Source: a virus
IMG/VR virus record: IMGVR_UViG_3300038566_000181
Coordinates: 1 to 38,003 of that record
Strand: one strand, 5' to 3'
Length of the DNA stretch: 38,003 nucleotides
Under the pieces are notes generated by a model. It was not told where the DNA came from. It worked only from the letters and a program-made list of their open reading frames with translations, and did not search any database. Shown here in pieces: positions 1 through 38,003 of the stretch. Within the stretch, counting starts at the first letter, position 1; the number at the start of each line of letters is the position of its first letter. Made by a program: the position numbers and the translations under genes.

Positions 1-17
1 GTTTCCCAGTCACGATC
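1..17 (+). other. Random-amplification primer tag (artefact)
   Basis: GTTTCCCAGTCACGATC is the constant part of the primer widely used for sequence-independent single-primer amplification. The next five bases (18-22) do not match the same locus at the right end of the window, as expected for the random 3' part of such a primer. This is not phage DNA. Confidence 0.93.
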
Positions 18-22
18 GCAGG

Positions 23-128
23 TGGATTCGACTTGTGGCAAAATGATTCTGACGATACCTATTTACGTTATCCATTCTACATAGATGGAACAAGCATTAA
101 AACTGATGGAGACACAATAACTGGTTAC
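23..128 (+). repeat. Terminal overlap, left copy (assembly circularisation)
   Basis: These 106 nt are identical to 37875-37980. Because the copies lie next to primer tags and the reading frame of the receptor-binding protein runs through both in phase, the overlap is best read as a circular assembly (37,852 bp), not a biological direct repeat. Confidence 0.92.
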
Positions 129-509
129 ACTTGGGTGGCTCGTTGCCCTTCATCTGGGACTAATACCAGCAAGTGGATGAACAATGCTGAGAGTGTGCTG
201 AATGTTTCTGACGACCCGATAAACCCTAATCTAAAGATAGCTGATTTGCCACAGCTTTTCATGTATGATGCTAGTGGTAATGTGAAAGATGTTGGATATG
301 ATGATATGGATTACTTAATCTACAAAGATGATCCAAAGTATATCACATTCATAAATGCAGAAGAGTATAAAAAGAGAAATAAAACAACCTATTATCCACC
401 GCTTACTACAGTTGAGGCGGTGAAAGCCTTCAGGTTTACAAAAAACTGTTTTAACCTTGAAGCGACAACAACATTAACAGAAACCACACCTTTGTGTGGA
501 GGAGAATAG
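24..509 (+). CDS. Receptor-binding / tail fibre protein, C-terminal part (continues from the right end)
   Basis: This open frame has no start codon of its own. It is the 3' end of the gene that begins at 35860: codons run in phase through the 106-nt overlap, and 129-509 adds 126 residues and a TAG stop. The segment is rich in Asp, Asn, Thr and Tyr, typical of a beta-rich virion surface protein. The stop lies one base before the next ATG (511), whose ribosome binding site GGAGGA is inside this gene, so the two are translationally linked. The role follows from position at the end of the tail module and from the LamG-like domain in the other part. Confidence 0.85.
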   Translation, partial: GFDLWQNDSDDTYLRYPFYIDGTSIKTDGDTITGYTWVARCPSSGTNTSKWMNNAESVLNVSDDPINPNLKIADLPQLFMYDASGNVKDVGYDDMDYLIYKDDPKYITFINAEEYKKRNKTTYYPPLTTVEAVKAFRFTKNCFNLEATTTLTETTPLCGGE

Positions 510-510
510 T

Positions 511-891
511 ATGGAAGAAATATTAAAAAGCACAAATTGGGGAGATGCAGTTGATAAGCTCAACAGCAATTTTAATGATGTTAATAAGATTACAGATATT
601 GACACATCAGCTGTTACGGCTTACACAGTGCTCATAACTGATTATTTTATAGCAGTAGACACAACCACTGACGCTTGTACTCTAACATTGGCAACAGCCC
701 TTCAGGTAGATGGGAAAAATTATGTTATCAAGGATGCTGGGTTTAATGCTGGCACTAACAACATAACTGTCGAAACAGAAGCAGCCGCAGACCTTATTGA
801 CGGTAGTGCAGATGATTTAGTTATAACAAGCAATAGCGATGCTATAAATATAAAGTGGAATGCAGCAGTAGATAGCTGGCTAATCTGGTAG
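511..891 (+). CDS. Small virion-surface or fibre accessory protein, 126 aa
   Basis: The start at 511 is chosen because a strong GGAGGA lies 5 to 10 bases upstream; a longer frame beginning at 496 has no such signal. The first 30 residues look helical (NWGDAVDKLNSNFNDVNK), the kind of short N-terminal segment that attaches phage fibre proteins to the tail. The rest is Thr/Ala/Asp-rich, with a pattern of short beta strands ending in WLIW, as in trimeric fibre or fibre-tip domains. It sits directly after the receptor-binding gene. No family was recognised; a fibre partner is inferred from neighbours only. Confidence 0.6.
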   Translation: MEEILKSTNWGDAVDKLNSNFNDVNKITDIDTSAVTAYTVLITDYFIAVDTTTDACTLTLATALQVDGKNYVIKDAGFNAGTNNITVETEAAADLIDGSADDLVITSNSDAINIKWNAAVDSWLIW

Positions 892-900
892 GGGGATGGC

Positions 901-1350
901 ATGGCATATCATAAATTGAATAATGCTAGAACTTATGCTTCCTTGAATGCTTCTACAGCAACAACTGTAGCTGGCAGTAATGTGTTCACCCCAATCCTTG
1001 GAACTTTTACAAATAGCCCGCTTGTTGACTTTGATATATTCGAAGGTAAACTTAGATACATAGGCAAAAAAGACCAAGAGTTTGAAATTGACTGGTCTTC
1101 ATCATTTTTTAGTAGCGTAAACTTTAATACTGTCCATGTTGGGATATCAATAAATAGCGAAGTAATAACTATAGCGCATAAATCAGTTTTAGGGATTTAT
1201 GAGAAGACAGCCTTAGAGGTTGGTACGTTAGGTGGCACATGGGTTGTCACTCTTTCTGAGAATGATACAGTAGAATTGCAAATAGCTGGAAGCGTTGCTT
1301 CTGACGTAACAGTAGATCACTTTACAACTACAATAAGGAGATTTGTATAA
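901..1350 (+). CDS. Beta-rich structural protein, possible fibre tip or C1q-like, 149 aa
   Basis: The frame begins MAYHKLNNARTYASLNAS. From about residue 25 the pattern of alternating hydrophobic residues, with GTFTNSPLVDFDI and a C-terminal strand ending TTTIRRFV, resembles the small jelly-roll (C1q/TNF-like) folds used in phage fibre tips. The fold call is my inference; no diagnostic motif is present. The stop codon overlaps the ATG of the next gene (TAATG), which suggests coupled translation. It belongs to the run of tail accessory genes after the receptor-binding protein. Confidence 0.55.
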   Translation: MAYHKLNNARTYASLNASTATTVAGSNVFTPILGTFTNSPLVDFDIFEGKLRYIGKKDQEFEIDWSSSFFSSVNFNTVHVGISINSEVITIAHKSVLGIYEKTALEVGTLGGTWVVTLSENDTVELQIAGSVASDVTVDHFTTTIRRFV

Positions 1351-1922
1351 TGGCATATACATCAGAAACACAAAAAATAGATAAAAAAGCAGTCGATGGA
1401 TTACTTGGCATAAGTAATTCGCTAGCTTACAAAGTACACGAAATAGAAAAGCACTTACATAGTTCTGGTAGATTTTTTGGATATTCAGGAACTCCAAATG
1501 CTACTGCTACGATAATGTCACTAACTCCTTGGAATCTTGTATCTGGAGCTGGCACATACGGAACTGCTGTGCAAATATTTAAGGGTGACGAAAATTTTGA
1601 CCTTCCATTTACCCCAACTCACTTTGACCCGCACCGCCTATTCATTGAGGATGCGTCTGCTGATGGATTATATAAGATACGTATTGCAAATTCTGGATGG
1701 AATGGTAGCTCCCACACTTATGCAAATATGGCAGCAGCTGTAGCAGCTGGTAAATACACAGAATCTCTAATTGCTATTGCAGACAACAAAAAACCAGAGG
1801 GTTCAATTGCTGTCCAAACTGGAAGAGCAACAGTTGGGTCTATGGTATGGGCGCAGGTGTGGAGTTCAGTAAACGGTGCTGATATAGATGGTATAGTTGG
1901 CGTTCACACATACGTAGGATAG
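1350..1922 (+). CDS. Unknown tail-associated protein, 190 aa
   Basis: A clear AAGGAG precedes the ATG, which overlaps the previous stop (TAATG). The N-terminal 35 residues are charged and helical, followed by a Gly/Ser/Thr-rich region and a C-terminal beta-like part. Aromatic residues and Gly are frequent, as in virion surface proteins. I recognise no family. Position between fibre-type genes and the lysis genes suggests a virion accessory role. Confidence 0.5.
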   Translation: MAYTSETQKIDKKAVDGLLGISNSLAYKVHEIEKHLHSSGRFFGYSGTPNATATIMSLTPWNLVSGAGTYGTAVQIFKGDENFDLPFTPTHFDPHRLFIEDASADGLYKIRIANSGWNGSSHTYANMAAAVAAGKYTESLIAIADNKKPEGSIAVQTGRATVGSMVWAQVWSSVNGADIDGIVGVHTYVG

Positions 1923-1931
1923 GAGATCATA

Positions 1932-2492
1932 ATGGAAGATAATAATACAGTAATTCACAACTTAGGTGAAAAGAAAAATGTGATAATTCACACTGGTTGT
2001 CACCACGAAGATTTGGTTACATGGGTGAATGATACAGAGAATGAGCATCAAATTAATCATTTCGTTGGCTGGATGGTAGTGGATGAATCAATTCTCGATA
2101 AGCCCGTTCCAAAGATATTAGGTGGAAAAGCAAGATGGGATTTAAAACCAAAGACTCACATGGAGAATCATCCAATACCTAGATTAATTATAGATGAAGA
2201 TGGAAATGAATCTACAGTAATGGAAGATGATCTTGTTGAAGTAAAAGAGTATGATGAAAATGATGATTTAATAATGATACCTAAAACCTTTGCAGAATTT
2301 TTTTGGAAAACACACGAATCTATAGAAGAAGGTAAAGTTGTTGTTTCTGCTCAATTCAGAACAATGAAAGGTGGTGTAGGAACATTGCTAAAATCAGACG
2401 AACTGAAAACATGGATTGAATATTTTGGGATAGAGAACATTTATACCAAAAGTTGTTATAAAGATCTAATTAAACCAGTAGAAGAGGTGTGA
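1932..2492 (+). CDS. Unknown acidic protein, 186 aa
   Basis: The frame follows AGGAG with good spacing. The protein is acidic and starts MEDNNTVIHNLGEKKN. Two His/Cys-containing stretches are visible (HTGCHHEDL near residue 20, and KSCYKDL near the end) but they do not form a recognisable metal site. There is no signal peptide or membrane segment. Neighbours are tail accessory and membrane genes; function is unknown. Confidence 0.5.
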   Translation: MEDNNTVIHNLGEKKNVIIHTGCHHEDLVTWVNDTENEHQINHFVGWMVVDESILDKPVPKILGGKARWDLKPKTHMENHPIPRLIIDEDGNESTVMEDDLVEVKEYDENDDLIMIPKTFAEFFWKTHESIEEGKVVVSAQFRTMKGGVGTLLKSDELKTWIEYFGIENIYTKSCYKDLIKPVEEV

Positions 2493-2495
2493 AAA

Positions 2496-2786
2496 ATGGA
2501 TTTACAGCAAGATAAAATATGCCATTGTACTTTAACGCTAATTTTTGTTTATTTCTTCTCTAAAGCCTTATTTTGGAGCTTAAACATGTTTTTAGCGTTA
2601 TCGATAGGTTTATTTATTGGATTAACTATTGGATTCACTAGAGAATTAATTCAATCCATCAAGAGGGTAAAAGCTTCTGGACGACCTATAAAATATAAAT
2701 GGGTAAAGCATTATTTTGATATAGGTGACATGAACGCTAATTTTCTTGGTGCGTTTATAGCTACACCTTTATATTTTATTTTTTAA
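2496..2786 (+). CDS. Small membrane protein, 96 aa
   Basis: Preceded by GAGGTG. Two hydrophobic segments occupy about residues 10-30 and 33-50, and a third lies at the C-terminus (ANFLGAFIATPLYFIF). The pattern DK-x-x-H near the N-terminus, a charged loop with RELIQSIKR and a late D-x-N-x-N is reminiscent of small VanZ-like or DUF2279-like membrane proteins, but I cannot confirm this. It lies in the block with the holin candidate and endolysin, so a lysis-related or envelope role is possible. Confidence 0.5.
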   Translation: MDLQQDKICHCTLTLIFVYFFSKALFWSLNMFLALSIGLFIGLTIGFTRELIQSIKRVKASGRPIKYKWVKHYFDIGDMNANFLGAFIATPLYFIF

Positions 2787-2798
2787 GGGGTAGAAACA

Positions 2799-3272
2799 AT
2801 GAATAAAATAGCTGATTGGTTCTCTAGCGTTAATCTTGCGAATAAAGTATTAAGTACTTTTCTGATACTATTAACCATTACTGTCTCTATTTCCAGCTAT
2901 GCAAAAAAAGACATGGGCTATGAATTAACTATGCAGTTAAAAGATTTTGAAAACTCTATAAATCTTCAAATAAATGATTTACAGGGTAGCTTAAATTCTA
3001 TGTCAGGAGTTGTAGTTTCGACCGCTAACCGTGTTGTTGAGATAGAAAAGGACGTAAAGGAGCTTCAAAGATGCGACATTGAGCAAGAAAAAAGAATAAA
3101 CAAACACGATAATATATTTAGTAAATTAGAGTTTAATCAGCAAAAAATAATTGCAGGAATTGAGAAAATATCAAAAGGAGCTTTTTTGCTAAGTAAAGAA
3201 ATAAACCCAATCCCAATTGGAGAATATAAAAACATTGGGATGAATACAATAACAGATACGACAAGGAGCTAA
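2799..3272 (+). CDS. Membrane-anchored coiled-coil protein, 157 aa
   Basis: One N-terminal membrane segment (about residues 17-34, VLSTFLILLTITVSISSY) is followed by a long heptad-like region from about 40 to 125 (QLKDFENSINLQINDLQ; VVEIEKDVKELQRCDIEQEK). This topology is that of phage lysis accessory proteins such as haemolysin XhlA-like proteins or inner-membrane spanins. Its location just before the holin candidate agrees. No family-specific motif was seen, so the role remains inferred. Confidence 0.5.
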   Translation: MNKIADWFSSVNLANKVLSTFLILLTITVSISSYAKKDMGYELTMQLKDFENSINLQINDLQGSLNSMSGVVVSTANRVVEIEKDVKELQRCDIEQEKRINKHDNIFSKLEFNQQKIIAGIEKISKGAFLLSKEINPIPIGEYKNIGMNTITDTTRS

Positions 3273-3274
3273 AA

Positions 3275-3436
3275 ATGGCAAATTATCCACCAGAAGTAAT
3301 ATCAGAAGCGAAAGCAAACGCTAAAAAGTGCAGAGAAGACATGGAACTATTAACATCAAATCAAGGTGATGATCACCCAACACCTGAAGAGATAGAAGAA
3401 ATAATTAAAACTATGATTTTGGACAATTACGCATAA
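3275..3436 (+). CDS. Small acidic protein, 53 aa
   Basis: ATG at 3275 follows AAGGAG. The peptide starts MANYPPEVISEAKANAKKC and ends NYA. It is helical and acidic, with a central GDDHPTPEE. The stop overlaps the next ATG (TAATG at 3434-3438), so it is translated as part of the lysis operon. Function unknown. Confidence 0.55.
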   Translation: MANYPPEVISEAKANAKKCREDMELLTSNQGDDHPTPEEIEEIIKTMILDNYA

Positions 3437-3834
3437 TGGAAACATCATTAATAAAAATTCTATCTACATATCAAATTGATATTTTTATCTTGATTGTATT
3501 TTTTTCAACTAATGCTATAATAGTGGAAGGAATCAAGCAATTAGTAATATCTTTTCCCGATAAATGGGGCAGGATATTCAAAGAAGGTTTGCCAAAAGAA
3601 ATAAACAGATGGCTCAGTTTTATTTTTGGATATACTATAGCATGGTCTTTTAATTATCAACTTATAGAAAAGTTTTTCAGAACAGCAACAGGAACAAGAG
3701 GTGAAGTTGCAGAGCATTTAAACTACTTTATATTAGCTTTAACAGTAATGCTAGGTGCTAAGGGTGTTTATAATATTGTTAAAAAGATTTATCTAAATTT
3801 AACAGGAAAAGGAAATGAAAAAGCTAGTAATTAG
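3436..3834 (+). CDS. Holin candidate, three membrane segments, 132 aa
   Basis: Three hydrophobic stretches are visible at about residues 14-33, 56-75 and 90-110, with a short Lys-rich C-terminal tail (KKIYLNLTGKGNEKASN). Small size, three-helix topology and position upstream of the endolysin match phage holins, which form the inner-membrane lesion that releases the lysin. The start overlaps the previous stop, and the end overlaps the next gene by 20 nt. No named holin family was recognised. Confidence 0.55.
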   Translation: METSLIKILSTYQIDIFILIVFFSTNAIIVEGIKQLVISFPDKWGRIFKEGLPKEINRWLSFIFGYTIAWSFNYQLIEKFFRTATGTRGEVAEHLNYFILALTVMLGAKGVYNIVKKIYLNLTGKGNEKASN

Positions 3835-4351
3835 TTACACAGCAGGAATAATAACAGCCATATTGCTAGGTTTAGTGGTATGGTTTTTTCTGCCAGAAAA
3901 AGGAATAGGAATTCCATCACCTGAAATAGTGACGTATGAACATACAGAATATGTTCCAAGACCTATCTTTATCGGTGACGTAACAATTAAGGCTCAGTTT
4001 GATATATCTGACTCATTATTTTTAAATCCATTTGGCAGGATAGAAATAGAGCAAGATAGTATTTCTGGATATTTAGACATTGAATATTCTTTAGTTGAAA
4101 AAAACTTTAGGTTAAAAAAATCTGTTTTGACTTACATAGGCGAAATAAAGACTTCTGAGACGATAAAAACCGAATACGTTAAATTACCTATAAAAAAGAT
4201 TAAACCAGTTTTAAGTGGTGGATTTTGGCACTCAGGGCAAAAATATGCAGTTAGTTTAGGCTTAGGTGTAAGATTATATGAAAAACTAGATTTAATAATA
4301 AACGCAAATTCAAATAAAGAACTTGGGTTTGTGGTTAATTGGGAGAGATGA
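3815..4351 (+). CDS. Signal-anchored lysis-region protein, 178 aa
   Basis: An N-terminal basic and hydrophobic segment (MKKLVISYTAGIITAILLG) is a membrane anchor or signal. The rest is predicted to be beta-rich and extracytoplasmic. The last 45 residues alternate hydrophobic and polar residues (SLGLGVRLYEKLDLIINAN), as in outer-membrane beta strands. Its place between holin candidate and endolysin suggests a spanin-like or envelope role in a Gram-negative host, but this is inference. The stop overlaps the start of the amidase gene. Confidence 0.45.
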   Translation: MKKLVISYTAGIITAILLGLVVWFFLPEKGIGIPSPEIVTYEHTEYVPRPIFIGDVTIKAQFDISDSLFLNPFGRIEIEQDSISGYLDIEYSLVEKNFRLKKSVLTYIGEIKTSETIKTEYVKLPIKKIKPVLSGGFWHSGQKYAVSLGLGVRLYEKLDLIINANSNKELGFVVNWER

Positions 4352-4803
4352 TGAACATTATTGATATAACTAGAAGATTTGAGGATAATTCTTTAAATTC
4401 TAAAGTTGATAAAACAATAGTATATCACTGGACGGGTGGATTAACTGCTGCGAGTGCTATAAATTGGCTAGATCAAAGAAAGGGTGGGAAAGGCTCTGTT
4501 GGATATAATTACATAATAGGTAAAGATGGTAGAATTTTCATGCTTGCCAATCCACATACAAGATTTATGCACAATACAGGAAAAGGGACTAACTTTGATA
4601 AAAGAACTATATCTATTTCTTTAGCTTCAAATGGTGAGAATGATCCTTTTACAGATAAGCAGATAAAAGCTTGTAGAGATTTACGTAAACATTTACAAGA
4701 AAGATTCTCTATAATTCGTGAATATTGCCACAGAGAACTAAATAAAAAGAAACCAGATTTTCCAGATTATATTTGGGAAGATTTCAAGAAAAAAGTTTTT
4801 TAA
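4348..4803 (+). CDS. N-acetylmuramoyl-L-alanine amidase (endolysin), Amidase_2/PGRP type
   Basis: This enzyme cleaves the bond between MurNAc and L-Ala in peptidoglycan at the end of infection. The type-2 amidase pattern is visible: zinc-ligand His in VYHWTGG (about residue 27), a central GYNYIIGKDGRIF strand, a second His in RFMHNTG, and a late CHRELNKKKPDFP holding the third ligand region and Lys. The length (about 151 aa) equals a bare catalytic domain without a cell-wall binding domain. The start lies in an ATGATG that overlaps the stop of the previous gene. The gene ends just before a terminator on the opposite strand. Confidence 0.88.
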   Translation: MMNIIDITRRFEDNSLNSKVDKTIVYHWTGGLTAASAINWLDQRKGGKGSVGYNYIIGKDGRIFMLANPHTRFMHNTGKGTNFDKRTISISLASNGENDPFTDKQIKACRDLRKHLQERFSIIREYCHRELNKKKPDFPDYIWEDFKKKVF

Positions 4804-4805
4804 AC

Positions 4806-4841
4806 AAAAAAAAGCGCAAGCATCAATTAAGACACTTGCGC
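4806..4841 (-). terminator. Intrinsic terminator of the minus-strand operon
   Basis: On the minus strand the stem GCGCAAG / CTTGCGC (7 bp, perfect) is followed by eight T. The TAA of the small gene at 4827-4988 lies within the loop. On the plus strand there is no T run, so it mainly ends leftward transcription where the two operons converge. Confidence 0.85.
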
Positions 4842-4988
4842 TCTATTCTCCATTATCTCACTAATAGTAAGCTTACCTGCTTCAATCTCAGTAAACTCAC
4901 CATCCTCAAACCGCAATCCCATCTTTTCAATGTAGTACAAAAACTCATCGCCTGATAGGTTGTATTTCTTTTTTACTTTTAGATCCAT
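4827..4988 (-). CDS. Small unknown protein, 53 aa
   Basis: The ATG at 4988 follows GAGGT with 5-nt spacing. The peptide starts MDLKVKKKYNLSGDEFLYYI and ends ENRAQVS. It is helical, basic at the N-terminus and acidic after that. It is the last gene of the minus-strand transcription unit, placed between the 89-nt terminal element and the terminator. Its own promoter may lie in that element. Function unknown. Confidence 0.6.
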   Translation of the reverse strand: MDLKVKKKYNLSGDEFLYYIEKMGLRFEDGEFTEIEAGKLTISEIMENRAQVS

Positions 4989-5000
4989 TTTTACCTCATA

Positions 5001-5089
5001 TAAAAGTTATTGGAAACTAATTAAAATAACTATTGTAGGTTATAGCAACTCGAGTTTCCAATAACTGTAGCGCGAGTATATATGTTATG
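5001..5089 (-). repeat. 89-nt terminal element, copy 1 (end of cassette array 2)
   Basis: Matches 10680-10768 over 89 nt with 7 substitutions and no gap. Read on the minus strand it begins at the stop codon of the last cassette gene (CATAACATA), passes CTCGCG, then holds a perfect 14-bp inverted repeat AGTTATTGGAAACT / AGTTTCCAATAACT. Inside lies a smaller hairpin and a possible promoter (TTGGAA, 18 nt, TACAAT). Each copy closes one cassette array. The start after G^TT and the end of the inverted repeat are complementary, as at the ends of the gene cassettes, so it could be a cassette without a gene. Confidence 0.8.
5032..5061 (-). promoter_or_regulatory. Possible promoter within terminal element copy 1
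   Basis: Minus strand TTGGAA (5056-5061), an 18-nt spacer and TACAAT (5032-5037). All bases of both hexamers are unchanged in the second copy, while the spacer has one change. It would serve the 53-aa gene at 4827-4988. The -35 box is a weak match. Confidence 0.4.
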
Positions 5090-5366
5090 TTGCTCGGTTT
5101 TTAAGCAGTCTAACTCTATCTATACTGCAGTCGTTCAATATATATGATATTCTAGCCTCTGAAAAGTAAACAGGAACTGTCCATACGTTTTCAGGATTGT
5201 CAACAAAATGAACCTGATATTCCCATCCACCTTCTTCCCATAGCAAATGCAATAAATCTTCATTAACATCTGGTGCGTTTTTTATTATATCTATAATTCC
5301 ATTTTCGCAAAATTCCACAACCTTAGATGCGTTTTTCTCTAGTATTTCTATCACAGAAATTAACAT
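5085..5366 (-). CDS. Cassette gene: unknown acidic protein, 93 aa
   Basis: A GGAGAG ribosome site precedes the ATG. The protein starts MLISVIEILEKNASKVVEFC and contains a Trp/Glu-rich centre (LLWEEGGWEYQVHFVD). It is probably a small soluble protein. The TAA stop lies inside the conserved ACATAAC that begins the terminal element, a feature shared by several genes of the arrays. The bases after the upstream G^TT (TTATGTTGC) are complementary to the gene end GCAACATAA, marking the two ends of one cassette. Function unknown. Confidence 0.6.
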   Translation of the reverse strand: MLISVIEILEKNASKVVEFCENGIIDIIKNAPDVNEDLLHLLWEEGGWEYQVHFVDNPENVWTVPVYFSEARISYILNDCSIDRVRLLKNRAT

Positions 5367-5404
5367 AACTTACTCTCCTTCTAATTTGTATATGCAATGT
5401 CGCA

Positions 5405-5493
5405 ACATAACATAGCTATCCACGTTTCCTTTCCTTATCGCAAGCTACGCCTGACGCTAACGCGTCAATCGTGGCATAGCCTTCCCATTATGT
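5405..5493 (-). other. attC-like site, 89 nt, between the 154-aa and 93-aa cassette genes
   Basis: Minus strand: left box ACATAAT, six-base spacer, stem GCTAT-g-CCACG pairing with CGTGG-ATAGC (bulged G in the left arm), spacer TAT, right box GTTATGT. The apical part contains a perfect hairpin TGACGC-GTTA-GCGTCA. Predicted exchange point is G^TT, between 5411 and 5410. Confidence 0.75.
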
Positions 5494-5498
5494 ACACC

Positions 5499-5963
5499 TT
5501 AGTTTAGATACAAACTGCAATCTAGTTTCATTTCAATTTCAACTAAATCATTATAGCCTGGTATGAAATTAATATTTTGAACAGAAACAACCTCAACTCT
5601 ATCCTGAAGATTTTCTTTTGTCTCTTTCTTCATTCTTTTTTTTATTTCCAAAAGATTATTAGAACATTTCCTGTATTCATCATACAGCTCTTCTGTAATA
5701 AATCCTTTGATATTAACTCTAGGGTTCTTCGCCAATACTTCGCTATAACTTTTTTTGACTGTTATTTTTGATAATTCTTCTTCTTTTATTTCGATATTTT
5801 CAATTTTTTCAATTTTAAATAATTGGACATTAAAACCAGAATACTTTTTTACCATTATATTATTAAGTTCAACCCTATCACCGTCAAACTCAACAACAAA
5901 ATCAATCCCACCAGTCATATTTTGCTTTCTAGATAATTTCCCTACTATTACTCGATAAAACAT
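5499..5963 (-). CDS. Cassette gene: unknown protein, 154 aa
   Basis: Start 5963 is chosen because AGGAGG lies 6 nt upstream; a longer frame would read through the attC-like hairpin. The protein has an N-terminal beta-rich part (MFYRVIVGKLSRKQ), then a charged helical part with many Glu and Lys (about residues 60-120), and ends in another strand-rich segment. No family recognised. Its cassette begins TTATGTAAACC and ends GGTGTACATAA, complementary at 10 of 11 positions. Confidence 0.6.
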   Translation of the reverse strand: MFYRVIVGKLSRKQNMTGGIDFVVEFDGDRVELNNIMVKKYSGFNVQLFKIEKIENIEIKEEELSKITVKKSYSEVLAKNPRVNIKGFITEELYDEYRKCSNNLLEIKKRMKKETKENLQDRVEVVSVQNINFIPGYNDLVEIEMKLDCSLYLN

Positions 5964-5999
5964 AATTCCTCCTATTTGTTTACATTTTCCTGTCGGTTT

Positions 6000-6049
6000 A
6001 CATAACATAGCTGTCACGCCTACGGCTTTGCACAGCCTGCTCATTATAC
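6000..6049 (-). other. attC-like site, 50 nt (anchor of array 2)
   Basis: Minus strand: GTATAAT, GAGCAG, stem GCTGT-g-CA with TG-ACAGC, an inner GCC-GTA-GGC hairpin, TAT, GTTATGT. The stop codon of the 52-aa gene is inside the left box. Apart from the last bases it is almost the same as the site at 11880-11927. Upstream lies the coupled replication operon, so this is where the array joins the phage backbone. Confidence 0.75.
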
Positions 6050-6202
6050 ACCCAAAAACCCAGCAATCCCAACACACAACATACAATACTCATCAGCACC
6101 CATACCACGACCAAGCGTTGCTTTTGCAGACTCATAATCATGATAGCTACATGAATTTTTCTTATAGCCAAGTTCTATTAGTTTTTGTTCTAAATCTTTC
6201 AT
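6044..6202 (-). CDS. Small unknown protein, 52 aa
   Basis: ATG at 6202 follows GGAGGG with 4-nt spacing and overlaps the stop of the tiny gene upstream (ATGA). The peptide begins MKDLEQKLIELGYKKNSC and ends AGFLGV, with three Cys and a small hydrophobic C-terminus. Its TAA stop is part of the left box of the attC-like site. It is the last gene coupled to the primase-helicase operon. Function unknown. Confidence 0.6.
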   Translation of the reverse strand: MKDLEQKLIELGYKKNSCSYHDYESAKATLGRGMGADEYCMLCVGIAGFLGV

Positions 6203-6288
6203 TTATCCCTCCATTTTTTAGGCAACAATAAACTTATACCAAATACGAAATATAGCACACTCAACATTCTTACAGTTAAACTTTTCAT
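6199..6288 (-). CDS. Tiny membrane peptide, 29 aa
   Basis: The ATG overlaps the stop of the primase-helicase (TAATG), and its own stop overlaps the next ATG (ATGA). The ribosome site GAGGAG lies inside the helicase gene. The peptide is one hydrophobic helix with basic ends (MKSLTVRMLSVLYFVFGISL, then PKKWRDK). The continuous overlaps at both ends support translation despite the small size. Function unknown. Confidence 0.5.
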   Translation of the reverse strand: MKSLTVRMLSVLYFVFGISLLLPKKWRDK

Positions 6289-8030
6289 TAGAAATACTCC
6301 TCTATATTATTTATTTTGTCTCTTATATTTTCCCATCCAAGATCATTACGATTAAATAAGGTGTCTTCAGAAAATTTCTTATCTGCTTTATTAAAATATA
6401 GAGTCTGAACACCACCTGTCCTACCAGTCTCTCTCTCTTTTAACAGTTCTATTTGTCCATTACACCCGTCTCTTTCGATATCTAGCTTTGCAACACCTAT
6501 CATTACATCTACTAAATTTGGGATATTACTTGACCCAAGCACTCCATATTTTTTAGGTTTTAGTGTATCGCTATCACCTGTTGGGTTTTTCTGATGAGCA
6601 ACTATGTGTAATTTAACACCAAAAGACTTGGCAAATTCAGTACACTTTTTAATAAACCCTGTCTGAGTATCGTTTAAGCTGTTTTGATTATATTGTAGAA
6701 TGGTTGCCATGTTATCTATCACAAATGTTTTTACTCCATATCTAATAGACACATTCTTGAATATCGCAAAAAGGCTTTCATAATCTCCTGCAAAAGAGTC
6801 TTTAACAATATAAAATCTATCTGCAATCCAGTCATTTATTGCCATTACATTAAATTCATCAAGAAAATAATAGTTTTCGTCATATCTTTCACTATACCTT
6901 TCAATCAAATTAGTTATTCCAGAAGCCTGATAATATAGTGTTTTAAGTAGTTTTTTATTTGTTGACTCGCTTGAATATATACATATTGATTCGTTTTGAG
7001 CCAAAAATGTTGTAATCTCTTGTGACAATATTGTTGACTTACCGCAAGAGGTATATCCTGTCCACATTATTACATCTCCACCCCTATATCCACCCTCAGT
7101 GTTTCTATTAATATAATCAAATCCGCTTTCTATACTATCGAAAGAATCAGAATCATCAAATACATTAATTTCATCAGGAGTTATTATTTCAGCTATATCT
7201 TTAAATTTAGCGGTAGAAATCATTGCTTTAACTCCTTCTTCACCGCCATACTTCAAGCAGTCATTAGCGTCTTTGAACTTGTCAGAAAAAATATATTTAC
7301 ATTTATATTCACCTAGTCTGTGCATAATTTCATTTCTTGCTTTTATGCCAGCCTTATCTGAATCAGTCCAGATTATAATTTCTGAAAATTTCTGAACCCA
7401 ATCCCAACAATTAGTTAATGCAGTCATGTCACTAGCTCCGCTTGGTAAACTAACTGCATTTTTAAACCCAGCTTGCCATATAGATAAACAGTCTTCTTCA
7501 CCCTCTGTAATTATTAGAGATTCTCCCTTAACTTTATCCATCATGTAAAATACTGGTTTAGTGTTAGATTCACGCATTATTTTCTTATCTTTTATAGATC
7601 TAAATTTTCTAAAAGTAAGCTCGTTCTTATCGTCTTTATAGTTATAACTTATCCAACCATTTTTTGTCATTCCTATTTCAGCAAAATCTACAATTTTTTT
7701 CCCTATTCCCCTGTTAATAAAATATTTATAGATTAATTCTTTAGGTGATAATATTTCCTTAGTTGGTTTGGAATATTTCTTTGTAGATTGCTTTACCCTA
7801 TCACCACTAACATATACAGCGTTAAAGTCTTTAGCTAATTTCTGCAAGTTACCAGATACACCACAAGAATTAGCTCTAAAACACTTAAATAAACCAGTTT
7901 CCTGATTAATAGAAAAAGTATTTTGATCCCTGCTCTCACCACCATCACAATAAGGACAGTACTTAAATAGAATTTCCTTACCAGATATCCTATATTCCTT
8001 TCCTATCGCTCTTAATATGTTATCAATCAT
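6288..8030 (-). CDS. Primase-helicase, T7 gp4 / Twinkle type, 580 aa
   Basis: This is the replicative DNA helicase and, probably, primase. In order: a CHC2-like zinc ribbon (CPYC at 25-28, Cys50 and Cys56), a Toprim domain (LIITEGEEDC, later IIWTDSDKAG), and a RecA-type helicase core with Walker A GYTSCGKST and Walker B TFVIDNMAT, followed by a His-containing motif VAHQKNP. Start 8030 is preferred to 8039 because GGAGG is 9 nt before it, whereas the first ATG touches GGAGG. The start overlaps the stop of the upstream replication protein. All domain motifs look intact. Confidence 0.92.
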   Translation of the reverse strand: MIDNILRAIGKEYRISGKEILFKYCPYCDGGESRDQNTFSINQETGLFKCFRANSCGVSGNLQKLAKDFNAVYVSGDRVKQSTKKYSKPTKEILSPKELIYKYFINRGIGKKIVDFAEIGMTKNGWISYNYKDDKNELTFRKFRSIKDKKIMRESNTKPVFYMMDKVKGESLIITEGEEDCLSIWQAGFKNAVSLPSGASDMTALTNCWDWVQKFSEIIIWTDSDKAGIKARNEIMHRLGEYKCKYIFSDKFKDANDCLKYGGEEGVKAMISTAKFKDIAEIITPDEINVFDDSDSFDSIESGFDYINRNTEGGYRGGDVIMWTGYTSCGKSTILSQEITTFLAQNESICIYSSESTNKKLLKTLYYQASGITNLIERYSERYDENYYFLDEFNVMAINDWIADRFYIVKDSFAGDYESLFAIFKNVSIRYGVKTFVIDNMATILQYNQNSLNDTQTGFIKKCTEFAKSFGVKLHIVAHQKNPTGDSDTLKPKKYGVLGSSNIPNLVDVMIGVAKLDIERDGCNGQIELLKERETGRTGGVQTLYFNKADKKFSEDTLFNRNDLGWENIRDKINNIEEYF

Positions 8031-8953
8031 TTTAACCATCCTCCAGCTTTAAGAATTTCTACTTCAGAGATTAATTTACATTCTTGTTCTTTGCTAAAGT
8101 TCTTTGGTATATTCCCAAGAACATTATAAGCATGATGATATTGTTTTATTTCTATAGGTGCTGTACTTGGATCTTTAGTTTCTATAGGTCTGTCTTCATC
8201 ATATTTAACCCACTTACTCCCATCATCCTGATATTCTGAACAAATTAAATGGGTGGCATCTTTTACCTTCTGTCCAAAAAATTCTTTTATACCTCTTTTC
8301 CTAATAGCATATTGACCATTATTTTTAGTTTCTTCCACTAACAATGAGTGACGATCTATTAATATACACATCTCTTGATCAGATTCTATCTCTAATCTTT
8401 TCCTTGCTACATCAATAGCTTTTTTCATTTCATCAGTTAGTTTCTTATGATTAACAAGATTTTTTTTAGAAGTGTAGTTGTCGAATATTTTTTGGTAGGA
8501 AAATATATCTTCTATTTCTTCTTCTTCTTCTACTTCTTCTTTTATGGGGTTAATGTTGACATTAAACTCATTAATGTTAACTAGAACAAAGTTTTTGTTA
8601 ACTTTAATGCTTTTTTTTCTTTTAGCTGCTTCAAAATATCTTTTTTGTATTGCTTTTGAGGTTAATATTTTATATTTTTTATGAAGCTTTTTGCTAAAAA
8701 TATCTCTTTCTAGTGCAATGTTTACTATTTCTTCTATTAGTTTCAAGTCTATCATTATACGTCTCTTGATTAATAGAAATAAATCTTTACCATTTGTTAC
8801 ATAATACCCATTGTTTTGATAAGATAATTGCCAGATAGTTACTAAGACAGCCAAAGCATCACCGCCTTTTTCCGCTATAAGTAACTCTATTTTCTCGTCA
8901 AATTGAACATCCACAGGAAAATAGTCTATGCCTTGCTTTGTTGGTCTAGCCAT
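8027..8953 (-). CDS. Replication initiation / helicase-loading type protein with DUF4373 N-terminus, 308 aa
   Basis: The first 110 residues (ARPTKQGIDYFPVDVQFDEK, then GGDALAVLVTIWQLSYQNNGYY) match the DUF4373 (Lin1244/Lin1753-like) winged-helix domain found at the N-terminus of phage replication proteins. An acidic run of Glu follows at about 145-155. The C-terminal part is helical and may contact the helicase. Position directly before the primase-helicase, with overlapping stop and start, fits an origin-binding or helicase-loader role. The ribosome site is weak. Confidence 0.75.
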   Translation of the reverse strand: MARPTKQGIDYFPVDVQFDEKIELLIAEKGGDALAVLVTIWQLSYQNNGYYVTNGKDLFLLIKRRIMIDLKLIEEIVNIALERDIFSKKLHKKYKILTSKAIQKRYFEAAKRKKSIKVNKNFVLVNINEFNVNINPIKEEVEEEEEIEDIFSYQKIFDNYTSKKNLVNHKKLTDEMKKAIDVARKRLEIESDQEMCILIDRHSLLVEETKNNGQYAIRKRGIKEFFGQKVKDATHLICSEYQDDGSKWVKYDEDRPIETKDPSTAPIEIKQYHHAYNVLGNIPKNFSKEQECKLISEVEILKAGGWLK

Positions 8954-8959
8954 GATACC

Positions 8960-9550
8960 CTACTTTAAAACAGATGTTTCTGAGTCTTCTATAGCGTTCT
9001 TTATTTCAATAGTTAAATCGCAATCAGAAGGATTAAAATTAGTTATAATCCAATCAGCGTTTCCACTACATAAATCAAGAAAACACCCATCATTTGAGTC
9101 TACCTTAAATATACCATGATTTATATATTCGTCATCGTAAATTAAATGGTTTGAATATAGCCTAGCTTCTTCTGTGCCTATAAGGTAGCAAAATATTTCT
9201 GCTTCTTTATATCCAATATCTTCCAATATGGCATATATAGCTCTTCTATATCTAGTAAGCTGCTCATAATCAGATGTTTTGATTTCTCTGTTTTTTAACT
9301 CAAACAAGGTGATAGATAAATGTGTTGACATCTCTTCTTCACCGTCTTTAAAAAATGATTCTGGTTGTATCAATATAACGTCAGCTATCCCATATCCGTT
9401 AAGGTTTTGCTGTCTCAATATTACTGAATTTTTATCAAGAAATATTTCTTGGTGATATTCTGGGTCTTCGTTTGTTTTTTCTATTTCTTTATTTAGAAAA
9501 TCGACAAAAACAGCTTCCATTTGTTCTTCTGATGCGAATGGCATATTCAT
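8960..9550 (-). CDS. PD-(D/E)XK nuclease-like protein, 196 aa
   Basis: The core of the restriction-endonuclease-like fold is visible: YGIADVI with Asp57, then TLFELKN with Glu84 and Lys86, followed by a helix with YEQLTRYRRA. This spacing matches D...ExK of PD-(D/E)XK nucleases. A role in processing DNA ends during replication or recombination is likely because it lies in the replication operon. The exact subfamily was not recognised. The start follows the stop of the 58-aa gene by one base. Confidence 0.6.
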   Translation of the reverse strand: MNMPFASEEQMEAVFVDFLNKEIEKTNEDPEYHQEIFLDKNSVILRQQNLNGYGIADVILIQPESFFKDGEEEMSTHLSITLFELKNREIKTSDYEQLTRYRRAIYAILEDIGYKEAEIFCYLIGTEEARLYSNHLIYDDEYINHGIFKVDSNDGCFLDLCSGNADWIITNFNPSDCDLTIEIKNAIEDSETSVLK

Positions 9551-9551
9551 T

Positions 9552-9728
9552 TTACTTCTCCTTAGTTAAATATTTTTCAATAGCTTCTTTTGTATAGTCT
9601 TGTAAATTAGAAAATCCGTTTACCTGTGATGATATTGTTGGGTAGTTTCTTTCTGGTAAGTAATTTTGGACGAACCATTTTAGCGTTTTGTTTTCAACTC
9701 TTAATTTTGTCTTAAAATTTTCAATCAT
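9552..9728 (-). CDS. Small unknown protein, 58 aa
   Basis: ATG at 9728 follows AAGGAG. The peptide starts MIENFKTKLRVENKTLKWFV and ends YLTKEK. It is basic and helical. It is the first gene after a strong promoter (9758-9786) and is followed almost without gap by the nuclease gene. Function unknown. Confidence 0.65.
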   Translation of the reverse strand: MIENFKTKLRVENKTLKWFVQNYLPERNYPTISSQVNGFSNLQDYTKEAIEKYLTKEK

Positions 9729-9757
9729 CTTATTTCTCCTTAATATTTAATGATGTA

Positions 9758-9786
9758 AATATAATTATAATAATTATTATCGTCAA
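9758..9786 (-). promoter_or_regulatory. Sigma70-type promoter for the replication genes
   Basis: Minus strand: TTGACG (9781-9786), a 17-nt spacer and TATATT (9758-9763). The start would be near 9750, about 20 nt upstream of the ATG at 9728. It lies just after a terminator, so it begins a new transcription unit for 9728 leftward to the primase-helicase. Confidence 0.7.
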
Positions 9787-9787
9787 G

Positions 9788-9816
9788 CAATAAATAAAGC
9801 GACCCTTTCGAGCCGC
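9788..9816 (-). terminator. Intrinsic terminator after the 124-aa gene
   Basis: Minus strand stem GCGGCTC / GGGTCGC with a GAAA tetraloop (7 bp, two G-T pairs) followed by TTTATTTATT. It ends the upstream transcription unit (SSB and the 124-aa gene). The T tract is interrupted, so termination may be partial. Confidence 0.6.
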
Positions 9817-9823
9817 CTTAACA

Positions 9824-10198
9824 CTATCTTAAATCCACAAACTTAGCGTTGCTGTAATTATCAAGATCGTAAAAGTCTTGGGTGAAATCTAATAATTTAG
9901 CTTCACAGGTGACTAGTTTCATCGGATATTTCTCTGCAAATGTAGTTTGTAATCCAGTTGCTTGCATCCCATCACATTTGATAGGCTTGTCTAGCTTCGC
10001 AATTTCCTGTCCATTTTTTTTAATAATAAACTGGAAAAAGCTGTAATTTAGTATTGGTTTATCTTCTTCTATCATTGTTCCGATTGGCACTGATAAAACA
10101 AGCATTCTAGCCTGGTAGAAATGAATAAAACCATCACGCTCAACGTATTTGTCGGCTTTGACTTCTGCTGTGAAATTTCTTCCTTTTAGCTTATACAT
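9824..10198 (-). CDS. Unknown protein encoded next to SSB, 124 aa
   Basis: Start 10198 is chosen because AAGGAG lies 7 nt upstream; a longer frame lacks a ribosome site. The protein starts MYKLKGRNFTAEVKADKYVE and is beta-rich, with an HFYQARMLVLSVP segment and an acidic C-terminus (DFYDLDNYSNAKFVDLR). It lies downstream of SSB in the same direction, so a role in DNA replication or recombination is possible. No family recognised. Confidence 0.55.
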   Translation of the reverse strand: MYKLKGRNFTAEVKADKYVERDGFIHFYQARMLVLSVPIGTMIEEDKPILNYSFFQFIIKKNGQEIAKLDKPIKCDGMQATGLQTTFAEKYPMKLVTCEAKLLDFTQDFYDLDNYSNAKFVDLR

Positions 10199-10249
10199 AA
10201 TAACTCCTTTATGATTTGTTTTTGTCTGGGTCAAATCTTATAATGACCC

Positions 10250-10657
10250 TTAATTAAAAGGTACATCATCATCTGTAACTTGTTGACTTTTCACGCTAAC
10301 ACTATTTCCACCAGACTTTTCTAAAAAGCTGATCTTACGTGATATAATCTCGATAACACTACGATTATTATTATCTTTGTCTGTCCATGAGTTCATTTTT
10401 AAATATCCCTCAACTAATACTGGACTACCTTTTTGAAGCTCTTCGGCACATTTTTCGGCTGTTTTATCCCAAGCTGTTACATTGATAAAGCTTGTGTCGT
10501 TGACCCATTCACCGTTTTTCTGGTAGCTATTATCAAAAGCTATTGAAATCTTTGTGACTGCTATGCCTCCGCTCGTGTATCTCAGTTCTGCGTCTCGTGT
10601 TAACCTCCCAGTTAAAGTTACTGAGTTTACTTTTGGAAATCTTAATTCTCCTGCCAT
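10250..10657 (-). CDS. ssb: Single-stranded DNA-binding protein, 135 aa
   Basis: The OB-fold signature is clear: VNSVTLTGRLTRDAELRYTS at the N-terminus, then WVNDTSFINVTAWDKTAE and GSPVLVEGYLKMNSWTDKD. The short acidic tail ends DDDVPFN, the C-terminal tip through which SSB contacts partner proteins. The protein coats single strands during replication and recombination. It follows the terminal element copy 2, whose putative promoter would serve it, and has a GGAG ribosome site. Confidence 0.93.
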   Translation of the reverse strand: MAGELRFPKVNSVTLTGRLTRDAELRYTSGGIAVTKISIAFDNSYQKNGEWVNDTSFINVTAWDKTAEKCAEELQKGSPVLVEGYLKMNSWTDKDNNNRSVIEIISRKISFLEKSGGNSVSVKSQQVTDDDVPFN

Positions 10658-10679
10658 GATTTTCTCCTTTTGTTTTATT

Positions 10680-10768
10680 TAAAAGTTATTGGAAACTAAA
10701 CAAAATAACTATTGTAGGTTATAGCAACTTGAGTTTCCAATAACTGCGTCGCGAGTATCTATGTTATG
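10680..10768 (-). repeat. 89-nt terminal element, copy 2 (end of cassette array 1)
   Basis: The counterpart of 5001-5089 (82 of 89 positions equal). Minus strand: begins in the stop codon of the last cassette gene (GCATAAC), then CTCGCG, then the 14-bp perfect inverted repeat with an inner ATAAC/GTTAT hairpin. Sequence outside the 89 nt differs completely between the copies: SSB follows here, the 53-aa gene there. It marks the border between cassettes and backbone. Confidence 0.8.
10711..10740 (-). promoter_or_regulatory. Possible promoter within terminal element copy 2, upstream of SSB
   Basis: Minus strand TTGGAA (10735-10740), an 18-nt spacer and TACAAT (10711-10716). Both hexamers are identical in the other copy. 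Start of transcription would be near 10704, giving a leader of about 45 nt before the SSB start. Confidence 0.45.
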
Positions 10769-11093
10769 CAAACTTCAATTTCCTTTTTAACGGTATGTAG
10801 ATATAAGTTGCATTTGTAGGTCTATCGTGATATTTGACATAAGATTCTCCGTTTATCTCCCAGCCTTGATCTAAGTAAACTTTAAGATTTTCATTTATAT
10901 GATTTTCGTGAGAAGTAAATATTACATATTCGAATTTAAGTTTACTCTTACTTATATCTTTAAGCGTAAAAATTAAATAATAAGCCATAGTAGCACCCAA
11001 AAATATTTCTCCAGCATTTCCCGTTATTGCTAAATATGAGAATAAAAATATTGCAACCATACTAGCTATTGCTCTAATTAAAAATCTTTTCAT
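10764..11093 (-). CDS. Cassette gene: small membrane protein, 109 aa
   Basis: Two membrane segments at about residues 7-24 and 28-45 (IRAIASMVAIFLFSYLAITG; EIFLGATMAYYLIFTL) precede a soluble C-terminal part with FEYVIFTSHENHINENLKVY and LDQGWEINGESYVKY. The C-terminal pattern, a short domain with a conserved GWE, resembles small DUF4177-like domains, a weak resemblance only. It shares a cassette with the 76-aa gene upstream (11 nt gap). Its stop lies in GCATAAC at the start of the terminal element. Confidence 0.55.
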   Translation of the reverse strand: MKRFLIRAIASMVAIFLFSYLAITGNAGEIFLGATMAYYLIFTLKDISKSKLKFEYVIFTSHENHINENLKVYLDQGWEINGESYVKYHDRPTNATYIYIPLKRKLKFA

Positions 11094-11104
11094 CTTAAAC
11101 TCCT

Positions 11105-11335
11105 TTAATTTCTACCGGAAATAATATTTCCTGATTTAGTTATCTTTACATAAAACTCAATCTCTCCACTGTTGCCTTTAAAATGATAGTGATTAAATGG
11201 ATATATTAAACCACTATATTCATTAATAAATTCATTTGCAGAGTCTAAAGCCATTTTTCTTTCGACTCCATTTCTACAATTTTTTATAGTTATAATTGGT
11301 GATGGTTTCATTTCATATTTTGTAAAAGCTGACAT
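11105..11335 (-). CDS. Cassette gene: unknown protein, 76 aa
   Basis: A strong AGGAGG lies 6 nt before ATG 11335. The protein begins MSAFTKYEMKPSPIITIKNC and ends KSGNIISGRN. It is probably soluble. It is the first of two genes in the cassette that begins TTATGCAAA at the site 11371-11419. Function unknown. Confidence 0.55.
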   Translation of the reverse strand: MSAFTKYEMKPSPIITIKNCRNGVERKMALDSANEFINEYSGLIYPFNHYHFKGNSGEIEFYVKITKSGNIISGRN

Positions 11336-11370
11336 ATAGCCTCCTATTGCTATTTAATTAATCAAAATTT

Positions 11371-11419
11371 GCATAACAAACGTGTCAGTGCTCTGCACCG
11401 CACACGTCAAACATTATAT
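11371..11419 (-). other. attC-like site, 49 nt
   Basis: Minus strand: ATATAAT, GTTTG, stem ACGTGT-g-CgGTGC with GCACtG-ACACGT around an AGA loop, TT, GTTATGC. Bulged G in the left arm plus one mismatch. The stop of the 145-aa gene is in the left box. The left box does not pair fully with the right box (ATATAA versus TTATGC), as expected if they came from different cassettes. Confidence 0.78.
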
Positions 11420-11851
11420 TTTTACTATAGCCCTTATTTCTATTTCATATGTGATTGTCTCTCTAAACTTTGTAAATATCTCCAGCTTTAAAGAACTTAT
11501 CCTGTTATCCAATTTCAACGGATTATCTTGTTGAAACATAACTGAATGTATTTTGCCTTTAATTTTTGATATTTCAGATTCTATGACAATATCTTTGCCA
11601 ACACTTAATGCGTTAAATTCTGGCTCATTTACGCGTAGAGTTGTTCCATCGAACTTCCCCAGCATATTATTCTCAATATAAAAATTAACTCCTTTTACTT
11701 CTTTTTCTGGTAGTTTAATATTTAAATTAATAAAGTCAATAAACATTTGAGCTTCTTCTCTATAATTCCCAATAACCAAACCATCAAATCCATTCCCTTT
11801 TATCTGTGGGTGAGCTTCTCTCATATAGTGTTTAACTATAAACGTTTCCAT
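11414..11851 (-). CDS. Cassette gene: unknown protein, 145 aa
   Basis: Start follows AGGAGG. The protein starts METFIVKHYMREAHPQIKGN, has a middle with alternating strands (VNFYIENNMLGKFDGTTLRV) and a C-terminal half of regular beta pattern ending EIEIRAIVKI. Soluble by eye; no family recognised. Its cassette begins TTATATTTTT, complementary to its own end AAAAATATAA over ten bases. The stop codon is part of the attC-like site. Confidence 0.58.
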   Translation of the reverse strand: METFIVKHYMREAHPQIKGNGFDGLVIGNYREEAQMFIDFINLNIKLPEKEVKGVNFYIENNMLGKFDGTTLRVNEPEFNALSVGKDIVIESEISKIKGKIHSVMFQQDNPLKLDNRISSLKLEIFTKFRETITYEIEIRAIVKI

Positions 11852-11879
11852 CTTTATTCCTCCTAATTAATTAAAAAAA

Positions 11880-11927
11880 ATATAACATAGCTGTCACGCT
11901 ACGCTTTGCACAGCCTGCTCATTATAC
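11880..11927 (-). other. attC-like site, 48 nt, after the methyltransferase gene
   Basis: Minus strand: GTATAAT, GAGCAG, stem GCTGT-g-CA with TG-ACAGC, inner GC-GTA-GC, TAT, GTTATAT. Nearly the same as the anchor site of array 2 (6000-6049), from which it differs by two missing inner bases and the right-box ending. The methyltransferase stop lies in the left box. Confidence 0.78.
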
Positions 11928-12851
11928 GCTATTAATTCTTTCCTTCGCTATTTTGAAATATTTCTCATCTAATTCAATTCCTATGAAATTTCTGTTGGTG
12001 TTCTTGCAAGCAACGCCAGTGCTTCCGCTTCCCATAGTCAAATCAACTATTAAATCATTCTCATTACTAAAAGTTTTTATCAAATCTTCCAACAATAATA
12101 CAGGTTTTTGCGTGGGGTGGTAGCCGTTGTAATCCTTTTTGTATTTGAGTATGTTGCTTTTGTACTTGTTTCCTTCCCACAGGTTAAAAGTGCTTTTAGT
12201 TTTTTCTTTAAATTCATTTTCCTGTTCCTTTAAAACAGAATATTCAGTAAAGCCTTTCATTTTATCAATTCCGTACATTTCAATCATTTGTAGGTATGTT
12301 TTTTCTGTACATAAATGAACTTGGAAACTGTTTTTACCTAATAAAAAATGAAAGGCTCCTTGATGTCCCATTTCTTTAAATATCTGTCTTTTGGGCTTGT
12401 TTATGTATTCAATAACCAAATCAGCATAGCCATAAACAGGGTGCTTTAAACAAGTATCATAAACCTTGCTAAAAACCAAAATATCCTCAACATAACTTAC
12501 AGGTGCTTTATTTGCCACTAAGCAATTAGCGAAGTGCATTTTATCCCAATACATACAATAAGAGAAAGGTACGTTTGGTATTTGGTTTTTTATTAACTCA
12601 GTAGTAAAAGGTTGATTAGCAGATAATACCATTTTGCCGTTCTTGCGAAGTATTCTATTCGCAATTTGCATTATCTTTTCAGTTGGTATAATATTATCCC
12701 ATTCACTACCCGAAAGCCTTTTATATTTTTCAATATCTCCACCAAGTCCTTTTATTGTTCCATAGGGTAGATCAGTAAGTATTAAATCAACACTACCGCT
12801 TTCTATTTTATCGCTTTCAACTAAGCAATCGCCTTTATATAGTTTTATCAT
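11922..12851 (-). CDS. Cassette gene: DNA methyltransferase, beta class, 309 aa
   Basis: The enzyme transfers a methyl group from S-adenosylmethionine to adenine N6 or cytosine N4. Catalytic motif IV is DLPY (residues 27-30), near the N-terminus. The SAM-binding motif I lies at the C-terminus (VDLTMGSGSTGVA, about 269-281) followed by FIGIELDEKYF. The order IV before I with a target-recognition region between defines the beta class. No restriction partner is adjacent, so it is an orphan modification enzyme that may protect phage DNA. Its cassette starts TTATACGC and ends GCGTATAA. Confidence 0.92.
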   Translation of the reverse strand: MIKLYKGDCLVESDKIESGSVDLILTDLPYGTIKGLGGDIEKYKRLSGSEWDNIIPTEKIMQIANRILRKNGKMVLSANQPFTTELIKNQIPNVPFSYCMYWDKMHFANCLVANKAPVSYVEDILVFSKVYDTCLKHPVYGYADLVIEYINKPKRQIFKEMGHQGAFHFLLGKNSFQVHLCTEKTYLQMIEMYGIDKMKGFTEYSVLKEQENEFKEKTKSTFNLWEGNKYKSNILKYKKDYNGYHPTQKPVLLLEDLIKTFSNENDLIVDLTMGSGSTGVACKNTNRNFIGIELDEKYFKIAKERINSV

Positions 12852-12885
12852 CCTTCACCTCCTATTTTAAACTTTAATAAATTGC

Positions 12886-12934
12886 GTATAACAAAGCTAT
12901 CAGTGCTTTGCACCGCATAGCCGACCCATTAGCG
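12886..12934 (-). other. attC-like site, 49 nt, before the methyltransferase gene
   Basis: Minus strand: CGCTAAT, GGGTCG, stem GCTAT-g-CgGTGC with GCACtG-ATAGC and an AAA loop, TTT, GTTATAC. The left box CGCTAAT differs from the usual NCATAAT, and the matching TTAGCG is found at the start of the same upstream cassette (site 13434-13486), not in this site. Confidence 0.8.
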
Positions 12935-13153
12935 CAACTTCTCTAGCTTTTTACTATCACTAGCAAGTTTCAAGTGATACCCTGACGAAAATTTACTAAA
13001 CTGATCAACAATATCTGGATTAACTCTAAAAAAGTCTATAACACTGAATAGGTCTTTTTTATCAACAATAGAATGCTTATCATCTAAATTCAATTTTTGT
13101 TCTGTTCTTGTATGTGGTTCAAGAAATCTTATTCCAAAATCTTCTGTTTTCAT
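12929..13153 (-). CDS. Cassette gene: unknown protein, 74 aa
   Basis: Begins MKTEDFGIRFLEPHTRTEQK and is basic and helical towards the end (SKKLEKLR). It follows the 76-aa gene with only one base between, so the two form one cassette. Its TAA stop is within the CGCTAAT box of the attC-like site. No family recognised. Confidence 0.55.
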   Translation of the reverse strand: MKTEDFGIRFLEPHTRTEQKLNLDDKHSIVDKKDLFSVIDFFRVNPDIVDQFSKFSSGYHLKLASDSKKLEKLR

Positions 13154-13154
13154 C

Positions 13155-13385
13155 TTACTTATCCTTGTTTAGTTTTTCAAAATTATCGACTATGTGGTTA
13201 TAAACATCTCTCGCTATATCAACTGGGATATTATCATCTTCAGATGCCAGAATAAAATCATCTTCAGTCATTGTTCCATAACTCCAAGCTGCCCAAACTC
13301 TAGTGCAACAATAAATATCAGTTAAATCATAACTGTCAATAATACCTTGCTGTTGATCTTCTGTAAGTTCATCAAATCTTTTCAT
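13155..13385 (-). CDS. Cassette gene: unknown acidic protein, 76 aa
   Basis: Preceded by AGGAGG. Sequence begins MKRFDELTEDQQQGIIDSYD and contains a paired Cys (YCCTRVWAAW) and an acidic C-terminal half. Probably a small helical protein. It opens a two-gene cassette whose first bases TTAGCG-a-AACT match the complement of the cassette end over ten of eleven positions. An AATTCGGAA palindrome (13405-13423) lies in its leader. Confidence 0.57.
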   Translation of the reverse strand: MKRFDELTEDQQQGIIDSYDLTDIYCCTRVWAAWSYGTMTEDDFILASEDDNIPVDIARDVYNHIVDNFEKLNKDK

Positions 13386-13404
13386 TTTTCCTCCTATTTT
13401 AACA

Positions 13405-13423
13405 AATTCGGAAATTCCGAATT
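13405..13423 (-). repeat. Perfect palindrome in the leader of the 76-aa cassette gene
   Basis: AATTCGGAA, one base, TTCCGAATT: nine-base arms without mismatch. It lies 10 nt inside the cassette, between the recombination point and the ribosome site. It could be an operator or a mini-hairpin; there is no T run for termination. Confidence 0.6.
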
Positions 13424-13433
13424 AATACAGTTT

Positions 13434-13486
13434 CGCTAACAACTGTGTCCTCACCGTACGGCAAGGCACACAGCGAGACATTATGA
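13434..13486 (-). other. attC-like site, 53 nt
   Basis: Minus strand: TCATAAT, GTCTCG, stem CTGTGT-g-CCT with AGG-ACACAG, inner CC-GTAC-GG, TT, GTTAGCG. Bulged G in the left arm as in the others. Right box GTTAGCG is unlike the common GTTATGC and matches the end of its own downstream cassette. Confidence 0.8.
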
Positions 13487-13508
13487 GAACTTTTTGCTAT
13501 AGTGGAGC
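13481..13508 (+). repeat. 28-bp inverted repeat, left copy, flanking the DUF7446-like gene
   Basis: Matches the reverse complement of 13918-13945 at 27 of 28 positions. It starts with TTATGAGAAC at the attC-like boundary and reads on through GCTATAGTGGAGC. This is the longest cassette-end match in the window and makes the cassette look like an element with terminal inverted repeats. Confidence 0.88.
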
Positions 13509-13515
13509 TAAGTTC

Positions 13516-13890
13516 TTATTCTATATTACGATTTTTAACTATATCAGCTTTAATCTTTTTCCAAGCTTCAAATAGGTCTGGATTGCCTATACTTTCCACA
13601 CACATATTATCCATGATTCCAATAATTGACATCTCAGAAACTTTCGATACTTTATTTTTGTAGTTTTTTATAATATCATTATCTGAATTTGTTACTACAA
13701 TTTTAAATTTAGGAACACCACCAGCTGTAATTGTGTTTTCCTTTTCTGGCTCGAATTTTTGAAGCATTGTCTGAATAAATTCTGATGTTACATCTCTTTT
13801 TTCTCCAATCCACTCTTTACCTTTTTGTTTACCAAGGTAAATTTTCTCTGTTAATGGGCTGTACCCTAAGTGTAATTTATTATCTTTCAT
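13516..13890 (-). CDS. Cassette gene: DUF7446-like phage protein, 124 aa
   Basis: The N-terminus LHLGYSPLTEKIYLGKQKGK and EWIGEKRDVTSEF resemble the small phage proteins of the DUF7446 type (typical pattern: GLSPLT, then I..GK, then DVT.E). The C-terminal half is a helical extension (SNPD replaced here by IGNPDLFEAWKKIKADI) that I do not recognise. The gene is flanked by 28-bp inverted repeats (13481-13508, 13918-13945). Function of the family is unknown to me. Family call is from memory of the pattern only. Confidence 0.6.
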   Translation of the reverse strand: MKDNKLHLGYSPLTEKIYLGKQKGKEWIGEKRDVTSEFIQTMLQKFEPEKENTITAGGVPKFKIVVTNSDNDIIKNYKNKVSKVSEMSIIGIMDNMCVESIGNPDLFEAWKKIKADIVKNRNIE

Positions 13891-13917
13891 GTTTTCTCCT
13901 TAATTTGTTTTGTTTTC

Positions 13918-13945
13918 GCTCCACTATAGCAAAAGGTTCTCATAA
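13918..13945 (-). repeat. 28-bp inverted repeat, right copy
   Basis: Read on the minus strand it begins TTATGAGAACC directly after the G of the attC-like site 13940-14059. It agrees with 13481-13508 read on the plus strand at all but one base. It forms the start of the 124-aa gene cassette. Confidence 0.88.
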
Positions 13946-14059
13946 CATAGCTATCCACAGCTACATCACTTGTTTTCCTAGTTCGATTCGTACCGAATCA
14001 AACAGATTGTTTGTCTTTGCTAAATACCACGTTGTCGTGGCATAGCCTTCTCATTATGC
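13940..14059 (-). other. attC-like site, 120 nt (longest)
   Basis: Minus strand: GCATAAT, GAGAAG, stem GCTAT-g-CCAC with GTGG-ATAGC, TAT, GTTATGA. The long apical part contains the perfect hairpin GATTCG-GTA-CGAATC and a second CCACG/CGTGG option. Length is like large VCR-type attC sites. No ORF of size lies in it. Confidence 0.75.
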
Positions 14060-14064
14060 AAACT

Positions 14065-14337
14065 TCAGTTACGATTAATTTTACCAAGCAAATTGTACGC
14101 TATATTGTTGTAATTATCATTAATGGAAAGCTCCAGTAAACTACAATCTTTACTTAACGCTGTAATCTTATAGTCATTATTAATCTTTTTGATTGGCACC
14201 CTGAGATATTTTTCCTCATCTTTTTCCATATAATGTAATTTTATTTTTAAGTACGTCTTTATTGCTTCTAGTATTATTCCTATAAAATATAATACAAAAA
14301 ATAGTATTATAATTGCTCCAGTTATAATTTCTCCCAT
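14065..14337 (-). CDS. Cassette gene: single-pass membrane protein, 90 aa
   Basis: An N-terminal membrane segment (about residues 5-28, TGAIIILFFVLYFIGIILEA) is followed by a basic/charged soluble part of 60 residues (MEKDEEKYLRVPIKKINNDY). The start has AAGGAG 7 nt upstream and lies two bases after the stop of the 67-aa gene, so both are in one cassette. Function unknown. Confidence 0.55.
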   Translation of the reverse strand: MGEIITGAIIILFFVLYFIGIILEAIKTYLKIKLHYMEKDEEKYLRVPIKKINNDYKITALSKDCSLLELSINDNYNNIAYNLLGKINRN

Positions 14338-14338
14338 C

Positions 14339-14542
14339 TTAAACTCCTTTGATTAATTTCATAGAATCAATTCTTTTTGTATTTACTTCCACAACTTCTT
14401 TTAATGATTCAACAGCACCACAGTCGAAACCACTATCATATATTTCTTTTAAATAATCATCCACTAGTGAAATAATTTCCTTTTCATCTAGATCTGAATT
14501 AACTATTTTAATCAATCCCATAGTCTTGTTTCTAATTATCAT
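14339..14542 (-). CDS. Cassette gene: unknown protein, 67 aa
   Basis: Strong AGGAGG before ATG 14542. The protein begins MIIRNKTMGLIKIVNSDLDE and is helical and acidic in the middle (EIISLVDDYLKEIYDSGFDC). First gene in the cassette that begins TTATGCAAA and ends TTTGCATAA. No family recognised. Confidence 0.55.
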   Translation of the reverse strand: MIIRNKTMGLIKIVNSDLDEKEIISLVDDYLKEIYDSGFDCGAVESLKEVVEVNTKRIDSMKLIKGV

Positions 14543-14579
14543 TCTATCCTCCTATTGTTATTTTGATTAATTAAGATTT

Positions 14580-14648
14580 GCATAACATCGCAATCCCCGC
14601 ACCAAGTCCACAGATGGTGAACTGCGGGGCATTGCAGACCCATTATGT
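14580..14648 (-). other. attC-like site, 69 nt, with long perfect stem
   Basis: Minus strand: ACATAAT, GGGTCT, stem GCAAT-g-CCCCGCA with TGCGGGG-ATTGC (12 bp, only the bulged G unpaired), inner GTTCAC-CATCT-GTGGAC, GAT, GTTATGC. This is the clearest example of the fold. Confidence 0.82.
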
Positions 14649-14650
14649 AC

Positions 14651-15610
14651 TTATTCACTCTCTAAATATCCTTTACCTTCGCAATGTGGACAAGGCACAA
14701 ATGGTTTGTTTATTTTATAAATCAAATCTTCTAAAAATAGATCTATTTTCTTCTTTAATTCATCTTGAGTTTCAGCTGTTATCCCATCTAGTACAGGATA
14801 TCTATCATAATTACTCTTTTCTGAAGTCATTTCCCAAACTATATATTCATTATATTCTTTGACTCCGTGATGTATTTTTTGTCTTTTTTTCTTAGTTGAT
14901 TCAAATGGATTAGTGTAAGTGAACTTCTTTATTTCATACAAAGGGATTATTTTTTTTACAGTAAAGCAGAAATCATAATCAGAAGTTATCCTTGCTTGAT
15001 CTTTGTCTATGTTTTCCTTAATGTAGTTACGAACAATACAATATAAATCCTCACTACTTATCTTGCTTGGCTTTAAGGATAGTAGTATATCAGGAAATGC
15101 AATCTTATCTAATAGTTGATGTTCTATGTTTGCTGAAGTTATTGTGTATTTTTCATCAGAATAATTCCACTTACGCAATCCTTCATATTCAAAAGCATTA
15201 GGTATTTGAAAGTCTTTTACTTCGGCTATAATATTTATTTCAGGATTTATCTCAAAATATTCGCCTTTCTCTATATCATATTTATACTCATAAAATGGGT
15301 ATTTTTCATCTTCATAGTCAAGTTCCAATATGGTTAGCGGGAAGTGGTCTGACTCCATAGATATATCTTTAAGCTCATATCTTATATTTATTCTTTTATC
15401 ACTACGTTTAGACATAATTACTTTTGGCATCTTTTCTATAAATAACCAATTTTTAGAAAATGTTGCTTGTGGTTTTTTCCCATCAAACAACAGATTGTCT
15501 ATTTTTGATGTATGATAATTATAATAATAACCATCAGATACATTACAATCTGAAATAAAACAACCTTTATCAGTTTTTATTACGTGTATCTCTATTTTAT
15601 TTTTTCCCAT
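14651..15610 (-). CDS. Cassette gene: unknown protein with C-terminal CxxC, 319 aa
   Basis: The longest cassette gene. Mostly beta-rich and acidic (LTILELDYEDEKYPFYEYKY), then a charged central segment with KKKRQKIHHGVKEYN. It ends in FVPCPHCEGKGYLESE, half of a DnaJ-type CxxCxGxG zinc motif; a second CxxC is not seen, so the metal site would need a partner or a dimer. Its cassette is the exception to the end rule: start TTATGCGAAG and end-complement TTATGTACTT agree for only five bases. Function unknown. Confidence 0.6.
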   Translation of the reverse strand: MGKNKIEIHVIKTDKGCFISDCNVSDGYYYNYHTSKIDNLLFDGKKPQATFSKNWLFIEKMPKVIMSKRSDKRINIRYELKDISMESDHFPLTILELDYEDEKYPFYEYKYDIEKGEYFEINPEINIIAEVKDFQIPNAFEYEGLRKWNYSDEKYTITSANIEHQLLDKIAFPDILLSLKPSKISSEDLYCIVRNYIKENIDKDQARITSDYDFCFTVKKIIPLYEIKKFTYTNPFESTKKKRQKIHHGVKEYNEYIVWEMTSEKSNYDRYPVLDGITAETQDELKKKIDLFLEDLIYKINKPFVPCPHCEGKGYLESE

Positions 15611-15653
15611 TTTTTTCTCCTTTTTTATTCTTATTTTTGACTAATACAACTTC

Positions 15654-15703
15654 GCATAACAAGCAGCTTCACGCCGAAGCGTGACAGCAGCCACCCATTA
15701 CGT
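15654..15703 (-). other. attC-like site, 50 nt (anchor of array 1)
   Basis: Minus strand: ACGTAAT, GGGTG, stem with GCT-g-TCACGC pairing GCGTGA-AGC and a TTCG tetraloop, right box GTTATGC. The stop of the MazG-like gene is in the left box. No matching TTACGT start exists upstream, where genes overlap continuously, so this is the border of array 1 with the backbone. Confidence 0.75.
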
Positions 15704-16237
15704 GTTATAATACCCAGATTTAATCCTTTCCCCAGTTCTTTTCATTTTCTTGTTAAACATATCGAGGAAAATGTTTATTCCTACATGTAGCACTATTTGC
15801 AATCCAACAATAACCACATCAACAAATTCTTCTAGCATTCTATATGGATCGCCTTCTTCTATTGCTTCTAAAAATTCTAAAGTTTCTTCTTTGATTTTGT
15901 TTTTAGATTGGTAGTCGTAGGTGAAATATTCCTTAAACCAATTAAGCTTAATAATGTAAGGTCTTGCGAATTTCAATGCTGATGCGTATTTATTACCTGG
16001 GACAGAAGCTATGATATTATCTACAGAATATCCTCTATCTGTGTCTATACGTCTAAGCTTGTAACCTTCTGGAACCTCACCAACAAATGCGTTGTAAACT
16101 GTTATTTGACGACTTTTAACCGAATATTTATAATAAAGGTCTTTGTTTTTATCCTCTAACTCTTTCCCATCAGGGCTAAAAACTATCCCATTTCTAAAAA
16201 GTCTAAATCCTCTTTTGGTTGTTATTGCGTTTTTCAT
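15698..16237 (-). CDS. HNH-like / MazG-like two-part protein, 179 aa
   Basis: N-terminal half: NGIVFSPDGKELEDKN, VEV-type strand, then EGYKLRRIDTDRGYSVDNII, which copies the layout of phage HNH homing-type proteins but lacks the His pair, so it is probably inactive or only DNA-binding. C-terminal half: KEETLEFLEAIEEGDPYRML, EEFVDVVI, then NKKMKRTGERIKSGYY, matching MazG-like nucleoside triphosphate pyrophosphohydrolases (ExxE, then ExxD metal ligands). The start overlaps the previous stop (ATGA). The combination is uncommon. Domain calls are by pattern. Confidence 0.6.
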   Translation of the reverse strand: MKNAITTKRGFRLFRNGIVFSPDGKELEDKNKDLYYKYSVKSRQITVYNAFVGEVPEGYKLRRIDTDRGYSVDNIIASVPGNKYASALKFARPYIIKLNWFKEYFTYDYQSKNKIKEETLEFLEAIEEGDPYRMLEEFVDVVIVGLQIVLHVGINIFLDMFNKKMKRTGERIKSGYYNT

Positions 16238-16725
16238 GTTTTATTATTTCTCCTAGCTTTTAGTTTACGTTTATATTCATCTACAGTTTCAATTTCAATC
16301 CCAAAATATTCTTGGTGAGTTCTTATAGTCCAATCTATGATTTGAGAAAGTTCTTCTTTGCTTGCATCTGCAAAACTTCTTAGCTCTAATCTAACTTCAC
16401 CAGTAAGAACATTCTCTGTCATTTTAGTGAAGTCTATAGATGGGTTTGTTTTAATTTGGAATTTTAACCAGTCTTTAGCTCTCTCTTTTCCGATAGGAAC
16501 GTCATATCCTGCGTCACGATAGGCAGAAATAATTCTTCCGAATACTCCGTCACTGTGGAAATATCTAAGCTGAGAAAACGTTTTTGGCTCTCTTAGCTTC
16601 TCAATCTTTACAGTAAACATTAAACCATCGAGGGAACTTTTATTAAGCTCCCTCTTTAATTCACGCTCGATTTGTAAATTATTTAGAATAAGTTTACCAT
16701 CTTTGAATCTTGCTCCGATTTTCAT
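16234..16725 (-). CDS. NinB-like recombination/replication protein candidate, 163 aa
   Basis: The sequence EPKTFSQLRYFHSDGVFGRI, later KERAKDWLKFQI and LELRSFADASKEELSQIIDW, then HQEYFGIEI, follows the layout of phage NinB-type and related proteins (S-Q-x-R-Y near the start, a helix for a DNA-binding surface, and a C-terminal helix ending in an E.GI motif). Those proteins act in recombination as single-strand-binding helpers. It lies between the DUF1351 gene and the MazG-like gene with overlapping ends. Similarity is moderate and from pattern memory. Confidence 0.45.
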   Translation of the reverse strand: MKIGARFKDGKLILNNLQIERELKRELNKSSLDGLMFTVKIEKLREPKTFSQLRYFHSDGVFGRIISAYRDAGYDVPIGKERAKDWLKFQIKTNPSIDFTKMTENVLTGEVRLELRSFADASKEELSQIIDWTIRTHQEYFGIEIETVDEYKRKLKARRNNKT

Positions 16726-17600
16726 TAGATTATCTCAAAATCAATAAAGTTATCCATTAAGAAATCTGTTACTTTGTTTTTATCGGACTCTGATATAACT
16801 ATTGTTATTTTGTTTGGTTTAACAATAGGCTTTTCTTTTGGTAATTCTTTCACTTCTGGAACAACTTTATTTACAACTGGTGCTTTTTCTTCTTCTACCT
16901 TTTTTCTCAATGCAATTTCTTTATCTTTGGCAATTCTGCAACGGCTTGTAATGTTAGTTGTAATATAAGCAATGTCATAACTGCCATCGCTAAGTTTTGT
17001 GAGATTAAATTCTTTAACCGTTACAGGTGTTTCTAGTTCAAAAGATTCGTTACATTGTTCAATGTGAGTAAGAATAGCATTGTAATCTCTTTCCTTCCTA
17101 TCTAGAAAATCTTTGATTGATTGACATTGCATTTTTACATTTTCTCTGATAGATTTAACGGTCTTGGTAGCGTTTGTCCAAGACTTATCAATTTCAATAT
17201 CTTTTAGGTGAGTTTCGCTTATCCCTAATTCAGTTAACTTTTCAATAATGATAAGATTGATTTTCTTTTTCTTATCGTTGATGCGATCTTGCTCAAACTT
17301 AGCTAAACCTTCTTTTATGGGTTCCTCTACATCAGAAACAAGAGCAATAAGCCCTTTACACTTATCTTCAAAATCCTTGATGGGTTGTGTTAGTTCTTTT
17401 TTGATTGTCTTTCGATAAGAATCAATTCCCTTTCTGATTCTAGCAATATCCTTTTGAGTTTGTTTGCAACCTTTCAATGTATCTTCAGTTACTACCAGAC
17501 CTCTATATTGTTCAATCTCTCCAAGTAATGCTTCTTTCACCTCGTCAAAATTAGCTGTAACTGATGGCATCTGTTTTGATATAATTTGTAAGTCTTTCAT
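16725..17600 (-). CDS. DUF1351 family phage protein, 291 aa
   Basis: The first 120 residues (EIEQYRGLVVTEDTLKGCKQ; KDIARIRKGIDSYRKTIKKE; PIKDFEDKCKGLIALVSDVE) fit DUF1351, a helical phage family encoded beside recombination genes. The C-terminus is Lys/Pro/Glu-rich (about 240-265) followed by a small domain with ITIVISESDKNKVTDFLMDN. Likely a coiled-coil partner of the ERF recombinase next to it; exact activity unknown. One-base overlap with both neighbours. Confidence 0.8.
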   Translation of the reverse strand: MKDLQIISKQMPSVTANFDEVKEALLGEIEQYRGLVVTEDTLKGCKQTQKDIARIRKGIDSYRKTIKKELTQPIKDFEDKCKGLIALVSDVEEPIKEGLAKFEQDRINDKKKKINLIIIEKLTELGISETHLKDIEIDKSWTNATKTVKSIRENVKMQCQSIKDFLDRKERDYNAILTHIEQCNESFELETPVTVKEFNLTKLSDGSYDIAYITTNITSRCRIAKDKEIALRKKVEEEKAPVVNKVVPEVKELPKEKPIVKPNKITIVISESDKNKVTDFLMDNFIDFEII

Positions 17601-18208
17601 TATTTATCTCCTTCTTCTAATTTTTTGGTTGCTACTCTGTTTGTGAGTATTTTGTGATAAAATTCAAACGAGTCAATTTTTGTTGGATCTTCCAAATAAT
17701 TACCTCTCTCAGCAATCTTTTGTTCTTTGGTCATTCCAAGATCTGTTTCTAGAGACTTAACCTCACTTTGTAGCTGTTGTAATGTTTTTACTTTTGGCTT
17801 TTCTGGTTTTGTTTCATGTTTATTTGTGTGGTCAGGATCTTTATTATCATCTATGCAGAGCAAGCCGTTTAAAGCGTACTTTCTAGCGTAAGATGAAGTA
17901 GAACCTGTTATTTGTGCTGTGTTCATACCTTTTTGTGACAATTCCTCTCTACCTAAAGAAGTAACCTCAATTAGTTCTCCTGTTTCTGTATCAATAAAAG
18001 TTGCTTTAGCTTCAAGATAATATCTTTCACCTATAAGTACCATTTTATCTGACAAGAATATTGTACATTTTTCATCAAACAAAATAGGTTTAGCAGCTTC
18101 AAGAATATCTTCACAACTTCTGAAATTATATTTGCCGAATTTATTATACTGACCCTTTGGCGCTACTAGTTTGCTTTGTACTGATAATAGTTTACTGTAT
18201 ACGCTCAT
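17600..18208 (-). CDS. erf: ERF-family single-strand annealing recombinase, 202 aa
   Basis: Start 18208 is used because GGGAGG lies 6 nt before it; further upstream the frame only overlaps the neighbouring gene. ERF signature: VYSKLLSVQSKLVAPKGQYN, FRSCEDILEAAKPIL, then FIDTETGELIEVTSLGREEL and GSTSSYARKYALNGLL. These proteins anneal complementary single strands and promote phage recombination and circularisation. The C-terminus is charged (HETKPEKPKVKTLQQLQSEV) and may bind SSB. Overlaps the upstream gene by 17 nt. Confidence 0.9.
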   Translation of the reverse strand: MSVYSKLLSVQSKLVAPKGQYNKFGKYNFRSCEDILEAAKPILFDEKCTIFLSDKMVLIGERYYLEAKATFIDTETGELIEVTSLGREELSQKGMNTAQITGSTSSYARKYALNGLLCIDDNKDPDHTNKHETKPEKPKVKTLQQLQSEVKSLETDLGMTKEQKIAERGNYLEDPTKIDSFEFYHKILTNRVATKKLEEGDK

Positions 18209-18683
18209 TTTCATCCTCCCTTTCTTTCCTAGCTTGGTTACAATAAAAATCTCTTCTACTCTCTTTTGGTAAGTTTTCCTCTTCCCAAGTATCTTGACAC
18301 ATATCATCACAAAAGTAATCGTCTGCTTGCTCGTGCTTAAAGTGTCGGTTGCCTTCTTCGTCAACATCATCATCATCAAGCAGGATAGGTGCGCCACATT
18401 CTTTACAATATACCTCACGATATTCGATAGCAAGGTCAACCTTTCTAGCCATCTCACCTGCAACAACGATAGTAACATTAAAATACCCAATCTTCACAAC
18501 AGCTTTAGCCACGTTCTCAGCGTCAATAAAATGAAACTGTACTTTTCTATTCTCATAGTTTAAAAACTTCTGAGAACAGCTTTTTAACATTATATTGTCG
18601 CCGTCATGCTCTCTAAAATAAAAATCTTTCAGCTCTAAGCCTAAATCATTCAAGCCTTGCTCTAAAATTCTCAATTCTTTCAT
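18192..18683 (-). CDS. Protein with zinc-ribbon-like Cys cluster, 163 aa
   Basis: Second ATG of an ATGATG is used because it stands 5 nt after AGGAGG plus AT. The N-terminal 85 residues form a small alpha/beta part. Cysteines follow as CKECGAP, then FCDDMCQD, giving a CxxC...CxxxC cluster of treble-clef or zinc-ribbon type at about residues 94-130, with a very acidic link (LLDDDDVDEEGNRHF). The C-terminus is charged. Early gene next to ERF; function unknown, perhaps DNA or protein binding. Confidence 0.6.
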   Translation of the reverse strand: MKELRILEQGLNDLGLELKDFYFREHDGDNIMLKSCSQKFLNYENRKVQFHFIDAENVAKAVVKIGYFNVTIVVAGEMARKVDLAIEYREVYCKECGAPILLDDDDVDEEGNRHFKHEQADDYFCDDMCQDTWEEENLPKESRRDFYCNQARKEREDENERIQ

Positions 18684-18692
18684 CATATCCTC

Positions 18693-18878
18693 CTAGATAA
18701 TTTCTCTATCACATAATATAATAGCAACCGCCATTGATAACATAAAATATGCACCAGAAATGAAAGCGATTAAGCACTTTAGATCCGTTGCGTTTTGTGA
18801 GATGTAAATATCGATTGTAGTTAAAATTAAAATTAGAACCGATATAATAATAGATAAAAATATAAAATGTTTTAGCAT
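18693..18878 (-). CDS. Small two-helix membrane protein, 61 aa
   Basis: Two hydrophobic segments: about residues 4-24 (HFIFLSIIISVLILILTTID) and 38-55. GGAGG precedes the ATG. Early-expressed with the gene upstream, which is also a small membrane protein; such pairs in phages often act on the host envelope or against superinfection, but no evidence is seen here. Confidence 0.6.
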   Translation of the reverse strand: MLKHFIFLSIIISVLILILTTIDIYISQNATDLKCLIAFISGAYFMLSMAVAIILCDREII

Positions 18879-18890
18879 GGTTCCTCCAAG

Positions 18891-19055
18891 TTACCAGTTT
18901 ATGTAGTCTCGCAGACCCTTAATATTTACGGTCACAAACACTGCATTAATTATAATAATAAAAAGACCCCATTCAACATCTCCTCTGAATATTTCAACTA
19001 TTCCCATTGCTATTAGTAATAGTTGGGCGATTATAAACAGTATATATTTTGTCAT
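18891..19055 (-). CDS. Small two-helix membrane protein, 54 aa, first gene of the early operon
   Basis: Start 19055 follows TTGGAGG with 5-nt spacing; an open frame continues upstream to 19190 but has no ribosome site. Two hydrophobic stretches (TKYILFIIAQLLLIAMGIVE and WGLFIIIINAVFVTVNI) with a short charged turn between. It is the first gene after the leftward promoter candidate. Function unknown. Confidence 0.6.
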   Translation of the reverse strand: MTKYILFIIAQLLLIAMGIVEIFRGDVEWGLFIIIINAVFVTVNIKGLRDYINW

Positions 19056-19302
19056 ATTAACCTCCAAAGTAAAAGTGGTAGGCGATGCAGACAACACAAC
19101 CAACCACATTGTTTTGATACATGCACGAGTTTTATATCTCCCAGTACTTCGGATAATGAGTTTTAATTCGCCCAAATTCGGAATAGCCACATATAAAAAC
19201 CGTTTTCACAAACTCCCCAACCGATTTCTTAATCTGTATTACTTTCGGTCTCACTTCTATAAAACTTTAAAAGAACTATTTTGTAATCAACTTACAATTA
19301 CT

Positions 19303-19330
19303 AATTTAATTAGCTTTCACAGTTTGTCAA
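19303..19330 (-). promoter_or_regulatory. Leftward early promoter candidate
   Basis: Minus strand TTGACA (19325-19330), a 16-nt spacer and TAAATT (19303-19308). The -35 box is perfect and the -10 box is 4 of 6. It would give a leader of about 240 nt before the first gene at 19055. Confidence 0.5.
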
Positions 19331-19453
19331 ATAAAAAATAACAAATTGAGAAAATAAGTTAAGATTTTTCTGATTTCTTGGTGCGTAAATCTAAGGAAAA
19401 TAAACAACTTACACAGAATAAAAAAAAATGCAAATTAAGAAAAATAAAATTGA

Positions 19454-19482
19454 TTGACAATAATCTTTGATTTCCTTACTTT
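19454..19482 (+). promoter_or_regulatory. Rightward promoter candidate before the RuvC-like gene
   Basis: TTGACA (19454-19459), a 17-nt spacer and TACTTT (19477-19482). Start would be near 19490, with a 75-nt leader to ATG 19566. The leader includes CCCCTATTGGGG, a 4-bp hairpin just before the ribosome site. Confidence 0.55.
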
Positions 19483-19565
19483 CAAATAGTCCTCCAGACA
19501 TAAAGGGGGTGGCTGTGTTAATAAAGTGTATTTGCTGCCCCTATTGGGGAGGACAGGAGGACAAA

Positions 19566-19970
19566 ATGAATATAATATCTTTTGACATAGGCAAAACTTC
19601 TGCCTATTATGATTCAGAGAACAAAATCGGAGACGAATTTAAAATTACTTCACTTGAAAAACTCGAAGAACAAATCACCGAAATTTTAACCCCACGACCT
19701 GATGTAGTAATTTACCCACACCCTGTACGCTATTATAACGTAATGCGTAAACACTGGCAGTATATCGCAATAATCAACTTAGTATGTGAGAAAAAATGTA
19801 TCACTACTGTAGAAGTGAAAGATTCACAAGCTAAAAAATCTGTTATCGGATCTGGTAAAGCTAAAAAACCTGAAATCATGGCTCACTACGGTGAGAAGAG
19901 TGAGCATGTAGCAGATGCAAGAATGTTTTGCGATTGGTATTTAAAGGAAACTGGAGGGTCTGATGAGTGA
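19566..19970 (+). CDS. RuvC-like Holliday junction resolvase, 134 aa
   Basis: ATG 19566 is preceded by GGAGGA; a longer frame from 19467 has no such signal. RNase-H-like fold pattern: ISFDIGKTSAYYD with the first catalytic Asp, a second strand VVIYPHPVRYY, then SQAKKSVIGSGKAKKPEIM and the C-terminal EHVADARMFCDWY with the last Asp. In most RuvC-like proteins the second strand carries a catalytic Glu; here Tyr stands in VVIYPHP. It would resolve branched DNA before packaging, in line with its place upstream of terminase. Confidence 0.72.
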   Translation: MNIISFDIGKTSAYYDSENKIGDEFKITSLEKLEEQITEILTPRPDVVIYPHPVRYYNVMRKHWQYIAIINLVCEKKCITTVEVKDSQAKKSVIGSGKAKKPEIMAHYGEKSEHVADARMFCDWYLKETGGSDE

Positions 19971-20043
19971 GATTTATTGTCCACCCTTATTATTTCAACA
20001 AATAACATGCACTAATTACCGCATAAACAGTAAATATGTATAG
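19963..20043 (+). CDS. Tiny peptide overlapping the end of the RuvC-like gene, 26 aa
   Basis: ATG at 19963 lies 4 nt after GGAGGGT and overlaps the RuvC-like stop. The peptide starts MSEIYCPPLLFQQITCTNYR. The ribosome site is good but the product is very short and has no recognised features, so it may be only a coupling device. Confidence 0.35.
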   Translation: MSEIYCPPLLFQQITCTNYRINSKYV

Positions 20044-20098
20044 TAAAGTGCATCAAAAGGAAGTTTATCAGGTTAAATTACCGCTATGGAGGTATATA

Positions 20099-20230
20099 AT
20101 GAAATTAGCAGATGAAATAGATGAAGCCCTTGCGAAGTTAAAGCCAGTTGGTGAACCATCCAAGCTAATCAATCCAAGCAAGGAAACAATCGAGAAAATC
20201 AAAAAAATTTGTAATGAAGTGATGGAATAA
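20099..20230 (+). CDS. Small helical protein, 43 aa
   Basis: Start 20099 follows TGGAGGT with good spacing; a longer frame from 20036 has none. The peptide starts MKLADEIDEALAKLKPVGEP and ends KKICNEVME: one amphipathic helix, a Pro-rich turn and a second helix. It directly precedes the HNH-like nuclease. Function unknown. Confidence 0.55.
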   Translation: MKLADEIDEALAKLKPVGEPSKLINPSKETIEKIKKICNEVME

Positions 20231-20566
20231 ATGACAGATCTAATAAAACAATACTACAACTCAACTAAGAAAGAACAAAAGAGAATAGCAAGAGAATATG
20301 ATATTTGGGTTAGCCAATTACCTTGCTGTATATCTGGAAGCCTTAACACATCAAAGCCACACCATCACAGGAATAATAAATATTGTGGAACAGGAATGAA
20401 GCCACCCGATATATTCGAGGTGCCGATCACATACGAGCTACACACAGAAGTACATACAACCGGAGTAAAAACATTCGAGAAAAAGTACAACATAGATTTT
20501 AACGAGATAATAATAAAACTGCATAGGGAGTATATGCATGAGTTGGTAGGTAATTTGCATGGTTAG
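20231..20566 (+). CDS. HNH-like nuclease, DUF968-type, 111 aa
   Basis: The pattern CCISGSLNTSKPHHHRN, GTGMKPPDIFEVPITYELHT and EVHTTGVKTFEKKY is that of the compact HNH/DUF968-type nucleases of phages: a Cys pair, tandem His, a K-P-D...P motif and a late H-x-E-x-H with G. The family cuts branched or damaged DNA in recombination. It lies next to the RuvC-like gene, so two junction-processing enzymes may be present. Catalytic His residues look intact. Confidence 0.72.
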   Translation: MTDLIKQYYNSTKKEQKRIAREYDIWVSQLPCCISGSLNTSKPHHHRNNKYCGTGMKPPDIFEVPITYELHTEVHTTGVKTFEKKYNIDFNEIIIKLHREYMHELVGNLHG

Positions 20567-20572
20567 TTAAAT

Positions 20573-20593
20573 TTAACTTGACGGTAAAGTTAA
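20573..20593 (+). promoter_or_regulatory. Operator-like inverted repeat upstream of the tRNA genes
   Basis: TTAACTT, seven bases, AAGTTAA. The core TTTAACTTGAC recurs at 23673-23683 and 35819-35829. It overlaps the -35 box of the promoter candidate 20578-20607, the usual place for a repressor. Confidence 0.5.
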
Positions 20594-20607
20594 GAAATGA
20601 ATATATA
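20578..20607 (+). promoter_or_regulatory. Promoter for the tRNA genes
   Basis: TTGACG (20578-20583), an 18-nt spacer and TATATA (20602-20607). The expected start is at about 20614, immediately before the first tRNA. Confidence 0.65.
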
Positions 20608-20614
20608 GAGACAT

Positions 20615-20690
20615 GCTGAAGTAGCTCAGTTGGTAGAGCAACTGATTTGTAACTAGTAGGCCGCAGGTTCGATTCCTGCCTTCAGCACCA
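20615..20690 (+). tRNA. tRNA-Thr (UGU)
   Basis: Cloverleaf: acceptor GCTGAAG / CTTCAGC (7 bp perfect), D arm GCTC/GAGC, anticodon loop TTTGTAA with anticodon TGT at 20648-20650, T arm GCAGG-TTCGATT-CCTGC, and encoded CCA. One imperfect pair lies at the bottom of the anticodon stem. It reads ACA, a frequent codon in this AT-rich genome. Confidence 0.93.
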
Positions 20691-20693
20691 TTT

Positions 20694-20769
20694 AGGGAAT
20701 TAGTATAATTGGTAGTACACGTGATTTTGGTTCATGCGGCAGCGGGTTCGAATCCCCTATTCCCTGCCA
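20694..20769 (+). tRNA. tRNA-Gln (UUG)
   Basis: Acceptor AGGGAAT / ATTCCCT, anticodon stem CGTGA / TCATG with loop TTTTGGT giving anticodon TTG, T arm with GGTTCGAATCC, and CCA encoded at the 3' end. It starts four bases after the tRNA-Thr end. It reads CAA, the main Gln codon here. The D stem is weak. Confidence 0.9.
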
Positions 20770-20784
20770 TTGTAAGGAGAGATT

Positions 20785-20931
20785 ATGAGAGTATGCAATA
20801 ATCATTATTGTCCGATATATCTATCAGGGCAGTACATGCCAGAAGCGGCAGAGTGCTTGAGTTGTAGGCACAATAAGGATGATGAGGTAGAAATGCCTGA
20901 GTTCTTTAAGGATATATTTAAGGAAAATTAA
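20785..20931 (+). CDS. Cys-rich micro-protein, 48 aa
   Basis: ATG 20785 follows AAGGAGA. The peptide starts MRVCNNHYCPIYLSGQYMPE and then has AAECLSCRHN, giving two Cys pairs (CxxxxC and CxxC) like a small zinc ribbon, and an acidic, aromatic C-terminus. Its stop overlaps the next ATG (TAATG). It lies directly after the tRNA genes, in the same transcription unit. Function unknown. Confidence 0.65.
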   Translation: MRVCNNHYCPIYLSGQYMPEAAECLSCRHNKDDEVEMPEFFKDIFKEN

Positions 20932-21062
20932 TGAAAGATAAAAAGAAATGCCCTGTAACAGAGACAGATTGTGTAGCGCAAGAATCTTGCGAGGATTGCG
21001 ATCAATACTGTTTCGGGGCTTGTGTGGGATGTGTTAAGAATATGAATGGAGTTGAAAGATGA
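20931..21062 (+). CDS. Cys-rich micro-protein, 43 aa
   Basis: Begins MKDKKKCPVTETDCVAQESC and continues with CEDCDQYCFG and CVGCV: eight Cys in 43 residues, arranged as in a compact double-zinc or Fe-S peptide. Start overlaps the previous stop (TAATG) and its own stop overlaps the next ATG (ATGA). Two consecutive Cys-rich genes with overlaps at every boundary indicate real, coupled genes. Function unknown. Confidence 0.65.
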   Translation: MKDKKKCPVTETDCVAQESCEDCDQYCFGACVGCVKNMNGVER

Positions 21063-21481
21063 TTTATGTATTAAAGGAAGTAGATTGCGAATATAGCGAA
21101 ATATTGTTAGCATCTAGTAACATTTTAGCCATAGAGAATATATACAAGATAGTGCTTTGTAAGAATACAGGAACAGCTAATTTTGAAATAGAGGTTTGGA
21201 ATGACGGATCTGCAATCGAGGTACTGAGTACACCTGTAGCTATCGATAAATATTTCGATGAACAGCGGAAGAGTAATGTTCGCAAGGAGTATAAGCAACC
21301 ATCTAAGCTTACGGTTGAATCTATCACTGACGATTTAAGGGATATTATCAGGAGCAAAAACCTTACATCTAGCGACAGTATAAGAATATCTGTAGAAGAA
21401 TATAACATCTTAGCACGACAGGTAAACATGCCAGTAAATCACGTTTTAACATTTGACGGTATTGAGTTGGTAACTGATTAG
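21059..21481 (+). CDS. Unknown protein, 140 aa
   Basis: ATG overlaps the previous stop. N-terminal alpha/beta part (MIYVLKEVDCEYSEILLASS), a basic middle (NVRKEYKQPSKLTVES) and a C-terminal segment SIRISVEEYNILARQVNMPV that reads like a small alpha/beta capping domain. Located just before the small terminase, so it may act in packaging; no family recognised. Confidence 0.5.
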   Translation: MIYVLKEVDCEYSEILLASSNILAIENIYKIVLCKNTGTANFEIEVWNDGSAIEVLSTPVAIDKYFDEQRKSNVRKEYKQPSKLTVESITDDLRDIIRSKNLTSSDSIRISVEEYNILARQVNMPVNHVLTFDGIELVTD

Positions 21482-21489
21482 CAGGTAAC

Positions 21490-22014
21490 ATGGCAAAGAT
21501 AACGATAAAACAAAAGAAATTCTGTGATGAATACTTGAAAGATTGCAATATATCAAGAGCTTGCAAGAAATCAAATTATTCTCGCAAATACGGTTATCTT
21601 CTGCTAGAAAAACTACACATTCAAGAATATTTAGCTAAGAAAATCAAGAAAGCTAGTAAGAGTAACGACCTTAAGCTAGAGGATATACTAGCAGACATTA
21701 AGAGCATAGTCGATGATGATATAGGTAATTACGTAGATTTCAGGACTGAATTAACGCAGGTTGGGACGTCTGAAGAGGGCGTTCCTATCCTTGCTTATGC
21801 TCCTGTAATGGATTTAAAAGACTCTACTACAATTAACACTAAGAATGTGCAAGAGGTACAAATTACCCGCAACGGTGCAAAGATTAAGTTATATAGTAGA
21901 GAAAAGGCACTATCAAGATTGTTAGATTACTTAGAAAAGACCAATCCTGAAGGAGATGACGGAAACTGGACAAAACAACCTACAATTTACGGACTCGATA
22001 AGGACTCAATATGA
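21490..22014 (+). CDS. Terminase small subunit, 174 aa
   Basis: The N-terminus ITIKQKKFCDEYLKDCNISR, then KKSNYSRKYGYLLLEK, matches the Terminase_2 pattern (KQ..F..EYL.D.N...A) with a DNA-binding helix-turn-helix. A helical oligomerisation part and a beta-like C-terminal region follow. It recognises phage DNA for packaging with the large subunit encoded downstream. Length is normal for the family. Confidence 0.85.
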   Translation: MAKITIKQKKFCDEYLKDCNISRACKKSNYSRKYGYLLLEKLHIQEYLAKKIKKASKSNDLKLEDILADIKSIVDDDIGNYVDFRTELTQVGTSEEGVPILAYAPVMDLKDSTTINTKNVQEVQITRNGAKIKLYSREKALSRLLDYLEKTNPEGDDGNWTKQPTIYGLDKDSI

Positions 22015-22109
22015 TACCAAAAATGCGATTTGCCCGAAAATTGGTTTTCTCTAAACAAACTGATAATGAATGTTCCGACGATTATTTTTGTAAAATGGTC
22101 AAAAACTAG
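22011..22109 (+). CDS. Tiny peptide coupled to small terminase, 32 aa
   Basis: ATG overlaps the terminase small-subunit stop (ATGA); AAGGA lies 7 nt upstream. The peptide starts MIPKMRFARKLVFSKQTDNE and is basic. Too short for a family call; the overlap is the main support. Confidence 0.35.
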   Translation: MIPKMRFARKLVFSKQTDNECSDDYFCKMVKN

Positions 22110-22134
22110 ACAATAAAAAAAAGGTGTAAATAAA

Positions 22135-22218
22135 ATGGATAGATCATTAATGAAAAACGCAACTGGCTATGAAGAATTTTTAGCTAGAGTGAAGAAAATA
22201 AATAATAGACTTAACTAG
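22135..22218 (+). CDS. Tiny peptide, 27 aa
   Basis: ATG 22135 follows AAAGGTG. Sequence begins MDRSLMKNATGYEEFLARVK: one short helix. It fills the gap between small and large terminase genes. Support is the ribosome site and location only. Confidence 0.35.
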   Translation: MDRSLMKNATGYEEFLARVKKINNRLN

Positions 22219-22250
22219 TTTTCAACTATTTACAACAGAGAATCCAAAAA

Positions 22251-23666
22251 ATGACTAAAAAACAGGTTGAAATAAAACTCAACGATAATCAAGTGCATTT
22301 TTTTCAGCAAATAGCGAGAAATGATATTGTAGTTGATAGTGGAACTTGGAGGAGTGGGAAAAGCTTCGAGTTGTGTGTGTTCGTAAAGGAAAGGATGCAC
22401 AAATACCCTGGCATTCGTGAGTTTGTAGGCAGAAAGACCTTGAAGTCGCTAAAAGAGACAACCTTTCTAAAGTTCCAAGAAGTTCTACAAATGCACTACT
22501 TCCTCATTGAGGGTAGAGATTACAAAGTAAACAGATCATCCAACCCGACGATAACATTCCCTAACGGATCTATCTGTGTATTTGGTGATTTAGATATTAA
22601 CACAATAGGCAAGTGGCTTTCAGCTGAGTATTCAGATATATGTGTAGATGAAGCGCAAGAGATTTCACAACTCGTATTCGAAAAGATTAAGTCACGACAA
22701 ACCCAAACAATTATACAAAAACTTTCCAACGGCAAGCAGAAAAACAAATTCATCATGGCAATGAACCCGCCAGAATCTGCAGAGCGTCATTGGATGCACG
22801 GAAAATTTAGAAATCCCGAGACAGCAATACCTAACTCAAAGATCATTTACTCCAAGATAGAAGCAAACAGCGCGAATATTCCAGATAGTTACATAGAAGA
22901 TATGCACAATTCGGTAGACGACAGAACAGCTGAGATTTACTTAAAGGGTAATTGGGTTCCAATGCTTTCTAAATTAGTATTTCCTGACTATGATTTTCCA
23001 CAAGATGAGATGGGAAAATATATCGAGGGTGGGAACCTTAAACATTTGTCAGTATCACAAAGGCTAGAAAATTATATAAGCATAGATTACGGTTGGACAC
23101 ACCCAATGTCAATCGGTTGTTGGCAATATGATAGGCATAGAGGGATATTCTATAGGCTTTATGAAATGGTAGAGAACCATGTAAAACCAGAGACTTATTG
23201 CGCATTGTTAACGGGTGAAAAGCTAAACATTAACGGTAAAGAATATCAACTACCGATTACAGTTTATGATTCCACAATAGTTCCACTGATTGAAGCAACG
23301 CAGAAAAGGCAAGAGTCAGGCGGTAGGTCTAACCTAATGATAATGATGGAGATATTTAAAAACTTAGGTGTTCCCTTTAATTACAGGCTTGCAAGCGAAC
23401 GAGGAATACATAAAGGGCTTTTAGCTGTTAGAAGATTAATAAAAACAAGCACAGACGAGCGTAAGATATTCATAGACCCTCGATATTGTAAAAGATTTAT
23501 TCAGGATGCGAAAAGCTACCACTACCCAACTGACAAAGAGGGGAACGTGGTAGGTGAAGAGCCTAAGAAAGATGATATTTCAGATCATACGCAAGATGAA
23601 GCCCGTGGATTGATCGCAATGTTACATCCTATCAGAGGTGCTGAATCCCGTGCTTACGGAGTATAG
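22251..23666 (+). CDS. Terminase large subunit, 471 aa
   Basis: The packaging motor. Walker A GTWRSGKS (residues 31-38), Walker B-like ICVDEAQE (Asp133-Glu134) and, in the C-terminal half, the RNase-H-like nuclease core: YISIDYGWTHP, VYDSTIV and a final DISDHTQDEARG. This order is that of Terminase_3/Terminase_6 proteins of SPP1/PBSX-like phages, which usually package by the headful mechanism. That would agree with a circularly permuted assembly, but is not proof. No truncation is seen. Confidence 0.92.
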   Translation: MTKKQVEIKLNDNQVHFFQQIARNDIVVDSGTWRSGKSFELCVFVKERMHKYPGIREFVGRKTLKSLKETTFLKFQEVLQMHYFLIEGRDYKVNRSSNPTITFPNGSICVFGDLDINTIGKWLSAEYSDICVDEAQEISQLVFEKIKSRQTQTIIQKLSNGKQKNKFIMAMNPPESAERHWMHGKFRNPETAIPNSKIIYSKIEANSANIPDSYIEDMHNSVDDRTAEIYLKGNWVPMLSKLVFPDYDFPQDEMGKYIEGGNLKHLSVSQRLENYISIDYGWTHPMSIGCWQYDRHRGIFYRLYEMVENHVKPETYCALLTGEKLNINGKEYQLPITVYDSTIVPLIEATQKRQESGGRSNLMIMMEIFKNLGVPFNYRLASERGIHKGLLAVRRLIKTSTDERKIFIDPRYCKRFIQDAKSYHYPTDKEGNVVGEEPKKDDISDHTQDEARGLIAMLHPIRGAESRAYGV

Positions 23667-23672
23667 TAAATT

Positions 23673-23723
23673 TTTAACTTGACTATATAGTTAAGTTTGA
23701 TTAAAGTTAACTCGTGAGTTAAA
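23673..23723 (+). promoter_or_regulatory. Operator-like repeats and promoter candidate between terminase and portal genes
   Basis: Contains TTTAACTTGAC, the palindrome ACTATATAGT, and TTAACTC-GT-GAGTTAA (7-bp perfect arms). A promoter TTGACT (23679-23684), 17 nt, TAAAGT (23702-23707) overlaps them. The combination resembles a repressor-controlled promoter of the head genes. Confidence 0.45.
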
Positions 23724-23747
23724 TTTGTTGACTCATCTTAATCCCTC

Positions 23748-23780
23748 GGGGTGGTTCTAACTCCTTCCACCCCTATTTTA
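23748..23780 (+). terminator. Terminator or attenuator before the portal gene
   Basis: Stem GGGGTGG / CCACCCC (7 bp perfect, 12-nt loop) followed by TATTTT. It lies downstream of the promoter candidate, so transcripts of the head genes would have to pass it, which suggests partial termination. Confidence 0.55.
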
Positions 23781-23793
23781 AAAAGGAAACAGA

Positions 23794-25194
23794 ATGGACA
23801 TAGTTGCAAAGTTACTAGAACAGAAATGGGCTGACGATATGATCAGGCGAGATCAGATGTCTACATATTTGGATTACTACCAGTTTAATCAAAAAGAACA
23901 TTTAAAAAGGCATATAGACTCACGGTTTAAATTATCTGAAACAAGAAAGGTTTTAAAGCAATATTTAGAGACTTATTCTTTAACCGATGAGATTATTGAC
24001 GAGATCTCAATTTTATTTAGAGATCCATGCTTAGTTTCAGTTACCTCAGGTGCTAGTGAACCAGCACAGAAAACAATCCAAGAGAACTTTCAAGAAATGC
24101 TAAACGATTCACAGTTTGATATGGTGATGAACGAGGTTGATAAGTATGAGAACCTTTTATTTAAAGTTGCAGTTATACCTGTTTATAGAGATGGAATTGT
24201 AGAGCTAGATATTATTACGCCAGATAGGATTTTCGTTACACAAGACGATAAAGACCCTAATAAAATAACAGAATTATATTATTATTTGAATACTGCCGAG
24301 AATACACCATTAAAAGCTACAAGGATTGATACTTATGTTAAGTGGACAGCTGAACAGCAATCTTTAGTTAATATAGATCCAGAAACAGGGCGAGTAACCA
24401 ACGAATGGGATGAAACACCTAATCTTTACGGTGAAATCCCAGCTGTATTCTTTGGCAAGCGTGGGCTTGGCACTTTCTGGTTAGAAAATAACTCAAAGAT
24501 AGTCGATGGGAATGTCAACTTGAATATGCGGTTGACTAATTTTGATGTGATGATGGCTTATCAGTCTTATTCAACGTTGGTATTTTCCAACGCTAGAGTA
24601 GATTCTACGAAAAATATGCCATTCGGGCCACAATTTCTAGTTGAGGTTGAATCTCTTGACGGAGCAATTCCAGCTTCGGCAGACTACAAAAATCCAAGCG
24701 CACCTATAGAAGTGACATGGAAGATTATTAAAGAATACAAACAAATGGTCGCTGAATCGGTTGGCATTAGCTCTGAAGGTTCTGACAATGGACAATATGA
24801 ATCAGGCTATAAACTAAAGCTATCTAAGCAAGATATATTAAATTATAACAAACAGAAGAGATCTTATTTTACCCCAAGTGTTAAAAAACTTATCTACTTA
24901 ATGATGGAAACTTGGAATTTATCAGATGAAAAAACGCAATACCCTGAACCTAAAGAAATTATAGTTAAGCTTGATTATAGCGAACCAGTATTTGAGCAAG
25001 ACCCACTTGAAAAACAACAGGTAAGAGTTTTAAAAACTCAGGAGGGTACTTGGTCGCCTATTAGGTCATTAATGGCAGATAACCCAGATTTGAACGAAGA
25101 AGAAGCTATATTATTATATGAGAAACTACAAAAAGAAAAAGCGATAACTGAATCAACTACAGAAGATTTAGAAAACGCTATAAACGGTAATTAA
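23794..25194 (+). CDS. Portal protein, SPP1 gp6-like, 466 aa
   Basis: The dodecameric channel at the head vertex. Helical N-terminus (MDIVAKLLEQKWADDMIRRD), the stem region with YLETYSLTDEIIDEISILFR, a central beta part with ITPDRIFVTQDDKDP, and a long C-terminal helix with GYKLKLSKQDILNYNKQKR typical of SPP1-type portals. Size (466) and position directly after the terminase and before the MuF-like gene fit. The call is strong from context and pattern. Confidence 0.85.
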   Translation: MDIVAKLLEQKWADDMIRRDQMSTYLDYYQFNQKEHLKRHIDSRFKLSETRKVLKQYLETYSLTDEIIDEISILFRDPCLVSVTSGASEPAQKTIQENFQEMLNDSQFDMVMNEVDKYENLLFKVAVIPVYRDGIVELDIITPDRIFVTQDDKDPNKITELYYYLNTAENTPLKATRIDTYVKWTAEQQSLVNIDPETGRVTNEWDETPNLYGEIPAVFFGKRGLGTFWLENNSKIVDGNVNLNMRLTNFDVMMAYQSYSTLVFSNARVDSTKNMPFGPQFLVEVESLDGAIPASADYKNPSAPIEVTWKIIKEYKQMVAESVGISSEGSDNGQYESGYKLKLSKQDILNYNKQKRSYFTPSVKKLIYLMMETWNLSDEKTQYPEPKEIIVKLDYSEPVFEQDPLEKQQVRVLKTQEGTWSPIRSLMADNPDLNEEEAILLYEKLQKEKAITESTTEDLENAINGN

Positions 25195-25196
25195 TA

Positions 25197-25976
25197 ATGC
25201 AAATACCAGAAGTTTATAACAGTGCCAACGCAGAAATAACAAGAGCTATGAAAAAGTTTCAGAAGGAAATAGAAGCTTTAATTGCACAAATGTCTGATAA
25301 AGGCGTTATAAACTTCACACCCGACAACTTTAATCTGGCATTTGAGAATTATTCTAGGATGTATCAGGTTATCGAGGAAGCAGGGCTTTCTACTGTTAGA
25401 GATAATATCATAGCAAGTGAGTCTGCAACAATAAGAGCTTTCAGAGAGTTCAAGTTTGACGGGTCAGTTCCCTTTTCCTTAGTAGCTGAGAAAGATGTTG
25501 TTCTTATCCAAGCTCTGCAAGATTCAGAATTTTTACAATTAGCAGCTTTAGAACGTCAAGCAGCTGATGCGGTTTACTCGACACTTGTTGACTCTATTGT
25601 AAGTGGCCAACAAAGTTATGACGCTATCCTTAGCTTAGAAAAAACAATAGATACTCAAACCAGATACATTAATACTTGGTACGAGACAAGCCGTCAACAG
25701 TATGACCAAAAACTGCAAGATTTATCCGCGGAAAATTACAAGAATGAATTTGGCGGTGAGATTTATTGGGAATATATCGGAGCGCCTTTAGACGAAAAAA
25801 CTCGTCATGAGTGTGAATTGGCACTTAGAAAGTTAGTTTTTACCGATGCTGAGAAGCAAGCATTCGAAACTGGTGATTTATTCGATGCGAAAAATCCTCG
25901 TTATAACTGTCGTCATATTTTCTGGAATATAACAGAGAGAAGATATAGAGAAATAGTAGGACAAATAGAAGCGTGA
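25197..25976 (+). CDS. Minor head protein, MuF / SPP1 gp7-like, 259 aa
   Basis: The C-terminal MuF signature is present: GAPLDEKTRHECELALRK, then FDAKNPRYNCRHIFWNI, with the Cys pair and Arg typical of the family (DxxTrxxC ... PxxxCRH). The long N-terminal part is helical. These proteins bind the portal and help start head assembly or deliver DNA. The gene is two bases behind the portal stop. Confidence 0.85.
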   Translation: MQIPEVYNSANAEITRAMKKFQKEIEALIAQMSDKGVINFTPDNFNLAFENYSRMYQVIEEAGLSTVRDNIIASESATIRAFREFKFDGSVPFSLVAEKDVVLIQALQDSEFLQLAALERQAADAVYSTLVDSIVSGQQSYDAILSLEKTIDTQTRYINTWYETSRQQYDQKLQDLSAENYKNEFGGEIYWEYIGAPLDEKTRHECELALRKLVFTDAEKQAFETGDLFDAKNPRYNCRHIFWNITERRYREIVGQIEA

Positions 25977-26003
25977 CAAAACACGGACAAATGAGGAGAA
26001 AAG

Positions 26004-26567
26004 ATGAAGATTAAAGAATTACTCGCTAAGCATGGCGTTGAAAATGCGGAGTTGTTAAGTGACATTGAATCAGCGATTGATAGTTCTGACATGATCCCGA
26101 AAAGCAGATTTAATTCTGTAATTAAGGAGCGCAACACGTTAAGAGCAGATGTGGCAGAAAAGGATTCTGTTATTGAAACATTGAAAACTGAGAAAGAAAC
26201 ACTTAAAACTCAAACAGAAGAGCTAACAGGATTCAAAACCAAATGGGAATCACAGCAAGAAGCACGAAACAATGAAATTCTTTCTAATTGGGAAGAAAAG
26301 GCGAAAATATTCGCCATTGATGAAACTGATAAGCGTTTTGAAACTGTTAACAACCTAAAAGAATCTTTCGTGTTTGCGGAGGAAGGTAAAAAGCTATCAC
26401 CAGAGCAAGCTAATTCTAATTTAGAGAAGTACAATCTATTAGAGAAAGCAGGTGCTTTAGTTTTAGATGATGGCACTAATTATGATAAGGGTAAGGGTGG
26501 CAAGAAAAAGTCAGAGCGTAAAGATATTCAAAACCCTTACAATTCAATGTACACAAACAAAGATTAA
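26004..26567 (+). CDS. Scaffolding protein, 187 aa
   Basis: A long coiled-coil from about residue 40 to 100 (RNTLRADVAEKDSVIETLKT and ETLKTQTEELTGFKTKWESQ) and a charged C-terminus ending SERKDIQNPYNSMYTNKD. Such a coiled-coil protein between MuF-like and major capsid genes is typical of scaffolds (GP20/DUF4355 type). It guides capsid assembly and leaves the head before maturation. No protease was found. Confidence 0.75.
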   Translation: MKIKELLAKHGVENAELLSDIESAIDSSDMIPKSRFNSVIKERNTLRADVAEKDSVIETLKTEKETLKTQTEELTGFKTKWESQQEARNNEILSNWEEKAKIFAIDETDKRFETVNNLKESFVFAEEGKKLSPEQANSNLEKYNLLEKAGALVLDDGTNYDKGKGGKKKSERKDIQNPYNSMYTNKD

Positions 26568-26577
26568 GGAGAGATAA

Positions 26578-27540
26578 ATGAAAACTCTTAGAGATTGGGC
26601 TGTAGATTATGCCGATAAAGGTATGCAAACAGTCATTGAGGACTTTGTAAAAGCATCAGGCTTTTTAGCAACAGCACCTTTCAGACCAGCGACACACAAT
26701 AGCTATCACAGATATAAGGTAGCAGATAATTTACTTTTTGGTGGATTTAGAGCATTAAACGGATCATTGATTCCTAATAACCCAACAAAATCAATTCAAC
26801 AAGAAGATTTACACGAGCTTTCTCAGCTTGAAACAATGGATCCTACCTATGTTAAAGATCTTGGCGTTTCAGTTCAAGAAGCTTTCAACATGGATGCACC
26901 TCAAACTATCGAAGGAATGAGTCAAACATTGGCTAAACAATTCTTTTATGGAACAACTGGTGCGGGTTCAGCTGATGGGTTCATTGGTTTGCGCCAATTA
27001 GCTATTGAAAACGGATTGAATCAAAGCATGGGTGGAGATGAAGCAAAATCATCTACAATCTTTGTAGTTAGATGGCAACCAGGAGTAATGGAAGGTCTGT
27101 TTAATCCTCAATTCCTGTCTACAGGTCAACTTATTACTTCCGAACTTATGCACGGTGGCGATACTTACACAGTAACTACAGACACATCAACAGGCGCACA
27201 AAAACCTGTAGTAGGTGCTTTATACCAATCTTATCTTGGTATGCTCAAAGCAGGTGCTTTTAACGTTGCTGTAATTACTAATGTAGAAGATGCAACAGGT
27301 GACAAGGTTACTGCAGCTGCTATCGATAAAGCTATCGAGCAAGTGAAAGGATATAGTAATGCAGGTAATACTTTCATCTATATGAACTCACGTTGCTACA
27401 GATTGACAAATGAGTTGAAGGTTTCAAAACTTCAAACATTACCAGAATCAACATCTTTCAGTAATAGAATGGCTACATGGGATGGAATGATTCCTATCGT
27501 AATTGATGACAACATCTCTATTACAGAAGATTACTCATAG
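26578..27540 (+). CDS. Major capsid protein, 320 aa
   Basis: HK97-fold layout: N-terminal helix (TLRDWAVDYADKGMQTVIED), E-loop region with YHRYKVADNLLFGGFRALNG, a long central part with TLAKQFFYGTTGAGSADGFI and the P-domain/A-domain strands ending WDGMIPIVIDDNISITED. The WDGMIPI...D pattern near the end is typical of major capsid proteins in this neighbourhood. It follows the scaffold with a GGAGAG site and should be the most abundant virion protein. Confidence 0.88.
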   Translation: MKTLRDWAVDYADKGMQTVIEDFVKASGFLATAPFRPATHNSYHRYKVADNLLFGGFRALNGSLIPNNPTKSIQQEDLHELSQLETMDPTYVKDLGVSVQEAFNMDAPQTIEGMSQTLAKQFFYGTTGAGSADGFIGLRQLAIENGLNQSMGGDEAKSSTIFVVRWQPGVMEGLFNPQFLSTGQLITSELMHGGDTYTVTTDTSTGAQKPVVGALYQSYLGMLKAGAFNVAVITNVEDATGDKVTAAAIDKAIEQVKGYSNAGNTFIYMNSRCYRLTNELKVSKLQTLPESTSFSNRMATWDGMIPIVIDDNISITEDYS

Positions 27541-27548
27541 GAGGTAAT

Positions 27549-27965
27549 ATGTACGGATATTACACAGACGACGCATTAGTTTTATCAGATGCTCAGGCGT
27601 TACCTAATGCCACAAGTGCTGATTCAACTAACATTGTAAAACTCAACCCAAATACAAACGGTAGAATTGAGATTGCTATCTACGCAAATACAGATATTAC
27701 CGTAGCAACTGGAGAAGCATTTAGCATTGAGCTAGAAGCAGGAGCAACTAGTACAGCCGCTTCCGCAACTTCTCCAATCGATGATGGTCATGTTTACTTA
27801 GTGCATAAAACATCAGCTGATGATGCAATGACATTTTCAGAAGGTGACTTAATCACTAGATACATTGTGCCTGAAAGTGTAGAAGATTATGTTCAGTTAG
27901 TTTATGCTACTGACGGCGATCTTTCAACCATGAAAGTTGACGCATTCGCAAGAGTGCTAATGTAA
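27549..27965 (+). CDS. Capsid-associated protein, Bbp16-like, 138 aa
   Basis: Starts with YYTDDALVLSDAQALPNATS, close to the N-terminus of Bbp16-like structural proteins that follow the major capsid gene in many phages. Beta-rich throughout (RIEIAIYANTDITVATGEAF). Likely a decoration or head-stabilising protein. It is nine bases behind the capsid gene, and a GC-rich hairpin follows it. Confidence 0.7.
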   Translation: MYGYYTDDALVLSDAQALPNATSADSTNIVKLNPNTNGRIEIAIYANTDITVATGEAFSIELEAGATSTAASATSPIDDGHVYLVHKTSADDAMTFSEGDLITRYIVPESVEDYVQLVYATDGDLSTMKVDAFARVLM

Positions 27966-27973
27966 ACCAAATA

Positions 27974-27993
27974 GGGAGGGCTTCGGCTCTCCC
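27974..27993 (+). terminator. Hairpin with UUCG loop after the capsid genes
   Basis: GGGAGgGC-TTCG-GCtCTCCC, 8 bp with one G-T pair, followed by GTTTAAGG with only a short T run. It is probably a weak terminator or mRNA-stabilising hairpin that lets capsid mRNA exceed downstream mRNA. Confidence 0.55.
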
Positions 27994-28008
27994 GTTTAAG
28001 GACTAACT

Positions 28009-28455
28009 ATGGCAAAATGGGCTGACACAACACTAAGCACTAGAGACTCGGTAAAACGGATTGAATCTGAGATGGCTAGCACTGATTTTATCACTAATGA
28101 GCAGTTAACTGATAAAATCGCTTTGGCAAAGATTCTAATAGGTGACATGCTAGAGCTATATTTAACTGATGAGTTAAATTTGGTAGCGGATGAAGCAGAT
28201 GACGAGGTGCTACTTGATTTTATTAATAATCCTTCTGTATTTGGGCTGGCTTCTGACTATTTAGTAAACTCAAAGCAGTTTGAAGATATTTCTTTGAACA
28301 GCTTAAATGAGGTTGTAGCGAATAAATCTACTAGATATTACAATATGTTTATCCAGCAATTAGAGTCTGCCAAAAAACGCATAAATTTAGACACAGACCA
28401 AGACGGCGATGTTGACGAGTACAGAGCAAGTCATGTAGGCTACTTAATCCGATGA
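28009..28455 (+). CDS. Head-tail connector protein with EF-hand-like loop, 148 aa
   Basis: Helical protein in the position of the gp6/gp15-like head completion proteins. Near the C-terminus a calcium-loop-like motif LDTDQDGDVDEYR is visible; the DxDxDG part is perfect, but the last ligand position is not Glu, as in dockerin-like loops. It could stabilise the connector by binding calcium. The stop overlaps the next ATG (ATGA). Confidence 0.6.
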   Translation: MAKWADTTLSTRDSVKRIESEMASTDFITNEQLTDKIALAKILIGDMLELYLTDELNLVADEADDEVLLDFINNPSVFGLASDYLVNSKQFEDISLNSLNEVVANKSTRYYNMFIQQLESAKKRINLDTDQDGDVDEYRASHVGYLIR

Positions 28456-28979
28456 GAGTTAAAATCTTGCAGGTTCCTAAAGCTTTGAATATTGACTTTG
28501 ACTTTACAGTTAAAGAAACTAGAGAGATTGCTATGGATGCAAGGTCTTTAATTTTAAAAAGGACTCAGGCAGGAAGAGATATAAACGACCGTAAGTTTAA
28601 GGCGTATTCTTTTTTAAACCCTAAGTCTGGCACTCCAAATTTGACAGGTAAGGGTTCAATGTTACGTGGTATGAGTATAAAGGGTAGAAAAAATAGTTCA
28701 AGCATTTACTTTGGAAGATCACAGCAGAATGATAAAGCTTATTGGCATCAATACGGAACAGATCCATACACTATAAAGCCAAAAAATAAAAAGGCTCTAA
28801 GATTCGCGACTTCTCAACCTAATAAAGGCACAAGAAAAAACCCTAAAGGTAAATGGCTTTCTGCAGGTCATGAAATGCCTGGTCTACCACAAAGAGAATT
28901 TTTCGGGCTGTCACCTAAGGATATTAATAAGCTAACAGACAAAACAATAGAGCCAATATTCGCAAGGCGGTTCAAGTGA
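28452..28979 (+). CDS. Tail completion / virion morphogenesis protein, 175 aa
   Basis: The middle section DINDRKFKAYS, LTGKGSMLRGMSIKGRKNSS and DKAYWHQYGTDPYTI, ending PQREFFGL, is the pattern of phage virion morphogenesis (gpS-like / HK97 gp10-like) proteins: RT..G, LTG.G.L, HQ.G and the P.R.F.G signature. They complete the tail joint. The gene overlaps both neighbours by four bases. Confidence 0.8.
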   Translation: MRVKILQVPKALNIDFDFTVKETREIAMDARSLILKRTQAGRDINDRKFKAYSFLNPKSGTPNLTGKGSMLRGMSIKGRKNSSSIYFGRSQQNDKAYWHQYGTDPYTIKPKNKKALRFATSQPNKGTRKNPKGKWLSAGHEMPGLPQREFFGLSPKDINKLTDKTIEPIFARRFK

Positions 28980-29407
28980 CAAATTATCAAACAGCAGTAA
29001 TTGACGAGATTAAAACAAGACTAAAGACTATAACAGATATTGGACTAGTTGGAGAATATCCAGAAAATCAACCAGGCACAAATTATCCAGTTGCTTTAGT
29101 TTTTGACGGTGACGAAGATTTTGAGTTTTTCTCAGGTGATAAGATTAAATCAATCTGGCAGGTTTCAATCTTCACTAGCCAAAAAGTAGCAATTAACAGG
29201 CTTGAGAAAGCAAACGACTTTCAGGTCGATATTATTACAAAAGTATTAGACGGAAACGATTTGGATGGCACAGTCTCTAAATTGACATTATTATCCGTAG
29301 AGAAAGGCGAATACTCCAAAGATTTAGACTTACTAGATGTTGGATATTCTGACACGTTAATAAACAGAATGATTAATTTTGAAGTAGAGGTTTGTAATGC
29401 TTATTAA
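28976..29407 (+). CDS. Tail terminator protein, 143 aa
   Basis: Alpha/beta layout with an N-terminal helix (YQTAVIDEIKTRLKTITDIG), strands, and a central VALVFDGDEDFEFFSGDKI. It matches gpU-like tail terminators in size and place, between the completion protein and the tail tube gene. The function is to cap the growing tail tube. Confidence 0.65.
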   Translation: MTNYQTAVIDEIKTRLKTITDIGLVGEYPENQPGTNYPVALVFDGDEDFEFFSGDKIKSIWQVSIFTSQKVAINRLEKANDFQVDIITKVLDGNDLDGTVSKLTLLSVEKGEYSKDLDLLDVGYSDTLINRMINFEVEVCNAY

Positions 29408-29546
29408 TCTTAAAAAGGGAGTGAACCCGTTTAAAATTCACAATGGTAAAGAATGGCAGGTGATACAAGACGGAACTGAAATAGATTCTAACACCTACAA
29501 ACAAATTAAAAATAAAGTTGTAAAATTAAAGGAAGGTGAAAAATGA
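29397..29546 (+). CDS. Small tail-region protein, 49 aa
   Basis: ATG at 29397 overlaps the tail terminator gene by 11 nt and its stop overlaps the start of the tail tube gene (ATGA). The peptide starts MLINLKKGVNPFKIHNGKEW and is basic at the C-terminus. Short SH3-like or head-tail linkers are often encoded here. Function unknown. Confidence 0.55.
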   Translation: MLINLKKGVNPFKIHNGKEWQVIQDGTEIDSNTYKQIKNKVVKLKEGEK

Positions 29547-30451
29547 GTTGTTATGGCGGAAGAAATGGAAGAAACACGGTCGTTTTAGCGGCTAAAGAAA
29601 CAGAATACGGTGTACTTGCAGACTTTTCAGCTGCAACAATTCACAGCATGGCGGTTGCTTGTGAGATTACACCTGTTGTAAACACTACAGATGTTCCACA
29701 GCGAACAGGAACTATTGCTCCTCAATTAAGCGAGGTTGTAAAAACTACTACAGCGGTGACTGTTACTTTATCAGGTGCTTTTAATGATGGCTATGAATGG
29801 CTAGAAGAAGCTTTTACAGGTTCTACAGCTTCACCTTACACTATTAATGATACAAATAAACCAAGCTATGAGATTCACAGACGACACACAGACGGAACAC
29901 CTAAAGATGATATTGTAACAGGCTTAGTCTGTAAAACTTTTGATAAAAGTGCAGATCAGAACGGTGTGTTAATGTTTACAGCTACTTTCGATGGACAAGC
30001 ACCACTTATGGAACAAGCAGTCGAGGGAACTTACGTGGCTCCAACAATTAAAGAGTTCCAATTTGCAGGATCAACAATAGCAAATGAAAATTTTACATTA
30101 TCTGGACTTACATCTTACGCTTGTAATTTATCAAGTGAAAGCATGGATGAGGCTACTGCGTTTGGTAATTCTGCAACAAAGGTATGCGACCAAAAGACTA
30201 AGATCATGGGCGAGGTTACACACGAATCTGTTTATTTATCAACAGAGCCATTAACTATAGGCGATATGATGGAAGATTCCATAGAAATAAGTGCCGCATT
30301 TACAAATGGCAGTAATACAATTTCTATCGTCACAAAAGGTAAATACACAGCAGAAGTTCCAGACGTTGAGAATGATTTCTATAAATTATCCGTAACCCAG
30401 ACACTTGGTGGAACAGATAGCGCAGAAGCGTATACAGTCACATACGTATAA
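29543..30451 (+). CDS. Major tail tube protein, 302 aa
   Basis: Beta-rich protein with two similar halves. Begins MSCYGGRNGRNTVVLAAKET, includes TTDVPQRTGTIAPQLSEVVK (typical tail tube opening: 'D.p..TGt' pattern) and ends SVTQTLGGTDSAEAYTVTYV. Size and position directly before the tail chaperones and tape measure support the call. It should form the hexameric rings of the flexible tail. Confidence 0.8.
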   Translation: MSCYGGRNGRNTVVLAAKETEYGVLADFSAATIHSMAVACEITPVVNTTDVPQRTGTIAPQLSEVVKTTTAVTVTLSGAFNDGYEWLEEAFTGSTASPYTINDTNKPSYEIHRRHTDGTPKDDIVTGLVCKTFDKSADQNGVLMFTATFDGQAPLMEQAVEGTYVAPTIKEFQFAGSTIANENFTLSGLTSYACNLSSESMDEATAFGNSATKVCDQKTKIMGEVTHESVYLSTEPLTIGDMMEDSIEISAAFTNGSNTISIVTKGKYTAEVPDVENDFYKLSVTQTLGGTDSAEAYTVTYV

Positions 30452-30462
30452 AGGAGGATTAG

Positions 30463-30834
30463 ATGAGTATAGCATGTGTAAGAAGAAGTGAACTACCGAA
30501 TTTCAAGAAAGACGTGTATTTTAAAGAAGATAAGATTGCAACAATCAAGGCTCTATCCCGTAGAGACTATGGCAAGATGAAAAGAGCAGGAGACCAGCGT
30601 ACATCTTTTGAAGATGGCAAGGTGTTTATTCAGATCAACACTGAAGAGTCCGAGTTAATGAAAATCAAGCTTTCTTTAGTTAGTTGGGAGTTTGATTTCC
30701 CAATCACAATAGAAAACATTAACGATTTGGTTGATGATTATTATGATGCGATCTTAGACGCTATAAATAAACTTGAACTCGCAAACAATATCAGCGAGGA
30801 CATCTTGGGAAACTTAGAACAGCAGCCAGAATGA
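30463..30834 (+). CDS. Tail assembly chaperone, upstream frame (gpG-like), 123 aa
   Basis: Small helical protein located between tail tube and tape measure. It contains a slippery heptamer G-GGA-AAC at 30807-30813 in the right phase for a -1 ribosomal frameshift into the next frame. These chaperones bind the tape measure during tail assembly. The unshifted product stops at TGA 30832-30834. Confidence 0.8.
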   Translation: MSIACVRRSELPNFKKDVYFKEDKIATIKALSRRDYGKMKRAGDQRTSFEDGKVFIQINTEESELMKIKLSLVSWEFDFPITIENINDLVDDYYDAILDAINKLELANNISEDILGNLEQQPE

Positions 30835-31124
30835 TAGAAAATAACCCTGACCCTAACATAGTGGTTAAAAGCTCTGTTGGGGTTCGGAGGTTCTGTTCTG
30901 ACTGCGAGATATTTGACAAATGCGATCATAAGTTTGAAAAAATCTATGAATGTAACCAGATAGCTATAGACTTTGCTTTTCATCAGCTGAATTATCAAAA
31001 AGAGTGTTGGTATTGCAAAGGCGACTTTTACGACCAACCTTATTTTCACTACAAGCTAGTAGAGGAAGCAAAGAAAGAGATTTTAAAACAGCGTAAAATA
31101 AAACTTGATAAGAAGGCTAAATGA
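30463..31124 (+). CDS. Tail assembly chaperone, frameshift fusion (gpGT-like), about 220 aa
   Basis: 117 codons are read up to the heptamer GGGAAAC; then a -1 shift at 30813 leads into the frame of 30831-31124 (103 more residues). The -1 frame has no stop between 30813 and 30831. The arrangement copies lambda G/GT, where GGGAAAG is used. The T-like part carries CSDCEIFDKCDH and WYCKG, a Cys cluster unusual for this role. The fusion would be made in small amount. Confidence 0.72.
30807..30813 (+). promoter_or_regulatory. Programmed -1 frameshift site GGGAAAC
   Basis: X-XXY-YYZ heptamer G-GGA-AAC with codon boundaries TTG-GGA-AAC in the zero frame. It lies 21 nt before the zero-frame stop. Phase and the open -1 frame agree. 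Confidence 0.8.
30831..31124 (+). CDS. Tail assembly chaperone, downstream frame (gpT-like), 97 aa
   Basis: Has an ATG overlapping the TGA of the upstream gene, so it may also be translated alone, but the frameshift route is more likely. Six or more Cys: FCSDCEIFDKCDHKF, YECNQ, WYCKGDF. The end overlaps the tape measure start (ATGA). Cys-rich T-frames are found in several siphoviruses. Confidence 0.65.
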   Translation: MIENNPDPNIVVKSSVGVRRFCSDCEIFDKCDHKFEKIYECNQIAIDFAFHQLNYQKECWYCKGDFYDQPYFHYKLVEEAKKEILKQRKIKLDKKAK

Positions 31125-33130
31125 GCAAGACACAAAAGCTAATATACGAGATTGAAGGAAAGGGAGCTGTAAAGGCTCAAAAAGAGCTTGATAAATACGC
31201 TAAGAGCTTGGGGCTTTCTACTGCTCAATTAAAGAGACTTGCTGCACAAAGTGGTAAGACTTCTGTAGGAGTGAAAACACTCGGGAAGAATTTTAGAAAT
31301 GCAAAAAGCAATGCTTTAATGTTCAAATCTGCTTTAGCTACATTAGGAGTTTATGCGGCTGGTAAGTTTGCAAAAGACACATTAGATGCTGCTGGTGCAA
31401 TGGAAAACTGGGCTATTTCCTTTGAGGTTATGCTTGATAGCGCAGAAGACGCTAAATATATGCTAGAAGACTTGATGACATTTGCCGAGAAAACACCGTT
31501 TGAGATAAAGGGGATTGTCCCAACCTCAAAACAGTTAATGGCTATGGGCGTTGAGTCTGAAGACATGATTAAAACATTAACCTACTTAGGTAATGCAGCT
31601 GCTGGTGTTGGCGTACCTGTGCAGAGGCTAGCTTTAAACTTGGGACAGGTTAAAACTCTTGGTAGACTTACAGGAAGAGAAGTCAGAGACTTTGCAATGG
31701 CTGGTATTCCTTTAATAGAAGAACTTGCTAAGGCAATGGGTAAAACAAAAGTAGAAATACAAGAAATGGTCTCAGCTGGTGATATAAGTTTCAAAGATGT
31801 AGAGAATGCTTTTGTGTCCATGAGTTCTGAGGGTGGAAGATTTAATAACATGATGCAACGCCAATCAGAAACAATGAAAGGGATGTTGTCAAACTTGGCC
31901 GACTCATTCTTTGGGTTTAAAATATCTATTGGTGATGCAATGTTACCTTTAGTAAAAGAATATCTTCCAGACGCTATAACATTAATTGAGCAGTTTACGG
32001 CTTTGATTAGTGGTGGTGATATGGGGTTTATTGCTTCTCTTCGTTCCCAATTATCAGAAGTTTCTAAAACAGACTTATTGACTGGTAAAAAAGCTGGGGA
32101 ACAAATATTAAAAAATCTTCAAACTCAATACATGCAGGTTGCTTTAAGAAAAGAAGATTTAGAAACACAGTATGAATATTTATCTAATCAGCTACAAAAT
32201 AATAAGCTAACTGAATATCAACTAAACCAAGTTGAGATCGAGAGAGAAAAGAAATGGGAGTTGTTAAAAATATCCCATGAGGAAACAAAAGCAGCAAAAA
32301 CAAAAGTCGATGAACAAGTAGAAGTTTTGGCTGCATACGATTCTGAGCTTAAAAAACGTGGCGAGATCGTAAATAAACTAAAAGAACAAGCAAGATTGTT
32401 ACAAAGTTTAAAAGTTGAAATTGATATCCCTGAAATTGTTGTTGATGAATACGATGATATTATTACTCCAGATAAAATAAGAAACTATGAAGTTTGGGTT
32501 AATGAGCTTAAAATAGCGAATGAAAACCTTTCAGAAATTAATCAATGGAAGGAAAAACTAAAAGATTTAGATCCAGAATTATTTAAAAAACTTTTTGAAA
32601 ATGGCAAGGATGCAGCAAAAGAAATGTCAGCAGCCACTAGAGCATGGGGCGACTATACCTCAAATATCCTATACGAAGCTTTCGGTGGTCAATTTGACAG
32701 CATAGAAGATATGTTCAAGAACACACTTAAAAGAATGGCAGCAGATCTAGTAGCAAGCGGACTTTTATCTTTGCTAACAGGTGGCGCAGCAGGTGTTGGG
32801 CTATTCGGTGCAAGCGGTATGTTTGGAAGTATTTTCGGAGCGCACAACGGCGGAACATTCACAAACAACGGTGGAAATATTGTAAAAGCTGCAAACGGTT
32901 TAAGTGATTTTGTTGTTCCAGCAGGTTTCCCAAATGACAGTTTCCCTATCATGGTTGAGTCTGGTGAGCAAGTTAATGTAACACCTGCTAATCAAGTGGG
33001 TCAAGATGATACAATGAAACAGATTTTAAAAGCTATTAAAAGCCAACCAAGATACATTGTTAAGACTATAGGCAGAGTCGAACTTGCGGAAGAAGTAGAG
33101 CAAGGTCAAAGTGAAAAAAGGGATTTCTAA
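31121..33130 (+). CDS. Tape measure protein, 669 aa
   Basis: The N-terminal tape-measure domain is clear: LDAAGAMENWAISFEVMLDS, TPFEIKGIVPTSKQLMAMGV, LGQVKTLGRLTGREVRDFAM and AGIPLIEELAKAMGKT. A coiled-coil rod follows at about 330-440, and a Gly/Ala-rich hydrophobic segment (LLTGGAAGVGLFGASGMFG) near 560. Using the usual 0.15 nm per residue, tail length would be about 100 nm. The protein sets tail length and may form the DNA channel in the host membrane. Confidence 0.9.
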   Translation: MSKTQKLIYEIEGKGAVKAQKELDKYAKSLGLSTAQLKRLAAQSGKTSVGVKTLGKNFRNAKSNALMFKSALATLGVYAAGKFAKDTLDAAGAMENWAISFEVMLDSAEDAKYMLEDLMTFAEKTPFEIKGIVPTSKQLMAMGVESEDMIKTLTYLGNAAAGVGVPVQRLALNLGQVKTLGRLTGREVRDFAMAGIPLIEELAKAMGKTKVEIQEMVSAGDISFKDVENAFVSMSSEGGRFNNMMQRQSETMKGMLSNLADSFFGFKISIGDAMLPLVKEYLPDAITLIEQFTALISGGDMGFIASLRSQLSEVSKTDLLTGKKAGEQILKNLQTQYMQVALRKEDLETQYEYLSNQLQNNKLTEYQLNQVEIEREKKWELLKISHEETKAAKTKVDEQVEVLAAYDSELKKRGEIVNKLKEQARLLQSLKVEIDIPEIVVDEYDDIITPDKIRNYEVWVNELKIANENLSEINQWKEKLKDLDPELFKKLFENGKDAAKEMSAATRAWGDYTSNILYEAFGGQFDSIEDMFKNTLKRMAADLVASGLLSLLTGGAAGVGLFGASGMFGSIFGAHNGGTFTNNGGNIVKAANGLSDFVVPAGFPNDSFPIMVESGEQVNVTPANQVGQDDTMKQILKAIKSQPRYIVKTIGRVELAEEVEQGQSEKRDF

Positions 33131-34572
33131 TGTTAATTAACTTTTACGCGGAAGATCCAGTAAACTTTGTTTCATCAAAAGGAATAAGCTCTTACAAGAT
33201 AAGCTCAGAGCGTTCAATTAGCGTTAATAAGTACAAGCAAACTCCAAGAAGAGTAGAAATAGAAATTGACTACGTTCGTGGCTCAGACACAATTTTAGAC
33301 AGCATATTGGATAATTCAAACGAATATTCTAATAATGTTTTTAAGTATTGGGTCAAAGTCGGCAATTTATTACGTGGATATTTAGACACGAGTTCTGCAA
33401 CTTACGATCGTAAAGAGAAATATATCAGATTTATTTGCTACGATGCTATCGGTTTACTTACTGCAATAAAAGACGATCTTTTAAACCAAGATGGAACTTT
33501 GCAATATGGAACAATCGAGGAAATTTGGCAAAAGATTTATTTAGGTGTTACTAATGCAGAAAGCGGTGGATTAGGCATTTGTCCTAATATGTTTTACTTA
33601 TTATCTCCCGCAGCGGTTGGAGTGACTTATGAGAACCAAATAGCATTGCCACAAGTAGATTTGCAAACATACTCTTATAATTCAATCAAAGCAATAGAAT
33701 CTCAAACTAACCTTGATGATGGATGGCAAGACGATAACACTAATTATTTCTTTAAAGGATTTCATTATTCACAAACGGTAGAGACAGGTTGGTTTTATGA
33801 GTGGCTAATATCTGACAATGACGGAGAATATAACTGGTATGTAAAATATATTAGAATTTATTCAAATGGAATGGTAGCCGATAACTACTATGTTGACAGC
33901 GGTGTAAACGATACTTATGCAGGGGCGTTTACTAGACTAAAAGGCAGTTATTTAAAAGTGACAGAATCAGAATGGTTTAACCTGGTTAACGAGTTATGGA
34001 TATTAGATAATGAATACGAAGGTGAACCAGCGAAAGTTACTTATGAAACTGACGGTGATTTGGTCAACTTAATATTTAATGGCAATATCTCACCAAGTAA
34101 GCTCAATTATGGTGAAATAAACAATGAATATGAAAGCTTTGAAGTGAAACATGATTCGCTTAATATATTGGATCTTCTTTCCTCTACCTTAGCAGTAAGA
34201 AGGCAATACATGAATGTTACACCTAGCGGAGATATATCTTTTGATAATATCCGAGTTTCAAGCGATGATACAGCAACCGTTATTCCTGACCTTGATATTT
34301 ACGAAAGCACAGAGGGCAGAATCCCACTTTTAGAAAAAGATTCTTTAGATATTAGTGTCTTATCAGGTGAGAAAGATATTTATGAAAACCTTTACTATGA
34401 AGCAGTCAACGCAATCTTTTCTTTAGTCAGGACTGTTACTCTTGCATGTTTTAGTTATCCATACGCATTAAATTTGCTTGATAAAATTACCTCTGATAAT
34501 AAAGATTACATCATAAATTCATTGAACGAAGACGCTGAAGAGCTTATATACTACATAGAAGGATGGCGATAG
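33130..34572 (+). CDS. Distal tail / tail-tip structural protein, 480 aa
   Basis: Starts MLINFYAEDPVNFVSSKGIS and is beta-rich and aromatic-rich throughout, with few charged clusters. Shares one base with the tape measure stop. In siphoviruses this position holds distal tail (Dit) or tail-associated (Tal) proteins that form the tail tip. I recognise no catalytic motif. Structural role is from position. Confidence 0.6.
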   Translation: MLINFYAEDPVNFVSSKGISSYKISSERSISVNKYKQTPRRVEIEIDYVRGSDTILDSILDNSNEYSNNVFKYWVKVGNLLRGYLDTSSATYDRKEKYIRFICYDAIGLLTAIKDDLLNQDGTLQYGTIEEIWQKIYLGVTNAESGGLGICPNMFYLLSPAAVGVTYENQIALPQVDLQTYSYNSIKAIESQTNLDDGWQDDNTNYFFKGFHYSQTVETGWFYEWLISDNDGEYNWYVKYIRIYSNGMVADNYYVDSGVNDTYAGAFTRLKGSYLKVTESEWFNLVNELWILDNEYEGEPAKVTYETDGDLVNLIFNGNISPSKLNYGEINNEYESFEVKHDSLNILDLLSSTLAVRRQYMNVTPSGDISFDNIRVSSDDTATVIPDLDIYESTEGRIPLLEKDSLDISVLSGEKDIYENLYYEAVNAIFSLVRTVTLACFSYPYALNLLDKITSDNKDYIINSLNEDAEELIYYIEGWR

Positions 34573-35097
34573 ATGAAAAGTTTATTTGGGTTTGGTGGAG
34601 TAAAGTTTGAGAAAAACGATAGAGCGATAGAATTTCCTTATGACTTTGGAAATATCACACCTTCACCTGTATTTTCTGCAAGACGTGAAAATATAAATAG
34701 AAGATTGGTAGGCCGACAATTAGGGTTCAGAAACAATATTTCTATAAGATTATACAGTAGGTCAGATGAAGATGCTGAAAGCTTTAGGGATTTAGCAATA
34801 ATGCTTAACACTTTGACAAATGAGGTTGCACAGGAGACAATAATTGTTTACCCAAGATATGATTCAACTGCAGGTGTAACTAATCAATCTTACGAATGTA
34901 TTTTAAACAGTGATTTTAATGTAGCTGACTTGGCAAATGTGCCAGTTGGTCAAAGTATAACTATTAATTTTGTAGCGGTTGAATTGTTGCCAATATCTAC
35001 GGTAATAACTGGATCCGCTCCTGATAATTGGATTGATGAAAACGATAATAATATAGTAGATGAAAACGGTAACAATCTTATATTTAAAGATGACTAA
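34573..35097 (+). CDS. Tail-tip protein with repeated acidic C-terminus, 174 aa
   Basis: Begins directly after the previous stop. N-terminal alpha/beta part with FPYDFGNITPSPVFSARREN and a core VAQETIIVYPRYDSTAG. The last residues contain a short internal repeat: NWIDENDNNIVDENGNNLIF (WIDENDNN / IVDENGNN). Such Asn/Asp repeats may be attachment points for fibres. Likely a tail-tip or baseplate component. Confidence 0.55.
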   Translation: MKSLFGFGGVKFEKNDRAIEFPYDFGNITPSPVFSARRENINRRLVGRQLGFRNNISIRLYSRSDEDAESFRDLAIMLNTLTNEVAQETIIVYPRYDSTAGVTNQSYECILNSDFNVADLANVPVGQSITINFVAVELLPISTVITGSAPDNWIDENDNNIVDENGNNLIFKDD

Positions 35098-35106
35098 GGA
35101 GATTTT

Positions 35107-35811
35107 ATGGCTGAAAAAAGAATAAGCGATATATCAACAACTATCACAACTGTAACTGATACAGCTTACATGGCTTTTGATAACAATGACGGAACAGACA
35201 AAACAGAAAAAATTACCTACCTAAATTTAGAAACTCAAATAAGAGGGGGTGCTTCTGATTTTGATTTGGCTAGACTAGATGGGATCACTGCGACCAATAG
35301 TGAATTGAACATTTTAGACGGTGCGACACTTTCTACAGCTGAACTGAACGTGCTTGACGGGTTCACTGGTGACGCTTCTGATCTTAATAAGCTAGACGGG
35401 TTCACGGGATCTGCAAGTGATATTGAAAGGCTAGCTGACGTTGAGAGTGATTTAATGGGTAAAGACGAAAATCAAGCCGTGCATACTGGAGAGATAACCG
35501 CATCAGGAATAATAACAGGCGGTAGTGGAAACTATGGAGCAACAACATCAGGTTCTGCAATTTTAACCACCATGCCAGAAATCACAGCTTTAAAATCAGA
35601 AGAGATTCTAATCTATTTCAGGACAGATGGTGGACAAAATGTCACAATAGTACCTTTTGCAGGTGACGGCGGGTTCGTAATGCAAGACGGATCTACCACA
35701 GGAACGACTATTACCCTAGACTCAGTAAACGATTTCGTATTGCTAAAATCATCTTCAGTGCCTAATGGATTATGGATGATCGTTGGCGGTTATAGTTATA
35801 CATTGGCATAA
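35107..35811 (+). CDS. Tail fibre protein with LDG repeats, 234 aa
   Basis: Four short repeats of the type LDG-x-T/F-x-x-x-x-x-ELN lie at about residues 55-110 (LDGITATNSELNILDGATLS, then LNVLDGFTGDASDLNKLDGF). These repeats are typical of phage tail fibres with extended triple-stranded shafts. The C-terminal 100 residues form a beta domain ending NGLWMIVGGYSYTLA. N-terminal attachment to the tail tip is likely. Confidence 0.7.
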   Translation: MAEKRISDISTTITTVTDTAYMAFDNNDGTDKTEKITYLNLETQIRGGASDFDLARLDGITATNSELNILDGATLSTAELNVLDGFTGDASDLNKLDGFTGSASDIERLADVESDLMGKDENQAVHTGEITASGIITGGSGNYGATTSGSAILTTMPEITALKSEEILIYFRTDGGQNVTIVPFAGDGGFVMQDGSTTGTTITLDSVNDFVLLKSSSVPNGLWMIVGGYSYTLA

Positions 35812-35816
35812 AATCA

Positions 35817-35838
35817 AATTTAACTTGACGGTTAAATT
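35817..35838 (+). promoter_or_regulatory. Perfect operator-like palindrome before the receptor-binding gene
   Basis: AATTTAAC, six bases (TTGACG), GTTAAATT: 8-bp arms without mismatch. The same core TTTAACTTGAC is found before the tRNAs and after the large terminase. The TTGACG could be a -35 box, but no good -10 is visible at 16-18 nt. Confidence 0.55.
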
Positions 35839-35859
35839 AAAAAAGTACATAGGTGAACT

Positions 35860-37980
35860 ATGAATATACCAGAATGTTTAAAAACGATTATTGAATACTA
35901 CGGTGAGATTGCCAGCGGCAATACTGTAGATGACTTGATGGAATCGGGCGACCTTTTGCATCAAGACATGGGGACAGGTGAAACTAAAACAACTTACACT
36001 GATAGAGCTTTGCAGGTCTTTGCTGACATGATAAACTATGTTGGTGACGATAGTGTAACAGGTAATAGGATAGATGATGAAAAGTTAGCTTTAAAGGCTG
36101 CATTATCACTTTATGATATTACAGCCACAGGCAGAAGAATAGACGACAGGAATTTACTTTGCCAAGCTATAATTGATGAGGGTGTGTTACTTGTACCATT
36201 TCCAAACCAAGCAATACAAGCCACCATGTTTTCAGATGCAGAACAGGACGTAGATGGCAACTGGTATTTTCCAGATAAATTAGGTGACGACAGAGCTATT
36301 CAGTCAGGTAGAGCGTATTTGTTTGATGGTGTTGCTAATTCGCAAACAGATGAAACAATAGACTTATCAGGGGATAAAACATTTTCTGTTTGGATAAAGC
36401 CATCTAGCTTTAGCACTGGTAGCGAGGGATATTGTTTAACTGATGGAACGATGGAACTCACTATTGTCCCCAATAAAGTTAAATTCACATCTAATGGCTC
36501 GACTATTATCAATTCATCGATAGATTCTATTTCAGTAGATGAATTACAACATGTTATGGTGACTCGTAGTGCTGATGGGGCTGATACTAGCATTTTTATA
36601 GATAATATAGTTAGCGGTGCTGATGAGATAGATTCAGGTACGCCTTCCACAACTCCTGCAAAATTGAACTTTGGAAATAATGTAGCTGGAACAGCAGGTC
36701 TTGACGGGCTAGAAGGAATGGTGCAGGTATTCGATGGCATTCTAGATGCTGACCAGAGAACGCTTGTACACTACCATCAGCCAGTTCCAAACGGAAACCT
36801 CATACATCAGTGGAGTATGGATGAAACCAATACAACAAGCGGAGCTACCCAATATGATTGTGTTGGCGGAAAAGATGCCACAATCACAGGTCACACACCT
36901 GCTACATTCTTTGCACCTACAGATTATTTCTGGAGCAAGCAGAATGAGATAGGGTTTAGTGAGAATGTTCCAACCACACAAGAGACTATAATTACAAATT
37001 CATGTATAAATAATACAGCTTCAAATGGGTATACAGAATTTAGTAATTCAAGTATAAGTGGATTTAGTGCATCTGGAACTGGTTTAATTAATCACTATGC
37101 GTCAACTGGTGGATTTATACCATTAGTGGCAGACAATGATTTATTAGTTTCTTTTGATATATCTCTAAAAAGTGGAACCCTTCCGTATTTACAGCTATGG
37201 AACTCTGTAAATAGGAATGCTAATTATTCATCTCTCTATAGCATAAGTGATGGGTATAATGCTATAGAGATCACACCATTGGCTACAGTAAGTGGTGTTC
37301 TAGGATTCTTTAATCTACTAACAGAAACAGATTTTGTAGTTTCTAATTTAGATATTAGGCAAAAGTCAGCTGGACTAATCCCACTAGCCATAGACGAGAA
37401 CGGGCTTTCTATCAAGCAGGACATCTTCGGCAACACTCCTACACATGTTGGTAGAGTAGCTAATCATGACTATATTAGGAAGAGCTTTGTGGGTGAGTTT
37501 GATGGCATTGATGATTTAGAGACACTTTTATTAATGACTGTCACAAGTGCTTACTTTAGGGTTAGGTTATGGGAGACTACAGACTGGGGTGTCTGGCAAG
37601 ATATGACACTTGCAGAAGCTATTTCTGCAAATATAGCAGAACAAAGCGGAACAACTTTTTACATTGGTAGAAATGGTTCCACTTATGTGAAATTCCAAAT
37701 ATCAGAAAAGATTTTAACTACAGCAGATGGCGAACATCCTTACAAATATGCTATCGGAGCTGACTCTACTATTCCAGACCAAAATGCTACTACTCAAATT
37801 GATGGGGCATTAACAGGCATCACTCCAGCTACTTTTTATGCAGAGGCTAACGAACGCCCACACGATCTGCTGGATGGATTCGACTTGTGGCAAAATGATT
37901 CTGACGATACCTATTTACGTTATCCATTCTACATAGATGGAACAAGCATTAAAACTGATGGAGACACAATAACTGGTTAC
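35860..37980 (+). CDS. Receptor-binding protein with LamG-like domain (continues at 129-509), 833 aa in total
   Basis: ATG 35860 follows AGGTGA. There is no stop to the end of the window, and the frame continues across the circular join to 509. The N-terminal 130 residues are helical. A concanavalin A/LamG-like jelly-roll lies at about residues 150-300: RAYLFDGVANSQTDETIDLS, KTFSVWIKPSSF, QHVMVTRSADGADTSIFIDN, LDGLEGMVQVFDGIL. A second beta-rich part follows (GEFDGIDDLETLLLM). LamG-like domains bind glycans, so this is the best candidate for host recognition. Confidence 0.78.
37875..37980 (+). repeat. Terminal overlap, right copy
   Basis: Identical to 23-128. Joining the two copies restores a continuous gene (35860 onward, then 129-509). 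Such overlaps are common for circularly permuted or circularised phage genomes. Nothing here tells the true packaging end. Confidence 0.92.
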
Positions 37981-37986
37981 CCTTCC

Positions 37987-38003
37987 GATCGTGACTGGGA
38001 AAC
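37987..38003 (-). other. Random-amplification primer tag (artefact), inverted
   Basis: This is the exact reverse complement of the tag at 1-17. Bases 37981-37986 do not match the continuation at 129-134 and are the random-primer part. Both ends of the assembled molecule are therefore primer-derived. Confidence 0.93.

Follow-up and report, generated by a model that had tools for sequence, protein, structure and literature searches.

A duplicated promoter-like element at the ends of two integron-style cassette arrays in a tailed-phage genome

The window analysed here covers an entire virus record (38,003 bases). A near-identical repeat of 110 nt is located at the two ends of the record, which suggests that the genome is nearly complete. 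Tailed-phage genes are encoded (terminase, portal, major head, tape measure, primase/helicase, ssb and Erf), and two tRNA genes, Thr(TGT) and Gln(TTG), are located at 20615–20769, ahead of the late genes. The early genes occupy the minus strand between about 19.2 kb and 4.8 kb, and both cassette arrays are located within that block. Array 1 extends from 15.7 to 10.7 kb and is flanked by a MazG-like gene and ssb. Array 2 extends from 6.05 to 5.07 kb and is located 3' of the primase gene. No integron integrase was recognised among the window proteins scanned, which cover a part of the ORFs. With eight attC sites found by a model and no integrase among the scanned proteins, the arrays are classed as CALINs (at least two attC sites, no integrase). 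Cassette arrays without integrase are already known from phages (PMC9892861). As for the host, the capsid profile and the attC model gave weak or no matches on samples of two phyla, and the empty attC answers had no positive control.

Array 1 carries a Gad1 anti-Gabija gene (14651–15610, Pfam E = 4.9e-62) and a DNA methylase gene (11922–12851, E = 8.9e-34). These are counter-defence genes in the form of integron-style cassettes in a phage, and the control of array growth therefore bears on phage counter-defence.

All attC sites are located on the minus strand. The first attC of array 1 (15652–15705) directly follows the MazG-like gene, and further sites of this array are found at 14578–14650, 13432–13488, 12884–12936, 11878–11929 and 11369–11421. 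Array 2 has its first attC at 5998–6051 and another at 5403–5495. The six short sites show a common two-helix structure in which 90.6% of the cells pair. The covariation score of their alignment is higher than those of all 500 shuffles, counts that are not probabilities for related sequences, and slid versions score far lower; the structure was drawn from one of the six sites, and both controls agree. A covariance model was built on the six short sites, and the two other sites were held out. Both were recovered, 14578–14650 at 43.1 bits and 5403–5495 at 38.0 bits. These results indicate that the cassette attCs of the window are genuine. A ninth, long site (13946–14060, 106-nt interior) is assigned from its boxes and the start/end rule described below only, as the model does not span it. 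One cassette has a start and an end (13481–13511 and 13915–13945) that are complementary over 31 nt at 94%, far past the usual boxes. The attCs 5998–6051 and 11878–11929, one from each array, are 96% identical over 48 nt, and their cassettes are different. Apart from this pair and the element described next, there was no support for array 2 as a copy of array 1.

The same 89-nt element closes both arrays on the minus strand, as the sequence-only reading had proposed. Copy 1 (5001–5089) is located at the end of array 2, and copy 2 (10680–10768) at the end of array 1. The two copies are identical at 82 of 89 positions without gaps (E = 2.5e-33 between copies). The flanks are unrelated: in 15-nt bins, the identity rises from 7/15 to 15/15 at the left edge and falls from 13/15 to 3/15 at the right edge, against a background of 4.2/15. 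One small correction concerns the left side, where the identity continues 5 nt (TAAAA) beyond the G^TT core. A 14-bp perfect inverted repeat is present in both copies. The window has two such repeats, and Markov-shuffled genomes gave one in 40 trials. In copy 1 the arm AGTTATTGGAAACT is located at 5005–5018 and its partner AGTTTCCAATAACT at 5053–5066, with the minus-strand core G^TTATTGG at 5065. In copy 2 the arms are located at 10684–10697 and 10732–10745, with the same core at 10744. The hairpin folds better than shuffles in both copies (z about −3). On the minus strand the order is the stop codon/R'' box of the last cassette, 18 nt, the core G^TTATTGGAAACT with a promoter-like pair, AGTTTCCAATAAC, TTTTA, a ribosome site and the next gene. 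The element does start in the stop codon of the last cassette gene, but this is ordinary in these arrays, because several cassette genes take their TAA stop from the R'' box (xxTAAY).

The cassette ends were compared using the bases after the G^TT of each cassette and the reverse complement of its own R'' end, over 12 positions. Own pairs agree at 10.2/12 on average and mismatched pairs at 6.5/12, and the element reaches 12/12 in both copies, so the claimed rule of complementary starts and ends holds. The last cassette of array 2 (5065–5410, minus strand; gene 5085–5366) matches its own start at 9/12 with a run of 9, and that of array 1 (10744–11376, minus strand; genes 11105–11335 and 10764–11093) at 11/12. 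The last cassettes obey the rule, and they are therefore complete up to R''. From R'' to the core only an 18-nt stub follows, at 5066–5083 in copy 1 and, largely alike, at 10745–10762 in copy 2 (both minus strand). The interior of the last-cassette attC is thus 18 nt in both arrays, compared with 34–106 nt in the other attCs of the window. Run over both strands up to E = 10 without filters, the attC model matched neither the stubs nor the element; it is not exhaustive, as it also misses the long site 13946–14060. Both arrays end in a truncated attC against the same module, which has a cassette-like outline and no recognisable attC. Two unrelated last cassettes meet the module at the same place, at R'', which points to site-specific joining and not to random breakage. 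The plus-strand junction reads CTATG^TTATG in copy 2 and ATATG^TTATG in copy 1, and it resembles, in reverse, the 3' ends AGCTATG^TTA of four array attCs.

The complementary start and end, the lack of a gene within the element and the presence of two copies beside different neighbours fit a gene-less promoter cassette that is mobile and is read on the plus strand (TTATTGGAAACT ... AGTTTCCAATAAC, 18 nt, G), with one insertion at each array end, reversed with respect to the other cassettes. Gene-less cassettes with promoters, antisense ones included, are known (PMC11014356). This part of the sequence-only reading is retained for the ends and the missing gene, but the attC that a cassette should carry was not found, while held-out attCs score 38–43 bits in the same model, and the 18-nt interior is too short by the standard of the other sites. 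The orientation opposite to all other cassettes, the identity extending past the left core and the failure to find more copies in the searched collections of phages, plasmids and viral sequences also argue against a mobile cassette, and we regard it as unlikely.

In integrons, the original recipient site contributes its right flank as the sequence that follows the last core of an array. Both arrays share this sequence (82/89), as would be seen if the element were an attI-like site of the phage itself at which arrays enter, present in two copies. However, the element is located at the distal end of both arrays with respect to the cassette coding strand, and at both array starts the left flank is a full attC preceded by phage genes. 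The R'' boxes of the first attCs agree with the element core at 5/12 and 4/12, below the background of 6.5/12, and the core was dropped as a candidate for the displaced partner of the first attC. The scanned proteins include no integrase, and the relative described below has a lone attC in place of the element. An attI-like attachment point, which had been suggested from the sequence, is thus highly improbable.

The promoter-like pair TTGGAA-18-TACAAT is located on the minus strand at 10711–10740 in copy 2, and copy 1 has the same hexamers and spacing at 5032–5061. The pair is present and conserved as had been noted, but its 9/12 match is weak and not significant alone, since 14% of random same-strand 89-nt windows reach it. 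The copies are equally oriented upstream of the next gene, with 43 and 53 nt between the end of the −10 box and the ATG. The first gene after copy 2 is ssb (10250–10657, minus strand, PHROG 44), which is followed by a 136-aa ORF, and this unit is closed by a predicted terminator (9795–9820, minus strand). Copy 1 precedes an ORF of 53 aa without a known family (4827–4988, minus strand), also closed by a predicted terminator (4811–4844, minus strand). The simplest role of the element would be that its putative promoter restarts transcription behind the array, into the next genes of the phage.

One arm of the inverted repeat overlaps the −35 box, and the other is located just past the expected transcript start. 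This arrangement would also suit a duplicated, regulated phage promoter, in which the 14-bp arms (AGTT-N6-AACT) are repressor operators and the likeness to a cassette core arose by chance. Similar arrangements of ATTGGAAACT ... AGTTTCCAAT, 52–54 nt apart, are found in Bacteroidaceae and spirochaete genomes, where the arms lie within longer palindromes; these genome matches, however, were selected by the search pattern itself. The arms in those genomes look like operators around a promoter. In the window no other arm site was found with up to 2 mismatches, and no repressor was recognised among the proteins scanned. Operators also leave unexplained why two different cassettes stop exactly at R'' against nearly the same 18 nt. 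According to these results, we consider this rival reading improbable; the arms as such may also serve as operators.

Further copies of the element, the search for which had been proposed as a check, were found neither in phages, plasmids and viral contigs (two patterns) nor in the only relative, and none was seen in the examined sequence parts of three CALIN-carrying phages. One viral-contig match to a pattern was unrelated by eye. Pattern matches in bacterial genomes were rejected as copies, being chance or operator-like. Relatives were sought by scans with the primase, terminase, capsid and head proteins, and one relative over the whole length was found. Its genome is 36,149 bp, and the identity is 69% for the head protein and mostly 45–62% elsewhere. 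In the relative, ssb is located inside an operon, one attC is present, and the element is wholly absent. The lone attC (18226–18297) folds far better than shuffles (z −6.65) with a long outer stem, and it is matched by the covariance model at a marginal E of 0.25. With its long matching outer arms, the site appears unrecombined; no further attC is present, and it is possibly an empty docking site. The sequence-only reading asked if cassettes in related phages always stand next to the element; the relative, with its lone attC and no element, neither confirms nor refutes this, and it is too distant to be decisive.

We presume that the element forms a fixed, duplicated border to both arrays, and that its promoter serves ssb with one further ORF in one case and the 53-aa ORF in the other. 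The probability of this reading is put at roughly 0.5. What is directly observed is that the element is duplicated with sharp edges and cassette-style ends, that the last attC of each array is truncated, and that the copies stand before two short transcription units. In the proposed mechanism, an integron integrase supplied by the host would have joined the element to each array at the plus-strand G^TT, giving a tail-to-tail junction. The 18-nt remnant would then link the upstream edge of the element to the last cassette at its R'' box. A border without a working attC should allow no further excision. Downstream of an array rich in attC hairpins, the minus-strand promoter, set between the two 14-bp inverted arms, would probably restart the transcription of ssb with its neighbouring ORF, and of the 53-aa ORF. 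Recombination at inverted GTT secondary sites by integron integrases has been reported (PMC10127599, PMC4792948), which offers a possible route for the joining of element and array. Inverted GTTRRRY motifs at the borders of phage arrays were noted earlier (PMC9892861). Against a clean integrase cut stands the left-side identity of 5 nt beyond the G^TT core. The promoter match, which is weak alone, the failure to recognise an integrase in the scanned proteins and the only relative found, which is without the element, also count against this reading.

In an extended form of the fixed border, phages would carry a dedicated array-border module. Such a module would dock cassette arrays by means of an unusual short site (R'', 18 nt, core) on the opposite strand, and its promoter would protect the expression of essential genes behind the array. 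We think this extension distinctly doubtful. The repeated border, joined to two different cassettes at one place, provides a concrete and testable junction that bears on how arrays enter phages without an integrase, where arrays stop and how the replication genes behind an array stay expressed.

With its cassette-like ends, promoter-like core and lack of an attC, the element represents a variant kind of array border. The stub resembles attC sites in its R''-like box, the core G^TT and the start/end match, whereas its interior is half or less the length of the others and the attC model fails to recognise it. Gene-less (ORF-less) promoter cassettes of integrons are described from Vibrionaceae (PMC11014356) and from an oral metagenome (PMC6557892). 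The element is like them in being short and gene-less, with a promoter-like sequence and complementary start and end, and in its position beside a gene that it could drive. It differs in that no attC is recognisable, that it is oriented opposite to the array, and that it is located at the distal end of both arrays with the promoter pointing outwards into phage genes. A similar setting is the CALIN of the Tetrasphaera phage TJE1 (Qi et al., 2023, PMC9892861), an integrase-less array with a DNA methylase near ssb and an inverted GTTRRRY hairpin at the border. In TJE1 the cassette array with the methylase is also located shortly upstream of ssb (positions 1–1850 of the sequence examined), and a GTT...AAC hairpin borders the array. 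The TJE1 hairpin, which is unrelated in sequence, borders the array proximally and is predicted to be a terminator, whereas the element of the window is promoter-like, repeated and located at the distal ends of two arrays.
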